From positions 1 to 52,763 of IMG/VR virus record IMGVR_UViG_3300025133_000147: 52,763 nt of DNA; one strand, given 5' to 3'. The notes under the pieces were generated by a model. The model was not told the DNA's origin. It saw only the letters and a list, made by a program, of their open reading frames with translations, and searched no databases. Positions within the stretch are counted from its first letter, which is position 1; the number at the start of each line of letters is the position of its first letter. This DNA comes from a virus. Below, one piece after another: positions 1 to 52,763 of the stretch. The translations under genes and the position numbers were made by a program.

Positions 1-1
1 C

Positions 2-1804
2 TTCTACCCTCGCTTTGTTGATGTGGGTGCGTACATGCTCATTCTTGTGGATGGAATGCGTCCCAGGAAGTGGGATGGTCGCATCCTGTCTATGGTGGGG
101 ATTCAGGAAGTCCCAGAGCCCATTCAAGCCGTTGTTATTCTCGGCAAGGGGGATAAAGAGGGGAGTAGTCCCACAGATAAGCCAGTGGTGGTGGGAGACT
201 TTTGGGAGAGTCACTCGTTCGATCAGGACGACGCCACTGCCGCAGACCTTGAGTACTATCAGACCTTTGTGAACATGTACGGACAGGAGTCAAACCTGTC
301 TGCAGTGTCTAACAGACTGGTGTTGAATGACTACTTAGGGGTTGATGCAAAGAGGTCATTTGATACGTCCGTGTCTCTCCCAGACTCCCTTGGCCCAACG
401 ACTGCAGCGTCAACAGTTAGTGTGACCACTGAGGGATCTTACTCTACTGATGGAACAGCGAGCGCGACCCCTATTACGCTGTCGAATGTCATTAGGGACG
501 CTGACAAGAAGAACCTCAGACTTGTCTCCTTTCTTAGGCTGGGAGATCCACCTAATCAGCACGACATTGTTCAGAGACTTCTTTACAGGAGCGTTGGGGG
601 GCAGACCCCTGTTGCCTTGCCTCGCAGGCTAGGCGTGGCATCGAACACTCACTTCGATGTTAGACGGGTCGCAACCGCCTCAGTGACTCCTGCCCCGTCC
701 CCTGGAGAGAACAACCCCCCGCCTTCTGCGCGCTGGGCCTTTTCTTTTAGGGGGCGGGTTTATTACAGAGGAGAGAACTCTCTTCTCCACTACTCCAAGG
801 TGAACTTCCCAGAGGCTGTCTCTGTCGCGAACTTCATTGAGATCAACTCTAATGACGGAGATGAGATCACAGCTTGGGGTGCGGCTCAGGACTACGCGAT
901 TATCTTTAAGAGGAACAGCGCATACCTCCTTACGCACAGTAAGACCAACGACCCAATCATTACTCCTCTGCAGTCCACCTTTGGCGCAGTCACAGACAGG
1001 GCTGTAATCAGCTTCGACAACAACACCTACTTCATGTCTGACGTTGGGTTCCACCTGTTTGACGGGTCCAGCTTTAAGAGGCTCTCTTCAGTCTTAGATG
1101 AGATGGTGAAGCAGCTTCCCAAGCACACTAGAGAAGCGGCCACTGTCTTCGCTGACAGGCAGGAGAACCGTGTTTACGTTTCGGTTAACGGGAACCCTGG
1201 TGTGGAGAACAACGAGGTCTGGGTGATTCACACAGACACTGGTGCGTTCACCATCATTAAGGACAGGTCTGTTGTGGCTGCTATCCCATACAAGGGTGAG
1301 GTTGTTATCGCTTCTAATTCAGACTCAGATGGGAATGCGAACCTGTTCCTCTGGGGATGTGGTTACGACCTCGATGGGGAGGCTTTCACCGGGAGCTACT
1401 CCACTGAGTGGCTTGAGCTGAAGAACCCTCATAGCGACAAGCGCTTCTATAAGATTCTCTTGTACTTCATCCAGACTGGGGACATCTCAATGAACGTGTC
1501 TTGGTACACGGACTGGGACGACAGGACGGCATCCGGCTCAACGACAGTGAAGGTGGACGCAGATGATGCGGTGGAGTGGGGGTCTGCAGTTAACTGGGAC
1601 ACCACCAAGACCTGGGATGAGCGCAGGCTTGTCAGTAAGTTCGTTGACTTGCCTGAGGGCGAGGGAACACCTCAAGCAATTATCGCTAAGTCAATTAGGT
1701 TTAAGTTTGAAACGGACGAATTAAATACCCCGTTCCGCCTAGTTGGGTGGCAGGTTGTTGCTGACGACTATGGCGAGAGAGCAGAGGGGAGTGCTAAGCG
1801 ATGA
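2..1804 (+). CDS. Tail nozzle protein, T7 gp12-like (C-terminal part; gene cut by the window edge)
   Basis: This frame is open from the first bases, with no start codon nearby that fits. It continues the gene that begins at 52,334. The visible 600 residues are rich in beta strands and carry motifs of T7 tail tubular protein B: an early VDG-x-RPRKWDG turn and later repeated VSVNGNPG-, WGCGYD- and FKFETDE-type blade elements. In T7-like phages this protein forms the hexameric nozzle under the gp11-like tube and closes the DNA channel. It follows the gp11-like gene and precedes appendage and internal virion genes, the expected order. Joining window end to start leaves the frames out of register by one base. 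Role assignment rests on gene order plus fold-type features, not on a clear catalytic motif. Confidence 0.75.
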   Translation, partial: FYPRFVDVGAYMLILVDGMRPRKWDGRILSMVGIQEVPEPIQAVVILGKGDKEGSSPTDKPVVVGDFWESHSFDQDDATAADLEYYQTFVNMYGQESNLSAVSNRLVLNDYLGVDAKRSFDTSVSLPDSLGPTTAASTVSVTTEGSYSTDGTASATPITLSNVIRDADKKNLRLVSFLRLGDPPNQHDIVQRLLYRSVGGQTPVALPRRLGVASNTHFDVRRVATASVTPAPSPGENNPPPSARWAFSFRGRVYYRGENSLLHYSKVNFPEAVSVANFIEINSNDGDEITAWGAAQDYAIIFKRNSAYLLTHSKTNDPIITPLQSTFGAVTDRAVISFDNNTYFMSDVGFHLFDGSSFKRLSSVLDEMVKQLPKHTREAATVFADRQENRVYVSVNGNPGVENNEVWVIHTDTGAFTIIKDRSVVAAIPYKGEVVIASNSDSDGNANLFLWGCGYDLDGEAFTGSYSTEWLELKNPHSDKRFYKILLYFIQTGDISMNVSWYTDWDDRTASGSTTVKVDADDAVEWGSAVNWDTTKTWDERRLVSKFVDLPEGEGTPQAIIAKSIRFKFETDELNTPFRLVGWQVVADDYGERAEGSAKR

Positions 1805-2004
1805 GCGATGACAGGCTCTTAGACAAGCTCTACCGGGCGGCTGTTTACTCTGACACTGGGATCTCGACGGCGAATCTAGACAGAGACTTGCTCAAGGCTG
1901 TGAATAAGGCCCTCCGCACTGTTGGTGGGTCTTCGATAAAGAGCCTTGAGGATTCTGGTGCGATTAGGCGCGCAGTGCTTGTTCTGGAGGACGAGTCAGA
2001 ATGA
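1801..2004 (+). CDS. Small tail-region protein, unknown function
   Basis: A 67-aa acidic, mostly helical protein that starts on an ATGA overlap with the nozzle stop codon and overlaps the next gene by 4 bases. It is therefore translated in the same coupled chain. I recognise no domain. Its C-terminus is Glu/Asp-rich (LVLEDESE). Its place between nozzle and appendage genes suggests a small virion assembly or connector role, which is inference only. Confidence 0.65.
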   Translation: MSDDRLLDKLYRAAVYSDTGISTANLDRDLLKAVNKALRTVGGSSIKSLEDSGAIRRAVLVLEDESE

Positions 2005-2693
2005 AGTATGTGGTTAAGGAGCCGCCTCGCGATGGGCTTGTTGCTGACGCTGATGCGCTGATGCGTGAGTTCAATCGTGCAATAGCTGTTGTGCATGATG
2101 ACGTTGATCAGAACAACCTCTCTAACAACACGCTTAAGTGGAAGAAGATTGCTCACCCTGTGGAACAGTGGGAGTCCTCTACTAGCATTGTGGGAAAGGT
2201 GACAGCCACACCTACTGGCCCTATTGCTACTCCGCACTTCACTAATCAGGTTTCCGATCACACGCTAGACGTACCCGCTGCCTCTGAGGACGGGGACTAT
2301 GAGGAGCGTGCCGAGAGTAAGTTCTGGCAGTACATTGAGACCACCTCAGGGGTGAAGCTCTCTTTAGACAGCCTATCCTTAAACGAGGCTGCTGAGATGA
2401 CCATTATGGTTAACGGGCAGATACGGATAGCCGCTGAGGCGACTGTTAACGATGGTCTGTTTCGCACATCTATCTACGACATTAGAATCTTAGATGGGGG
2501 CTCTCCCCTCGACGCTTTCGTCACGGTGTCCTCTGAGACTAACCACGGGTACTTGCCGTTTCACATCTCTGCTAGGCCACTTCTTGTGGCTGGAGACCAT
2601 ACAATCAGAGTCCAGGTACGAGACAGGTCTGATGGGGAGGCTGCGTCTGTCGTCAGCGATACCGTGATCTGCGCTTATGGGTTTGTGCGGTAA
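2001..2693 (+). CDS. Tail appendage/neck protein 1 (paralogue family)
   Basis: A 230-aa protein translationally coupled to both neighbours. Residues 10-50 form a helix followed by a VDQNNLSNNTL turn; the rest is a beta-rich domain (TIMVNGQIRIAAEA, HTIRVQVRDRSDG) typical of small virion appendage domains. The next two genes share the N-terminal helix plus [DN]-x-[NDF]-x-x-NT pattern, suggesting three tandem paralogues with a common docking segment and different C-terminal domains. No enzymatic motif is visible. A minor tail or fibre-attachment protein is the most reasonable reading, because the gene lies between nozzle and internal virion genes. Confidence 0.6.
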   Translation: MKYVVKEPPRDGLVADADALMREFNRAIAVVHDDVDQNNLSNNTLKWKKIAHPVEQWESSTSIVGKVTATPTGPIATPHFTNQVSDHTLDVPAASEDGDYEERAESKFWQYIETTSGVKLSLDSLSLNEAAEMTIMVNGQIRIAAEATVNDGLFRTSIYDIRILDGGSPLDAFVTVSSETNHGYLPFHISARPLLVAGDHTIRVQVRDRSDGEAASVVSDTVICAYGFVR

Positions 2694-3376
2694 TGGCTGG
2701 CCTCTCTAAACTAATCCTCCCTAGAAGCGCTCGCTCTGCGTCCGACGTTGCTGCTGACTTTAACTCTTTGAAGGATATTGTTAACGACCTCAGGGATGAC
2801 AACCTAGAGCCTGGGGCTGTCAACACACGGCACCTACTTGACAAGGCGCTCTCTTCTCCGACGCTCCCAGTAAAGAAGGTGTGGCGTAAGGAATTCAGCG
2901 CATTCAGTATAAGCCCCTCTTCGTACACAGAGGTGGTCCGGTTTGGAAACGTGGTTGACCCACCACCATCTCTTTATCAAGAGGACACTGTGGTGTTTGT
3001 TGTTGCGGAGCTTGTCGTTTATAACACCGCTGCTGCCACTACTCCGATAGCCGTCACCACTGCCAGCGATGTGTATGGCCTTTACTTAGACTTCGGTCAG
3101 TCACACACTCCGATCTTACCTTGGGCCGGGATGGTCCCCTCAACCACTCGTTACGTTACTCCTGGGTCTTCTTCTGCGAATGTCTTTGCTGAAATGACTG
3201 AAGTGGTTTTGTTTGGGTTTGCCCCTGTAGCTGCGTCGTCTACCTATTTCAATGCGAGGGTAATGGCTAAGTCCTTTGGGCAGACTGGTGTTCCGCTTGT
3301 TTACGACCTGACCTCCAACGGCTCTGCCGATGGCAGGGTCTCTGGAGCGATCACAGCCCTGGTGATTGCGCGATGA
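2693..3376 (+). CDS. Tail appendage/neck protein 2 (paralogue family)
   Basis: A 227-aa protein whose ATG overlaps the preceding TAA (TAATG) and whose end overlaps the next ATG. The N-terminal 45 residues are helical (SASDVAADFNSLKDIVNDLR) followed by a DNLEPGAVNTRHLL segment. That segment is common in phage tail fibre or hinge proteins, where a D-N-L-x-x-x-A-I/V-x-T motif precedes the trimeric beta domain. The remainder is Ser/Thr/Val/Ala-rich beta structure without catalytic residues. Probably a virion appendage of the same set as its two neighbours. Confidence 0.6.
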   Translation: MAGLSKLILPRSARSASDVAADFNSLKDIVNDLRDDNLEPGAVNTRHLLDKALSSPTLPVKKVWRKEFSAFSISPSSYTEVVRFGNVVDPPPSLYQEDTVVFVVAELVVYNTAAATTPIAVTTASDVYGLYLDFGQSHTPILPWAGMVPSTTRYVTPGSSSANVFAEMTEVVLFGFAPVAASSTYFNARVMAKSFGQTGVPLVYDLTSNGSADGRVSGAITALVIAR

Positions 3377-4206
3377 CTACATATCAAGGCCCTGATGCGG
3401 GGATAGCTAACGGCAACCCCTTCCTGGCGACTCAGGTGGAGGACTCCTTTGACAGGTTCGCTGAGTCTGTCAACGCTGTAGACGACACGAACTTCCCTAC
3501 AGACAACACGCTGACTTACCGGAGCGTCCACCCAGGTGCGCTCACCCAGACCTTTGGGGAGAGTCAGGTTATCTACGAAGAGCCTGCTTGTTGGGTGGCT
3601 ATTGGTAGGGGGGGAGCAGCAGGGTCTAAGCCAACGGATTACTCTCTGGGGTCTAGTGAGAACCTGTACACAGTGGATGGCTGCTCTACTCGCGTGGTGG
3701 TTAGCAGGGACGGGGTCATCAAGGTTAATAGCTTCATTGAGGTTGAGTCTATTAAGGTGTCTCAGGAGATCAAAGAGGGTGCGACTACAAGGAAAATCTG
3801 GACGGCAGACCTAGACATTGAGTTCAAGCTTAAGTTCATGGAGGCTGGGGAGACCCACGCCTCAGCCACTACCCTTCACACTGTGCGGAGGCGACAGAAG
3901 GTGCTGGTGTGGGACGGGGGAGGCAGCGCCCCCACTGGTGACGCGGCGTATGAAGCAGCTAAGGGGTACCGTCGCGGACTATCTGTTTCTCTTGGGGATG
4001 ACGTTACTGTTTCTGGGGCTGACCCTAACGGCTCTGCTTACGATATCTTTGTAACGGTTGAACCCACCATTGTTGCTGCTCATGCGGAAAGCGCTGCTGG
4101 CACTTCAGACCGCGCTCTGTCGGACGCAGATTATAACGGGATGCTCTTTTTAGCCCACCTAAGAAGTCGTAGTCGTTACACTTCCGCTCGTTTCTTTCTA
4201 GAGTAG
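3373..4206 (+). CDS. Tail appendage/neck protein 3 (paralogue family)
   Basis: A 277-aa protein starting on an ATGA overlap. It repeats the helix-then-turn N-terminus of its two upstream neighbours (EDSFDRFAESVNAVDDTNF, then DNTLTYRSVHPG) and continues as a beta-rich domain ending in RSRSRYTSARFFLE. It closes the overlapping gene chain that began with the nozzle gene. Eight bases and a new ribosome binding site separate it from the internal virion genes. I infer a structural appendage; no family name can be assigned by eye. Confidence 0.6.
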   Translation: MTTYQGPDAGIANGNPFLATQVEDSFDRFAESVNAVDDTNFPTDNTLTYRSVHPGALTQTFGESQVIYEEPACWVAIGRGGAAGSKPTDYSLGSSENLYTVDGCSTRVVVSRDGVIKVNSFIEVESIKVSQEIKEGATTRKIWTADLDIEFKLKFMEAGETHASATTLHTVRRRQKVLVWDGGGSAPTGDAAYEAAKGYRRGLSVSLGDDVTVSGADPNGSAYDIFVTVEPTIVAAHAESAAGTSDRALSDADYNGMLFLAHLRSRSRYTSARFFLE

Positions 4207-4213
4207 GTACATC

Positions 4214-4888
4214 ATGTCTATCGAAGATCTATTCAGAACCAGATTTACTGAGCCTCTGCCCATGTCCTATTACAAGCCCCTGTTTGGGGAAGAGGAGATG
4301 CTGGGATTGCAGGCTGCTCGCCCTCGCCTTGAGGGTAGGACTGATGTTCCTATTGGGGCTACTGGTTTGACTGGTGCTGGGATTGTAGCTGCTGGTCAGC
4401 GTGAGGCTTCTCGGGCTGCTGCCTTGGGAGACATAGTTGCTCAGGCTCGCGGACAACGCATAAGAGCTAGAGAGGCGGCTAATCTGAAGCGCATTCAGGA
4501 GCGCGCTGCTGCAGAGTCTGCTGCTCGTCAACAACAGGCTCGCGCTATTGGGAATGTCATGGCTGGGGTTGGTCAGGCCGCTGGGAGCTTGGAGGGCATC
4601 TTCTCTGACAAGAAAGTGCAGGCTCACTTTAAGGGGCTGAAGGAGCAGAGAGAGGCTCGTAAGCTGGAGAGGGATCTGCTTCAGGGTAGTCGTGGAGGAA
4701 TTCGCCCACAGGTTCAGGCTATGCGTAGCATGGTTAGTCCTGAGGGAGTTGGGGCTGGGAGCGTTAACAACATGTTCGGAGGCCCCACCTATGAGTCTGG
4801 CGGAGACAATGCTACTGAGCGTCTTCTGGCTGACATTGACTTAGACAACAAGTGGAGCAACACAACGGGAACTTGGGGTGGCTTCTAA
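4214..4888 (+). CDS. Internal virion protein, Ala/Arg-rich coiled coil (candidate T7 gp14-position protein)
   Basis: A 224-aa protein with an extended N-terminus, then a long Ala/Arg/Gln-rich helix (residues about 65-125, many REAA and RAAA repeats) and a Gly-rich hydrophobic patch (IGNVMAGVGQAAGSLEG). It sits directly before three increasingly large proteins of similar composition, the place where T7-like phages encode inner core proteins. Its stop overlaps the next start (TAATG). Probably part of the ejected core or a chaperone for it; this is inferred from position and composition. Confidence 0.55.
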   Translation: MSIEDLFRTRFTEPLPMSYYKPLFGEEEMLGLQAARPRLEGRTDVPIGATGLTGAGIVAAGQREASRAAALGDIVAQARGQRIRAREAANLKRIQERAAAESAARQQQARAIGNVMAGVGQAAGSLEGIFSDKKVQAHFKGLKEQREARKLERDLLQGSRGGIRPQVQAMRSMVSPEGVGAGSVNNMFGGPTYESGGDNATERLLADIDLDNKWSNTTGTWGGF

Positions 4889-5595
4889 TGGCACGCAGAC
4901 CAGACAGACGAGACGGGGGCAGGTCCTTCGGCATTAACGAAGAGGCCCTTAGCAGAGACATCCAGAGAGCCCAGCGAGCTGCTATGGGCACGGGCATGCA
5001 GATTGGCAGGGAGGCCACTGACGCGGCGCGTGGAGCCTCCGCTATCTATGCTGACCAGCTCTCCTCTGCTCGCGGAATTGGTGGGTCTGGCTTAGGCGAG
5101 ACTCTTCGTGGTCTGATGTCTTCAGCTGACGCTGATGCAATCAACCAAGCAGAGGCTCGACGTAAGGCAAGACTTCTTCAGGACGCTCAGGGTATTGGAG
5201 CGTCTATGTTGGCTGAGAAGACTGCGGCTAAGCAGGCTAAGGCAGAGAAGAGGCTTACAGGCGCGTCTATTGCTGGGTCTGCTGCTGCTGCTCTTGGCGG
5301 GATAGGGGGGGCTTTGTCGGCTATCCCCGGTCTTCAGATCCCAGGTGGCATCATGGCTGCTATTGGTGCTGGGGCTGGGGGTGCTGCTGGTGCCGGGTCT
5401 GCCGTAGCTAAGGGGGACATCTCTAAGATCCAGAGCCAAGCTGCTGGATTTAAAATGCCTGAAGTCGAGTTGCCTGAAGCCGTTCGGTTTGCTGGTCAAG
5501 ACAATATCTTCACTGGTGGGGTTGAAGACCCTAAGCGTAAGAGGCGTTCAGAAGACAGCTTCGCAGAAGTCCTCTCCAACTACTCCTTCAGTTAA
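4888..5595 (+). CDS. Internal virion protein with glycine-rich hydrophobic segment (T7 gp14-like role)
   Basis: A 235-aa protein. I chose the ATG at 4,888 because it overlaps the upstream TAA and starts with a basic MARRPDRR tail; an upstream in-frame start at 4,852 would lie inside the previous gene. Residues about 130-175 form a long Gly/Ala/Ile stretch (GGIGGALSAIPGLQIPGG and following) like the membrane-active segment of small ejected core proteins. The helical N-terminus is Ala-rich. Likely ejected to form part of the channel across the envelope, by analogy with T7 gp14. Confidence 0.55.
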   Translation: MARRPDRRDGGRSFGINEEALSRDIQRAQRAAMGTGMQIGREATDAARGASAIYADQLSSARGIGGSGLGETLRGLMSSADADAINQAEARRKARLLQDAQGIGASMLAEKTAAKQAKAEKRLTGASIAGSAAAALGGIGGALSAIPGLQIPGGIMAAIGAGAGGAAGAGSAVAKGDISKIQSQAAGFKMPEVELPEAVRFAGQDNIFTGGVEDPKRKRRSEDSFAEVLSNYSFS

Positions 5596-5606
5596 TAGGA
5601 ACAACA

Positions 5607-8600
5607 ATGCCCTTCATCCTCCCTGCTGGTGATTACGAAGCTGCCTTACGAATGGCTGGTGCCTCTAACTTTATGGAGGCGTTTGAGTCTGGCATTGACC
5701 GCAATCTTCGTCGTCGTGCTCAGAGAGAGGGCATGCGTCAGCAGCGTGAGCTATTTGAGCAGGGGCAGGCAACCCGCTTTGGGCGTGGGATGAAGGAGGA
5801 GGAGCTTGGCAGTTGGTCGGACGGGGATGAGGAGGCTCTCGTTGCTCAGATTCAGCAAGCTGGCGCGACTGAGGCTGCTCTTGCTGATGTCGTTACAGCT
5901 GCCTCCACTCAGGCTGCTGGGCCTGCCCCATCTTCGATCTCATATGGGGATGAAAGCGGCGTTGTTTCGGTTGATGACGTTGATCGCCAAGGACTTTCCT
6001 ACGGTCCTGGGTCTGGTGTTGTGTCGGTTGAGGATGCCATTCGTCAAGGGATTGCCTACGGCCCAGGCTCTGGCGTTGTTTCTATGCGAGATGTCCCTCG
6101 TCGTGGTGTTTCGTATGGCGCAGGTTCTGGGTTGGTCTCTATAGAGGACGCTCTTAGAAACCAGATTGCCTACGGCCCAGGGACGGGGGTAGCGTCCATT
6201 TCTGAGGATAGATTTAGACTCCCTCCTTCTCGCGGAGGCGTTGTGTCCATTGAAGATGCCCCCGCTCAGGTTGAGCCTAGGGCTCTTGATCCACGTCAAT
6301 CTGCCTTTGTTCCTGGCACATCCCAGGCTCAGGTTGAGCCTAGGGCTCTTGATTCAGTGTACGGCTCAGTCGCTCCCCCTCTCCTAGGGCCTAAGACTTC
6401 TCCTGGGTATAGGCCCCCTGGAAGGCAGTACACCCAGCAAGAGCTTGCCTTGGGGACTCCTCGCCCTGGCGTGGCTTACGGTCCAGCGCGCCCTGTCGGC
6501 GTTGTCACTCCTGACCCAGACCCCGTAATTACTGAGATCTGGAGAGCGCCTAACGTGGTTGATGTGGGCTCCCTCCCCCCAGAAGAGTTTGCCTTAGCGA
6601 CTCCCCGTGGAGAGAGCCAGCGAGAGGTTCAACTTAGAGAGGCTGTTAGGCTTATCTCTGAGGGTCGAGCCGTGGACGCACAAGAACTCCTTGGAGCGTC
6701 CGGCAAAGCCTATCCAAGCTTAGGCGTGGAGACGGCTGCCGAAGGTCCAACCATCCCCCCTGAGGGTGACGCTGTGTCCGATGCCGCTAGTGCGGCAGGA
6801 GCTATCGGGGCTAGTTTCCCTGGTGGAGGCGGCTCGTCTGCTATCCAGGCTGCGTTGAGCGCTATGGCTGGTGCGCCACTGGAGGAGCCTGCCCCCACCT
6901 CTCTCCAGAGAATGGCTGACAGGGCAAAGGAGTTTGAAAGCCCTGAGTTTGGCACCCCACGGGCGATGGTTGATGAGGCTGTTCAGGAGGCTGTGTCCCC
7001 CCTTGATGCGGCAATAGCTACTGGCGCTGAAGAGAGTGAGGAGGTCAGCCTACGACAAGCCCCCCTCCCAGAGGAGCCTGACCGTACTCCCGTCGAAGTC
7101 ACAGACGAGAAGACTGGCAAGGTTCACACGGTGAAGCCTGGGGAGTTTGTTTACGGTATCGCTAAGCTTTACAACGTGAGCCCGCAGGCTTTGATTAAAG
7201 CTAACCAGTCCCTGTTCATCGGTAAGGACGGAAAGGTTCGTAGCCTTAAGACGGGTGGAGGAAAGACCCTTTCTGGTGCTGACCTCATCTTCCCTGGAGA
7301 GAAGATACGGATCCCAACTGGAGCGGGCAGAGAGACTGGTGGACCTGCTGGCCCGGTAGACAAGAGGGAGGGGGTAGGCGAAGGCCCCCTAGCTAAGGCA
7401 GACAAGGAGGCTACCTCTGAGGCTGGCGCTCGCGTCATTCTAGAGAAGGTTCAGGCTAAGACCCCAGACAAGTTGATTAACCCATTCCAGGCGTTTGGCA
7501 ATCCAATAGACTATGCCCCTGAATTAAGCTCGGTAGCCTCCGCTGTTTACATGGCTGAGAGAGGGTACTGGAGCGACCTAAACTTTCTGGCTGGCACGAC
7601 TGTGAAAAATAGTGAGTTGCCTGGGTTCCTCGCCCGGTACAGGCACTTCGTTCGTGGTGCCAAGAGGAAGTCTAGAGAGATAGACCTGACTAAGAAGCTT
7701 GCTGAGGAGACTAAGGCTAACGCAGCTAAGCAGAGGGCGGCTAACGCTTACACCTCTTTAGCCCTTAAGGAGATCCACAGAAGCGGAGTGACGGGTGAGG
7801 ACGCGCAGGTGGTGGCGGGTCACTTTGGCGACCTGTACTCCAGCGGGGATACCGCTGCTGCCAACATGTTCCTGAAGAACATCTTCAGCACCACCGCTGC
7901 CAAGACCAAAGCAGCTGCCGCTGTTGAGGCGGCTCGCGTTAAGAACATTCGTAGGGGTGACAGGCGCACTGGGGTTGTGGCTCCTGATGGTAGGGGCGAT
8001 GCGAAGCAGATTAAGGCAGCAGTGTCTGAGCTTGATAAACTTGTGGACAACCGCAACAACGCTCTGTCGCAGCTCGTTAAGATTAGCCCCCTAAGCGAGG
8101 GCATAATCCCAACCCCTGAGGACTTGGCTAAGATGGAGTCCAACCCAACCTACGGGAAGGCGGCACGGGCTTACAGGGAAGCTAACGAAGCGGTTCTTTA
8201 CGGGAATGATCGGCTAAAGGTGCTTCGCTTCGGAAGGCCTCCACCTCCCCCCCCGTTCAGCCTTGGCGACAAGACCCCGATTGAGTTTGCTGAAGGGAAC
8301 AAGAGCATACAGGCTGGTCTGGCGAGTGTGCGTAGCGGGAATATAACCTGGGATAACTTTGAAAAGACCATCTCAGCCAAGACATCCCCTGAGGTTTCTG
8401 CTGCGATTGTGAAGCACTACAGAGATTCTGTGGAAGCGACCCCACAAGCACCCCCAGTCAAGACTCTTAGGAGTGAGCAGGGTATTGCCGCCGAAGCCAA
8501 GCTAGTCTCTGCCAGGAAACCGCTCAGTGCCTCTGCCGCTAAGCAACAGTCTAGAAGGTCTGCTGAGTTGAAAGAGGAGGCCCGTGAAGCGTCTAAAATT

Positions 8601-8891
8601 AGCAGGAACAGAGAGTTGCTGGCTAGGTTCAACGAGGTTACCTCTCGGGCAGAAGATCTTTTAATCCAGAGGAATGCCGGGGAGCGTCTAGGCGCATCGG
8701 ACTCTGAGGCTGTTGTCTCGGACCTGAAGGATCTCCTCTCTGATCTTTCGGAGAAGCGTCAGCTTGAAGGGGGACAGCTGAGGGGAGAGGCAGCGTATGG
8801 GGCCGGGATCCCATCTGAACTCCGTCGCGGGGTGAGTACTGGTGAAGACATAAGAAACTTACAGTTCTTCATTAGTCAGCTTGGCGGGTAG
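5607..8891 (+). CDS. Large internal virion protein with tandem repeats and a LysM domain
   Basis: A 1094-aa protein. Residues about 110-205 contain five near-identical 19-residue repeats built around YGPGSGVVSVEDA. A second repeat (AQVEPRALD) occurs twice at about 220 and 241, encoded by almost identical DNA. Residues about 500-572 form a LysM domain (VKPGEFVYGIAKLYNVSPQ, then IFPGEKIRIP), which binds peptidoglycan glycan strands. The C-terminal 450 residues are helical and charged. LysM inside a giant virion gene next to the 2792-aa gene fits an ejected protein that engages the cell wall during DNA entry, comparable in position to T7 gp15. Function beyond wall binding is inference. Confidence 0.75.
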   Translation: MPFILPAGDYEAALRMAGASNFMEAFESGIDRNLRRRAQREGMRQQRELFEQGQATRFGRGMKEEELGSWSDGDEEALVAQIQQAGATEAALADVVTAASTQAAGPAPSSISYGDESGVVSVDDVDRQGLSYGPGSGVVSVEDAIRQGIAYGPGSGVVSMRDVPRRGVSYGAGSGLVSIEDALRNQIAYGPGTGVASISEDRFRLPPSRGGVVSIEDAPAQVEPRALDPRQSAFVPGTSQAQVEPRALDSVYGSVAPPLLGPKTSPGYRPPGRQYTQQELALGTPRPGVAYGPARPVGVVTPDPDPVITEIWRAPNVVDVGSLPPEEFALATPRGESQREVQLREAVRLISEGRAVDAQELLGASGKAYPSLGVETAAEGPTIPPEGDAVSDAASAAGAIGASFPGGGGSSAIQAALSAMAGAPLEEPAPTSLQRMADRAKEFESPEFGTPRAMVDEAVQEAVSPLDAAIATGAEESEEVSLRQAPLPEEPDRTPVEVTDEKTGKVHTVKPGEFVYGIAKLYNVSPQALIKANQSLFIGKDGKVRSLKTGGGKTLSGADLIFPGEKIRIPTGAGRETGGPAGPVDKREGVGEGPLAKADKEATSEAGARVILEKVQAKTPDKLINPFQAFGNPIDYAPELSSVASAVYMAERGYWSDLNFLAGTTVKNSELPGFLARYRHFVRGAKRKSREIDLTKKLAEETKANAAKQRAANAYTSLALKEIHRSGVTGEDAQVVAGHFGDLYSSGDTAAANMFLKNIFSTTAAKTKAAAAVEAARVKNIRRGDRRTGVVAPDGRGDAKQIKAAVSELDKLVDNRNNALSQLVKISPLSEGIIPTPEDLAKMESNPTYGKAARAYREANEAVLYGNDRLKVLRFGRPPPPPPFSLGDKTPIEFAEGNKSIQAGLASVRSGNITWDNFEKTISAKTSPEVSAAIVKHYRDSVEATPQAPPVKTLRSEQGIAAEAKLVSARKPLSASAAKQQSRRSAELKEEAREASKISRNRELLARFNEVTSRAEDLLIQRNAGERLGASDSEAVVSDLKDLLSDLSEKRQLEGGQLRGEAAYGAGIPSELRRGVSTGEDIRNLQFFISQLGG

Positions 8892-8896
8892 CTTCA

Positions 8897-11800
8897 ATGC
8901 CTCAAGAATTCTCCAGTGACTCGGAGATCGTGTTTGATTTTTCTGGGGGGGATCCTCCACCCCTGGCGGCTCAACAGGCACCGCCTGATGATGAGATTGT
9001 TTTTGACTTCTCTTCTCCTTCGGTTGAGGCTCCTCCTTTAGGAGTGGTGGGTCCTGAGCCGCCTAGCGATGAGATCGTTTTTGACTTCTCTCCACCTAAA
9101 GACCCTGGCGGCTTCGGAGTATCAGGCCCAGCCATCCCTGGATTGGATGTCACAGCTGGGCACATCACCAGCCTTCCTGACACCCTCCCTATGGAAGCTC
9201 CAGACTCCCTTAAGGCAGAGCCAGGGAAGCACAGCCTAGACTATCTAAACAGTGCCCTACGTCGTGCCGCCATTAAGTACAACAGGACCCGTGACCACGA
9301 TGAGAGGGTTCAGATCTTAGGCAAGTTCATCAGGGACTGGGACCCAGACAAGGCAGAGGCTCTAGGTATATCTAGAGAGGGCTACATCGAGCCCACTGGT
9401 CTGTGGAAAGTCCTCGACGTTGTGGACATTATCTTTGATCGCTGGGCTCGCGTAGCTGGTGAGACTCTCTGGGAGCACAAGGAGACTAACGCTGCGAATG
9501 TCCTAGCTGGCAAGGAGAAGGCTGGCATTGGGAACCTGGGTCATCTCTGGAAGCAGAACTGGGAAGAGGACAAGGGGCAGCTAGGCAAGGGTGGAGAAGC
9601 CATTAAGAACTGGGCTCTCTACATGACTACGCCCTTTGGCATCGACACTCAGGAAGAGGCTGAGGAGATCTTCAACCGCAGCGCTGGGTACGACGCGGCA
9701 GAGCAGGACGTTGCTGACAGCATCACCTCTGGCTGGCACAACATGATGGGGGTCGTGAAGGGGCGCTCTAGGGAAGAGACTGAGTTCATCATTGATGAGG
9801 CTCTAGCTGCTGGTGGGACTGGCGGTCACATGGCTATCGACTTGGTTGGTCTCATGGGAGTGAGTTCCTTGAACTTCGCTGGGCTAGGACCATTCAAGGG
9901 AGCTATGCAGGGAGCGAGACTGGCTCCTCTGGCGAAGAACCTTACTCAGATGGGGCTCAAGATTAACCCTCTAGGTAACGCTAGGTCTGCGCGCCTTGAG
10001 ATGTCTGCCATGCCCCTGGCTAGAAAGTCCATGATTGACGAGCTTGAGGGTGTCGTCGTGGGGGCTGAGAAGGTTGGCCCACCGACAGAGGCTAGGGCTG
10101 CTCTTGATGAGCTTACTAGGTTGTCTAACGACATGGCAGCTGTGGAGACAGAGCTTAGCCAGATTCGTGGCTTGCGAGAGCGCGCACAGGGTGGTCGAGT
10201 TATTGACGAGATCGGGGATGTTGTCGATAAGGCTACTGCTACTGCTGCTGCAGCTGACTTAGACCGTAGAGCCGCTCCTCTAATAGAAAACTACAAGAGA
10301 CTCATGGGCGAGTTTGACGAGGGCTTCAATGCCTTGTCTGAGATTGGCGGGAAGGGTCGTATCCCTGGAGAGGTGCTCTTCGGTGGTATCCAGGCTCGCG
10401 CTATCGGCATCGTTGGAAAGGAGGTAGGGAACGCTGTAACCCTAGCCCTTCAGGGTGGGGTTAAGTCTGGCCCAGTAGGGGCTCAGTCTGTCCCAATGCT
10501 TGCAGACGCTAGAGCGTGGGCTCTGGAGGGTGGGCTGAGTGTCACCGAGGTAGAGAAGAAGTGGGTGGCTGCTCTTAAGGAGGGGGAGAAAAACAAGAAG
10601 GTTGTTGTAAGCCTGGGAGCCTCCGCTGAGGGTGGGCAGATTAAGACTGCTCCTGTCTGGCTGTCTCCTGGGGAGGCGCGTGTCTACGAGCAGGCTAAGG
10701 AGGGGCTCCACGGGTCGAAGGCTGCTGTTGCTGCTTACTACCCAGACAAGAAGATGCTCCAGCGCATGATGGGTAAGGAGAAGTTCGCCAGACTAGCTGA
10801 GCAAGCTGCTGATGAGATCATATCCGTTGCTCATGGTCGTGGCTTTGGAGGCTCAGGGAGAAGGGCTATAGCTGGTGGTGTGCGGGCTCTGAGAGGAAAG
10901 ACTAAGGCTGACACAGTCTTCCAGGCTGACCGCATTGTCACTAACGTCGAGCCTCTGACCTTCGCTATTAACCACGCCTTAATAAAGAAAGCAGCGTGGA
11001 TAGAATCTGTTCGCCTGCCTCTTGCTGGTGTGGCTTCTTTGTCTCGTCGTCCTATGCACTACGCGACTAAGGGTGCTGACGGTAAGTGGGCTCCTATTGC
11101 TAGGAAGGACCTCATCCATCCAGGCATGTTCCACAAGATGACTAATGCGGAGCGTCAGAGGAAGACGGATGCCGCTTACCTTCGGGCTCAGTGGCCTGTG
11201 TGGAAGGCTAGGTTTGAGGAGGCAGCAGGGGATAACCCAGAGCTTCTCAAGCTAGGCAGGCAGGCTTACGAGCTTGGTTGGGCTAGCCGTGAAGTTGCTC
11301 TAGCTACGGGTGAGGACATCATCAAGCTAGCCTCTGTAGAGAAGCTTAACGAGACAATAGACACGCTAGTTAGACTGGGTAAGGACGCAGACCTGGGAGA
11401 GGGTCGCATCCTGACTGTGCTGTCAAAAGACGATGTCCGTCAGGCTGAGGCTGCTATTGCTCACCTCCGTACAAACACGAAGATTGATACGAAGGTCTTT
11501 GAGGACTTGCTTGACGGCTACGTTGATATGACGGCTGGTGCGGCTAAAGACCTAGCTTCTCTTGCTGGTGGGCTAGGTGGGAAGGCAAGGGCTGAGTACC
11601 TAGAGGGTCTTAGGGCTCAGGCTCACTATCTCCTTGCTGCTGCAAAGGTGACTGTTGATGAGCGGATTGGGTTCCAGGCTGAGCTTGCTGTTGGCCGGAT
11701 AGCTGAGGACTTCAAGCCTGAGCTTAAGCACATCAGTGACGAGCTTGGGAAGATTCAGTCTCAGCTAGCCGCTACTACAGCTGACGTAGTTAAGGTTGAT

Positions 11801-14800
11801 GAGTCTGCTGAGCAACTTCGTGCTGCTCTCCTTGCTGTTGGTAAGGGCGGTGATGAGGCTGCAGCTGAGGCTCTTATCAAAGAGTCTGACGAGTTCGTCA
11901 ACGCTTACAAGAAGACTCTTGAAGACTTCAGGAGGTCTGTCGCTGAGGAGTTCGGTGACGAGGCAGCTGAGCTTGCTGATGAGGCTTTGACTGGGGCTAA
12001 GGAGGCTAAGGCTCTGGGTGAGCCTATCGAGGCAGTAGCGACAGTCGAGGGTGTGTCGTACCGCTCTCTGGAGGACAAGGTCAGAGAGGCCCGTGAAGAC
12101 CTTTCTCACATGGGGTACGACGCAGCCAGGATCCGAGAGGAACCGGATGTCCTTATGGGTCTTGAGAATGTTCGACCCCGCGTGGTCAGCATTGATGACA
12201 TCCCGGTTCAGGGCAACCTCTCAGCAGAGAAGTCTCGCAGGGCGGTTGAGTTCATTGAGTCTGGAGAGGAGGCTGTATTCCCACCTCGGGTAAACCTGAA
12301 CGCAGACGGATCGTTTCATAGCGTTAATGACGGTAGACACCGTCTTGAAGCTCTGCGAGCGATGGGTAAGAAGCACATCGTAATTGACGTAGAGCTTATG
12401 GCTAAGGTTGATGCCCCGCCAAAGGTTCGCTCTGCTGAGGCTATCCCAGGCACTGTCAGGGCTGTTGGCGCAGACATCTCCAGGGACGAGCTTGAGGACG
12501 TTTTCTGGGAGCTGTCCGGTATGGACGGGCAGCAGAAGCTAGTTGCTTGGATAGCAGAGAACTCTAATGTCCCTTCATACAGGGCGATAGCTAACAGGAT
12601 CTCCCCTTATGTGTCTGGAGAGTTTAGGGTCCTCAGGCCAGACCATACCTCTTGGAGTTACGCTGTTGATCAGGGCAGATCTGCTCTACGGAGGGGGGCA
12701 GATGGAGTCTTTGTCCATACGCCTGGCGAGCCCGGTGGATTTTTGGGGGTTAAGGGGTGGGGCAACCGTTACGCTGATGGTGGCGATGGGATCGCGTTAG
12801 AGGTGGCTCTCCATGAGCTTGTTCACAGTGCGACTATATTTCAAATCGAGAGGGGTCTTAGCGCGCCCAAGGGCAGCGCCCTGGCTAAGTCTGTTGAATC
12901 TCTTAGCGATTTAGCAGTAGACATCAGAGATGCTCTCGGACGAAGTCGGTCCTTTGACGACCTTCGGCACGTTGCACTCGATGACATTACAGAGCTTGTT
13001 GCTTACGGGCTTACGTCGCCTAAGTTTCAGGAAACGCTTAAGGGGATTAAGGTCGAGGGTGGAAAGACTGCGTTTAATAAGTTTGTTGACCTGCTGGCAG
13101 AGATCCTTGGGCTAAAGGGCAAAGAGGTAAGCGCGCTCTCTGAGCTGATAAGGGTGACAGACGAGATTCTTGATGCGCCGATTCCCGCTGCTAGGAAGTT
13201 CGACGGAGAAATTCTTCCTAAGTTTGAAGAGGCTCTTGATGTAAAGGCAGTTAAGACCACCCCAACAGTCCGCTCCCCCCTCCCTCTCTCTGACTCAGCC
13301 CAAGCCTACGTTGACTCTGTCCGAGTAGCTTGGAACACAGGAGACGAGGTCCCCATCACCTCTCTCTTCGACGCTATGTGGAGCAGGCTAGATAACGAGC
13401 TAGACCCAACGATGCTTGGGAAGAGGGACATGAGTGGGGTGAACCTCCCTGCGGGAGCCAAGGCTATCCTTACTAGGCTGGGGGACCTTAGTAAGAAGCT
13501 AGACGGCACTAACGCCTCGCTCATGAAGGCGCGTGCTGGTGATAGCGCTATCGACCTAGCTGAGGCAGAGGCTAACTACAACAAGGCTAAGACTGCATAC
13601 GACACAGCCAGGAGAAGTTACGAGCCAGTAAGAAGGCCAGACGGTTCCATCGTGTCTAAGGGCAAGGTCTACACCAACCTTCATGGTCTCAAGCTAGACA
13701 ACAAGCTCATCCACAAAGCTGGCTCTCAGGAGCGCCGCATCCTTGAGGCTCTAGAGCTTCACTACAAAAACAGGATGGCTTCTATTACATCTCATGTAGC
13801 TAATGAGGCTGAGGCTATTCGCAAGGCTTCTAAGGAGGCTCTCGCTAACCTCCCAGACAGCCTGATTAAGAAGGGCTTCGTCACTGCTGGAAGAGGGGAT
13901 GAACTCAGGGCTGCTGTAGATAAGTTAAGCGTGACTCTCTTCGGGCGAGACATATCAGTCAAGCTCCCTGCCACTAAGGACATGTCTGCTGACATCCTGC
14001 TTAAGAAGGCGGTAGCTAAGGCTCGTAGGTCTAAGGACCCCAGAGAGCGTGCTGCTGTGCTCATGGCAGAGATTGGGAAGATTGAGCAGAAGCTAGCTAA
14101 GGTTGGCGACGGTCTCCCTGAGAACGATCTAGCTGCGGCTATCAAGGAACTAGACAGGGCTCGCACTAAGAAGAAGGCTATGCCTAAGAAGGATGTCCAG
14201 ATTCATGTGGACAAGTTCCTTGATGAGATCAGAGATGCTGACTTCGACCTCCGTCACCCTGACGATGTCTCCCGTGCCATCGAGAACAGACTCACCTCTC
14301 AGTACAATGTGATTGAGTCTGAGAAGCTGCTGTTCAAGGCTAGGCTTGAGGCTCTTCGTAGCGCAGACATAGCTGACTACATTCCTAACTTGTCACCGGG
14401 TCAGCGTGCTCGCATTACCTCCTTGCTTAAGAATAAGAAGCTGAGGAACGTCCTGCCTGGAAGTGACGGTGGTCCTGCCATCCTCCTGAAGGACACTCAG
14501 AAGCGCCTGACTGCCGCTCAGTCGAGGCTGGCTAAGTATCTGGCTGATGGGGCAGAGGAGGCAGCTAGCAAGCAGAGAACGCTCGTTGCTGGGCTTGAGG
14601 AGCAGGTACGCATCCTTGGTAACGAGGAGGATGTTAAGCGAGTTGTCCATGTAGCTAAGGAGATGAAAGAGTTCTTCGACATGCACCTTGAGCGTCTTGT
14701 TGAGGCTGGTGTTATCGACAAGGCGTTTGACGCTGAGGAGTTCTTTGCCCGTGTTGACGTTGGTGCCTTCTTCCCTCACATCCTTTCTCAAGCTGCAGTT

Positions 14801-17275
14801 AAGAGGGCTGCTGGGTTTGGCGTGGGTGGTGCTGGTCGCATTGGTAGGAGTCTGGTTCAGTACTTCGGCAAGGAGCGGAAGATTGCTGGGATCATCGAGG
14901 ACATCAACGAGGGCAAGAGGGCTCTCCGTGCAGAGCAGCTTCTATTCCATGCAGCTAGGAGAGGTGCTCATGGTGAGGCTGCTGCTCAGGCTGCTGCTAA
15001 GGGCAGTGGTGAGCTTAAGAAGTTCATCAAAGATTCTGGGCAGAGTTATGACGACCTAGTTGACGAGATCAAAGAGGGCGCTCTCTTGGCTGAGTACGAT
15101 GAGTTGTTTGAGTCTGATGTCTTAGTCGCGATGGAGTACTACCACCGCAAGGGCTCAGAGGCTGTGGCTGACGCTAGGTTCATCAAGACCACGCTAGACC
15201 TGTTCCCTAATGGCAGGTTGATTGCTCAGATTGGCGATGTGAAGGCGCGCAATAGGGCGGCTGAAGACCTGGGCTACGTCCCTCTGGGTGAGGTCGAGTA
15301 CCTACAGTCTATCCTTCAGAAGCAGCTTCCTAAGGGGCTGAAGAGGCTGTCCAAGGACTTGAAGATGCGCGTGATAAACGGGGCTGACCTTGATGAGATC
15401 GGGGCTCTTGTCCGTGCTGAGCTAGGTCACGATGTCCCTGCTGATGTCTTGCATGCTCTGACTAGTGACAAGCTCAAGGTCCCCTATGTCCCCATTCAGG
15501 TGAAGGAGTACCTGAACTGGAGGAACTCCTCTGATGCCTTCCTGGCTAAGAAGACTGTGGGTACGGAAGTGTGGGATGGGCTGCAGGCGTGGGCTAAGGC
15601 GCAAGCTACTATCGTTGCTCTCGCTCACATCGGTCGTAACGTCATCGGCAACATCGTGTCTACGGTTCAGGAGATTGGCTTTGGGGCGGTCAACTTCGAC
15701 ACTCAGCTTAAGGCGATGCGTATCTGGGGCTCCTGGGGAGATGACAATCTAAAGGCTGTGATTAACATCGGCCCTCACAGCATGTCTGTTCAGGACTGGC
15801 GCAAGACCTTCTCGTCTCGCGGCTTCTACGACGAGGCTCTTTCCTCTGACTTCCTTGAGGAGGCCACAGGGCTCTCTCGCAAGGCAATCCCTACAGCTAA
15901 GCAGGTTGGTTCTCAGCTTGCTGGCACTACTGCTGGGGCTCTTACTGGCATGGCTCTGGGGTCTGCTTTTGGGGTTGGTGCTCCTGTCTTCTTCTTAGGT
16001 GGTGCTCTCGGCATGATGGCTGGCAAGCGTTGGTCTGGTGTGAAGGCTGTGCGTGGCGGGAAGACTTACAAGAGGATGGTTGGTGACGCAGTAGATGAGA
16101 TCAAGGCCTCTCCGAAAGAGGGGATCGTGCGAACAGGTGAGAAGATCACAGGCGGCGTAGCAGGCGGGGTCATTGGCTCAGCATTCTTTGGGGTAGGTGC
16201 TATCCCAGGAGCCTTCATCGGGGCTACCTCGATGGGAGACTTCGTCAAGATGATGGGTGGTCTGAACCAAGCCGCCGAGTCTCAGGCGAGACTCTCTATG
16301 GCAGTTGGTTTGCTGAAGCGTGGGGACGATATCGACACTGCTCTGATGAAGGTCAACAGGTCTCTTCGTGACTACTCAGACCTGACTCCCCTAGAGAAGA
16401 ACGTCTTCCGTCGCTTCTTCTTCTTCTATACCTGGGAGGCTGGCAACTTGAAGTACCAGCTGAACTGGATGAAGGAGAACCCAGGCACAGCAAGGATGCT
16501 CTCTGCGTTTACCAAGGGCATCTACCAGATGCAGTTTACTGAGGAGGACATCGCTAGACTCCCAGAGCATTACCGCTATCCAGTGGTTGTGCGTAGTGGT
16601 CCGGCTAAGGTCATCGCTCTGTCAGGACTTCCGCACCAGCCCATCCTTGAGTTGTTCAGGAGCAAGGAGGGCATGCCTATCCAGGGTCTCGCTACTCGGA
16701 TGAGCCCTCCTCTCCTTGCCTTCATGGAGATGACGTTTGGTGGGGGCAAGAGCTTCTACTACGGCAAGCCTATTAAAGAGTTGAACAACATCAACCAGCT
16801 TAAGGACTCTCCCCCTCTGCTTAAGATGATCTTCGGGTACCCAGACAAGCCAAACTACTACGTCCCTGTCTACAAGAATGGCGTTAAGACTGGGCGCACT
16901 AGAGAGGTTAGGAAGTCAGAGAATCCTGTGATGTTCTACATGGCTAAGAAGCTTCCAGGCTGGCGATGGATGAACCAGTACATGAACATCTCGTCAGAGA
17001 GTTTTAACAGTTATGCGTTAGAAGCTGCTCTTACTCCAGAAGATGAGGAAGCTGCTAGGGCTACTGCCTTTGAGCGCATGATGATGTTCACTGTGGGTTG
17101 GAGGCAGACTTCGATTGACTGGGACTACCAGGGATACAAGGTGAGCAAGGAGATGGAAGATCGAATGCTCGACATGTTGAACAGCCAGTTCCCGATGGCT
17201 GTGGGTCAGCGCAGGTACCTTCGTAAGAAACTTAGTGCCAGTCCTAACGAAACTGTTAGTGACGTGGAAGAGTAG
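8897..17275 (+). CDS. Giant polyvalent internal virion protein (ParB-like and metallopeptidase motifs)
   Basis: At 2792 aa this is the largest gene. Residues 10-16, 33-39 and 59-65 repeat EIVFDFS. Residues about 1091-1171 resemble a ParB/sulfiredoxin-like nuclease fold (VVSIDDIPV, then DGRHRLEALRAMGKK). HELVH at 1306-1310, followed about 55 residues later by ITELVAYG, fits a zinc gluzincin peptidase. Two Gly-rich hydrophobic stretches at about 2335-2390 and 2415-2450 look like membrane or glycine-zipper segments. They are followed by an aromatic motif (NVFRRFFFFYTWEAGNLK). This mixture is typical of large polyvalent proteins packaged in the head and ejected, like T7 gp16 in position. The enzymatic activities are predicted from motifs only. 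Confidence 0.8.
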   Translation: MPQEFSSDSEIVFDFSGGDPPPLAAQQAPPDDEIVFDFSSPSVEAPPLGVVGPEPPSDEIVFDFSPPKDPGGFGVSGPAIPGLDVTAGHITSLPDTLPMEAPDSLKAEPGKHSLDYLNSALRRAAIKYNRTRDHDERVQILGKFIRDWDPDKAEALGISREGYIEPTGLWKVLDVVDIIFDRWARVAGETLWEHKETNAANVLAGKEKAGIGNLGHLWKQNWEEDKGQLGKGGEAIKNWALYMTTPFGIDTQEEAEEIFNRSAGYDAAEQDVADSITSGWHNMMGVVKGRSREETEFIIDEALAAGGTGGHMAIDLVGLMGVSSLNFAGLGPFKGAMQGARLAPLAKNLTQMGLKINPLGNARSARLEMSAMPLARKSMIDELEGVVVGAEKVGPPTEARAALDELTRLSNDMAAVETELSQIRGLRERAQGGRVIDEIGDVVDKATATAAAADLDRRAAPLIENYKRLMGEFDEGFNALSEIGGKGRIPGEVLFGGIQARAIGIVGKEVGNAVTLALQGGVKSGPVGAQSVPMLADARAWALEGGLSVTEVEKKWVAALKEGEKNKKVVVSLGASAEGGQIKTAPVWLSPGEARVYEQAKEGLHGSKAAVAAYYPDKKMLQRMMGKEKFARLAEQAADEIISVAHGRGFGGSGRRAIAGGVRALRGKTKADTVFQADRIVTNVEPLTFAINHALIKKAAWIESVRLPLAGVASLSRRPMHYATKGADGKWAPIARKDLIHPGMFHKMTNAERQRKTDAAYLRAQWPVWKARFEEAAGDNPELLKLGRQAYELGWASREVALATGEDIIKLASVEKLNETIDTLVRLGKDADLGEGRILTVLSKDDVRQAEAAIAHLRTNTKIDTKVFEDLLDGYVDMTAGAAKDLASLAGGLGGKARAEYLEGLRAQAHYLLAAAKVTVDERIGFQAELAVGRIAEDFKPELKHISDELGKIQSQLAATTADVVKVDESAEQLRAALLAVGKGGDEAAAEALIKESDEFVNAYKKTLEDFRRSVAEEFGDEAAELADEALTGAKEAKALGEPIEAVATVEGVSYRSLEDKVREAREDLSHMGYDAARIREEPDVLMGLENVRPRVVSIDDIPVQGNLSAEKSRRAVEFIESGEEAVFPPRVNLNADGSFHSVNDGRHRLEALRAMGKKHIVIDVELMAKVDAPPKVRSAEAIPGTVRAVGADISRDELEDVFWELSGMDGQQKLVAWIAENSNVPSYRAIANRISPYVSGEFRVLRPDHTSWSYAVDQGRSALRRGADGVFVHTPGEPGGFLGVKGWGNRYADGGDGIALEVALHELVHSATIFQIERGLSAPKGSALAKSVESLSDLAVDIRDALGRSRSFDDLRHVALDDITELVAYGLTSPKFQETLKGIKVEGGKTAFNKFVDLLAEILGLKGKEVSALSELIRVTDEILDAPIPAARKFDGEILPKFEEALDVKAVKTTPTVRSPLPLSDSAQAYVDSVRVAWNTGDEVPITSLFDAMWSRLDNELDPTMLGKRDMSGVNLPAGAKAILTRLGDLSKKLDGTNASLMKARAGDSAIDLAEAEANYNKAKTAYDTARRSYEPVRRPDGSIVSKGKVYTNLHGLKLDNKLIHKAGSQERRILEALELHYKNRMASITSHVANEAEAIRKASKEALANLPDSLIKKGFVTAGRGDELRAAVDKLSVTLFGRDISVKLPATKDMSADILLKKAVAKARRSKDPRERAAVLMAEIGKIEQKLAKVGDGLPENDLAAAIKELDRARTKKKAMPKKDVQIHVDKFLDEIRDADFDLRHPDDVSRAIENRLTSQYNVIESEKLLFKARLEALRSADIADYIPNLSPGQRARITSLLKNKKLRNVLPGSDGGPAILLKDTQKRLTAAQSRLAKYLADGAEEAASKQRTLVAGLEEQVRILGNEEDVKRVVHVAKEMKEFFDMHLERLVEAGVIDKAFDAEEFFARVDVGAFFPHILSQAAVKRAAGFGVGGAGRIGRSLVQYFGKERKIAGIIEDINEGKRALRAEQLLFHAARRGAHGEAAAQAAAKGSGELKKFIKDSGQSYDDLVDEIKEGALLAEYDELFESDVLVAMEYYHRKGSEAVADARFIKTTLDLFPNGRLIAQIGDVKARNRAAEDLGYVPLGEVEYLQSILQKQLPKGLKRLSKDLKMRVINGADLDEIGALVRAELGHDVPADVLHALTSDKLKVPYVPIQVKEYLNWRNSSDAFLAKKTVGTEVWDGLQAWAKAQATIVALAHIGRNVIGNIVSTVQEIGFGAVNFDTQLKAMRIWGSWGDDNLKAVINIGPHSMSVQDWRKTFSSRGFYDEALSSDFLEEATGLSRKAIPTAKQVGSQLAGTTAGALTGMALGSAFGVGAPVFFLGGALGMMAGKRWSGVKAVRGGKTYKRMVGDAVDEIKASPKEGIVRTGEKITGGVAGGVIGSAFFGVGAIPGAFIGATSMGDFVKMMGGLNQAAESQARLSMAVGLLKRGDDIDTALMKVNRSLRDYSDLTPLEKNVFRRFFFFYTWEAGNLKYQLNWMKENPGTARMLSAFTKGIYQMQFTEEDIARLPEHYRYPVVVRSGPAKVIALSGLPHQPILELFRSKEGMPIQGLATRMSPPLLAFMEMTFGGGKSFYYGKPIKELNNINQLKDSPPLLKMIFGYPDKPNYYVPVYKNGVKTGRTREVRKSENPVMFYMAKKLPGWRWMNQYMNISSESFNSYALEAALTPEDEEAARATAFERMMMFTVGWRQTSIDWDYQGYKVSKEMEDRMLDMLNSQFPMAVGQRRYLRKKLSASPNETVSDVEE

Positions 17276-17356
17276 TTCCGTTACGTTTGAGATATAACCC
17301 CATAGACCCACTGGCTTTCTATCGCTTGATAGCTGGATAAGGGGCAGGAGGAAGCG

Positions 17357-17740
17357 ATGGCATACACAGTTAAGACTGTTTACATACCAGTAGATTCATA
17401 CTCAACTATCGGTGCTCCTATAGCCGCAGGACCGTCTACCCCAGTCGGCCTGTCTATCGGGCCTAAGGCAGTGTCTCGTGGTCTTGTTGTTGGCATTCGG
17501 GCTAGGTTGGCAGACAACACTGGAAGCGTTGGGGACACGATCTCCCTTAAGCTCTACGAAGACGACACTTCCACGGAAGAGCTTTATGACGCCTCCTTCA
17601 CCTTCGCTGCTGTTGGCGAGACTTTAAGCGACACGCTAAACACGCCCATCCCCTTCTTCTACCAGCCCTACTTAGTGGTTGACCCGCTTATTGCTAACAC
17701 TGAGATTCGGGTAACCCTCTACGTTGAAGCGATTGCTTAG
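17357..17740 (+). CDS. Small virion/fibre-region protein, unknown
   Basis: A 127-aa beta-rich protein with a strong ribosome binding site (AGGAGG six bases before ATG), the first gene after an 81-bp gap behind the giant core gene. The composition (Thr, Val, Gly, Pro; SLKLYEDDTSTEELYDASFT) resembles a small beta-sandwich domain. It precedes two fibre-like genes, so a receptor-binding complex component or fibre adaptor is likely. No recognised family. Confidence 0.6.
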   Translation: MAYTVKTVYIPVDSYSTIGAPIAAGPSTPVGLSIGPKAVSRGLVVGIRARLADNTGSVGDTISLKLYEDDTSTEELYDASFTFAAVGETLSDTLNTPIPFFYQPYLVVDPLIANTEIRVTLYVEAIA

Positions 17741-17742
17741 CT

Positions 17743-18630
17743 ATGGGCTCTGTCACACGGTCACACCCAACTGACGACAGTGGGTCAGGCGGCGGAGGGG
17801 GAAGCTCTGATCCTGCTTGGTACGAGGAGTATTCCTTCGACTTCACGACTCAGGCCTCTGGGGTAATAGCCCACAATGCCCCACTAACCCTCGGGTCACG
17901 GAACGCTGATGGGGCGGCTGTGGTGTGGACTGCTGAAGAGGACGACTCTGGTGACACAGACAATGCCATTGGTGAGCTTGAGTGGGTGAGTGGTTCTGGC
18001 CTCAAGGCCAAGCCAGCGTCTGGTACCGATGTCTGGAACAAACTCGACACCCCCTGCCTCAACGTAGCCCTCTCGGACTGTATCCCAAACCTGACAAACC
18101 GAGATGTCATCTGCGTCCAAGTCTTCACTGAGGAGCCCATTGCTATCGGCTCCGGGACTGAGGGTTACGGGCTTGAGCTATACAAAGCCGCAGCGGACCT
18201 AGACAGCGTCGATAGGTGGCTTGCTTATCGGACCTACTCGTCCGGTGTTGATCGCAAGTATCAGGTGAGTGGTCATCCCACTCAGACCGCCAACGATACG
18301 ATACTCGGGGGCGTAGTTAGCGCGGTCCCGCGAAGCTTTGAGGTTGTCTTTTATCCCAGTGGAGGAATCGGGGTCTGCGCCAATTCGGCGTCAACGGACA
18401 CCACTGCCGTTCCGATGGCGTCGATCACGGACAACCGCGCTGTAGTCCAGGCTGGTACGTCGGCAGTCAATGGTTACGGTGTGTTTGGTGAGCCAGCCTG
18501 GGGCCTTGATGTGTCGGACCTTCGTCTTGCTCTTTCTAGCTTTAGCGTTACCGGAGGCGGCACGTTCTACAACTACTTCTCATCCGTTAGGATCCTTCGT
18601 CTTGGCGGGCATGCCGGAGGGGCACTCTAA
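17743..18630 (+). CDS. Receptor-binding/tail fibre-like protein A
   Basis: A 295-aa protein with a Gly/Ser-rich linker (residues 10-22) after a short MGSVTRSHP head, then a beta-sandwich-like domain containing W-Y-E-E-Y-S-F-D-F and ending in FSVTGGGTFYNYF followed by SVRILRLGG. The layout (short docking peptide, flexible linker, jelly-roll or lectin-like tip) suits a receptor-binding tip protein. The next gene is a diverged paralogue: both begin MG-x-TR-x-HP, contain W-x-E-[QE]-YS-x-DF and end R-x-L-x-LG. Stop and next ATG overlap by one base. Confidence 0.65.
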   Translation: MGSVTRSHPTDDSGSGGGGGSSDPAWYEEYSFDFTTQASGVIAHNAPLTLGSRNADGAAVVWTAEEDDSGDTDNAIGELEWVSGSGLKAKPASGTDVWNKLDTPCLNVALSDCIPNLTNRDVICVQVFTEEPIAIGSGTEGYGLELYKAAADLDSVDRWLAYRTYSSGVDRKYQVSGHPTQTANDTILGGVVSAVPRSFEVVFYPSGGIGVCANSASTDTTAVPMASITDNRAVVQAGTSAVNGYGVFGEPAWGLDVSDLRLALSSFSVTGGGTFYNYFSSVRILRLGGHAGGAL

Positions 18631-19448
18631 TGGGCGTAACAAGAATTCACCCTAAGGCCACAGGGGGAACTCCCCCGTACTCTGGACCAACCTCCTCGTG
18701 GAATGAGCAGTATTCCGTTGATTTCTCTGCGGAGGACGCTCATAACTTCAACACCGGATCGGTGACAATCGGAGGCGTTACTTGGGGGGTTGATAACGAA
18801 TCGAACAGCAGCATGACCGAGATCACCGCCTCCGCCGGGCTTCAGATCGCTACGGACGGAACCCACAACACCCAGCTATATGCATCTCCGCGCCAGCCGC
18901 CCAGGGTTTGGGCGAGCATCGGGGGAGCCGGGGGGATCTATCCCTCAATCGGGAGCAGTCAATCTTTCGCGGTCCAAGCGATCATCGAGCCCACCAACGA
19001 GCTTGCTGGCGACTATGACGAGTGGGGGATCATTCTCTCGACTGCGAACCTCGACACGTCGTTTGCTGCGTCGATCCGTGAGTATTCCTCTGGGGCCTTT
19101 GGTGGGATCGGTCCTTATCTTTTCCGCCTCCTCGACGGAGCGGGGACGAACGCCGCTGTGGCGGGGACAACAGAGTCAGCGCCACATACATTCTTTGAGG
19201 TTGTCTACCTTACGGGCGGCACCTGTATCGCTTCCTCTTCGGCTGATGCGGACTTCGTCGATCCGCTAACCGCGACCACCTTCCAAGAGTTTATCTCACC
19301 CGAGCAGGCGGCGACCAGCACGGCGGGCTCAGTTACTTTCAACGTGACCGACATGCGCTTTCAAATCTATCTCTGCAACAACAACACCGGGACAAGCTCG
19401 TTCAAGTTGACTTGCACCAAGTTCCGTCTCCTCACTCTGGGATCCTGA
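18630..19448 (+). CDS. Receptor-binding/tail fibre-like protein B (paralogue of A)
   Basis: A 272-aa paralogue of the preceding protein, with the same MGVTRIHP head, Pro/Gly linker, WNEQYSVDF strand, FFEVVYLTGG strand and KFRLLTLG end. Tandem duplication with strong divergence between the copies is usual for host-range proteins. By eye the codon choice here (many GCG, ATC, CTC, GAC) differs from the GCT/GCC-loaded core genes, hinting at recent exchange. No catalytic residues are seen, so an adhesin is preferred over a depolymerase. Confidence 0.65.
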   Translation: MGVTRIHPKATGGTPPYSGPTSSWNEQYSVDFSAEDAHNFNTGSVTIGGVTWGVDNESNSSMTEITASAGLQIATDGTHNTQLYASPRQPPRVWASIGGAGGIYPSIGSSQSFAVQAIIEPTNELAGDYDEWGIILSTANLDTSFAASIREYSSGAFGGIGPYLFRLLDGAGTNAAVAGTTESAPHTFFEVVYLTGGTCIASSSADADFVDPLTATTFQEFISPEQAATSTAGSVTFNVTDMRFQIYLCNNNTGTSSFKLTCTKFRLLTLGS

Positions 19449-19642
19449 TGCATCCATCACACGCTATATCACTTGCCGCTCCGGTCATCGGCTCTGCGTC
19501 GGAGGGCTACGCTAAGATCAACTGTGACCCCCTTGCCGACGCGGACGGGGAGCATGTTGAGTGGCGCCTCACTTGGCGGAGCGAGGACGGCTCTGTGTTG
19601 GCGGAGGCGACCGTGTTGGCCTCTGGAGAAGTTCAGACATGA
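19448..19642 (+). CDS. Small unknown protein between fibre and lysis genes
   Basis: A 64-aa protein; the ATG at 19,448 overlaps the TGA of the fibre gene (TGATG) and its own end overlaps the next ATG. It begins with a short uncharged stretch (ISLAAPVIGSA) too weak for a clear signal peptide and continues as a possible beta domain (EHVEWRLTWRSEDGSVLAEA). Possibly a fibre cap or chaperone fragment. Confidence 0.5.
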   Translation: MHPSHAISLAAPVIGSASEGYAKINCDPLADADGEHVEWRLTWRSEDGSVLAEATVLASGEVQT

Positions 19643-19929
19643 CCTCCCAGACCGAACACAGGCTCAAGATGGCTTTGTGGGCTATCCCTCTAATATTTAG
19701 CGCCGGCTCATTTTACGGATTCCTGACCATTGGGAGCGCGGACGTGTCCGACCGTGTCGAGCAGATTGAAGAGGGGCTCAAGATTCACACTGCGTTGAAG
19801 GCTCACCCGGTGACCGAAAGCCGCATGGATCGAATGCTTGACGAGCAGTTAGAGATCCGAAAAACGCAAGCGGTACAGGCGTCGAACATCAGCGCGATCT
19901 GTCAGGCCACCGGGGCTAGGTGCAAGTGA
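19639..19929 (+). CDS. Small membrane protein of the lysis cassette (holin or spanin candidate)
   Basis: A 96-aa protein starting on an ATGA overlap. Residues 12-32 form one transmembrane helix (MALWAIPLIFSAGSFYGFL) after a short polar N-terminus. The rest is a charged helix containing RMDRMLDEQLEIRKTQ and ends in a two-cysteine tail (ICQATGARC). It overlaps the endolysin gene by 10 bases. One N-terminal helix plus a coiled-coil domain fits an inner-membrane spanin-like protein or a class III-type holin; the sequence does not decide which. Confidence 0.6.
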   Translation: MTSQTEHRLKMALWAIPLIFSAGSFYGFLTIGSADVSDRVEQIEEGLKIHTALKAHPVTESRMDRMLDEQLEIRKTQAVQASNISAICQATGARCK

Positions 19930-20672
19930 TCAAGCGGGGGTCGAGGGGTGAAGAGGTCAAGTCCTTCCAGGGTTTCTTGATTCGCCTTGGGTTCTTGTCT
20001 CGTGGCTCTGACGACGGCATCAGCGGACCCAACACAGTCAAGGCCATTAAGGCATACCAAGAGGCCTGTGGCCTGCCTGACGATGGCGTTGCCGGGCGAA
20101 TGACTATGGCCGCAGCAAAGGATGACGGGTGGGTCTTTGAGGCCTCTCCTTCCTCTGCTCAAGTTGAGGCTGCTAACGCTCTGGGGATCCCCGTCGAGGT
20201 AATCCAAACGATAGAAGCGGTAGAGTCGGGTGGCAGGACATCAGCGATTCGATTTGAGCCACATTTATTCCTTAGGCATCGACCGTCCCTCTCCCTAGAC
20301 ATCCCCTTCACCAAGGGACCTAGAGGATTCTCTGTGACACGGTCAGAGACTGACCAGTCTGCCTTTGAGCACGCCTTTGAGTTCGACCCTGACGCTGCCG
20401 TTAGGTCCACGTCCTGGGGCTTGTATCAAGTCCTGGGTAGTCATCTGATTAAGGCGTATGGGGATGCTCAGCATGGTGTCGATAGCTTCTATTCAGATCC
20501 TTTAGAGGCAAGTTACAAGCTTCTAACCAGTTGGTTCAAGAGCAATAAGCCTGCGTTAATCGCCGCCCGCAAAAAGGACTGGCCTGAATTAGTTCGCCGC
20601 TACAATGGGCCAGGAAACGTGGCGGCTTACTCTGCTGCCATGGCTCGCGAGTACGCGAAGGTGACAGCGTGA
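19920..20672 (+). CDS. Endolysin: peptidoglycan-binding domain plus N-acetylmuramidase
   Basis: A 250-aa protein with a GTG start. Residues about 6-65 are a PG_binding_1 domain (SRGEEVKSFQGFLIRLGF, then DDGVAGRMTMAAA). The rest matches the N-acetylmuramidase (DUF3380) family: IQTIEAVESGGR with the likely catalytic Glu, IRFEPHLFLR, STSWGLYQVLG and the C-terminal RYNGPGNVAAYSAAMAREYAK. It cleaves the glycan backbone of the host wall at lysis. There is no signal sequence, so release needs a holin; small membrane proteins are encoded on both sides. The family is commonest in phages of Gram-negative bacteria. Confidence 0.92.
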   Translation: MQVIKRGSRGEEVKSFQGFLIRLGFLSRGSDDGISGPNTVKAIKAYQEACGLPDDGVAGRMTMAAAKDDGWVFEASPSSAQVEAANALGIPVEVIQTIEAVESGGRTSAIRFEPHLFLRHRPSLSLDIPFTKGPRGFSVTRSETDQSAFEHAFEFDPDAAVRSTSWGLYQVLGSHLIKAYGDAQHGVDSFYSDPLEASYKLLTSWFKSNKPALIAARKKDWPELVRRYNGPGNVAAYSAAMAREYAKVTA

Positions 20673-20881
20673 ACCTCCCAGACAGAGAGGCTGTGCTGCT
20701 TGTCCTAGCTGCCCTGCTTGGGGCGGTTGTCTTGAGCTTCATCAACCGAGGCAGCTTGACCTACCTTCCACCTACCCCACCAGAGAGCTTGTATCAGGGC
20801 ACGCCACTCGGCTACCGTGAGCTTCCGTTAGAGAGTTACAGAGGAGATGACGATGATTCCAGTCAAACTACAGAGCCGTAA
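20669..20881 (+). CDS. Single-pass membrane protein of the lysis cassette
   Basis: A 70-aa protein with a GTG start overlapping the endolysin stop. Residues 8-25 are a transmembrane helix (AVLLVLAALLGAVVLSFI) followed by a Pro-rich, acidic tail (GDDDDSSQ). Topology with a Pro-rich periplasmic tail recalls o-spanin or small spanin-like proteins, though no lipobox cysteine is present. It overlaps the next membrane protein gene. Confidence 0.55.
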   Translation: MNLPDREAVLLVLAALLGAVVLSFINRGSLTYLPPTPPESLYQGTPLGYRELPLESYRGDDDDSSQTTEP

Positions 20882-21095
20882 GCTCGCTATGGCCCTAGCT
20901 GGGCTACTGCTTCCAGTCCTCGCTGCTTGGCTTACAGACGAGATCGACATGGAGAAGGCTATCTCCATGAGCATGGCCGCTTGCGTGGCTTACCTTGCCT
21001 CTCAAGGCTATGTAGACGGCAAGCGAGTCGAGGGGATCATAGAGCCTGTGCTCGACGCACTAGAGGAGTCGGACGATGTCGACGCCACGGAGTAG
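20853..21095 (+). CDS. Holin-like protein with two hydrophobic segments
   Basis: An 80-aa protein. The ATG at 20,853 is preferred over 20,847 because the GAGGAG ribosome site would abut the earlier codon. Two hydrophobic stretches (LAMALAGLLLPVLAAWL and ISMSMAACVAYLAS) are separated by a short acidic loop, and the C-terminus is acidic. Size, topology and place next to the endolysin make it the best holin candidate. It overlaps the next gene by 20 bases. Confidence 0.65.
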   Translation: MIPVKLQSRKLAMALAGLLLPVLAAWLTDEIDMEKAISMSMAACVAYLASQGYVDGKRVEGIIEPVLDALEESDDVDATE

Positions 21096-21495
21096 ACGAC
21101 TAGCTAAGGAGAGGCAGGCAGCGGAGCTTATTGAAGCTCATCACAGCGAGCTTGAGACTCTTCTTATTCAGGTGACTGGTGATATTGGGTCTGACCTTCT
21201 GGGTCTCAACATGTTCCAGAGGGACTCCCGTATCGCGGCTGAGATGGCGTATCGCTTAGACCAAGCCATAGACTTCCCGTCCCCACTCATGGAGGCAGCG
21301 GACTGGTTCATTTTCTACCTATCCTCGCTAGGAGTCATCGGTATCGTCCGCGCTGTAGAGCGAGCCATGAAGAGAAAGAAGGAGCGACTGGGCAAGCTTC
21401 AGCGTAGGCTGGACGAGCGTGGTCCGAAGATGGCTAAGGCTGCTAAGCGTAGGATTGAGCGGCGTATCGCTCGCATAGAGGAGCAGGTTAAATGA
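21076..21495 (+). CDS. Membrane-anchored basic coiled-coil protein, unknown
   Basis: A 139-aa protein with an acidic helical N-terminal half, one hydrophobic segment at about 70-92 (ADWFIFYLSSLGVIGIV) and a strongly basic C-terminal coiled coil (KRKKERLGKLQRRLDERG and on). Position in the lysis cassette suggests a lysis regulator or spanin-type role; a small internal virion protein is the alternative. I recognise no family. Confidence 0.5.
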   Translation: MSTPRSRRLAKERQAAELIEAHHSELETLLIQVTGDIGSDLLGLNMFQRDSRIAAEMAYRLDQAIDFPSPLMEAADWFIFYLSSLGVIGIVRAVERAMKRKKERLGKLQRRLDERGPKMAKAAKRRIERRIARIEEQVK

Positions 21496-21881
21496 CTGTG
21501 TCTAAGACAACTATTGAGGCTCAGGTAGCGAGCCACGTTATCTCTATGTCTCAGTCGTTCCCCTCTGGTGGAGGGCCGCTTGCTACTCAGGCAGTAACCG
21601 CCACAGCTACAAACGTGTACGCAGTTGTTATCGACAACAGCCTGAACACTAGCGCTTCCTACTTGAAGTGTTACGACACGGCTGGAATTCCAACTATCGG
21701 GGGTGACAACCCCGCTATGATTCTTAAGTCAGACGCTGCGACGAAGGTTCAGTACAGCTTTGACAATGGGGTAGAGTTTACTGCTGGGATTGCTGCTGCT
21801 GTCCTAACCTCAAGGGGAACCAATGGAACCACGGCCCCCTCTAGTGAGGTTAACCTTACGTTCCTTGCGACACCCACCTAA
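21492..21881 (+). CDS. Small beta-rich structural-type protein 1
   Basis: A 129-aa protein starting on an ATGA overlap. Thr/Ser/Ala/Val-rich beta pattern with NSLNTSASYLKCYDT and SEVNLTFLATPT. The downstream 119-aa gene ends with a closely similar motif (SDVNVNLFVT), so the two are probably paralogous small virion proteins. No enzymatic motif. Confidence 0.55.
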   Translation: MTVSKTTIEAQVASHVISMSQSFPSGGGPLATQAVTATATNVYAVVIDNSLNTSASYLKCYDTAGIPTIGGDNPAMILKSDAATKVQYSFDNGVEFTAGIAAAVLTSRGTNGTTAPSSEVNLTFLATPT

Positions 21882-22240
21882 TGGCTACTATATACAAGGC
21901 ATCACCATTCACCCTTTCTGGGATTCAGTCCTACATCGTTAATGGTGTAGAGGTTGACGAGGATGGTTCGGTCAATTCCACAGGAACCTCTGGAAGCATT
22001 TACACAATGCACATCTCAAGTAGCGCAGTCGGCTCTGACTACGTTCTTATCTGGGATGACATGACGATGGTAAACGGAGACGCTGACATTGTTATCCCCA
22101 TAACTGCGGATGAAGATCTCGTTGTATACATCGACAAGGGCATTACTTGCCTAACGGCGATCACCTTTGCTGCGTCCAGTGTGCCGTGGGGGGGCACAGC
22201 TCCAAACAGTGACGTAAACGTAAACCTGTTTGTCACCTAG
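21881..22240 (+). CDS. Small beta-rich structural-type protein 2
   Basis: A 119-aa protein whose ATG overlaps the preceding stop (TAATG). It shares the W/T-G-T-A/T-P-[SN]-S-[DE]-V-N-[VL] C-terminal pattern with its upstream neighbour. It is the last gene of the long plus-strand late block, 60 bp before a strong hairpin terminator. Probably a minor virion or head-surface protein. Confidence 0.55.
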   Translation: MATIYKASPFTLSGIQSYIVNGVEVDEDGSVNSTGTSGSIYTMHISSSAVGSDYVLIWDDMTMVNGDADIVIPITADEDLVVYIDKGITCLTAITFAASSVPWGGTAPNSDVNVNLFVT

Positions 22241-22300
22241 CAAGGGCAGTCACCTTCTCAGCCTCCTCGCCTAGGGTGGCGCTACCCCTCGCTACTAGAG

Positions 22301-22332
22301 AGCGTCAGCCTTCCCCCCAAGGCTGGCGCTTT
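22301..22332 (+). terminator. Hairpin terminator closing the plus-strand late block
   Basis: AGCGTCAGCCTT and AAGGCTGGCGCT form a 12-bp stem (one T-G wobble) around a CCCCCC loop, followed by TTTCG. It lies between convergent blocks (22,240 plus and 22,339 minus). Only a short T run follows, so efficiency may be partial. Confidence 0.75.
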
Positions 22333-22338
22333 CGTGCA

Positions 22339-22548
22339 TCAGAGAACCCTAGCTCCCCACATCTCTCTGAAGTTCATCCTAGCTAAGGGACGCTTCCTAG
22401 AGCGGTACATGTTCTCTGCCCCGCAGTCGCATGACTGAACCCAGAAAGGAGGGAAGCGAGTAGCTAGTGCGTACTCCTTATCCTCTAGCTCTGAGTGCTC
22501 ACCTGTTTTCCTAATGAGCCAAGGGCCGTACTGATGTCTATGCTTCAC
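22339..22548 (-). CDS. Small cysteine-containing protein, unknown
   Basis: A 69-aa protein. The GTG at 22,548 overlaps the TGA of the upstream gene (GTGA), the coupling pattern used throughout this phage; a longer start at 22,623 would run through that gene. A QSCDCGAENMYRS segment could bind metal with partners, but only one CxC pair is visible. It is the last gene of the minus-strand block, facing the terminator at 22,301. No family recognised. Confidence 0.6.
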   Translation of the reverse strand: MKHRHQYGPWLIRKTGEHSELEDKEYALATRFPPFWVQSCDCGAENMYRSRKRPLARMNFREMWGARVL

Positions 22549-22847
22549 AGGGCACAGCGCTCGCAGGTCGTCTCTCCGTTCATAGCCTGGGCTACGAGGC
22601 ACTGAGAGCAGTTGCCCACCCACTCAGCCTGCTCCACTGAGAAGGTGTCAGAGATAGCCTCTCGTAATCTGGCGGCGGCGGCAGAGGCTCTATCTTGAGC
22701 CTTGTCTGCCTCTGCCACTAGCGTCCTCGCCTTCAGGCTTACTCCGTACAGGTCGTCCTGAGCTGACTCTAGTGCATCCCAGGCAGATCGAATGGCTTCG
22801 TAAGCTTCCTTAAGATCCGTCTTAGGCCCCCTCCGAGTTGTCTTCAG
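22545..22847 (-). CDS. Zinc-ribbon helical protein with uncertain start
   Basis: An open frame of up to 100 aa ending in CSQC...CERC (a four-cysteine zinc knuckle) after an Ala/Glu-rich helix. There is no ATG. Possible starts are CTG near 22,847 or GTG at 22,718 (57 aa, with GAGG six bases upstream). Its stop overlaps the next gene's GTG, which supports translation. The longer frame keeps helical coding character (KTDLKEAYEAIRSAWDALES), so a non-standard start or a sequence error near 22,830 is possible. Confidence 0.5.
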   Translation of the reverse strand: MKTTRRGPKTDLKEAYEAIRSAWDALESAQDDLYGVSLKARTLVAEADKAQDRASAAAARLREAISDTFSVEQAEWVGNCSQCLVAQAMNGETTCERCAL

Positions 22848-23112
22848 CTAACCAAGCGTCAACCTCTTCAACGCCACCCCAGCACTTGCCTGGAGCATGC
22901 CAATAAACCCAAGCCACAATCTCCTTGATAGCCTTTAGGTTCCCACTGTCTGCCTTTGCTAAGGACTCATGCAGCTTGTTCTCAAGCACAGCAGTAAGGA
23001 AGCCACCGGGAGGGAGGCGCATCTCAATGTACCGCTTCAGGGCGTCCATCGTGGGCCCTGGGACTCCGTTAGCGATTCCCTCTTTGTAATTGATGTGTGC
23101 GTACATACTCAT
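22822..23112 (-). CDS. Conserved small phage protein (PPGGFLTAVL type)
   Basis: A 96-aa protein. The ATG at 23,112 overlaps the upstream TGA (ATGA). It contains RYIEMRLPPGGFLTAVLENK, then a helix and a GKCWGG end. This pattern occurs widely in small phage early proteins of unknown function that carry a PxGGFLxAVL core and a short helical hairpin. It is part of the coupled chain 23,740 to 22,339. Confidence 0.65.
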   Translation of the reverse strand: MSMYAHINYKEGIANGVPGPTMDALKRYIEMRLPPGGFLTAVLENKLHESLAKADSGNLKAIKEIVAWVYWHAPGKCWGGVEEVDAWLAEDNSEGA

Positions 23113-23339
23113 GCCATCTCCTTGTCTGAACTCCACAGTTCGTAAGCGTCCCCAGGGCCATTCCCAAAGACTTGTTCATCTTCTTTTTCATCAAGCCTGC
23201 CATTGAAGTAGCCGATGTTGTAACCAGCATCGAAGCAAGCCTTAGCGTGTGCTGAGTGAGTGACCTCAAGCTCTGCAAGTTTTTCGTGTGCGATCTCAAG
23301 TAGCCGTTCAAGCCTACCGTGTGTCATCAGCAGGCTCAT
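23109..23339 (-). CDS. Small helical protein, unknown
   Basis: A 76-aa protein overlapping both neighbours by 4 bases. The N-terminal 30 residues form an amphipathic helix (RLERLLEIAHEKLAELE). They are followed by HAKACFDAGYNIGYFNGRLDEKED, an aromatic/Gly pattern seen in small phage accessory proteins. No catalytic motif. Confidence 0.55.
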   Translation of the reverse strand: MSLLMTHGRLERLLEIAHEKLAELEVTHSAHAKACFDAGYNIGYFNGRLDEKEDEQVFGNGPGDAYELWSSDKEMA

Positions 23340-23740
23340 CGTGTGACCTCAAAGAGGTCGGGCTGAGAGCCCAGTGGGTAGGGGTCTCGCACTTTGCCTG
23401 AGCCTCCACATAGAGGACAGCACTGAAGAGCCTTGTGCGCCTCCTGAGGAGGCTCCTCGCAGGCTATCCAGACTACTGCCTTCCTGCCTGAGGTAGTGCG
23501 CCTCTTCACTCCTGAGTCTTTGACTCTACCCATGAGCACTAACTCTCTACGCCTAGCGCTGACAGTCTGGTGCTTCATGTTGAGTCTCCGCTCTAGCTCT
23601 TCGTCAGTAGCGCCTAAGCAGTCCATGCTCTCTATGACCTTGTGCACCCTCTCTCTAATAGGGCCTGAGTAAAGACTCTTAGCTGCTTCTTCTGAAGTCT
23701 CTGAGCCAGCTACGAAGGGGGTCTTGTTGTTGTAGGGCAT
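23336..23740 (-). CDS. Winged-helix DNA-binding protein with C-terminal zinc ribbon
   Basis: A 134-aa protein, first gene of a five-gene coupled chain, with a good ribosome site (AGGAG). Residues about 28-85 form a winged helix-turn-helix (ESMDCLGATDEELERRLNMK, then TVSARRRELVLMGRV). A CCPLCGGSGKV cysteine cluster follows at about 108-118. Proteins of this type are common in phage early regions, and a transcriptional or DNA-repair role is possible. The 188-bp leader upstream contains a small three-way-junction structure. Confidence 0.65.
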   Translation of the reverse strand: MPYNNKTPFVAGSETSEEAAKSLYSGPIRERVHKVIESMDCLGATDEELERRLNMKHQTVSARRRELVLMGRVKDSGVKRRTTSGRKAVVWIACEEPPQEAHKALQCCPLCGGSGKVRDPYPLGSQPDLFEVTR

Positions 23741-23765
23741 GTGCTTCTCCTATGGTTGTGCTCGT

Positions 23766-23783
23766 TTAACTTGAGCGAGTTAA
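23766..23783. repeat. TTAACT-type leader hairpin
   Basis: TTAACT and AGTTAA flank TGAGCG. It lies 26 bases 5' of the 23,740 minus-strand start and is the most diverged member of the family found at 29,691-34,488. Confidence 0.5.
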
Positions 23784-23786
23784 GGG

Positions 23787-23834
23787 TGCTGGCTTGAGAC
23801 CCTTCTAATCAGGGCTCCGTTCACCGGGCCAGCA
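23787..23834. other. Predicted three-way-junction RNA element
   Basis: A perfect 7-bp closing stem (TGCTGGC with GCCAGCA) encloses two small hairpins: CCCT/AGGG with a 7-base loop, and CCG/CGG with a 5-base loop. It sits in the 188-bp gap between two minus-strand genes. It resembles a tRNA that lacks an arm, but no conventional anticodon loop or CCA end is present on either strand. Confidence 0.4.
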
Positions 23835-23928
23835 GGCATAGATCTGATTGTCCAAAAACATGAGCGCTTGCACGCATCGTGGTGCCCCAGGACGGTACGG
23901 ACCTATCTACAGGAGGGGGCACCTGCTT

Positions 23929-24423
23929 CTAGAAGAGGTCGTCCACATCAGCCTCGTCAAAGGCGTCAGCAGGAGGGGCTGGAGCAGGGTTACTAGGGTT
24001 CTTAATGACCTTGTCTACATAGATGTTGACGAAGACCTTTCCCTGGTAGTCCCTAGACTTCTGTGTGATCTGAACAGCCCGTCCGATAATCTCATTACGG
24101 ATGGGGCCAGTGCGACCATCAACAAACAGATCTTCCCACTCAGGCACACGACCAACAGCTGTCTTAACCGTGCTCTTGATGAACGAGAAGGTGCGAGGTC
24201 CAACACTAGTGAAGCGCTGCAGCTGAGCACCACTGTGCGGACCAGACATCACCTCAAACCACCACGACACATAGTAGTCACCCTTCTTACTCACGAAGAC
24301 GGAGAAGTCAGTGACCTCTACGTCGTATGAACTGTCAGGGACAGTGTCCATCTTGCGTTCTTCTGAACTCGATGTGGTCTGGGTGGACGGTGCGCTATCA
24401 AACATGTTTCCGATATCAGGCAT
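23929..24423 (-). CDS. SSB-like / DUF669-type single-strand DNA-binding protein
   Basis: A 164-aa protein directly downstream of a Sak4-like ATPase (TAATG overlap). The central 100 residues show an OB-fold-like pattern (YDVEVTDFSVFVSKKGDYYV, then KVFVNIYVDKVI). The C-terminus is a Pro/Ala linker followed by an acidic aromatic tip (DEADVDDLF), the hallmark by which SSB proteins recruit partners. In many phages this gene type accompanies Sak4 and a Cas4-like nuclease and protects single-stranded DNA during annealing. Confidence 0.75.
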   Translation of the reverse strand: MPDIGNMFDSAPSTQTTSSSEERKMDTVPDSSYDVEVTDFSVFVSKKGDYYVSWWFEVMSGPHSGAQLQRFTSVGPRTFSFIKSTVKTAVGRVPEWEDLFVDGRTGPIRNEIIGRAVQITQKSRDYQGKVFVNIYVDKVIKNPSNPAPAPPADAFDEADVDDLF

Positions 24424-25166
24424 TACTTCTTCTCCTTGGTGTTGGTGCCTAGCGTTTTCTTGAACGCATCAGCGAGAGCCGTGAAGCTCATCTCTATTGT
24501 TTCGGGCAGGGTTGCCCCCTTACTGCCGCGAGCTTTAGCCTCAACTCGCTCGCGCTTATTCTCTACTGGTTGTGTGCGGAGGATCCGCTCATTCTCTGGG
24601 GTGAACTCACAGCGGACGATGAAGTCCACAGCAGAGTGAAGGGTCTGACGAGCAGTGCTGGGTAGCGCAGTAGTGACACGGTTCATCCCTGTCTCCACCA
24701 TCTTGCTACCTAGCTTCTCCTTAATCATCTCGCTCTTCTCATGACCCAGCAGCACAGTGCACATAGGCAGCATGCGTAGCTGGGTGATCATGTTGGTCCA
24801 CTCTCGGTTAAGAGTTCGCCAGCCACGACCCCACTCTCCGTCAGCTACATCGTTCCAACCGTTAGACTCACAGACGTAGGTCTCACATAGGTTGTAAGCG
24901 ATGTCAGCTGTGTCGAGCACAACCGTCTTGTACCCATGCCCACCCTGAGCAAGCTCAGCAATCACAGCCTTAAGCTCTGACCAGCTACGGGCAGGGACAG
25001 CTGCAGCAAGCATCGCCTCAGTGCCGCTCTCCGTAGCGATGAAGATGGGGTTAGGGAATTGGTTAGCCAGCGTTGTCTTTCCTACACCGGGTATTCCGTA
25101 GAAGTGCCATGTGTAATCAGACATCCGAATACTCGGAGGGCTGGGTTCTTTAGGAAGTAGGCTCAT
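24423..25166 (-). CDS. Sak4-like RecA-type ATPase (single-strand annealing recombinase)
   Basis: A 247-aa ATPase with Walker A GIPGVGKTT at residues 24-32, Walker B-like KTVVLDTAD at about 81-89, and a sensor-like VLLGHEKSE segment. Length and motif order fit the phage AAA_24/Sak4 group, RecA-like ATPases that work with SSB in recombination. A clear AAGGAG site precedes the ATG, which lies 17 bases inside the upstream nuclease gene. Downstream is the SSB-like partner. The C-terminus is Lys-rich. Confidence 0.82.
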   Translation of the reverse strand: MSLLPKEPSPPSIRMSDYTWHFYGIPGVGKTTLANQFPNPIFIATESGTEAMLAAAVPARSWSELKAVIAELAQGGHGYKTVVLDTADIAYNLCETYVCESNGWNDVADGEWGRGWRTLNREWTNMITQLRMLPMCTVLLGHEKSEMIKEKLGSKMVETGMNRVTTALPSTARQTLHSAVDFIVRCEFTPENERILRTQPVENKRERVEAKARGSKGATLPETIEMSFTALADAFKKTLGTNTKEKK

Positions 25167-26061
25167 TGTTATTCTCCTTTAACTCTGTGTGCCGTTGGTC
25201 TAACACCTTGAAAGAATCCTTCGTCACTGCACCTACGCACAGGTCGAAGTAGGGGCACCTGCCCCGGTTAACGCAGGATTGCGTACTGCGGATTGGAATC
25301 GCCCGCCCAGTCCGTATCTCAGAGACACGAAGGTGGGTAGCCCACGCCTGAGCAGCCCAGTCAGATATCTGCTCGTCCGTCCTCTCAACAAGCACCTCAA
25401 AGAAGTAGAATTCAGGACGGTCTAGATAGTCCTGAGTCAGCCTCTCTATGTACTCGCCAAGCTCTTCTGTTTTCTTCTGCCTAATGGTTGGCTTCTTCGC
25501 CACCCGGTAGACCATCTTGCGAACAGGCACACCGAAGTGCTGACTAGCTGCCCACATGTAGGTGCTCACTTGGAAGTCAATCTCCAGGCGAGTCATGTAC
25601 TCACGGCTAACCTGGGCTGCAGTCTTCCACTCACCTAGCACCACCTCGCCAGGGAAGTTCGGATGCGTTCCATTCCAGACGCCGTCGATGACACCTTGAA
25701 GAGAATGCTTCCTGCTTGCCCTGTTAGTAGACGGGTTACGAAGGGGGACGCTGAACCCTAGTTCGTGGATGTCAGGCCACAGAATCCAGTTGTCCAACGC
25801 TCCACCTACCATCGCAGCAACAGTGGCCTCGCGCACAGCAGCGACAGACCCCTCCCACTTGCTCCATGTAGGAGAGTCCTCACGCATGGCGGTGATAGCT
25901 GCGTCAACAGACTGGTGCTCAAGCCCAGCGTGATACCCAGTGCCCATCAACAGGGCAGGGTGCGTATCAAAAGGGACAAGCAGTTTGTTGTAGCGGATAT
26001 CGTGTCGTACCTCGCATCGAGAGAATGTAGATAGCTCTGATTGTGTGAGTGGTTCAGCCAT
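25150..26061 (-). CDS. PD-(D/E)XK exonuclease, Cas4/RecB type with iron-sulfur cysteines
   Basis: 303 aa from the ATG at 26,061, chosen because the longer frame would cover the upstream gene end and MAEPLTQSELSTFSRC is the usual N-terminus. Motifs: GVIDGV with D126, GEWK with E144 and K146, and QVSTY (Q164, Y168) of the RecB nuclease fold. Cys16 together with Cys263, Cys269 and Cys275 matches the four-cysteine iron-sulfur arrangement of Cas4/AddB nucleases. It makes single-stranded ends for the adjacent ATPase and SSB, forming a complete recombination module. Confidence 0.85.
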   Translation of the reverse strand: MAEPLTQSELSTFSRCEVRHDIRYNKLLVPFDTHPALLMGTGYHAGLEHQSVDAAITAMREDSPTWSKWEGSVAAVREATVAAMVGGALDNWILWPDIHELGFSVPLRNPSTNRASRKHSLQGVIDGVWNGTHPNFPGEVVLGEWKTAAQVSREYMTRLEIDFQVSTYMWAASQHFGVPVRKMVYRVAKKPTIRQKKTEELGEYIERLTQDYLDRPEFYFFEVLVERTDEQISDWAAQAWATHLRVSEIRTGRAIPIRSTQSCVNRGRCPYFDLCVGAVTKDSFKVLDQRHTELKENNNEPTS

Positions 26062-26401
26062 CGTTGTTCGCCTTAGACATGCGAGCAAAGATCTCAGCGT
26101 CACGGGAGGAAGGGATGCCAAGCATCTCTCTCACCCTTGCAACGTTCTGCCTTGAGCAGCCAACGAGTTTAGCAACCTCTGCGTCTGGGATCTTACCCAG
26201 CCCATCCCACTCAGGGCCGCGCTCTTTACGCAACCCAGGCTTACCAGCGATAGGACCCTTGCCACGGATGGTGGTCTTGTCGCAGATGTAGCTTCGTATC
26301 GTGGGTAGGCTCACCCCATACCGCGTTGCCAGGGCAGACAAACTGTCACCCATCTCGTACTCAGCAACGCACTTCTCTAACTGTTCTTCTGTAATTTTCA
26401 T
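26054..26401 (-). CDS. Double helix-turn-helix DNA-binding protein
   Basis: A 115-aa protein with two predicted HTH units: SLSALATRYGVSLPTIRSYI (about 19-38) and AEVAKLVGCSRQNVARVREML (about 74-94), separated by a basic linker. It has a GGAGG ribosome site and is preceded by a 14-bp hairpin leader. It overlaps the nuclease gene by 8 bases, so a regulatory role over the recombination operon or at a phage DNA site is plausible. Confidence 0.7.
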   Translation of the reverse strand: MKITEEQLEKCVAEYEMGDSLSALATRYGVSLPTIRSYICDKTTIRGKGPIAGKPGLRKERGPEWDGLGKIPDAEVAKLVGCSRQNVARVREMLGIPSSRDAEIFARMSKANNDG

Positions 26402-26415
26402 GGTGCCTCCAAGCA

Positions 26416-26455
26416 GTCCAGTAACTCCGCTGACAATATCACGGAGCTACTGGAC
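26416..26455 (-). promoter_or_regulatory. 14-bp leader hairpin upstream of the HTH gene
   Basis: Bases 416-429 pair with 442-455 around a 12-base loop. As minus-strand RNA all 14 positions pair (one G-U), whereas as plus-strand RNA the same position is an A-C mismatch, pointing to selection on the minus-strand transcript. It ends 15 bases before the HTH start codon, just 5' of the TTGGAGG ribosome site. Possible attenuator, operator or translational switch. Confidence 0.6.
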
Positions 26456-26472
26456 TTGGCTATGGCTGTTGT

Positions 26473-27447
26473 TTAATTAATGAGGGAGCGAAGGACGTTC
26501 GTTCCGCTGCGTACAAAGTCAGCACCAGAGCCCATCATCAAGGACTCAAAGCGCTGGTCACCACGAGTCTGACGGTGGTACCCGGCGTACTCAGTGATCG
26601 CATTGTATGCACCCCACGCAGTACCCTGAACACCAGGGATACGAGCACCCCGTCCGTCGTGGTAGAGCGAGGTGAGCGTGCTTCGGTTGTTGTCCGCTCG
26701 CGTCATGGCCCGCTTGCTGAACTCTCCATCCTCACTGACAGGCGGGGAGGGGAAGACCGTCAAGCAGAAATCAATCCAGTCGCTGGTTGTCATCGGAATG
26801 TCAGCCAGCTTCTTCATGAACTCATCGGACTCAGCGAAAGCATCCTGACCAACGCGAAGAACACGTCGAGCCTCAGCCGCATTGACCACCATGTTCTTCG
26901 TGTGGCGGATCCTAACAACCTCTCCCTTCGCCTGCTTTACAGCAACCCGTGCGACGTTTGAGCATGTCACTCGGATGCTGGTGAACATCGCTTGGAGAGC
27001 AGTCTTTCCGTCGTACCCGTTGAGCAGGAAGAGGTAGTGGTCAACCTTGTCGTTGGGGACAATCTCGACAGAGCCTATCTTGCAGAGCATCCAGATCTTA
27101 GCGCCCCCACCATCTACTCCAATGGTGTGGACCTTCATGTCTCCGTTCATGGCTATGTCGTCAGCGAACTGGGCGAACTGAAGGGGCTGGTAAAGCGAGA
27201 AGTTCTTCCCGGTCAGACCAAGGATCTCCTTAGTGTCGTCCCGCACCACAGCCCTGTAGTTATCCATCTCCATCTCTGGAGTAGTCCAGTTCGGACACGG
27301 CTGGGTGAACACCTTGTGCTTGCTAGCAGTGAAGTCTGCACGGGTGCCACGGATAGCCTCAACGGCTGTGTCCCCCCCATCCCCAACGTACTGTCCTCTG
27401 TTGCCCCAAGGGGTAGCGCCTTCGTATTGGTTTACTTCGATTGACAT
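26473..27447 (-). CDS. DUF932 (phage/plasmid-like TIGR03299) protein
   Basis: A 324-aa protein with the typical DUF932 course: YRAVVRDDTKEILGLTGKNF, a Gly-rich GVDGGGAKIW strand, HYLFLLNGYDGKTALQA, TSIRVTCSNV and a C-terminal AWGAYNAITEYAGYHRQTRG. The family is widespread in phages and plasmids; its biochemical function is unknown, though it often lies near recombination or replication genes, as here. It is preceded by a TTTTAAAAG hairpin abutting its ribosome site. Confidence 0.88.
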   Translation of the reverse strand: MSIEVNQYEGATPWGNRGQYVGDGGDTAVEAIRGTRADFTASKHKVFTQPCPNWTTPEMEMDNYRAVVRDDTKEILGLTGKNFSLYQPLQFAQFADDIAMNGDMKVHTIGVDGGGAKIWMLCKIGSVEIVPNDKVDHYLFLLNGYDGKTALQAMFTSIRVTCSNVARVAVKQAKGEVVRIRHTKNMVVNAAEARRVLRVGQDAFAESDEFMKKLADIPMTTSDWIDFCLTVFPSPPVSEDGEFSKRAMTRADNNRSTLTSLYHDGRGARIPGVQGTAWGAYNAITEYAGYHRQTRGDQRFESLMMGSGADFVRSGTNVLRSLIN

Positions 27448-27458
27448 GTTCTAACTCC

Positions 27459-27480
27459 TTTTAAAAGTGGTCTTTTAAAA
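27459..27480. repeat. TTTTAAAAG leader hairpin, copy 1
   Basis: TTTTAAAAG and CTTTTAAAA (9 bp) around TGGT. In minus-strand RNA the 3' arm runs directly into the AGGAG ribosome site of the DUF932 gene. An identical copy is at 34,065. Confidence 0.8.
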
Positions 27481-27532
27481 TTGTTTGGTGGTGTCGCCTA
27501 CGCCAGGATTGACGTAGACGACGGGTGGTCCC

Positions 27533-27550
27533 TTAACTCCTAGAAGTTAA
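27533..27550. repeat. TTAACT-type hairpin, variant
   Basis: TTAACT and AGTTAA around CCTAGA; the sequence between the arms is in reverse orientation relative to the other family members. It lies just 3' of the 27,563 gene. Confidence 0.55.
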
Positions 27551-27562
27551 GAGTGGTTGGGC

Positions 27563-28189
27563 TTACAGAAAGCTAACGCCAGGGGGCTCACAGACAGTGG
27601 GCTCCTTAGCAGGCTCACAGAAAGCCTTAATGGCATCCAACAGAGCCTGCTCTTTGTCAGGCAGGTTGCCCAGCTTTGACACAGCAGCCTCAGCGTCCTC
27701 AACGGAGAGGATGTTGCGACCTGTGACACGCTCAAAGACGGAGACGATGTCGCACTGGTCACTGAACCCCTGAGCCATAGACTTTGGGTCAGCCCAGGTA
27801 TGAGCGCAGTGCTCGCTCCACTCGTCTACTAGATCCATCGCGCTCTCAATCTCAGTAGGACAGGTGGAGCTATTAGACACAGCGGCGTAGACATCAAGGG
27901 CATCGCCTATGTCGTCAGTGTCGTGACCGTTGTGCTCTAAAATAGACAGGATACCCAGCGCTTCGCTTATCTTGTCGAGGTCTGTGGTGCTGTTGCCTTC
28001 AAGCTCTGCGTAGAACTCTACAGCGTGGATAATCTCGTCTGAGTCAGTGGTTGTTCCGTTGCTCTCAAGCGCTTCGTACAACTGGATAGCGTCGTCGTCA
28101 TCGCCGCTGTTGTTCTCAAGCTCGTACTCAATGGCCTTGGCGCACTCAAGGATGGACTCGATGTTCTCAGTGAGGGTGTCGGTGTTCAT
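27563..28189 (-). CDS. Acidic helical-repeat protein
   Basis: A 208-aa, very acidic protein. Residues about 9-113 hold five imperfect repeats of 20-23 residues with the pattern D-x-I-x-x-A-x-x-x-Y-x-x-L-E-x-N-[GS]-x-T, for example DDAIQLYEALESNGTTTDS and DEIIHAVEFYAELEGNSTTD. The C-terminal part differs (EWSEHCAHTW, NILSVEDAEAAVSKLG). Asp/Glu clusters on a helical solenoid could mimic DNA or act as a scaffold; both are speculation. It lies between DUF932 and a small helical protein, with its own ribosome site. Confidence 0.65.
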   Translation of the reverse strand: MNTDTLTENIESILECAKAIEYELENNSGDDDDAIQLYEALESNGTTTDSDEIIHAVEFYAELEGNSTTDLDKISEALGILSILEHNGHDTDDIGDALDVYAAVSNSSTCPTEIESAMDLVDEWSEHCAHTWADPKSMAQGFSDQCDIVSVFERVTGRNILSVEDAEAAVSKLGNLPDKEQALLDAIKAFCEPAKEPTVCEPPGVSFL

Positions 28190-28210
28190 GTTTCTATCTC
28201 CTAGTTCTAG

Positions 28211-28471
28211 TTAGCTGAGCGCAGGGACAGAAGTTGTCCCGGCTTGCTCGTCGGTTGAAAGGCTGTCCAACACAGCCTCAAAGGTCTTGGCAGAAAGCTC
28301 ACCTAGCCTCTGCTCTCCGTTAGGGTGGTTCTTCCAGACCTTCTCTAGCTTCTGCTCCATCAAGTAGAGCCAGTTGAACTGGTCGATAGCTGCGTTCGCA
28401 GCCTCAACGAGTTCTCCTAGAGACTTCCTGGCCTGCCATGCAGACCATTCCATTACGTCTTGTTCATCCAT
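28211..28471 (-). CDS. Small helical protein, unknown
   Basis: An 86-aa acidic protein, helical throughout (SLGELVEAANAAIDQFNWLY, then RLGELSAKTFEAVLDSLS). Its ribosome site AGGAGA falls in the loop of a TTAAC/GTTAA hairpin. The gene follows a candidate minus-strand promoter at about 28,532-28,560. No domain recognised. Confidence 0.6.
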   Translation of the reverse strand: MDEQDVMEWSAWQARKSLGELVEAANAAIDQFNWLYLMEQKLEKVWKNHPNGEQRLGELSAKTFEAVLDSLSTDEQAGTTSVPALS

Positions 28472-28474
28472 GTC

Positions 28475-28492
28475 TTAACTCTCCTGGGTTAA
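28475..28492 (-). promoter_or_regulatory. Hairpin with the ribosome binding site in its loop
   Basis: TTAAC and GTTAA arms enclose CCAGGAGA (minus strand), so the Shine-Dalgarno sequence of the 28,471 gene is presented in the loop. Related to the TTAACTTCTAAGGGTTAA family. Confidence 0.5.
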
Positions 28493-28531
28493 AGGCGGCG
28501 AGGCAGCACCGGAACACCCGATGTCACAGTC

Positions 28532-28560
28532 ACGCTACGCCTGTTGATATGCCTTGTCAA
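28532..28560 (-). promoter_or_regulatory. Candidate sigma-70-type promoter (TTGACA, 17, TAGCGT)
   Basis: On the minus strand, TTGACA is followed after 17 bases by TAGCGT, a weak -10. The -35 context CCTTGACA-x-GGC is shared with the stronger promoter at 32,532-32,560. It would drive 28,471 and downstream genes. Confidence 0.45.
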
Positions 28561-28573
28561 GGCCATGCACTAG

Positions 28574-28792
28574 TTATTTATTAGACTCACTTAGCCAGAG
28601 GACGAAGGCCACAGAGCAGTCACTACAGAGGGGACCTCCCGTGATGGTTGTGACGCTCTTGTGCTGGTGTACTGCGCCTAGTGGTAGCCCGTCTTCGACC
28701 TTCCCCTCACACCTGAAGCACAGTTCATGTGCCTTGCAGGTAAGGAGGAAGTCAGCTGGATCTTCACTGACGATAGTGTGTTTGTATTGCAT
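28574..28792 (-). CDS. Zinc-ribbon microprotein
   Basis: A 72-aa protein with two CxxC knuckles, CFRC at about 25-28 and CSDC at about 56-59, spaced 27 residues apart as in a zinc ribbon, plus a hydrophobic C-terminal helix (VAFVLWLSES). The ribosome site is GGAG. It is the first gene after the structured non-coding stretch at 28.8-29.05 kb. Possible small DNA- or protein-binding host modulator. Confidence 0.65.
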   Translation of the reverse strand: MQYKHTIVSEDPADFLLTCKAHELCFRCEGKVEDGLPLGAVHQHKSVTTITGGPLCSDCSVAFVLWLSESNK

Positions 28793-28821
28793 GTTTAGTT
28801 CTCCTGTTACTAGATGTAAGC

Positions 28822-28877
28822 GTAGCTATCTCCTCTCCTCTTCACCCCCTAGACGGGGGAGTAGAGGAGATAGCTAC
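28822..28877. repeat. Long perfect hairpin (15-bp stem)
   Basis: Bases 822-836 and 863-877 are perfect reverse complements (arm GTAGCTATCTCCTCT); the apical part adds CCCCC/GGGGG around TAGAC. This is the strongest stem-loop in the window. There is no T run on either side, so a simple terminator is unlikely. Confidence 0.75.
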
Positions 28878-28881
28878 TAGG

Positions 28882-28918
28882 TAAGTAGTAAGTAGTAAGT
28901 AGTACTAGTAGTAGTACT
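28882..28918. repeat. Tandem TAAGTAG x3 plus palindrome
   Basis: Three exact TAAGTAG units (882-902) run into the palindrome AGTACTA-GTAG-TAGTACT (901-918). The AGT/ACT triplet alphabet recurs at 37,163-37,251. Confidence 0.7.
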
Positions 28919-29002
28919 GCAGCTTTTGATCCCTATATAGTAATGGGAGCAGCCTATTGCGGAGGCAACTACCCTGGTTAAGCAAGCCTCTCAGAGCCCC
29001 GT

Positions 29003-29030
29003 GCTTAGCTCGCAGAGAGTGAGCCTAAGC
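29003..29030. repeat. Nine-bp hairpin with one bulge
   Basis: On the minus strand GCTTAG-G-CTC pairs with GAG-CTAAGC. Part of the structured stretch upstream of the 28,792 gene. Confidence 0.6.
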
Positions 29031-29060
29031 CCAGGCCCCTGCGAACTAGCAGGATGGATT

Positions 29061-29207
29061 CTAGAGGTAGTCACGGTCGTCCTCGCCCATCCTGAAGGGC
29101 ATGATAGGACGCATCTTATCTCTGTCACGGTTAATCCTGCGTGACATGTCAGCGTAGAGCTGTCGCTCACGTCGTTGCCACAGCCATTGTCGTATTGCTT
29201 CAAACAT
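29061..29207 (-). CDS. Basic 48-aa microprotein
   Basis: A small gene with an excellent ribosome site (AGGAGG, seven bases before ATG) that overlaps the end of the upstream gene by 8 bases. The product is Arg-rich and helical (MFEAIRQWLWQRRERQLY, then MSRRINRDRDKMRP). A nucleic-acid or membrane-surface interaction is possible. No family recognised. Confidence 0.6.
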   Translation of the reverse strand: MFEAIRQWLWQRRERQLYADMSRRINRDRDKMRPIMPFRMGEDDRDYL

Positions 29208-29661
29208 TCTTAGCCTCCTGTTCAGCTACCTCACGACCATCAAGGCAGTGTGTGCATGGTGTGGTTTCGTCGTAGTCGCATTGGACATACCCGCTCCCTT
29301 CGCAGTGCTCGCAGTGGAGCGGGCCAGCCGCATCGTGGATAGCCTTGGCTAGGGCATCCAGTGCGTGCTGATTGCTGGGGTTACGAACGACCCGCCGGGC
29401 AGCGGCGAGCAGGTCAGGGGCAGCAGCTATGAGCTTTCCGTCTGCGATATCGCTATCGTCATCGGCGGGCCACACTTCGGCTACGGTTTGGGCGGCACAG
29501 AGGCAGGGTATGCCAAGTAGCACCCCATCCGGGTCAGGCTCCTCGGGGGCACAGAGGCAGTCAAGGTTCCCCCATACTATCGAGACTCGGTTTCCACGGT
29601 GGAAGCAAGCCTTCGCTGTAACGATGGCTGTCCACGGCCCAGGTGTGTGTAGTTTTGTCAT
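29200..29661 (-). CDS. Early phage protein with DnaJ-type zinc finger
   Basis: 153 aa from the second ATG, which has the better spacing to AGGAG. It starts with the HTPGPW motif and carries LIAAAPDLLAAARRV at about 75-90, a pair of motifs widespread in phage early proteins of unknown role. The C-terminal CEHCEGSGYVQCDYDE plus CTHC is a DnaJ-like zinc-binding module (CxxCxGxG), suggesting a protein- or nucleic-acid-binding function. Confidence 0.7.
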   Translation of the reverse strand: MTKLHTPGPWTAIVTAKACFHRGNRVSIVWGNLDCLCAPEEPDPDGVLLGIPCLCAAQTVAEVWPADDDSDIADGKLIAAAPDLLAAARRVVRNPSNQHALDALAKAIHDAAGPLHCEHCEGSGYVQCDYDETTPCTHCLDGREVAEQEAKNV

Positions 29662-29690
29662 GTTCATTCTCCTTGTGTTGTGTGTTGGTT

Positions 29691-29708
29691 TTAACTTCTA
29701 AGGGTTAA
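29691..29708. repeat. TTAACTTCTAAGGGTTAA leader element, copy 1
   Basis: Inverted repeat TTAACTT and GGGTTAA around CTAA (with G-T pairs). It lies between the 29,712 stop codon and the ribosome site of the 29,661 gene. Confidence 0.75.
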
Positions 29709-29711
29709 GAG

Positions 29712-29891
29712 TTACTCGCTCTTCTTCTCTAGTTGTTCAATGGCTTTCCACGCCCTTGCTGTGTTCACACAGTGCCGCCGCATGAGTGGCGTTGGGTCAA
29801 TGCCGTGGTATCGGCACCAAAGCGCAAAGTAGACTGGCCCTCTATCCATCGCAGTTGTCATGCAGTTAGCTTTGTCTTCGTCGTTGTTCAT
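29712..29891 (-). CDS. Small early protein, unknown
   Basis: 59 aa from the ATG at 29,891, which follows GGAGG and overlaps the upstream TGA (ATGA). Contains ALWCRYHGIDPTPLMRRHCV, an amphipathic segment with two cysteines, and ends in a charged helix. No domain recognised. Confidence 0.55.
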   Translation of the reverse strand: MNNDEDKANCMTTAMDRGPVYFALWCRYHGIDPTPLMRRHCVNTARAWKAIEQLEKKSE

Positions 29892-30061
29892 GCTTCCTCC
29901 TCTTCGTCCTTGCACTCGCAAGGAGCTGTGTCTGTGTAAGGCTTGCCGCATTCACGACATGTGATGCAGTCCTCACAGTTTCCTGTGTCTGTCCATCCCA
30001 ACCAGCCGCATACATCGCAGCCGTAGATGTGATAGCCGTGGTCATAGTCTTCGTCTTCCAT
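29888..30061 (-). CDS. Cysteine-rich zinc-ribbon microprotein
   Basis: 57 aa from the ATG at 30,061, one base after the upstream gene ends. Four cysteine pairs (CDVC, CEDC, CREC, CEC) span residues about 15-50, enough for two zinc sites, and the ends are acidic. Such rubredoxin-like microproteins recur in this region; the target is unknown. Confidence 0.6.
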   Translation of the reverse strand: MEDEDYDHGYHIYGCDVCGWLGWTDTGNCEDCITCRECGKPYTDTAPCECKDEEEEA

Positions 30062-30062
30062 G

Positions 30063-30485
30063 TCATCCCTCGCAGCAGTCACCGATGAACAGGACAGGCG
30101 TAGCCCAGCCCGTTGCATTCGGTGCGTAGTGCATGTAGCCCGGTCCCTTGGTGTCGCAGGTATTGCAGCGCGAGGTGTCGCGCTCCCTGCCGTCGTGCCC
30201 CTGTTGAGCACAGCTTGCAGCGAACGCCTCAGACCGTAGCCTCTGGGCCTCTTCGACATCAGCGCGCACCCTGTAGCTGCCCTCGCTGATTACAACGGGG
30301 ATAGTGAGTCCACCTGCTGCAGCCTGGACAATACTGTCCGCTACTTGGGCATCAGGGATGATGGCTGTCCCATCGTTCAGCCTGTGGTCTAACGCCTGAT
30401 AGGCACGGGTAGGGGCGAACCTCTTCCCGGTCTGATGCAGGTCTAGGATCTCTTGGGTAACGGGTAGGTAGGTTGCGTAGGTCAT
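30063..30485 (-). CDS. Early protein with C-terminal cysteine motif, unknown
   Basis: A 140-aa protein, ATG overlapping the end of the 42-aa gene upstream. The N-terminal half is mixed alpha/beta (YLPVTQEILDLHQTGKRF, then GTAIIPDAQVADSI); the C-terminal half contains CNTC and a terminal GDCCEG. No known family by eye. Coupled to microproteins on both sides. Confidence 0.6.
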   Translation of the reverse strand: MTYATYLPVTQEILDLHQTGKRFAPTRAYQALDHRLNDGTAIIPDAQVADSIVQAAAGGLTIPVVISEGSYRVRADVEEAQRLRSEAFAASCAQQGHDGRERDTSRCNTCDTKGPGYMHYAPNATGWATPVLFIGDCCEG

Positions 30486-30610
30486 GTTCGTTTCTCCTTG
30501 TTAAGGTTGGGCCATGGAATTGGCGGTGTCTCGGCGCTACAGTAAGGGCAGTAGCCCCTAGGCCAGCGTGGTTTGTTGGTGCTGTATCCGCACACTCTGC
30601 ATATGTACAT
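30482..30610 (-). CDS. 42-aa zinc-ribbon microprotein
   Basis: Starts on TGATG overlap with the upstream stop and ends on an overlap with the next ATG, so it is fully coupled. Two CxxC knuckles, CRVC (residues 4-7) and CPYC (21-24), 13 residues apart, form a minimal zinc ribbon; the tail is Pro-rich and basic. Confidence 0.65.
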   Translation of the reverse strand: MYICRVCGYSTNKPRWPRGYCPYCSAETPPIPWPNLNKEKRT

Positions 30611-30813
30611 CAGTCCCCCCCCTCGCTTCGCTCGATGTGGTCAGCAATCATTCGCTCAAGTAACTCCACTCGGTAGCTTCCGTGACCAATCTGCTCCTTC
30701 AGCATCCAGTAGAGCATGCGTATCTCAGCGTGCATGCTGTCCACTAGGGGTTGAGCGATAGCGTGTAGTGCCATCGGGGTATCAGTTCGGTTTCTGTAGT
30801 TGTTGTCTTTCAT
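30610..30813 (-). CDS. Small helical protein (paralogue of the 31,091 gene product)
   Basis: 67 aa from the ATG at 30,813, preceded by AGGAG; longer in-frame starts lack one. The core MHAEIRMLYWMLKEQIG followed by a second helix resembles MEGAQVEIRAMYSLLIDLAG of the 79-aa protein upstream, so the two are probably old duplicates. Helical hairpin, unknown function. Confidence 0.6.
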   Translation of the reverse strand: MKDNNYRNRTDTPMALHAIAQPLVDSMHAEIRMLYWMLKEQIGHGSYRVELLERMIADHIERSEGGD

Positions 30814-30817
30814 GTTC

Positions 30818-31060
30818 TTACTCCTGTTCGTTGTTGTAGTAGTGCTCAGTGGCGTCGATAAACTTGATGACCTCACGGGCGAACGTGTAGTCAATCTCGC
30901 GGTCTGCTCCTGTCTCTTTGTGTGAAGCCATGTCTTCCCCCAACATCTCCTTAAGGATGCTGTTGGCTTCTTCTCGTTGTACGGATACGCGGGCCATGAA
31001 TGTGTACAAGAGGTCCCTCTGTGCGATGGCGTCCATTAGGTTTTCGTCTGGCATTCTCAT
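30818..31060 (-). CDS. Small helical protein, unknown
   Basis: An 80-aa acidic, helical protein with a perfect leader (AGGAG, six bases, ATG). Contains LLYTFMARVSVQREEANSIL and a Tyr-rich C-terminus (EHYYNNEQE). Four bases separate it from the next gene. No family recognised. Confidence 0.55.
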   Translation of the reverse strand: MRMPDENLMDAIAQRDLLYTFMARVSVQREEANSILKEMLGEDMASHKETGADREIDYTFAREVIKFIDATEHYYNNEQE

Positions 31061-31077
31061 GTCTATCTCCTGGGTTT

Positions 31078-31093
31078 TAACTTCTAAGAGTTA
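31078..31093. repeat. TAACTTCTAAGAGTTA leader element
   Basis: Arms TAACTT and GAGTTA around CTAA, directly 5' of the 31,060 gene's ribosome site and overlapping the stop codon of the 31,091 gene. Confidence 0.75.
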
Positions 31094-31330
31094 TGGGTTG
31101 TGAGTGGTGGGCTTCAGGTAGCCACGGCTGTCAGCCACGGTGTTGCTGATTCGTTTAGATATCGCAGCGTCCACCTCATTGACTGGCACCCCGATGTCAC
31201 CAGCTAGGTCGATGAGCAGGGAGTACATCGCCCTGATTTCAACCTGAGCACCCTCCATCGCTGGCCTGTCTAGGTCTGAGTGAGCCTTGGGTAGGGTCTT
31301 GCGACCACGGAAGTTTCTGTCCTTGAACAT
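31091..31330 (-). CDS. Small helical protein (paralogue of the 30,610 gene product)
   Basis: A 79-aa protein with a basic N-terminus (MFKDRNFRGRKTLPK) and a helical core (VEIRAMYSLLIDLAGDIGVP) resembling the 67-aa protein two genes downstream. The C-terminus is short and polar. It is preceded by the TTATTTATTC hairpin and AGGAG. Function unknown. Confidence 0.55.
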   Translation of the reverse strand: MFKDRNFRGRKTLPKAHSDLDRPAMEGAQVEIRAMYSLLIDLAGDIGVPVNEVDAAISKRISNTVADSRGYLKPTTHNP

Positions 31331-31346
31331 GTCTATCTCCTGTGAG

Positions 31347-31370
31347 TTATTTATTCGGCTGAATAAATAA
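31347..31370. repeat. TTATTTATTC leader hairpin, copy 1
   Basis: Perfect 10-bp stem TTATTTATTC with GAATAAATAA around GGCT, three bases 5' of the ribosome site of the 31,330 gene. An identical copy is at 32,950. Confidence 0.85.
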
Positions 31371-31372
31371 GG

Positions 31373-32209
31373 TTAGTTAGTGATCACAGCGAAGTACTTC
31401 TTGCCTACGCCGTGGACGTTAATGACTGGCGAGCCAGCCATGCTCTTGTTCTTAGGGTTGCCATCGCATGCCCCGCAGGTATCGCAGTTCAAGCGCTTGT
31501 CTTGTTCTTCGCTGGCAGGGCAGGCGAACTCACCGCGCAGCATGTCGTCGTCCTCACCCTTGATACGGAAGGTGCGCCAGCCTAGCCCGCGTGCTTCCCA
31601 GTACTCAGCCTCAGTGTCAACGCTCGCCATGACGTAGGGCTTTAACTCAGGCGAGTTACGCCACTGGTGGGTGTAGCCTGTGCGCTTGGTGTCGTCCCAG
31701 CTTCCCACGTACATCTTCCATACAGACAGGGGGACTGCAGCAGGGTCGCCGTAGCTCCCGATACGCCGCATCCTGTCGCCCATTAGGTCGTGTGCCCCAG
31801 GGTAGTCATCGATGTGGGCGTAGCCGCCTCGATTGAAGCACTTCCACACGCTGGCAGGCGCATCCATCCTGACGTAGCAGCTACGCTTGGGGAGGGTCTT
31901 GCCCTTGGCTACGTCGAGAGACTGTGGCCTGTGCTTGCAGTCGCCACAGATTGACACGTCAGCACCTGTCTTCAGTGCCTCGCTTGGGTGCATGGATACG
32001 AACAAGATCCAGGTCTGTATCTCGTCGCCTGTCTTGTCGTTCGCCGTGCGGTTGGTCAGTCCAGTAGCAATCACCACGATCTCGACACCATCGAAGATAG
32101 AGGGTCCCCGCCAGAGGATGACCCCGTTGCGATTGTTCTTGGTGGTGGTCTTGGTGACACGGAAGCCAGCGCCCTCAAGCGCAGCCCGTGCTTGCAGTAA
32201 GTCGTACAT
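31373..32209 (-). CDS. Conserved phage protein with CGDC and CxxCxxC motifs (DUF7227-like)
   Basis: A 278-aa protein with GLTNRTANDKTGDEIQTWIL, KTGADVSICGDCKHR, then CYVRMDAPASVWKCFNRGGY and a C-terminal CDTCGACDG. This motif order belongs to a widespread phage family of unknown function, always with the CGDC-H-R and CYV-x(5-7)-VW blocks; I believe it is DUF7227 but cannot verify. Conserved cysteines suggest a metal site. It is the largest gene in this part of the early region and is flanked by both hairpin families. Confidence 0.65.
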   Translation of the reverse strand: MYDLLQARAALEGAGFRVTKTTTKNNRNGVILWRGPSIFDGVEIVVIATGLTNRTANDKTGDEIQTWILFVSMHPSEALKTGADVSICGDCKHRPQSLDVAKGKTLPKRSCYVRMDAPASVWKCFNRGGYAHIDDYPGAHDLMGDRMRRIGSYGDPAAVPLSVWKMYVGSWDDTKRTGYTHQWRNSPELKPYVMASVDTEAEYWEARGLGWRTFRIKGEDDDMLRGEFACPASEEQDKRLNCDTCGACDGNPKNKSMAGSPVINVHGVGKKYFAVITN

Positions 32210-32262
32210 GTTTTTCTCCTGCCGGATTAGCCCCCGGCTAGGCGTTAAGGTTGAGTTGGTTT

Positions 32263-32278
32263 TAACTTCTAAGAGTTA
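32263..32278. repeat. TAACTTCTAAGAGTTA leader element
   Basis: Same element as at 31,078, between the 32,284 stop codon and the 32,209 gene; its distance to the ribosome site (about 45 bases) is larger than usual. Confidence 0.75.
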
Positions 32279-32283
32279 CAGGG

Positions 32284-32487
32284 TTAGACGATGGTGCCGA
32301 TAATGATGCGAGGTGCCGCGACCTTCTCTTGAACGTGTGCCACACACACGTCGTCCTCGTTAGTCTCTCCGTCGCAGTAGTCCGCGACAGACTTTGCCGC
32401 CTCAATGGCTTGGTCTAATACTTCAGACGGGTCAGCGTCAGTGTGGATGATGAAGGTCACTTTGAAGGTGCAAGAAAAATCGTCCAT
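32284..32487 (-). CDS. Small early protein, unknown
   Basis: A 67-aa protein with a beta strand-helix-beta strand pattern (CTFKVTFIIHTDADPSEVLDQ, an acidic loop, then VAAPRIIIGTIV). It is the first gene after the strong minus-strand promoter at 32,532-32,560. The ferredoxin-like outline suggests a small binding protein. Confidence 0.6.
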   Translation of the reverse strand: MDDFSCTFKVTFIIHTDADPSEVLDQAIEAAKSVADYCDGETNEDDVCVAHVQEKVAAPRIIIGTIV

Positions 32488-32531
32488 GTCTTATCTCCTG
32501 TTAGTTGGTGGAGGTATGTCCACTGCTTACG

Positions 32532-32560
32532 AATATAGCACTATGCCATAGCCGTGTCAA
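32532..32560 (-). promoter_or_regulatory. Strong sigma-70-type promoter on the minus strand
   Basis: TTGACA, 17-base spacer, TATATT (minus strand), in a 114-bp gap between genes. Ten of twelve or more consensus bases match, making it the best promoter in the window. The start would lie about 40 bases before the 32,487 gene; host RNA polymerase is the likely reader because no phage polymerase is encoded. Confidence 0.8.
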
Positions 32561-32601
32561 GGTTTATTTTAAATTAATCTGAGAGGTCGTTTCGCTTTAA
32601 C

Positions 32602-32907
32602 TTAATCAAGGTAAAAGCCCATCGACCAGTTGTTCCGTGGCTCCGCCGTGAACCCGTGGTCCTTAGCTATGACGTAGAGTTTCTCGTGGTACTTACTCTC
32701 CCCACCTGAGATGTAGGCGTAGTCTCCAGAGCAAGATAGGATGTCGTAGCCCGCACCGTCGTAGTGCATCACCGCATCGGCGCTACCCGCCTTGTCACCA
32801 GTCCACACACCAGCATCATCTACGCACCACTCAAGCGGTGGGCCTGCTAGTTCAGCGAGGTAGGCTTCAAGTGCAGTCTTCAGTTTGTTGATCTTTGCTT
32901 TGCTCAT
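32602..32907 (-). CDS. Small early protein, unknown
   Basis: A 101-aa protein with a Lys-rich N-terminal helix (KINKLKTALEAYLAELAG) and a compact beta-rich C-terminal domain (YDILSCSGDYAYISGG). The strong promoter at 32,532-32,560 lies just beyond its stop, so it is transcribed from further upstream. No family recognised. Confidence 0.6.
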   Translation of the reverse strand: MSKAKINKLKTALEAYLAELAGPPLEWCVDDAGVWTGDKAGSADAVMHYDGAGYDILSCSGDYAYISGGESKYHEKLYVIAKDHGFTAEPRNNWSMGFYLD

Positions 32908-32936
32908 GTTCTTATTCTCCTGTGTTGGTTAGGTTT

Positions 32937-32952
32937 TAACTTCTAAGAGTTA
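32937..32952. repeat. TAACTTCTAAGAGTTA leader element
   Basis: Fused to the TTATTTATTC hairpin at 32,950; the only site carrying both families side by side, before the 32,907 gene. Confidence 0.75.
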
Positions 32953-32973
32953 TTTATTCGGCTGAATAAATAA
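32950..32973. repeat. TTATTTATTC leader hairpin, copy 2
   Basis: Identical 24-bp inverted repeat to the copy at 31,347 (10-bp stem, GGCT loop). Confidence 0.85.
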
Positions 32974-32976
32974 GGG

Positions 32977-33285
32977 TTAGCTGGTTTGGGTAGCGTTGAT
33001 CCACCTGACTGTGTCCGGCGTATCGACGCTCTCCATTCCGTCGTACTCGGTCAGCCGATACTTGGTGCCGGGGATCGTAGCCACGCAGAGTTCAGAGCAG
33101 GGACCGCCCGCTATCTCGTATCCCATAGTCTCGACAACGTGAACCAGTCGCGGGTCGTGTCGGTTCTCGTAGCGGAAGTCGTACACCTCCTCCTCTGTAC
33201 ACCCAGCGCGGAGCAGTGCCGCCTCAGCAAGGTCTGATAGGCCGAAGCCCCCGTAGCAGTTGTTGTAGATAATCTTTGTCGTCAT
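32977..33285 (-). CDS. Conserved small phage protein (NNCYGGFGLS type)
   Basis: A 102-aa protein beginning KIIYNNCYGGFGLSDLAEAAL, followed by RHDPRLVHVVETMG and IPGTKYRLTEYDGMESV. This N-terminal strand-Gly-rich turn-helix and the R-x-D-P-x-L-V-x-V-V-E block form a common phage early family of unknown function. It is preceded by AGGAG and followed by two hairpin elements. Confidence 0.7.
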   Translation of the reverse strand: MTTKIIYNNCYGGFGLSDLAEAALLRAGCTEEEVYDFRYENRHDPRLVHVVETMGYEIAGGPCSELCVATIPGTKYRLTEYDGMESVDTPDTVRWINATQTS

Positions 33286-33317
33286 GTTCTTATTCTCCTG
33301 TGTTGGTTAGTTAGGTT

Positions 33318-33335
33318 TTAACTTCTAGGGGTTAA
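33318..33335. repeat. TTAACTTCTAGGGGTTAA leader element
   Basis: Copy of the family with one base change (CTAG loop), between the 33,339 gene stop and the 33,285 gene ribosome site. Confidence 0.7.
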
Positions 33336-33338
33336 GGG

Positions 33339-33686
33339 TTATTGAGAGTCGATGTAGGCACGTCGAGCGTCGATAGCAGAGCACCTCCATTCAAGCTGAC
33401 CAATGAGAGGGTAGAGCCCGAGGCCCCTCTTCTTCAGTTGTCGCCCGAGAATCTGAGCACCCCTCCCGTAGTCTCCGTTCTCAATCCAACGGATGCGATC
33501 AGCCACTAGCTCAGGTCGGAGGTGTAGGTCTAGAGAGAATTCGTCTTTGCGTTCAGCCCTGATATCGGCGGGTGCGTGTGAGAGGGCGGCGAGTTCTCGA
33601 TTGGTCGCGGCGAGTTCTTGCCTGTCGTATTCTTCTATGGTCGCGGCGAGATCTCGCCTGTCGCATTCTTCTTCGCTGTAGGTCAT
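33339..33686 (-). CDS. Conserved small phage protein with internal repeats
   Basis: A 115-aa protein. The N-terminal 36 residues hold short repeats (RRDLAATIEEYDRQELAAT), encoded by DNA repeats that look like slippage products. The C-terminal part LVADRIRWIENGDYGRGAQ followed by a helix is a motif common in phage early proteins of unknown function. Ribosome site AGGAG. Confidence 0.65.
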   Translation of the reverse strand: MTYSEEECDRRDLAATIEEYDRQELAATNRELAALSHAPADIRAERKDEFSLDLHLRPELVADRIRWIENGDYGRGAQILGRQLKKRGLGLYPLIGQLEWRCSAIDARRAYIDSQ

Positions 33687-33707
33687 GTCGTGTTCTCCTG
33701 TTGGGGT

Positions 33708-33725
33708 TTAACTTCTAAGGGTTAA
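33708..33725. repeat. TTAACTTCTAAGGGTTAA leader element
   Basis: Exact copy, overlapping the end of the 33,708 gene and lying before the 33,686 gene ribosome site. Confidence 0.75.
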
Positions 33726-33902
33726 GGGTGTGGCTTCTCTAAGCTCATCCGCGAGGTCTGCACACTGCTTAGAGAAGAAACTGACAGCGGTCATGAGTGC
33801 GTCAGTGGGTACGCCATCGTCGGCACAACTAGGCAACTCCGAGAGATTGTCCGCTAGCTCAGTAAGCTTTACAGCAACGGTGTTTAGTTCGGCTTCAGTC
33901 AT
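33708..33902 (-). CDS. Small helical protein, unknown
   Basis: A 64-aa acidic protein made of two helices (LNTVAVKLTELADNLSEL and SFFSKQCADLADELREA) joined by a Pro/Gly turn. Its stop codon lies within the hairpin element that precedes the next gene, so stop and leader hairpin are physically merged. Function unknown. Confidence 0.55.
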   Translation of the reverse strand: MTEAELNTVAVKLTELADNLSELPSCADDGVPTDALMTAVSFFSKQCADLADELREATPLTLRS

Positions 33903-33906
33903 GTTC

Positions 33907-34038
33907 TTAGCTCCTGTTCAATCGTCGGTAGGTGAGGTAGGTCTGGCGAGCGAGCGTTACAGCTTGCGCGTTAGGTGCGGAAGGGTCCGTCCGGAATGCT
34001 GCTCGCGCAGCGCGGTAGGTGGCGAGTAAGTCAGCCAT
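33907..34038 (-). CDS. 43-aa basic microprotein
   Basis: A small gene with CAGGAG, six bases, ATG. The product is Arg/Ala-rich (ADLLATYRAARAAFRTDP, then ARQTYLTYRRLNRS). Such a small helical basic peptide could bind nucleic acid or a host enzyme. The upstream leader carries the TTTTAAAAG hairpin. Confidence 0.6.
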   Translation of the reverse strand: MADLLATYRAARAAFRTDPSAPNAQAVTLARQTYLTYRRLNRS

Positions 34039-34064
34039 GATTTCTCCTGAGTTGTTGTGGGTTG

Positions 34065-34086
34065 TTTTAAAAGTGGTCTTTTAAAA
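34065..34086. repeat. TTTTAAAAG leader hairpin, copy 2
   Basis: Identical 22-bp inverted repeat to 27,459, about 15 bases 5' of the ribosome site of the 34,038 gene. Confidence 0.8.
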
Positions 34087-34148
34087 GTAGGTAGCAGCAA
34101 CACGCTGCATCGCAGACACGGGGGGAGCCCGTGCCTGCTAGCAGAGCG

Positions 34149-34451
34149 CTACTTCACGTTAGAGAATCGACCGTGGTAGGCACTACGGCAACGAGTACAC
34201 AGATAGCCCAGCGTGGTGTAGGGGTACGAAACATCGGTAGATGCGCAGGCGTCACACTCATCGACCGATTCGTCGTCGTCGTCGCACTGGTCGATGTCCT
34301 CCTTGAGTAGGGCGTTTAGCTTCGCCCTATTGCCAGACTTAGCCTGATCTAGAAGGGCCTCAAGTTCCTGCCGATTAGCGATTGTGGGGGATGCGAGGTA
34401 GACGGATAGATGCAGGTGGGCGAGTAGGGTTCTATCTTCGGGACTGTTCAT
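34149..34451 (-). CDS. Zinc-ribbon early protein
   Basis: A 100-aa protein with a helical N-terminal half (LLAHLHLSVYLASP, then RQELEALLDQAKSG) and an acidic linker leading to CDAC...CTRC, a zinc ribbon at about 68-89 with a 16-residue spacer. AGGAG leader. One of at least ten Cys-pair proteins in this region. Confidence 0.6.
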   Translation of the reverse strand: MNSPEDRTLLAHLHLSVYLASPTIANRQELEALLDQAKSGNRAKLNALLKEDIDQCDDDDESVDECDACASTDVSYPYTTLGYLCTRCRSAYHGRFSNVK

Positions 34452-34470
34452 GCTGATTTCTCCTGTGGTT

Positions 34471-34488
34471 TTAACTTCTAAGGGTTAA
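34471..34488. repeat. TTAACTTCTAAGGGTTAA leader element
   Basis: Exact copy directly 5' of the ribosome site of the 34,451 gene; the following bases repeat the right arm (GGGTTAAGTGG). Confidence 0.75.
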
Positions 34489-34500
34489 GGGTTAAGTGGC

Positions 34501-34683
34501 TTAGATGTAGCCGAGAATGAGGAGCCACGACTGCTGGCCGTGCTCGCAGTCTCCGTCCGGCTCAGTCTCGCAGCCATCGGGACACTCGCAGACGCCGTCA
34601 AAGGTCCAGTCTTTAAGCTGCTCGATAGTGGGGACGGGGTACTTGACTCCGTCGATCTCGATTGTTTCGGTCTTGCTTGTCAT
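34501..34683 (-). CDS. Small acidic cysteine protein, unknown
   Basis: A 60-aa protein with IEIDGVKYPVPTIEQL, then CECPDGCETEPDGDC, a cluster of four cysteines that may bind one metal ion, and a hydrophobic end (WLLILGYI). Preceded by the TTATTTATT hairpin and AGGAG. Confidence 0.55.
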   Translation of the reverse strand: MTSKTETIEIDGVKYPVPTIEQLKDWTFDGVCECPDGCETEPDGDCEHGQQSWLLILGYI

Positions 34684-34699
34684 GATGATTTCTCCTGAG

Positions 34700-34723
34700 T
34701 TATTTATTTATCGGAATAAATAA
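34700..34723. repeat. TTATTTATT leader hairpin, copy 3
   Basis: Nine-bp stem TTATTTATT with AATAAATAA around TATCGG, three bases 5' of CAGGAG of the 34,683 gene. Identical to the copy at 34,993. Confidence 0.8.
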
Positions 34724-34733
34724 GAGTGAAAGG

Positions 34734-34979
34734 TTATCGACTAGCTACGGACAGGTTGAGGCTCGCGATAGCACCGAGTGCTTTTGTGTGCCACGACATG
34801 CCCTCATCTACGGGGGACACGGGCCAACGAGTCTCGATGCGCCCGGTGGAGGGGAAGTAGTTCCCGCATCGAAGGGACACGCGCTGGCCTTCGTACATCC
34901 AACGGCCAGACTCGTCAGCGGTGACGAGGTAGCAGTCTGCGGTACGCGGGCAAGTAAAGAGGGCAAGGGGACGGTTCAT
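34734..34979 (-). CDS. Small beta-rich early protein, unknown
   Basis: An 81-aa protein with DCYLVTADESGRWMYEGQRV and RCGNYFPSTGRIETRW, a small beta-barrel-like pattern, ending in a short helix. AGGAGAAATC leader identical to neighbouring genes. No family recognised. Confidence 0.55.
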   Translation of the reverse strand: MNRPLALFTCPRTADCYLVTADESGRWMYEGQRVSLRCGNYFPSTGRIETRWPVSPVDEGMSWHTKALGAIASLNLSVASR

Positions 34980-34992
34980 GATTTCTCCTGAG

Positions 34993-35016
34993 TTATTTAT
35001 TTATCGGAATAAATAA
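34993..35016. repeat. TTATTTATT leader hairpin, copy 4
   Basis: Same 24-bp inverted repeat as at 34,700, directly 5' of the 34,979 gene leader. Confidence 0.8.
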
Positions 35017-35091
35017 GGGGTGGTGCTCAAGCGAGCAGGGGGTGTACCCCCGTCAGCCGCCCCCCGCAGGGGACGACTGCCCGGCTCCTTC

Positions 35092-35970
35092 CTAGCTGGC
35101 GCGCAGCTTGCGGACTTCGCTCTTGACTTCGGCGGTCACTTCGTCGCAGCGAGCCTCTACCATCCCTAGGATGATGCGCTCAAGCTCCGCGACTGACGGA
35201 GCGCCTAGGATGTTCATGACCTTTTGACGAGCCTCGTTAGTTCCGAAGTCGAGGGTAGCCTTGCTCCCGCCCTTGCTCTCCTCGTCGCTGTCCTCGCCCT
35301 TAGCTGCCCGCGTCAGGGCGACCGAGATGTTAGACGAGCCCGTCGCGAGTGCCTCAAACGCTGCGAGCTTGCTGTCAAGGTAGGAGATGTTTGACGCTGC
35401 TCCACCGATAGGACGGACACTCGCGACGCCACGCTCCCACACGACGACAGGCTCAAAGCCTAGCAAGGACAGAGCGATGCTGACCTTGCCACGCTTGACG
35501 CCATAGGTTTGGAATTGCGTGTGGCCCTTCGTCTTCAGGTGCTCAACTTGCGTCTTGCTCAGGCCCTTCCCGTGCTGAGCTGCGACTACGGCACAACCGA
35601 TAGCGACTTGAAACACGGCACCCTCGTGGTCACATGAGAATCCTTCAGGAATCTCTAGCAGCCAGATAGGCAGACCATTCTCGTCCTCCTCGCGGCCGAG
35701 TGTGGTCTTGACGCGGGCAAGGCCATCGGTGGGATTCTCCTTACTCCACACGGACTGGCCAGGACCAAAGGTCACGTGAGCGGTGGGCGACACAGAGAAA
35801 GACTCTCGGAACGTGGGAGTCTTGCGTAGACGGTTCAGGAACATCGCAGCCGTCTCCTCTAGACGGGTCACTCGCTTGCCGCGGTTCGCCTTTTGAGTGC
35901 TGGCCTCAAAAGAGGAGTAGGCGGTCTTCTTGATTCCGGTCGTCTTGTTCTTGTTGGTGTTGGTAGGCAT
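35092..35970 (-). CDS. First minus-strand early protein, unknown function
   Basis: A 292-aa protein, the promoter-proximal gene of the minus-strand region. Lys/Thr-rich N-terminal tail (TNKNKTTGIKKTAYSSF), a central beta-rich domain (HVTFGPGQSVWSKENP, then WLLEIPEGFSCDHEGAVFQV) and an Ala/Gly-rich C-terminus ending in a charged helix (RCDEVTAEVKSEVRKLRAS). No catalytic motif is clear. Being first after the control region, it may be the earliest and most expressed product, possibly a DNA-binding protein. Confidence 0.6.
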   Translation of the reverse strand: MPTNTNKNKTTGIKKTAYSSFEASTQKANRGKRVTRLEETAAMFLNRLRKTPTFRESFSVSPTAHVTFGPGQSVWSKENPTDGLARVKTTLGREEDENGLPIWLLEIPEGFSCDHEGAVFQVAIGCAVVAAQHGKGLSKTQVEHLKTKGHTQFQTYGVKRGKVSIALSLLGFEPVVVWERGVASVRPIGGAASNISYLDSKLAAFEALATGSSNISVALTRAAKGEDSDEESKGGSKATLDFGTNEARQKVMNILGAPSVAELERIILGMVEARCDEVTAEVKSEVRKLRAS

Positions 35971-35986
35971 GTTTTCTATCTCCTAG

Positions 35987-36010
35987 TTATTTATTCCGTA
36001 AAATAAATAA
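35987..36010. repeat. TTATTTATT leader hairpin, copy 5
   Basis: Nine-bp stem TTATTTATT with AATAAATAA around CCGTAA, abutting the ribosome site of the 35,970 gene. Same stem as 34,700 with a different loop, which supports selection for the stem. Confidence 0.75.
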
Positions 36011-36047
36011 GGTTTGTTTGTTGGCTCATGGCCGTGTCAACGTCGTG

Positions 36048-36076
36048 TTGACCTCAGAATTGTTGCACATTACCAT
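36048..36076 (+). promoter_or_regulatory. Candidate sigma-70-type promoter, plus strand
   Basis: TTGACC, 17 bases, TACCAT. Its -35 is one arm of an inverted repeat (GTCAAC-GTCGT-GTTGAC at 36,036-36,052) whose other arm carries a minus-strand TTGACA, so a repressor could control both directions. The minus-strand box has no convincing -10. Confidence 0.35.
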
Positions 36077-36087
36077 TGCATATGCAT

Positions 36088-36105
36088 CGGGCATAAAACT
36101 GCCCG
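36088..36105. repeat. Six-bp GC hairpin
   Basis: CGGGCA and TGCCCG around TAAAAC, 16 bases before the first sigma-54-like site. Confidence 0.55.
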
Positions 36106-36121
36106 GTTGTAATTGATAAAC

Positions 36122-36137
36122 TGGCATAGCTCTTGCA
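36122..36137 (+). promoter_or_regulatory. Sigma-54-like promoter sequence 1
   Basis: TGGCATAGCTCTTGCA matches the -24/-12 consensus (TGGCACG-N4-TTGCW) at all key positions: GG and GC are ten bases apart. The surrounding ATTGAT and GCAAGGG are repeated at copy 2. It points toward the plus-strand replication genes. Confidence 0.5.
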
Positions 36138-36244
36138 AGGGAGAAATCATGGGCTAGGGCCCGAACCACCAAAAGACGACACGGGATAGGCGCTTATAGG
36201 AGACGCGCGTGGGAGAGGTCGTATCCTTCATAGGTAGTACGCGT

Positions 36245-36284
36245 GTTCGGTAGTTGTTGGGTGGTGTTCGGTATACGTTCGGTA
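36245..36284. repeat. Iteron group 1: three GTTCGGTA
   Basis: Exact GTTCGGTA at 245, 266 and 277, spaced 21 and 11 bases, so all lie on one helix face. Likely binding sites for an initiator or regulator. Confidence 0.65.
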
Positions 36285-36517
36285 ATACCCCTACTTTACA
36301 TATTCTTGACAGTGCAATGTGGCATGCAATGTGCATAACAGCGTTGCACGACCTCTGTAAGTACCTGAAATCATTAAGGAAAAAGCTAAAATCGATCCTA
36401 GTCGATTCTAGGGGTCCTAGGTCCAATGCAAGGGCAGAATGCAAGGAACGGCCTCTCAGGGCCCTTCTCGACGATTTAGCATTACCTTAGCAATGATTAA
36501 CATTAGATTGATTATTC

Positions 36518-36533
36518 TGGCATGGCGCTTGCA
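36518..36533 (+). promoter_or_regulatory. Sigma-54-like promoter sequence 2
   Basis: TGGCATGGCGCTTGCA fits the sigma-54 consensus even better (only C to T at one position). It lies 396 bp from copy 1 in the same orientation, with matching flanks (ATTGAT upstream, AGGG downstream). Confidence 0.5.
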
Positions 36534-36569
36534 AGGGCAATTTTCAGGCCGATACCGGGGCTGAGGGCT

Positions 36570-36640
36570 GTAGACGAGTGACTACAGCGGAGCGTTCGGT
36601 AGTCGTTCGGTAGTGGGTGTATTCGTAGTCGATTGACTAC
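36570..36640. repeat. Pair of 16-bp palindromic sites flanking iterons
   Basis: GTAGACGAGTGACTAC at 570 and GTAGTCGATTGACTAC at 625 agree at 14 of 16 bases; the second is a perfect 6-bp inverted repeat. They are 55 bp apart and enclose iteron group 2. Likely dimer-binding operators. Confidence 0.65.
36594..36612. repeat. Iteron group 2: two GTTCGGTA
   Basis: Exact GTTCGGTA at 594 and 605, 11 bases apart, repeating the spacing of group 1. Confidence 0.65.
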
Positions 36641-36679
36641 ACTAGGTGACCCGTATCGAGGCAGACGCGAGAGGTCGAA

Positions 36680-36719
36680 CCCACCCCCCAGGGGGGGTCG
36701 TGGGCTGTATATATATTTA
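36680..36719. other. GC hairpin followed by AT-rich tract
   Basis: CCCAC plus a C6 tract faces a G7 tract plus GTGGG (680-704), followed directly by TATATATATTTAT (707-719). Could serve as a DNA-unwinding element next to the iterons or as a promoter -10 area. Confidence 0.45.
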
Positions 36720-36868
36720 TGCCAGATAAGCACCCACGGATACTGTGTCATCACATAGGCCAGGTAAGCATGGGCAGTGACTATGTCAGCTTATTAACTG
36801 CGTAGTTACTGTGACAGCGTGTAATGAATGCTAGGTTCGTCTACAGTTGGTGAAGAGGAGACACATTG

Positions 36869-37072
36869 ATGACTAGTGATGCTGCTGAGAGCCCTGTGAA
36901 TGCCTATAGGTTCGCTTTGACTGCTGTGAGCCTAGGCAGGACACCTGATGAGGCCTTCCAGGCTCTTCTAGACGCCTTAGAGGCTGATGCTAGAGAAGCT
37001 ATTGATGAAGAGGTGTCTTATGCAGAGTTTGACTACTTCACGATGGAGACTTTAGAGACTCCTGAGGGATAG
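36869..37072 (+). CDS. Small acidic early protein, unknown
   Basis: 67 aa from the ATG at 36,869 with GAGGAG eight bases upstream. It is acidic and helical (ALTAVSLGRTPDEAFQALLDALEADAREAI) and is the first plus-strand gene downstream of the control region, with a 470-bp gap after it. A regulator of the control region is possible, but no HTH is visible. Confidence 0.55.
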   Translation: MTSDAAESPVNAYRFALTAVSLGRTPDEAFQALLDALEADAREAIDEEVSYAEFDYFTMETLETPEG

Positions 37073-37162
37073 GCTCTCTAAGAGGCTGGTATCACTAGGG
37101 AATTCCAAACTTAAAAAGGTCTCCCCCCTGCACCCCCCTCTAAAACTCTGTTCTTTTATTAA

Positions 37163-37251
37163 AGTAGTAACTAGTAAGACTAGTACTACTAGTAACTATT
37201 ACTACTAGTACTACTGACTAGTACTACTGACTATTACTACTAGTACTAGTT
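37163..37251. repeat. AGT/ACT triplet array
   Basis: An 89-bp stretch made almost only of AGT, ACT, TAC and TAT triplets, including repeated ACTAGTACTACT blocks and several self-complementary segments, able to fold into alternating hairpins. A shorter array of the same alphabet is at 28,882. Confidence 0.75.
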
Positions 37252-37257
37252 AAGCTT

Positions 37258-37334
37258 CCCCTCCCAGACGCGCCCTCTAGTGTGAAGAGTAGAGAGAGTT
37301 GTGTCAATAGGGGGAGGGAGAGGTTTTTCTTTTT
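37258..37334 (+). terminator. Candidate terminator with T tract
   Basis: CCCTCCC (258-264) can pair with GGGAGGG (313-319), with a smaller CTCTA/TAGAG hairpin in the loop, followed by TTTTTCTTTTT. It would stop transcription coming from the 36,869 gene. The long loop lowers confidence. Confidence 0.45.
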
Positions 37335-37341
37335 GTCTATG

Positions 37342-37370
37342 TTGACTGTGTCGGCGTAGTGTAGTACTGT
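37342..37370 (+). promoter_or_regulatory. Candidate promoter for the replication operon
   Basis: TTGACT, 17 bases, TACTGT, placed after the candidate terminator and 175 bp before the 37,544 gene. The -10 is poor. Confidence 0.4.
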
Positions 37371-37543
37371 GGTTGAGTCGTTAGCTTGTAAGAGCACGCG
37401 CCAGCCTATGTGGCCTCCTTGGGATAGCTTCCTGAGGAGGTCAGGCTGAGCAGCGGACTTGTAGTGCTGATGATTAGGCTGGTCTTCTTATTGAAGGCTT
37501 CTTTCGTTGATGCTCTTTGTTGGGCTTAGTGTGGAGTTGTGTG

Positions 37544-38002
37544 ATGGATACGACAGATCCTTTAGTTATTTCTGGTTTCATGAGTGAGCATTGGGGTCGT
37601 AAAGCAGGAAACCCTGCTTCACTCCCTACTTGGGTTAGGCATGCTCAGAAGATCTTCCCTGACGTAGACCTACTCGCTGAGATACGTCTAGCGATGATGT
37701 GGGAGATGGAGAGGCCAAGTAGAGAGAAGAAGAACGTCAGGATGTTCATGTCTCGCTGGTTTAAGCGGGCTCAAGAGAGCGCAGAGAAGAAAGGCAGAGG
37801 GACTGTTGTTGTCTCTATTGACTCAGCTAGATGGCTGAAGAGGAACAACAGAAAGCCTGAGCTAAAGCTAACTAGGTGGATGGACAGCAGAGGGCCACTC
37901 ACTGAGGAACTCATTAAGAAGTACTGCTCGTACTACGGTGTCCCTGCTCCTGATGACATAGACGTTGTTGTCTCTATCTACAACGTGAAGGCAGGTGCGT
38001 AG
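37544..38002 (+). CDS. Replication protein, possible helicase loader/replisome organiser
   Basis: 152 aa from the ATG at 37,544 (GGAG seven bases upstream). The segment PSREKKNVRMFMSRWFKRAQ resembles the small C-terminal domain of DnaT-like and phage replisome organiser proteins, which contact helicase and single-stranded DNA. Its stop overlaps the GTG of the DnaB-like gene (TAGTG), as expected for a loader-helicase pair. No ATPase motif, so it is not DnaC-like. The role is inferred from this motif and linkage. Confidence 0.6.
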   Translation: MDTTDPLVISGFMSEHWGRKAGNPASLPTWVRHAQKIFPDVDLLAEIRLAMMWEMERPSREKKNVRMFMSRWFKRAQESAEKKGRGTVVVSIDSARWLKRNNRKPELKLTRWMDSRGPLTEELIKKYCSYYGVPAPDDIDVVVSIYNVKAGA

Positions 38003-39282
38003 TGGCTTTTGACTCAGAGAAAGCCATCCTCGCTCTTTGCTTGAGGAGCCCCATTGTTGTTGATGAAGCTACTGCTGTTGGAGTTAAGAGAGACCACTTC
38101 TCCTCTCCTACTCACCGCTTGTTCTGGTCTGCCTTTGTAGAAGACAGAGAGAGAGGCGTCGGCCCAGACAGAGCCACTCTGACTGAGCGGTTCGCTGACA
38201 ACGTGGGGGACAGAAGGCACTTCACTGACTGGCAGCACTTCGGGAAGGTGGTGGACGACATCACCTCTGTCCCTGCTATCAGGAAGAACGTAGAGCACTA
38301 CGTCTCTAACGTGATTGAAACGGCGCGTAGGCAATACATGGTTGATGCGGCTAGACGTATCCTTGACCACGAAGAGAACGGCTCCCCCTTCTCTGAGCTA
38401 ATTAAGCTGTCGAGCACCATCACAAACCTAGCCTCCTGGGCTCCTGAGGGCCGTTCAGAGCCACGGACAGCCCACGACATCACTAAGGACTACCTAGACG
38501 ACCTACAGGCCCAGAGGATGGGCTTGAAGACGAACACGCTTATCTCCACTGGTATCCCTGCTCTAGACAGCATCCTCAAAGTCAGACCTGGGCAGATGGT
38601 GATTATCGGTGGCAGGCCCAAGATGGGTAAGAGCGCTGTGATGATGACCCTTCTCTCTAACATCGCTAGATACAACGGGGCTCCTACGCTCTCTATCAGT
38701 GCTGAGATGAACGAGATGCAGATTGGAGAGAGGATTGCGATGTCTGAGGCGAACCTAGGAGAGACCGCAGAAGACCTAGAGGGAGTTAGAAGTAAGATCT
38801 TGTCTCGCTGGGACGGTCTGCCTGTCTATTACGACGATAAACCTAAGAGCCTAGGCGCTGCTCTCATGTCTATCCGCATGCAGAAGAGCAATCTAGACAT
38901 CTGTGCCGCTGCAGTGGACTACCTACAGCTTCTGAAGCTCCCTAAGGAGAACAGCAGAGAGCGACAAGTGGCTGAAGCTAGCTCTGCCTTCAAGAGACTG
39001 TCTATGGAGCTTAATATTCCTATCTTTGTGCTCGCTCAGCTGAACCGTAGCTGCGAATACAGGGAGAATAAGCGCCCCATGCTCTCAGACCTTCGTGACT
39101 CAGGCCAAATTGAGCAAGATGCAGACGCTGTCATCTTCGTTTACCGCCATTCCATCTACGATGAGGACCATGAGCCTGTCTCTGACCTTGAGATGATCGT
39201 AAGAGCCCAGAGAAACGGTCCTACAGGCACCGCTCACTGCTCTTGGGAGCCCGGTAACGGCTGGATAACGAGCAGACGATGA
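38002..39282 (+). CDS. DnaB-type replicative helicase
   Basis: A 426-aa protein, GTG start. Residues 1-100 are the helical DnaB N-domain (FDSEKAILALCLRSP). The RecA-like C-domain carries Walker A GGRPKMGKS at about 203-211, SAEMNEMQIGERIA (H1a-type motif), Walker B AAVDYLQLLK at about 304-313, VLAQLNRSCEYRENKRP and the GQIEQDADAVIF arginine-finger/H4 segment. It unwinds DNA at the phage fork. With no phage polymerase or primase visible, it probably recruits host primase and polymerase III. Confidence 0.95.
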   Translation: MAFDSEKAILALCLRSPIVVDEATAVGVKRDHFSSPTHRLFWSAFVEDRERGVGPDRATLTERFADNVGDRRHFTDWQHFGKVVDDITSVPAIRKNVEHYVSNVIETARRQYMVDAARRILDHEENGSPFSELIKLSSTITNLASWAPEGRSEPRTAHDITKDYLDDLQAQRMGLKTNTLISTGIPALDSILKVRPGQMVIIGGRPKMGKSAVMMTLLSNIARYNGAPTLSISAEMNEMQIGERIAMSEANLGETAEDLEGVRSKILSRWDGLPVYYDDKPKSLGAALMSIRMQKSNLDICAAAVDYLQLLKLPKENSRERQVAEASSAFKRLSMELNIPIFVLAQLNRSCEYRENKRPMLSDLRDSGQIEQDADAVIFVYRHSIYDEDHEPVSDLEMIVRAQRNGPTGTAHCSWEPGNGWITSRR

Positions 39283-39680
39283 GTGACACGCTACTCAGGC
39301 TGTTTTCTTACGAGTACGGCAAGGACCACTGCCGCCTTCACGACCTTCCCTACGAAGACTGGCGCTTATTCGCCGCAAAGACCTACGCATACGCAGTAGA
39401 GCGCGGAGCGAAGGACGGACTACTCATTGTGGCAAGCTGGTTAGCCATGAGAGCCGCTACTTTAGGCTGGATGGACGACTTCGCACGCTGGGCAGCTAAG
39501 GCTCACTCTGTTGGGACTCCAGACAGCGCCCTCATAGAGTCTCCTCGCTTCAGGGCGGCTTCTGTGAAGCTAGTGCGAGAGGAGCGCCTGTATGCGGCTG
39601 CTAAGGTGTTCAGGCGGGAGTACGAGGAGGCGTTTGGCTACCCTCTGCACCTCATTACTATGGCAATGGAGATGAGATGA
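39279..39680 (+). CDS. Unknown protein between helicase and resolvase
   Basis: A 133-aa protein coupled on both sides (ATGA overlaps). Helical and rich in Ala, Arg and aromatics (DWRLFAAKTYAYAVERGAKD, then VASWLAMRAATLGWMDDFAR). Possibly a small replication accessory factor. No domain recognised. Confidence 0.6.
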   Translation: MSDTLLRLFSYEYGKDHCRLHDLPYEDWRLFAAKTYAYAVERGAKDGLLIVASWLAMRAATLGWMDDFARWAAKAHSVGTPDSALIESPRFRAASVKLVREERLYAAAKVFRREYEEAFGYPLHLITMAMEMR

Positions 39681-40177
39681 GGGTGTTTGTTGGTGCTGAC
39701 CCCGGCATGACTGGCGGGCTAGCCGCTGTAGACGCAGAGGGGAACCTCCTCTCTGTAATCGCCATGCCTAGAGTGAACGGGAGCGCTGGCCCTCAGGACT
39801 ATCATGCGATTAAGGCATGGTTCGCTGAGATGAAGGGGCTAGGGAAGGTTGAGGCTGCTCTAGAGAAGATCTCAGTCAGACCCGGTGAGGGGGTCAAGTC
39901 CACACTTACCGCAGGCACAAATTGGGGGTTCCTCAAGGGAATGCTTGTCGCAATCGGGGCGCGCTATGTAGAGCCCACCCCTCAAGCCTGGAAAAAAGCG
40001 CTCTCTCTCCCGAAGAGGTCTGGAAAAGAGAGGAAGCAAGGAAAGGAAGACGCAGTAGTCCTCGCTACTCAGCTCTTCCCTGGCATCGACCTCACACCAG
40101 GGCGTAAGAGAGTCCCACATGATGGTATGGCTGACGCTGTGCTTATTGCTGAGTATGCGAGAAGGACGCTAGGGTGA
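39677..40177 (+). CDS. RuvC-like Holliday junction resolvase
   Basis: A 166-aa protein of the RNase H/RuvC fold: GADPGMTGG with Asp8, EAALEKISVRPGEG with Glu63 and the C-terminal HDGMADAVLIAEY with His148, Asp149 and Asp153. Basic segment KRSGKERKQGKED lies near the active site. It resolves branched DNA before packaging. Its 3' end overlaps the convergent gene at 40,169 by 9 bases, leaving no room for a terminator. Confidence 0.88.
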   Translation: MRVFVGADPGMTGGLAAVDAEGNLLSVIAMPRVNGSAGPQDYHAIKAWFAEMKGLGKVEAALEKISVRPGEGVKSTLTAGTNWGFLKGMLVAIGARYVEPTPQAWKKALSLPKRSGKERKQGKEDAVVLATQLFPGIDLTPGRKRVPHDGMADAVLIAEYARRTLG

Positions 40178-40954
40178 GATCTCAAGCGGCTCAAAGTCTT
40201 CTGCGATAGCCACGTAAGGAGCGCCTTGTCTGAGGTATCTCTCTACTTCAAGAGCCTGCTCAATACCTTGGAGGTTTTCCGCTGCCTGACTCCTAGCTCG
40301 CTCTCTCGCCATCTCTGACAGCAGAGCTTCTACGTCACCCTGAGTTTGGATGGACTCGTCCCTAAACACAGAGCCCTCTGGCTGGAAGGCTCCCCCAGGC
40401 ACAAGCCTTGGCTCTGTTTGAGCCGTAGGGTTCCCCGCTGACCTAGCGTAGGCTCTTCCTGCTGGCCCAGACACAGCCCCAGCAGTACCCATAGCTAGAG
40501 TTAGTGGCACGGCTGGCTTCAGAGCCCCCCTAGCTGCTGCCCGAAGGGCGCTAGGTCGAGCTACTGTTGAGGGCGTGGGCGCTCCACGAAGAGCGGCAGA
40601 GAGCCTCTGCTCAGCGGCAGCTTCCGCAGCCTGCTGCGCCCCCCTGTCTATAGCCTGCTCTTGAAGGGCACCCTGAATGAGAGGCCCAACAGTCCCCCCC
40701 GCTCTCCCTGCTGGGTTAACGAGTCTTAAGTAGGCTTCGTTAGAGAGCCTTCTTCCTCCGTGCCCCCCATCAGCGAATTCCCGAAGGATGGTCTCAGGGC
40801 CTCTCCCCCAGTACATGCCTCCCGCAGCAGCAGGCCCAGCAAGGTCTAGCGGGACACCCACACCACGAAGAAACGACTCAACAGGCCCCGCCATAGAGCT
40901 TCGCTCCTGTGGGGCATAGAGGGGGGTTCTTGTTTGGACTGACTTGGGAGGCAT
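40169..40954 (-). CDS. Ala/Arg-rich probable virion protein, unknown
   Basis: A 261-aa protein with a Gly-rich hydrophobic segment (DLAGPAAAGGMYWGRG) and long Ala/Arg/Glu helices (RGAQQAAEAAAEQRLSAALR). Composition resembles the internal virion proteins of the plus-strand block. It starts 2 bases after the end of the 384-aa gene, so both are co-expressed. Convergent with the replication operon. Function not known. Confidence 0.55.
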   Translation of the reverse strand: MPPKSVQTRTPLYAPQERSSMAGPVESFLRGVGVPLDLAGPAAAGGMYWGRGPETILREFADGGHGGRRLSNEAYLRLVNPAGRAGGTVGPLIQGALQEQAIDRGAQQAAEAAAEQRLSAALRGAPTPSTVARPSALRAAARGALKPAVPLTLAMGTAGAVSGPAGRAYARSAGNPTAQTEPRLVPGGAFQPEGSVFRDESIQTQGDVEALLSEMARERARSQAAENLQGIEQALEVERYLRQGAPYVAIAEDFEPLEISP

Positions 40955-40956
40955 GG

Positions 40957-42111
40957 TTATCGTCCTTGAAGCCCGCGAACAGGGCCTAGGTAGTTGCTGA
41001 TTTCCTCAATCCTGGCTCCAGGCTGCAAGGTGCCGGGTCCGTGGAGAGCGTTAACCTCGTCAATGTACTTCTGACGAAGGGCTTCTTTCCTGACGTTCTT
41101 AGCCTCAATCTGAGCTAGGAGGTCTTCTTGACTGAGAGCCTGCTGATACTCTCCAGGGAGGTTGAAGACCCCGGCTGAGCGCGGCTGTCCTGCTGCGTAC
41201 CCAGCAAGGGCAGAGGCTGCTCCGACTCCAGCGCCTATCGTTGCGTCCATGAGGAGGCTTGCCGGGCTGAAGGCGGATTTAAGCATCTTCTTTACCCCCC
41301 CAGCACGAAGGAATGCTTTAGCCCGTTCGCCAGGCGGCACATTCGACATATCGGGGGCTCGTGGCGGCACATGCGCCGTGGATGCCGGACCTCCTGCGGC
41401 CATGATCTCGTCTAGGTCAACCTTCGCCAACTCCTCTGGTGTGATGTCGAACAGGGGGCTTGTGTGAGGCGCGCCTACGAGATCCCCATCAATGTCCCGG
41501 TAAAACTCTCTCGGAACAAACGGTATACCCTTCTCCTGAAGCTTCTCGTAGACGCGCCTGGACATAGAGTTGAGGCTTGAGTCGGACGAGTACCCAAGGC
41601 CCATCTTCTGCGCCTCCTGAAGGGCTCGGAGGTATCCAGTGAACCCAGTCTCCTGGCCGCGAAGAACGCCTCGCGGAAGGCTGCTATAAGTGACTACGAG
41701 TCGTTCGGGGTCTACCCGGTGACTGAGGGGTCGGTGCCTCCGCATCCCTGGGAGATGGACCGACAACCTCCCTCTAGCGCCTGGATTCTTCGTGTATTGA
41801 TCGACAAACATGGCATCAGCCAGATCCCCATACGTGCTACCCCCAACGTTGACCTTCCTGCCGCCACCGAGATCGACCTCCGTGGTCCGGCCCCTGTCCG
41901 CTATGAAAGGGTCAGACCATAACTCGGAGCCGCCACGGATAGCCCTGAGAGGCGGACCCCCGATGGAACCTCCCAATGACCCAGCCTGAGCAGCCGCAAG
42001 GGCTAGTTCGTAGGTTGGTAGCTCTTGCTCAGGGTCAATACGAATCTGAGTAGACTCAGCAGGAGACAAGTCTAGGAGGGGAAGGCTTCTACGAAAACCG
42101 GGGGAAGGCAT
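40957..42111 (-). CDS. Probable polyvalent/virion protein with GNAT-like segment
   Basis: A 384-aa protein. The middle part (about 135-195) has a strand, then LRALQEAQKMGLGYSSDSSL followed by SMSRRVYEKLQEKGIPF. This helix-SD-x-S-x(4-6)-VY-x-L-x-x-x-G pattern is found in acetyltransferase-like domains of large phage virion proteins. A Gly/Ala hydrophobic helix (MDATIGAGVGAASALAGYAA) and a charged coil follow. It lies apart from the main structural block and on the opposite strand. Catalysis is not demonstrable from sequence. Confidence 0.5.
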   Translation of the reverse strand: MPSPGFRRSLPLLDLSPAESTQIRIDPEQELPTYELALAAAQAGSLGGSIGGPPLRAIRGGSELWSDPFIADRGRTTEVDLGGGRKVNVGGSTYGDLADAMFVDQYTKNPGARGRLSVHLPGMRRHRPLSHRVDPERLVVTYSSLPRGVLRGQETGFTGYLRALQEAQKMGLGYSSDSSLNSMSRRVYEKLQEKGIPFVPREFYRDIDGDLVGAPHTSPLFDITPEELAKVDLDEIMAAGGPASTAHVPPRAPDMSNVPPGERAKAFLRAGGVKKMLKSAFSPASLLMDATIGAGVGAASALAGYAAGQPRSAGVFNLPGEYQQALSQEDLLAQIEAKNVRKEALRQKYIDEVNALHGPGTLQPGARIEEISNYLGPVRGLQGR

Positions 42112-42113
42112 GG

Positions 42114-42365
42114 TTAGTAAGCGCCCTTAAGCGCCTCTTCCATAGGACCAATGACTCCCTTGCGCTTCTTACCCTTAGGCTTCTCTTTCTTCTGAGCTTT
42201 CATCACCTTACGGCGCATAGGCTTACGAGAGTGCTTAGGCACAGGAGGACCGCCGATGTTCACGACGATCTTAACTCCAGGCATCTGAGGCTCATCATGG
42301 TGCTCCTCAGCCTCCTTGATCGCCTTCTCTACGTCCTCAACGAGATGCTTCTTAGGGATGTTCAT
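42114..42365 (-). CDS. Lys-rich small protein
   Basis: An 83-aa protein with an acidic helical N-terminus (LVEDVEKAIKEAEEHHDEP), a short beta part (VKIVVNIGGPPVPKHSRKP) and a strongly basic tail (KAQKKEKPKGKKRKG). Basic proteins of this kind may condense packaged DNA or bind terminase. It ends 3 bases before the 384-aa gene. Confidence 0.6.
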   Translation of the reverse strand: MNIPKKHLVEDVEKAIKEAEEHHDEPQMPGVKIVVNIGGPPVPKHSRKPMRRKVMKAQKKEKPKGKKRKGVIGPMEEALKGAY

Positions 42366-42408
42366 TAGTATTTCTTCCTTCTAGATTGGGATGCCTTGAT
42401 AGATATCA

Positions 42409-42540
42409 TTAGTACTTACCTTTAGCCCCACCGGGCTTAAGCTTCTTGCGAGCAGTGTTCATGCGCTTAACGCTCTGCCGCTTAGGGAGGCACTTAGCTG
42501 CCCCAGCCTTCTTCTTCGGTGACTTCTTCTTAACTGCCAT
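42409..42540 (-). CDS. 43-aa lysine-rich microprotein
   Basis: A small gene with an ATG at 42,540. About one third of residues are Lys or Arg (AVKKKSPKKKAGAAK, then KRMNTARKKLKPGG), like a histone tail or protamine. It is the first gene of the minus-strand block that diverges from the packaging genes. The ribosome site is weak. Probable nucleic-acid binding. Confidence 0.6.
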   Translation of the reverse strand: MAVKKKSPKKKAGAAKCLPKRQSVKRMNTARKKLKPGGAKGKY

Positions 42541-42597
42541 TTTCTTGCCCTATCTGGGTGCCTTGTTTATTGTGTCGGCACACCTACTGGAGAAGTA

Positions 42598-42927
42598 ATG
42601 TTTAATCCTAGCGAACTTACAGTGAAACAAGCCAGAGCCCGTCTCTGTGAACTTGATATTGCTGGCCTTGAGGAACTTCTTCAAGCAGAGATTGACGGTA
42701 AGCACCGAAGCTCCCTCATGGCAGACATCGGTAGAAACATCGACATGATTAAGACAGCTGAAGAGTCTGAGGCTGCTGAAGAAGAAGCTGTAGAGGTGGT
42801 TGAGGCTAAGCCTGAGCCTAAGGCTGAGCCTGTCTGCATCATCTCAGAGACTGAGTGGTTCAGGTTCCCCCGTGGTGTGCGAAAGGGCTGGGAACGACTC
42901 GATGACGGGACGTTCAAGAAAAGGTGA
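42598..42927 (+). CDS. First packaging-block protein, unknown
   Basis: A 109-aa protein with GGAG before ATG. N-terminal helices (TVKQARARLCELDIAGLEEL), an acidic Glu/Pro/Lys linker (EVVEAKPEPKAEP) and a C-terminal RFPRGVRKGWERLDDGTF segment. It heads a coupled chain leading to terminase; a small DNA-packaging or head accessory role is likely. Confidence 0.6.
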   Translation: MFNPSELTVKQARARLCELDIAGLEELLQAEIDGKHRSSLMADIGRNIDMIKTAEESEAAEEEAVEVVEAKPEPKAEPVCIISETEWFRFPRGVRKGWERLDDGTFKKR

Positions 42928-43301
42928 GCAAGCGTTGCACCAAGTGTGATGAGTCTCTCCCTCTTTCTTCTTTCCACCGAGACTCAAGGTCTAAGGACGG
43001 TAGGCGGGCTAGCTGTGCCCCTTGTGTGGCTAAGTCGAGCAGAGCTAGGTCTGAAGCTGAGCCTGTTTGGGACCCTAGCGTCACCCACAAAACATGCACT
43101 AAGTGCAACCTCATCCTCCATATTGATGACTTCGGGGTAGCCCGCAGAATGATGGATGGCAGGAACTCTCGTTGTAGAGTGTGCTGCTCAGAGGCCACTG
43201 CTGAGTGGCAGAGGTCAGACGTGGGTCGAGTGAAGCACGCTGAAGCGGTTAGGCGCTATAGAGAGCGCAAGAAGTGGGGAGATAGTGGCGGGAGTCCCTG
43301 A
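42924..43301 (+). CDS. Double zinc-finger protein (endonuclease VII/HNH-like cysteine pattern)
   Basis: A 125-aa protein, GTG start on a GTGA overlap. Two copies of the same module: CTKCDESLPLSSFHRDSRSK...CAPC at residues 5-34 and CTKCNLILHIDDF...CRVC at about 57-87, then a basic helix (RVKHAEAVRRYRERKKWG). This C-x-x-C-x(3-5)-L-x-x-F-x(n)-C-x-x-C module occurs in phage HNH/endonuclease VII-like proteins, but no HNH triad follows. A DNA-binding partner of the terminase is plausible. Confidence 0.65.
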   Translation: MSKRCTKCDESLPLSSFHRDSRSKDGRRASCAPCVAKSSRARSEAEPVWDPSVTHKTCTKCNLILHIDDFGVARRMMDGRNSRCRVCCSEATAEWQRSDVGRVKHAEAVRRYRERKKWGDSGGSP

Positions 43302-43758
43302 GTTTGCTGATGACTATGAGCGGTATGACTGGGAGATCTACCAACGCTATCGGTGCATGGACAAGAGAGACAGGTGGCCCTCAGCAGACGGCACCTTTGT
43401 ACTCGGACCTCCCCTCCCTCCTGATGCCCTCGTATTCACTCACGACAAAGCTACAGAAGCGTTCAAGCTAGCTACAGCTAAGGGCTACTTAGCCATGATC
43501 CCCTGCTCTACTGAGCTTGGGATTAGTAAGATTATAATGAGACGAATCTTCGACAGGATGAACGGGCTAGACATAGCCTTTGTCGTGTACGAAGGAACGA
43601 AGGCGGGGAGCAGGTACCACTGCCGAATGGTTCACAAGAAGAGCATCGCGTACATGAAAAAGACGCTTCCGCTCTGGATAAGGGAGTCTAGACGTGGCGG
43701 TCAAAAAACGAACCCAGAGAACGTCCGACGAATTAGGAGAGGCGGAACTTCTTCTTGA
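43285..43758 (+). CDS. Candidate small terminase subunit or DNA-binding protein
   Basis: A 157-aa protein, GTG start inside the previous gene, ending inside terL (65-base overlap). It has a helical central part (DKATEAFKLATAKGYLAMIP, then GISKIIMRRIFDRMNG) and a basic C-terminus (WIRESRRGGQKTNPENVRRI). Immediate linkage to the large terminase suggests the small subunit, but I cannot see a clear HTH, so this is tentative. Confidence 0.45.
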   Translation: MAGVPEFADDYERYDWEIYQRYRCMDKRDRWPSADGTFVLGPPLPPDALVFTHDKATEAFKLATAKGYLAMIPCSTELGISKIIMRRIFDRMNGLDIAFVVYEGTKAGSRYHCRMVHKKSIAYMKKTLPLWIRESRRGGQKTNPENVRRIRRGGTSS

Positions 43759-45634
43759 CGAGAACAAGGACTTCACCACCTTCGCGGAGAAGAACCTGTT
43801 CATCCAGACTAAGAAGGGTGAGCTAATCCCGTTCAAGCTGAACAAGAGCCAAGTGCTCAGACAGAAGATGCTTGATGAGATGGATGCAGCAGGAATACCC
43901 ATCAGAGTCTGGGAGGCCAAGGCTAGGCAGGCAGGGTGCAGTACCCACGTCCAAGGCTGGATGTTCCACAGGTGTGTGACGAGGCGTGATGAGGCTGGGT
44001 TGATTGCTGCCCACGCAGACCACGCTGTTCACAGCATCTTTACAAAGACAAAGCTCTTCTTAGACAACCTCCCTGCCCGTCTTCAGCCACTAACGAAGTA
44101 CAACAACAGGGCTGAATTAGACTTCAGAGCGCCTGTTGGCCCTAACGGTCTACGAAGCAGACTTACAGTGATGACTGCGAAGAGTGCAGAAGACGCTCGC
44201 GGAACGACAGCTAGGCTCGCTCACTTCTCAGAGGTAGCCTTCTATAAGCAACCAGAGCGTTACTTTTTAGCCACGCTCCAGTCTATGCCTGACGAGCCAG
44301 GGACCTTTGCCTTTGCCGAGTCTACCTGTAACGGCTCAGGAGACTTTCACCACACAATGTACCTAGGTGCCAGGGTCTGGAACGAGGAGCCCTACCCCTG
44401 GATGCCGCTTAAGAAGAAGTACCCAGGAGACCCCGACTCAACTTGGTTCGCCTACTTCACTCCGTGGTTTATTGTTGATGAGTACACTCGTCCTCTTAAG
44501 TGTTCTCCAGAGGAGTTTGAGAAGTCTATTAACCCAGAAGAGAGGGCTCTTCTTGAGAACTTCGGGGAGTGGATTGACCTAGAGAACCTGTCATGGCGAA
44601 GAGAGACGATTGCTTCCAAGTGTGGTGGCTCAGTAGAGAGATTCCATCAGGAGTACCCAAGCACTGACGAGGAGGCTTTCAGCGCCTCAGGCTCTCCTGT
44701 GTTCGACAGGGACGCCGTCCAGGCTCAGAAGAACATTCATGGGTGTTGGTGCGAGATGTGTCTCCCGTACTCTGGCGCTATTAAGCCCGCTGAGAATGTG
44801 GCTCCTCCACATAAGTGGTACGAAATAAGGGATATAAGCAACTACCCGCTAGGGAGAGAGCGTCTTTACTCCACCTACAAGCCAGTTCTTGATGAGGCGT
44901 CTGACGGTATGGGGAGGATGTCTGTTTGGGAGGACCCAGAGCCAGGGTGTCGGTACATAGTTAGCGCTGACGTTAGCAAGGGGACTGGGAGTGGGGACTG
45001 GGACCACCTGTGTGTCTTCAACTTAGCCACCCTTGAGCAGGTTGCTGAGTGGAGGGGCAAGATTGAGTTAGACGCTCTGTCCCCCCTGTGTCTTCTTGTC
45101 GCCATTTACTACAACAACGCCATTCTAGCCCCAGAGGTGACTGGCCTTGGGGCTGGTCTGATTGCTCTGCTTGAGCGCTCTAGGTATTGGAACCTGTACA
45201 GGCGAATCACTACAGACACGCTTGGTGGTCCTGGGATCCACCTTGGGTGGGACACGAACAGAAAGACAAAGCCTGCGATGGTTGGTCTGATGCAGAAGTC
45301 TATCAAGGAGGCTTATGTAAAAATTAGGTCGCGGGCTGTACTTGATGAGATGGAGGCGTACACGCGCACCGTCCTCTATAGCCGTGACGGCATTGATTCC
45401 TTGCAGGCGAGGATGGGCGCTCCCCCTGGAAAGAATGATGACGCTTGTGTGTCAGCGATGATTGCTGTGGCAGTCGCCCACTACACCCCTGGAGGCATGA
45501 CGAAGATCAATGCCACAGAAGTGGACATGGACAGGGCTATGGACCACAACCAGTGGTCAGATGAGGACTGGTCTACTTACGAGCAGAGTCAGTCTGCTAC
45601 GAGAAGGCTACTCAGTGGGAAGAGGCGGCAGTAA
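43694..45634 (+). CDS. terL: Terminase large subunit
   Basis: 646 aa, GTG start. The ATPase part has a variant Walker A KARQAGCST at about 75-83, lacking Lys before Ser/Thr but with the upstream basic residue seen in many phage terminases. A Walker B-like LAHFSEVAF and the following coupling region come next. The nuclease domain shows VSADVSKGTGSGD at about 424 and GKNDDACVSAM at about 579, the acidic metal-binding residues. It pumps DNA through the portal and cuts it. The 3' end overlaps the opposing 45,612 gene by 23 bases. Confidence 0.93.
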   Translation: MAVKKRTQRTSDELGEAELLLDENKDFTTFAEKNLFIQTKKGELIPFKLNKSQVLRQKMLDEMDAAGIPIRVWEAKARQAGCSTHVQGWMFHRCVTRRDEAGLIAAHADHAVHSIFTKTKLFLDNLPARLQPLTKYNNRAELDFRAPVGPNGLRSRLTVMTAKSAEDARGTTARLAHFSEVAFYKQPERYFLATLQSMPDEPGTFAFAESTCNGSGDFHHTMYLGARVWNEEPYPWMPLKKKYPGDPDSTWFAYFTPWFIVDEYTRPLKCSPEEFEKSINPEERALLENFGEWIDLENLSWRRETIASKCGGSVERFHQEYPSTDEEAFSASGSPVFDRDAVQAQKNIHGCWCEMCLPYSGAIKPAENVAPPHKWYEIRDISNYPLGRERLYSTYKPVLDEASDGMGRMSVWEDPEPGCRYIVSADVSKGTGSGDWDHLCVFNLATLEQVAEWRGKIELDALSPLCLLVAIYYNNAILAPEVTGLGAGLIALLERSRYWNLYRRITTDTLGGPGIHLGWDTNRKTKPAMVGLMQKSIKEAYVKIRSRAVLDEMEAYTRTVLYSRDGIDSLQARMGAPPGKNDDACVSAMIAVAVAHYTPGGMTKINATEVDMDRAMDHNQWSDEDWSTYEQSQSATRRLLSGKRRQ

Positions 45635-45992
45635 GCCCGTAGACTCCCCACCCTGTCTTCACGATGTCGCCTGGATTCTTGTATACAACCTCGTACACAT
45701 CCTCTTTCGGCAGGCCGCTAGCCTCTACGATGTCCTTTAAGCGCATCTCCCCCTGCTTCCTAAGGAGAGCTTCGATGGCATCCCTGGTGGGGTGCGCTGT
45801 CGGAGCCTTCTCTTCGTTAGGGCTTGGGATGTCAACGCTTGCTGCTATCGCGGCTCCGAAACGACCGCAGTGCCAACAGCGGACCTCTCTAAAGTTAGAC
45901 CGCTCAGCGATGTCGTAGATGGCTGACTTTGTTGTCCAGGCAAAATCCCTGCTGCACAGCGGGCTCACACACTTCATGTCGTAAATACGCAT
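45612..45992 (-). CDS. Zinc-ribbon plus winged-helix protein
   Basis: A 126-aa protein. Cys8, Cys13 (CVSPLC) and CWHC at about 39-42 form a zinc ribbon; residues about 68-120 form a winged helix (TRDAIEALLRKQGEMRLKDI, then GLPKEDVYEVVYKNPGDIV, WGVYGL). It lies 15 bases after the portal gene on the same strand and overlaps terL antiparallel. A DNA-binding regulator or packaging factor; no exact family recognised. Confidence 0.65.
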   Translation of the reverse strand: MRIYDMKCVSPLCSRDFAWTTKSAIYDIAERSNFREVRCWHCGRFGAAIAASVDIPSPNEEKAPTAHPTRDAIEALLRKQGEMRLKDIVEASGLPKEDVYEVVYKNPGDIVKTGWGVYGLTAASSH

Positions 45993-46007
45993 TACTTCCC
46001 CTTAGTT

Positions 46008-47957
46008 TTAGAATCTGCCCATCACAGCGTCAGCGCTGGATGGAGCTACCTCTCTCGGCCCAGTTCCGGCGAGGGACTCTCCTTCAGCCCCTACACCAGT
46101 GTCCTCTACGCCTCCTTCAGCCGCTTGCCCAGCAGCCCCGGCAGAGATAGCTGCTCCTTGTAGCTGCGACAAGGGACCGACAAGGACTCTCTTGTCTTGC
46201 CGCCATACCTTGAAGGCTTGATCCATGAAGTTTTGAATTGTGTCAGGAGGAAGCACTCCTCCCTGAACCAGAGGAGCAAGCGTCCCAGTGACTCCCTGGA
46301 TAGTCTGAAGCAGACCCATAAAGGCTCTCTGCTCTTCCGCAGGATCAACTGGGATTGTAGACCCAGCCTGAATGTTCACATCGTAGAAGCCCTGGATGTC
46401 AGAGGCAGTGAAGGAGATGAACTCATCATCCCCAGCATCACCGTCAATCCTTAGGTAACGAACCTCGTCGAAGTACTGACGCATGATTGAAAGCATCTTG
46501 CGACCAATGTTTGAGATGAACTTCTCTGTTCCCTCTAGGCGCATACCAACACGACCCTTAGTAGCAGCAGAGGCAATAGCGACCTCAGTCGCTGTGGTCC
46601 CCTTGCGGCTTGCTCCTCCACGCTGGAAGGAGTCAATGCCTGAGATCTCATACATCAGCTTAGACAGACCACTAAGAACCATTGGAGTGGTACTCGGAGG
46701 GGGAGCTTCAGGAAGAAGCATGAGAGCATCCTGAATTCTAGCCACGCTGGCAGGAACCTCAGCTACAGCCATGTCTTCCTCAGACTCAAGGAGTCCAGCA
46801 AGCTGACCAGACTCAAGGGCTCCAGGGGCAGCAACGAACTTGCGCCGTGAAGACAAGCGGTGGTGCCTAAGGATGTAAGCCCACTCGTCGTTAAGACGCT
46901 GAGAGATGTCCTTGATGGAGTAGAGGTCAGCCACTCGCGTGCTGTAGAAGTTGTTAGGGACATCGACAAAGCGAAGGACTTCGTAGGGGTAGCCCTTCAT
47001 CTCAATCGGGTCTGCGATGTGCCGAAGGATAGAATCCTGAGCATCACCAGTTCCTGGGTTCTTAAGCATCCACATGACGTAACGACGAAGCCCGTCACCC
47101 GCATCACCCCAGTATCGAACCTCATAGAGCGTTACATACTCAGGCTCAATCTCGGGCTGGTTGAGATTGTTATGAGCCGAGTACCCAGTAAGGGTTGCTG
47201 GGATTGCCTCTTCAAGCCAGGAGTCAGCAACAACGCTGTGGGGGACGTTAAACCTGTCGTCTTCTCTCAGGTCGTCAAGACGAACAATCATTCGCTCGCA
47301 AACCCAAGGGCACTTCTTAAGGTCTGTGTATCCAGGGGGGATGAGTAGGTCCCACGGGCAAACCCTGTTGTACGTTGGGTTGTCGTCAGGGCCTTCCTCA
47401 AACGACATCTGGTCGTCTGCCATGATTCTACGAAGCTGTCGCTGTTGCTCAGCGGTAAGGGCTCCGTCCTGCTCGTTCCCAGGCAGCGGCTTCTCTGGAC
47501 CACTGTCGTAGTCTTCCTCTGTGTAGAAGGAGCCACTCCCCTCGTAGCCAACCTTAGCCACACCTATGCCAAACAGGATGGTGTCTAAGACAACGCTGCG
47601 AGTTGTTCTGTTTCCGTCAATCTCATTCCAGATGTAATTCAAAGCAGTCTCTGCCACGCGAGCAGACTCTTTGTCACCGGGACGACGAGGCTTAACGTAA
47701 ATATATGGGTTGGCTGAGATGACCCCAGGAATGATGGTGTTGGCGTTAGCCAAGAGGAAGTTGAAGTTAACCTCCTGCCCCTCTTCAAAGTGGAGACCGT
47801 CTGGCCCTCCAGCCCCTTCAGCCGAGTAGGCATGCTGGACAGAGCGCCAAATTGGGAGGTGGTTTTCCTCAATAATCCTTTCTGACTCCTCGATCTTTTC
47901 GACCCAGGTTGAGATTTCTGAGGAAGACATCTGAATTTTTATATTTTCGTTTGGCAT
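46008..47957 (-). CDS. Portal protein
   Basis: 649 aa from the ATG at 47,957; an upstream TTG at 47,978 is less likely. Typical portal course: NANTIIPGVISANPYIYVKP, WNEIDGNRTTRSVVLDTILF, then NRVCPWDLLIPPG, DVPNNFYSTRVADLYSIKDI and GTTATEVAIASAATKGRVG. The C-terminal part is Gln/Ala-rich. It forms the dodecameric ring through which DNA enters. Unusually it is on the minus strand between terL and scaffold, both plus. The ribosome site (GGAACC) is weak. Confidence 0.93.
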   Translation of the reverse strand: MPNENIKIQMSSSEISTWVEKIEESERIIEENHLPIWRSVQHAYSAEGAGGPDGLHFEEGQEVNFNFLLANANTIIPGVISANPYIYVKPRRPGDKESARVAETALNYIWNEIDGNRTTRSVVLDTILFGIGVAKVGYEGSGSFYTEEDYDSGPEKPLPGNEQDGALTAEQQRQLRRIMADDQMSFEEGPDDNPTYNRVCPWDLLIPPGYTDLKKCPWVCERMIVRLDDLREDDRFNVPHSVVADSWLEEAIPATLTGYSAHNNLNQPEIEPEYVTLYEVRYWGDAGDGLRRYVMWMLKNPGTGDAQDSILRHIADPIEMKGYPYEVLRFVDVPNNFYSTRVADLYSIKDISQRLNDEWAYILRHHRLSSRRKFVAAPGALESGQLAGLLESEEDMAVAEVPASVARIQDALMLLPEAPPPSTTPMVLSGLSKLMYEISGIDSFQRGGASRKGTTATEVAIASAATKGRVGMRLEGTEKFISNIGRKMLSIMRQYFDEVRYLRIDGDAGDDEFISFTASDIQGFYDVNIQAGSTIPVDPAEEQRAFMGLLQTIQGVTGTLAPLVQGGVLPPDTIQNFMDQAFKVWRQDKRVLVGPLSQLQGAAISAGAAGQAAEGGVEDTGVGAEGESLAGTGPREVAPSSADAVMGRF

Positions 47958-47971
47958 GGTTCCGATGGTAC

Positions 47972-48000
47972 TTGACAAAACTTTCTGGTTAAACTCATAT
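47972..48000 (+). promoter_or_regulatory. Candidate late promoter for scaffold and capsid
   Basis: TTGACA, 17 bases, TCATAT in the 75-bp gap between the divergent portal and scaffold starts. The -35 is perfect and the -10 poor. The gap is bordered by an inverted repeat, CATGGTTCC and GGAACCATG, that contains both start codons. Confidence 0.4.
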
Positions 48001-48032
48001 CCAGATCACGCGATAATGCGTTTGGAGGAACC

Positions 48033-48845
48033 ATGACACTAGAGACGCCCATCGACAACTTTGAAGAAACCCTCGACGAGGATAATTCTGAAGAGATCGG
48101 TAGTGAGGCTGACGATGCCTATGGTGAAGAAGAGCATCTAGCTGACCAAGTTGAACCTGAGCAAGAAAGCGACGAGGATTCTTTCTGGGGTGGAAACCCT
48201 GAAGAGCTTCCTGAAGAGTTAAAGGCTTCTTACAAGAACATGCAGGCTGCGTTCACTAAAAGAATGCAGCGAATGGCTACTCTTGAAAATAAGTACTTTG
48301 ATTCTATCGACGCTGCCAATGCTGCCGTGCTTGCACGACAGGAAGCTCAGGCTCCCGTTGAGGAAGTTGAAGAGGATAGTCCTCCTGACCTTTCTCAGGG
48401 AGCAAAGCCTGAAGACGTAATCTCCTATTACGTTGAGAAGGAGGTTCAGAAAAGACTTGAAGCCTCCGGCATCAAGAACTTGGCCCAGGAGATGCAACCC
48501 GTTGCACATCGAGAGAGAGTTACAGGGGCTTACCGACAGTTTGCTTCCTCTGCTCCCAACCTCGATCACCAGAAGCTTGCGCCGCTGACAGGTCAGATCA
48601 TTGATAATGATCCTGAGCTTGCTCAGTTGGCACAGGTCAACCCCGCCGCTGCCATCCGTCTCGCTGCCCGTGTTGCACAGGCTGAGATGAAGGCAGTATC
48701 TACTAAACAAAAAAGTCGAAAGCGTCGTCAGGCTGCTCCTGTGTCGGCTCGTAGTGGAACCGTTGTTAAGCCTAGGCGAGAGTCTATGCTTGATGCAGCC
48801 ACCAGAGCCCTCAAAGAAGCTGGCTTGAATCCAGACAATTTCTAA
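48033..48845 (+). CDS. Capsid scaffolding protein
   Basis: A 270-aa protein with GGAGG five bases before ATG. Very acidic N-terminal third (EETLDEDNSEEIGSEADDAY), a helical middle (SYKNMQAAFTKRMQRMATLE; VEKEVQKRLEASG) and a basic C-terminus (KQKSRKRRQAAPVSARSG) that would bind the capsid inner face. Charge layout, length and position directly before the major capsid gene are typical for scaffold. Confidence 0.85.
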   Translation: MTLETPIDNFEETLDEDNSEEIGSEADDAYGEEEHLADQVEPEQESDEDSFWGGNPEELPEELKASYKNMQAAFTKRMQRMATLENKYFDSIDAANAAVLARQEAQAPVEEVEEDSPPDLSQGAKPEDVISYYVEKEVQKRLEASGIKNLAQEMQPVAHRERVTGAYRQFASSAPNLDHQKLAPLTGQIIDNDPELAQLAQVNPAAAIRLAARVAQAEMKAVSTKQKSRKRRQAAPVSARSGTVVKPRRESMLDAATRALKEAGLNPDNF

Positions 48846-48862
48846 CTAGATAAGGAAATATC

Positions 48863-49954
48863 GTGGCAAATCCACAAGCTACTATTACTTGGAACCGGGT
48901 CTACTCGACTACCGCAGCGGCAGAACGCGCTTCGGTAGCGATGGAGATCGTTCAGGCTAACCCTCTCCTCTGGCACATGTACCGCCAGGGCGCAGTTATC
49001 TACGAGGGAGGCACTGAGTGTCGTGTCCCCGTGGTCCTCACCGAGTCGCAGAACATTGGTGCCATTGGCACTTATGAGACTTTCTCTACCACTGCGGAAG
49101 ACGGTCCTACCAAGGCCCGCTACCCCAACTGGTACAAGAACCGCGCTTCGATGGTCATTGACAACACTGAGCTTGCTCAGAACCGTGGCAAGTACCAGAT
49201 CGTCAACCTCCTTCAGGCCAAGCAGGCGATTTCTAAGATCAGCATGATTAACGACCTTGCTCGTCAGATGTACGCTGATGGTGGCGCAGAGTCCGCCACC
49301 TCGACCACTCCGAAAGAAATTAACGGACTTCAGTCAATGCTGGACTTCGCTACTTTCGGAACTCAGACAGGCAACGTTGGCGGGATCGCGAAGGGTGATT
49401 TCACTTCTACGTGGCAGAACCAGTACGGCGCAATCACTGCGTTCGGCACTGATGGTCTAGACGTTTGGGAAGAGGTCTACATGAACTGCTCTAAGAAGGG
49501 CACTCATCCTGACATCATCCTGACGGACCCGCAGGTCTACCGCTTCTTCAAGCGACTCGTTGCTCCTAACCAGGAAGAGCGTGACGTTGCGATGTGGAAC
49601 CAGGGCTTTGAGAACCTGCTCTTCAACGGAACCCCCGTGGTCCCCGATGAGGAACTCTCAGGAACTGGCAAGACCTTCTTCTTGACGACCAGTGGAAAGC
49701 GCGGAGTCACCGACTTCAACCTGAAGCCGGAATACTTTGAGGTTCCCGGAAAGAACCCGCTTGTTCAGGGTAAGGGCACGGCCATTGGCCTTCAGCTCGC
49801 CATCCTGTCTTCGGACGACTTCCGTCAGACTGAGTTCCTCACGCCGCCTAACAGCGATGTGATCCTCAGCCATACCTACTTCACCTCGATGCTGGTTGCG
49901 TCGTCGTTGTCCCGTCAGGGCTGCGTCGATTTCGCTGGCGCGATTCAGTTTTAA
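48863..49954 (+). CDS. Major capsid protein (HK97 fold)
   Basis: A 363-aa protein, GTG start after AAGG. Family features: early GTECRVPVVLTESQ with YETF, the NWYKNRASMVIDNTELAQN strand-helix, long spine helix (ISKISMINDLARQMYADG), ILTDPQVYRFFKRL, LLFNGTPVVPDEELSGTG and a C-terminal YFTSMLVASSLSRQG. It matches the coat family found in many phages with small icosahedral heads. Expected to be the most abundant virion protein. Confidence 0.93.
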   Translation: MANPQATITWNRVYSTTAAAERASVAMEIVQANPLLWHMYRQGAVIYEGGTECRVPVVLTESQNIGAIGTYETFSTTAEDGPTKARYPNWYKNRASMVIDNTELAQNRGKYQIVNLLQAKQAISKISMINDLARQMYADGGAESATSTTPKEINGLQSMLDFATFGTQTGNVGGIAKGDFTSTWQNQYGAITAFGTDGLDVWEEVYMNCSKKGTHPDIILTDPQVYRFFKRLVAPNQEERDVAMWNQGFENLLFNGTPVVPDEELSGTGKTFFLTTSGKRGVTDFNLKPEYFEVPGKNPLVQGKGTAIGLQLAILSSDDFRQTEFLTPPNSDVILSHTYFTSMLVASSLSRQGCVDFAGAIQF

Positions 49955-49974
49955 GCTAAGAGAGGGATACTAAA

Positions 49975-50496
49975 ATGTCTGATTTTATGTTTGGTGGTTC
50001 AGCTCTTACGCTGGACATTGGTGTTCGTAATGATACTGGTGCCGCTGTCGTCGCTGGTGATGTTGTGCAGATTGACTTCGCGCAGGGCGCAGTTGGGCAG
50101 GATGGCTATGGAGCCGTTACGCCCGCAGCGGGTGGTGCCGACAATGGATGGGCCGACAACCCGTTGGACGTTGGTTCTGGCTTCTTTTCGGTGACGGGCT
50201 CTGTTGTCGCGCCGACTGGGGCTAGCATCCAGACCCTTGACGGAATGATTATTCGCGTTGGAGGCGCTGCCCAGGTTCAGGTGCTTGCTCCTGTCGGCGG
50301 TATCGCAGTAGGAGACTTGCTTGACATCTCTCCTGGCAACGACTGGTTGGTTATCTCCGGCATGAACGGTGGAAATATCTCTGTTGCCAATACTGCGGCT
50401 TCAATCGGCTTGATTCGTGGCGTTGCTCTAGAGGCTCTCGGCGCTGGCCTGACCTCTGTTATCAACGTATGGCTCCGTCCGTTCGGCGGCGCATAA
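49975..50496 (+). CDS. Head decoration protein (DUF2190-like)
   Basis: A 173-aa Gly/Ala/Val-rich protein: LDIGVRNDTGAAVVAGDVVQ, GGIAVGDLLDISPGND, then SIGLIRGVALEALGAGL. This 'gdvV ... vGd.l..' beta pattern is typical for capsid-stabilising decoration proteins encoded directly after the coat gene. It is followed by a strong hairpin, so coat and decoration form the highly expressed unit. Confidence 0.72.
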   Translation: MSDFMFGGSALTLDIGVRNDTGAAVVAGDVVQIDFAQGAVGQDGYGAVTPAAGGADNGWADNPLDVGSGFFSVTGSVVAPTGASIQTLDGMIIRVGGAAQVQVLAPVGGIAVGDLLDISPGNDWLVISGMNGGNISVANTAASIGLIRGVALEALGAGLTSVINVWLRPFGGA

Positions 50497-50511
50497 TAAA
50501 CAACGTGTGTC

Positions 50512-50538
50512 AGGTGGGGGGCTTCGGCCCCCTGCCTT
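50512..50538 (+). terminator. UUCG-capped hairpin after the capsid genes
   Basis: An 11-bp stem, AGGTGGGGGGC with GCCCCCTGCCT (two wobble pairs), capped by TTCG and followed by TTACG. Very stable; the short T run suggests partial termination or protection of capsid mRNA 3' ends rather than a full stop. Confidence 0.7.
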
Positions 50539-50560
50539 ACGCAACTAGGAGATTAGAATT

Positions 50561-51019
50561 ATGGCTGTTGCAGCACATGTTAGCCGGGTAGCGAAAGATT
50601 ACGCTCCACACGGTTATTCAGTTATGGAGAGTGTTTCAAGAAGCTGGGAGAGCCCCCCAGATGGGGATGGGCTAGACGAAGGTGGTGTTGTGTTGATTGT
50701 AGATGACGCTGACATCTACTTGGAGAAGGTTCAGATCGTTGGTGAGTCTGCCCTAGATGCTGCTGCGGCACAGTGGTTGACGATTGAGGTGAGTTCCATG
50801 GATAGCGGTGCCGTAGCCAGCACAACCCACGCCACGATAGACACCACTGCCAGTGGGACTGGTGGGTTGGCTGACTCTGTTTTTTACGATGTCCCTATTG
50901 CGACACCCGTTGTTCCGAAGGGTCGCGTTCTTATGATGTCGCTGGTTAAGAGCGAAGACAATGGAACCGCGTCTGAAATCTCTCTTGATCTTCAGGTCCG
51001 ATACCGTCGCAAGGCTTAG
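50561..51019 (+). CDS. Head-tail region structural protein, unknown
   Basis: A 152-aa beta-rich protein (VVLIVDDADIYLEKVQIVGES, then GRVLMMSLVKSEDN, SLDLQVRYRRKA) with a good ribosome site (TAGGAGA). Placed between decoration and gp11-like genes, it may be a head completion or second decoration protein. Confidence 0.6.
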   Translation: MAVAAHVSRVAKDYAPHGYSVMESVSRSWESPPDGDGLDEGGVVLIVDDADIYLEKVQIVGESALDAAAAQWLTIEVSSMDSGAVASTTHATIDTTASGTGGLADSVFYDVPIATPVVPKGRVLMMSLVKSEDNGTASEISLDLQVRYRRKA

Positions 51020-51052
51020 TCTAAAAACTCACTCGCTTAAGGAGGGTCGTTC

Positions 51053-52330
51053 GTGAACCTTTCGGAACTCAGAACGGCTCTCCAAGAGCGGCGTGAGGAC
51101 TACTCAGCCTCCGACGCTAAACTCAATCGCCGGATTAATCAGGCGTACCTAGACATCTGCTCTAGGCGTAAGTGGGGCTGGCTTCGCAGGGAATATACTG
51201 CGAACACTCACGCAAGCACTACAGTCACTGGAACAGCGGCTGGCGTAAACGGTGTCGTCTACACTAACGGCGAAAACGAAGTTGGCTTTGGTGCTAACAA
51301 AATCCCTGGCCCCACAGTGTTGGGCAAGAGAGTGCTTATCGACAGCGCTTTCTACACAGTCATCGACATGAACAGTACGGGGACTCAAATGATCCTCGAC
51401 AGGCCGTTCACAGGGACATCGACAACCGCGACCGAAGAGGGCACGGTCAAGTTCATCTACGACGAAGTGGCCCTCCCCCTGGGCACAGAGTCAATCATTG
51501 AGTCCTCTCTCTTCACAGGCTCTACCTCCTACGCTCTAAGCCTAGAGGCTATCCAGCCAGCCACGATGTCCATGCGTGACAAGGATGTCTCTGGTCAGCC
51601 CACTGCTTGCTCTGTCATAGAGAAGAAGCCTATCTACAGGCCGCGCAAGAAGGTCAGTGACTTCGGGGCTCTAACGGCGGGAGCGGGTGGGCTTCTAACT
51701 GTTGGCGCTACCTATAAGTACTGGTACAGCTTCTACGACCAGAAGTCTGGGGCCGAGTCCTCCCTGAGCGAAGAGTCTAGCGTTACCTTAAGCGCTGCCC
51801 AGAACCGGGTTACGCTGCCCACGGTAGTGGCTCGCAAGGACTACGTCCTCCGCATCTACAGGAGCACTGCTGGTGGGTCTGTTCCATACCTTCTTAGGGA
51901 CAAGCTTGAGCAGTCTGTTGCGGTTGTTGACGACGAGTCTGACGACTACTTAGGAACCAGAGGCCCTGACAGCGCCTCTACTATGTTCCTGACGCTCTAC
52001 CCGTACCCAGACTCCACCTACCAAGTTCACATGCTCCTGATGATGGAAGCTCTCAGGCTTGATGACGACGACGACCGTCCGATGTTTGACTCAGGCTACT
52101 CGACCACTCTTCTTGATGGCGCTGAGATGCTGATGCTCAATGCAGAGGATGAGCAGGCCAGAGCTAACGCTGTTCAGCGACGTTACGAGACAGGTATCCA
52201 GAGGATGATCATGCAAGACAGGCTCAACTTCCAGCAGCGTGTCTTGATTGGGAGAGGCGGGCGAAGGGTTGTAGGCAAGGGGACTTGGCTGTACGCCTCT
52301 GGCTCTGACGACAGTAACTTCAGGGCTTAG
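51053..52330 (+). CDS. Tail tubular protein A / adaptor, T7 gp11-like, with Ig/Fn3-like insertion
   Basis: A 425-aa protein, GTG start after AAGGAGG. N-terminal helices LNRRINQAYLDICSRRKWGW and a C-terminal helical part (LLDGAEMLMLNAEDEQARA, RRYETGIQRMI) match gp11-type adaptor proteins that join portal and nozzle. The family is usually about 200 aa; here an inserted beta domain (residues about 215-305: TYKYWYSFYDQKSGAESSLS, DYVLRIYRSTAGGS) resembles Fn3 or Ig decoration domains. Confidence 0.82.
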   Translation: MNLSELRTALQERREDYSASDAKLNRRINQAYLDICSRRKWGWLRREYTANTHASTTVTGTAAGVNGVVYTNGENEVGFGANKIPGPTVLGKRVLIDSAFYTVIDMNSTGTQMILDRPFTGTSTTATEEGTVKFIYDEVALPLGTESIIESSLFTGSTSYALSLEAIQPATMSMRDKDVSGQPTACSVIEKKPIYRPRKKVSDFGALTAGAGGLLTVGATYKYWYSFYDQKSGAESSLSEESSVTLSAAQNRVTLPTVVARKDYVLRIYRSTAGGSVPYLLRDKLEQSVAVVDDESDDYLGTRGPDSASTMFLTLYPYPDSTYQVHMLLMMEALRLDDDDDRPMFDSGYSTTLLDGAEMLMLNAEDEQARANAVQRRYETGIQRMIMQDRLNFQQRVLIGRGGRRVVGKGTWLYASGSDDSNFRA

Positions 52331-52333
52331 CCG

Positions 52334-52763
52334 ATGTCTAAAGCCAGAGGAAAGCTACAGGTCTTTGAGCCTGCGAATGTCGCAGGTCTAGACACCCGTG
52401 TCTGGCAGGGCAAGGGCTCTTCTGATGACATGGACGGAGTCGAGTTCTCCCTGAGGGGAGAGGTCGTAAAGGCTCTTGGGTATCAGCGTCTAGTTGAGTG
52501 GAGCCCAAAGCGTTCTATTGGTTTGTCCACTGAGGAGGGAGTTGTTGTCTCCTCAGGTGCGCCTGTTCAGAGTAACCCCCTTGAAGAGGCTGAGGTGCTT
52601 ACTCTTGGGACTTACACCTGGGGTGGCTCTACTGAGCTTGTGGTGGCGTACTGGGTGCCTTCGTCTGACCCGTCGCTCCTCAAGAAGGGTCGTCCTCGCG
52701 GGGAGGTTCGCATAGCTGTCCTAGAGACCAACGAACTGAGGGTTATCTACAGCTACTTCCTTG
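52334..52763 (+). CDS. Tail nozzle protein, T7 gp12-like (N-terminal 143 residues; continues at window start)
   Basis: ATG three bases after the gp11-like stop; the frame is open to the last base. The start (GKLQVFEPANVAGLDTRVWQ, then VEFSLRGEVVKALGYQRLV) is the usual N-terminus of gp12-like nozzle proteins, with early glycine-rich blades following. Together with the part at 2-1,804 the protein would be about 745 residues. The window breaks after the first base of a codon, while the opening bases start at codon position three. Confidence 0.75.
   Translation, partial: MSKARGKLQVFEPANVAGLDTRVWQGKGSSDDMDGVEFSLRGEVVKALGYQRLVEWSPKRSIGLSTEEGVVVSSGAPVQSNPLEEAEVLTLGTYTWGGSTELVVAYWVPSSDPSLLKKGRPRGEVRIAVLETNELRVIYSYFL

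Follow-up and report, generated by a model that had tools for sequence, protein, structure and literature searches.

Two -24/-12 sequences in the main control region of an uncultured phage are predicted from sequence to be functional sigma-54 promoters, and we regard this reading as probable. The sigma-54 assignment was proposed in an earlier note on this DNA. It is upheld in so far as the sites of related phages lie in the equivalent region, change mostly outside the -24/-12 core and include one full consensus; the accompanying proposal that the sites tie the replication genes to sigma-54 is not.

The window is the whole stretch of DNA analyzed, 52,763 bases that make up the complete IMG/VR virus entry IMGVR_UViG_3300025133_000147. 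The entry has no annotated host, and we take its habitat to be probably marine from the IMG/VR metagenome datasets that supply many of its relatives. Similarity and profile searches show that it encodes a terminase, a portal, a DnaB-like helicase, a Holliday junction resolvase, an AAA_24 ATPase, a PD-(D/E)XK nuclease and a muramidase. A single ORF at 8897-17275 encodes 2792 aa and is probably a giant virion protein. The record holds no tRNA genes as a host clue, and alignment of the terminase against 84,980 bacterial and archaeal species genomes gave zero matches. The remote relatives of the terminase (27-29% identity to Roseobacter phage CRP-7 and a phage from a spring metagenome) and of the capsid (23-24% identity to Myxococcus phages Mx8 and Mx9) do not fix the host, and host assignment by this route was dropped. 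In a DNA search, GenBank phages matched only over a short segment of the helicase, so the search yielded no cultured phage with the same control region.

Two strong -24/-12 sequences in the control region

The sites and the region that holds them are as follows.
35971..36868, no strand: non-coding control region of 898 bases in the ORF map; holds both sites.
36121..36137, + strand: sigma-54-like site 1, CTGGCATAGCTCTTGCA (exact sequence); predicted RNA start near 36147.
36319..36335, + strand: degraded third sigma-54-like site, GTGGCATGCAATGTGCA, a candidate only; score 21.5.
36517..36533, + strand: sigma-54-like site 2, CTGGCATGGCGCTTGCA; predicted RNA start near 36543.

The two 16-mers picked out in the earlier note, TGGCATAGCTCTTGCA at 36122-36137 and TGGCATGGCGCTTGCA at 36518-36533, are both present on the + strand in the same orientation, each with the GG-N10-GC spacing that had been described. 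The flanks match as well. The stretch common to the two sites is 21 nt long, CTGGCAT(A/G)GC(T/G)CTTGCAAGGG, with 90% identity, and ATTGAT stands 3-4 nt upstream of each copy. The 21-nt repeat that holds both 16-mers is CTGGCATRGCKCTTGCAAGGG.

Weights for scoring were preset before the scan from the published sigma-54 consensus YTGGCACGRNNNTTGCW, which is said to come from Barrios et al. 1999. Site 2 scored 24.5 out of 25.7 and ranked first in the window, and site 1 ranked second at 23.5 out of 25.7. Departures from the consensus are a T for C at one position in both sites and an A for G in site 1. The GG and TGC elements of sigma-54 promoters are confirmed by PMC3844500. The genome-wide motif scan that had been suggested returned two matches in the record to the strict pattern TGGCAYNNNNNTTGCW (TGGCAY-N5-TTGCW) and none to the reversed control. 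Shuffling of the control region with dinucleotides kept (n = 2000) gave a mean of 0.004 matches at this score, and two such sites appeared in 0 of 2000 shuffles; the mean for shuffles of the whole window was 0.33 matches at the site score. With three mismatches allowed, 6 matches were found where 4.9 were expected, which is no excess; the two exact sites alone are exceptional.

The third site, at 36319, had not been listed before. It lies midway, 198 bp from site 1 and 198 bp from site 2, and keeps GG-N10-GC with G instead of T as the first base of the -12 element. We considered whether the 198/198 spacing arose by duplication of a longer unit and rejected this, since the sites have only 21 nt in common and the other repeats are spaced differently.

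Homologous sites in related phages

Helicase and terminase searches led to about 30 related contigs. The clade with the sites consists of four sequences, namely the window, L005 (99% helicase identity), L012 (73%) and L031 (73%). Because L031 was retrieved with the site pattern, its inclusion is biased with respect to its second site, at 1511; the site at 1311 was outside the retrieval query. The corresponding control region of L031 contains two sites with the GG-N10-GC spacing: TTGGCACGGCTATTGCT at 1311, which matches the full consensus, and CTGGCATAGCACTTGCA at 1511. A scan of 1.18 Mb of phage DNA gave 14 distinct sites scoring at least 23, five of which point rightward in the control regions of this clade, and the L031 site at 1311 is the best of the 14. 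Alignment of L031 with the window pairs 1511 with site 2 and 1311 with the degraded site at 36319. The two sites stand 200 bp apart in L031; in the window and L005 the distance is 198 bp.

Counterparts of site 2 are found in L005 at 2558, in L012 at 182 (CTGGTATGGCCATTGCA, whose -24 element has a single change, GGTA for GGCA) and in L031 at 1511. Differences are concentrated outside the core: 1 of 24 core positions differs (TGGCA plus TGC, 8 positions per site) compared with 12 of 27 at the other 9 positions (Fisher p = 0.001, an approximate value from three homologous comparisons that are few and have sequences in common). Between the window and L031, 19 of 21 positions of site 2 are identical, as are 27 of the 40 bases upstream and 15 of the 40 downstream. 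Site 1 occurs in the window alone; the L005 sequence differs to the left of about 36165.

In L034, the contig of L001 with an 83% identical left gene, the intergenic region is shortened and holds no site. Among relatives whose helicases are 63-67% identical, the preset weights gave no strong site; this is weak evidence that sites are absent, since with these weights the -24/-12 promoters annotated on the coding strand of Pseudomonas phage YuA are missed too. Scans independent of the sites, with the GC/AT element described below and with the block between the sites, recovered no further clade member except L034. Sigma-54-like matches in L032 and L033 were discarded as lying inside coding sequence of an unrelated phage. 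The minus-strand site TTGGCACGGCACCTGCA of L012 was considered as a leftward promoter and dropped for want of a counterpart.

The bases next to the -12 element bear on the main rival reading.
36138..36141, + strand: AGGG directly 3' of site 1 (TTGCAAGGG), also found after site 2; within the 21-nt repeat.
36534..36537, + strand: AGGG directly 3' of site 2; kept in L005, L012 and L031 and outside the sigma-54 consensus.

The repeat could be an operator for a phage or host DNA-binding protein, with the core TTGCAAGGG or the whole 21 nt recognized and the likeness to sigma-54 incidental. We consider this unlikely, although AAGGG is not required by sigma-54, lies outside its consensus and is invariant in sites 1 and 2 and in the sites of L005, L012 and L031. 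GCAAGGG occurs three times on the + strand in the window's control region, three times in L005 and twice in L012, and the region has other operator-like repeats, GTTCGGTA and GTAGTC-N4-GACTAC. Against an operator, AAGGG is present in five of the seven sites compared, and the two that lack it, the full-consensus site of L031 (its best, TTGGCACGGCTATTGCTTACAG) and 36319, match or approach the sigma-54 pattern. The variation falls in the sigma-54 spacer, and GCAAGGG is not rare in the window as a whole (14 on the + strand and 7 on the - strand).

Layout of the control region

Further elements of the region and its flanks are listed here.
35092..35970, - strand: 292-aa gene with no assigned function, left of the control region; 83% identity in L001 and 34% in L031.
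36245..36284, + strand: first cluster of GTTCGGTA iteron-like direct repeats, period about 11 bp.
36594..36612, + strand: second cluster, direct repeat GTTCGGTA-GTC-GTTCGGTA; not found in L012 or L031.
36625..36640, no strand: dyad GTAGTC-N4-GACTAC, with a near copy at 36570-36586.
36679..36724, no strand: the region's most conserved element, a GC-rich inverted repeat with TATATATATTTATGCCA after it.
36869..37072, + strand: 67-aa ORF, the first conserved gene downstream of the sites.

The region is flanked on the left by the divergent 292-aa gene and on the right by the 67-aa ORF. The divergent layout is also seen in L031, even though its left gene is only 34% identical. Homologues of the 67-aa ORF have 56-66% identity within the clade and 34-47% in other relatives; PHROG and Pfam searches gave no family match for it. 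No Rfam families were found in the control region. All five copies of GTTCGGTA in the window fall in the two clusters, and L012 and L031 have other dyads instead. The GTAGTC dyad is recognizable by reading in L031 (GTAGTCAGTTGACTAC) and L012 (GCAGTCAACCGACTAC). The GC/AT element at 36679-36724 is identical to L031 at 38 of 47 positions, is also present in L001/L034, L005 and L012, and is a possible replication origin element.

Two further readings concern a replication origin, and both accept sigma-54 polymerase at the sites. It is improbable, but conceivable, that a tandem pair of sigma-54 promoters, spaced 198-200 bp, sends transcription into or across the origin, so that a host activator responding to host physiology would gate the start of phage DNA replication. 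Slightly less probable still is that the sites bind sigma-54 polymerase but serve mainly to mark or activate a replication origin, with transcription passing through the iterons and the GC/AT element. This second proposal would account for the lack of a conserved ORF within 320 nt downstream of site 2 and for what lies just downstream, iteron-like repeats and a GC-rich inverted repeat adjoining an AT-rich stretch; it is opposed by a GC skew without a clear switch and by L034, which has the GC/AT element but no sigma-54-like site. Chance resemblance is the least probable reading, for while motif matches alone are common, weaker sites occur in many phage genes, three mismatches bring no excess and site 1 is not conserved, no shuffle produced two such sites and homologous sites recur in diverged relatives.

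A probable separate promoter for the replication operon

Two features lie beyond the 67-aa ORF.
37342..37370, + strand: sigma-70-type promoter TTGACT-17-TACTGT, just upstream of the replication operon.
37547..39282, + strand: 151-aa gene and DnaB-like replicative helicase (helicase by similarity); gene order kept in relatives.

The -35 element TTGA(C/T)T is found in the window and in every one of the 12 relatives compared, also where sigma-54-like sites are lacking. At 17-18 bp from it stands a -10 element that reads TAxxxT in most relatives (TACTGT in the window, TATAGT in L031, TATACT in L014) and CAxxxT in two. A generic promoter scan did not list the window copy at 37342, whose -10 is poor, so the case for this promoter rests on conservation. 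The most likely interpretation of these sequences is that the replication operon has a sigma-70 promoter of its own. This counts against the earlier proposal that sigma-54 governs the replication genes, and any effect of the sigma-54-like sites on them is probably modest because of the separate promoter. The two kinds of element share a region, a direction and the genes downstream; the sigma-70-type promoter is common to all relatives compared, whereas the sigma-54-like sites are not.

A conserved leader precedes the 151-aa gene at 37342-37500, with TTGACT followed by a conserved GGTAGCTCC stretch. It is possibly a structured leader RNA; a search against Rfam gave no match.

Predicted mechanism and comparison with phage YuA

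Under the favored sigma-54 reading, the sites at 36121 and 36517 would act as promoters in tandem for the sigma-54 form of host RNA polymerase, and the degraded site at 36319 is probably a third member of the set. Transcription would run rightward from the main control region through a long leader (about 326 nt) into the 67-aa ORF, with possible read-through into the replication operon. Transcription by sigma-54 polymerase depends on an activator that is driven by ATP and sensitive to host state. The polymerase would be held in the closed complex, awaiting activation by a host enhancer-binding protein from an upstream site. We infer that sigma-54 polymerase binds and transcribes from these sites and that a host activator is used. 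The sigma-54 layer would be an extra control confined to one lineage.

Searches of the record gave no matches to the sigma-54 activator domain PF00158, no GAFTGA motif and no sigma-54 DNA-binding domain PF04552. The record encodes neither protein, so sigma-54 and its activator would have to be the host's. Bacterial sigma-54 (RpoN) promoters have an activator and an activator-binding site; neither was identified for this phage. Enhancers of sigma-54 promoters often lie 70-150 bp upstream of the promoter and have no common consensus (PMC3844500). Dyads and repeats are present upstream of the sites, none of them assignable as an enhancer. The suggested link of the sites to nitrogen or stress state is unsupported.

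The closest known system is Pseudomonas phage YuA (Yuavirus), for which the original paper is reportedly that of Ceyssens et al. 2008 in J. Bacteriol. Both phages carry -24/-12 sequences, those of the present phage being predicted only. The YuA record (NC_010116) has three annotated high-activity -24/-12 promoters in the structural and lysis gene region, whereas the sites described here lie upstream of the replication arm, in the divergent control region. The YuA promoters have been examined by experiment; those of this phage are predictions from sequence. The searches made gave no sign of a close relationship between YuA and this phage. PMC5053324 reports a strict dependence of YuA development on host sigma-54 and presents such use by phages as rare, though with precedents. 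Such control is rarely described, and YuA is a precedent for it. Phage sigma-54 promoters are a known kind; this case is set apart by its lineage and by the placement of the sites in the control region before the replication arm. When the preset weights were applied to the YuA fragments, the best coding-strand scores were 18.7, 17.0 and 15.7, with one of 22.2 on the opposite strand; because the annotated coding-strand promoters were not recovered, the score should be taken as an imperfect guide.

If the sites work, the early control region of an uncultured phage lineage has come under host sigma-54. Infection could then depend on host state through a host-responsive activator, and the host must carry rpoN, which would be a clue to its identity.

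Other elements were noted in the left arm. A near-consensus sigma-70 promoter, TTGACA-17-TATATT, lies at 32525-32560 on the - strand, upstream of the gene at 32284-32487. Several left-arm genes on the - strand between 31340 and 36005 are preceded by short repeated elements just before their ribosome-binding sites, namely a dyad, TTATTTATTC-GAATAAATAA, and the element CTTAGAAGTTAAAACC. The left gene of L031 is preceded by another dyad, ACTTTTACTTTCAAGAGTAAAAG.
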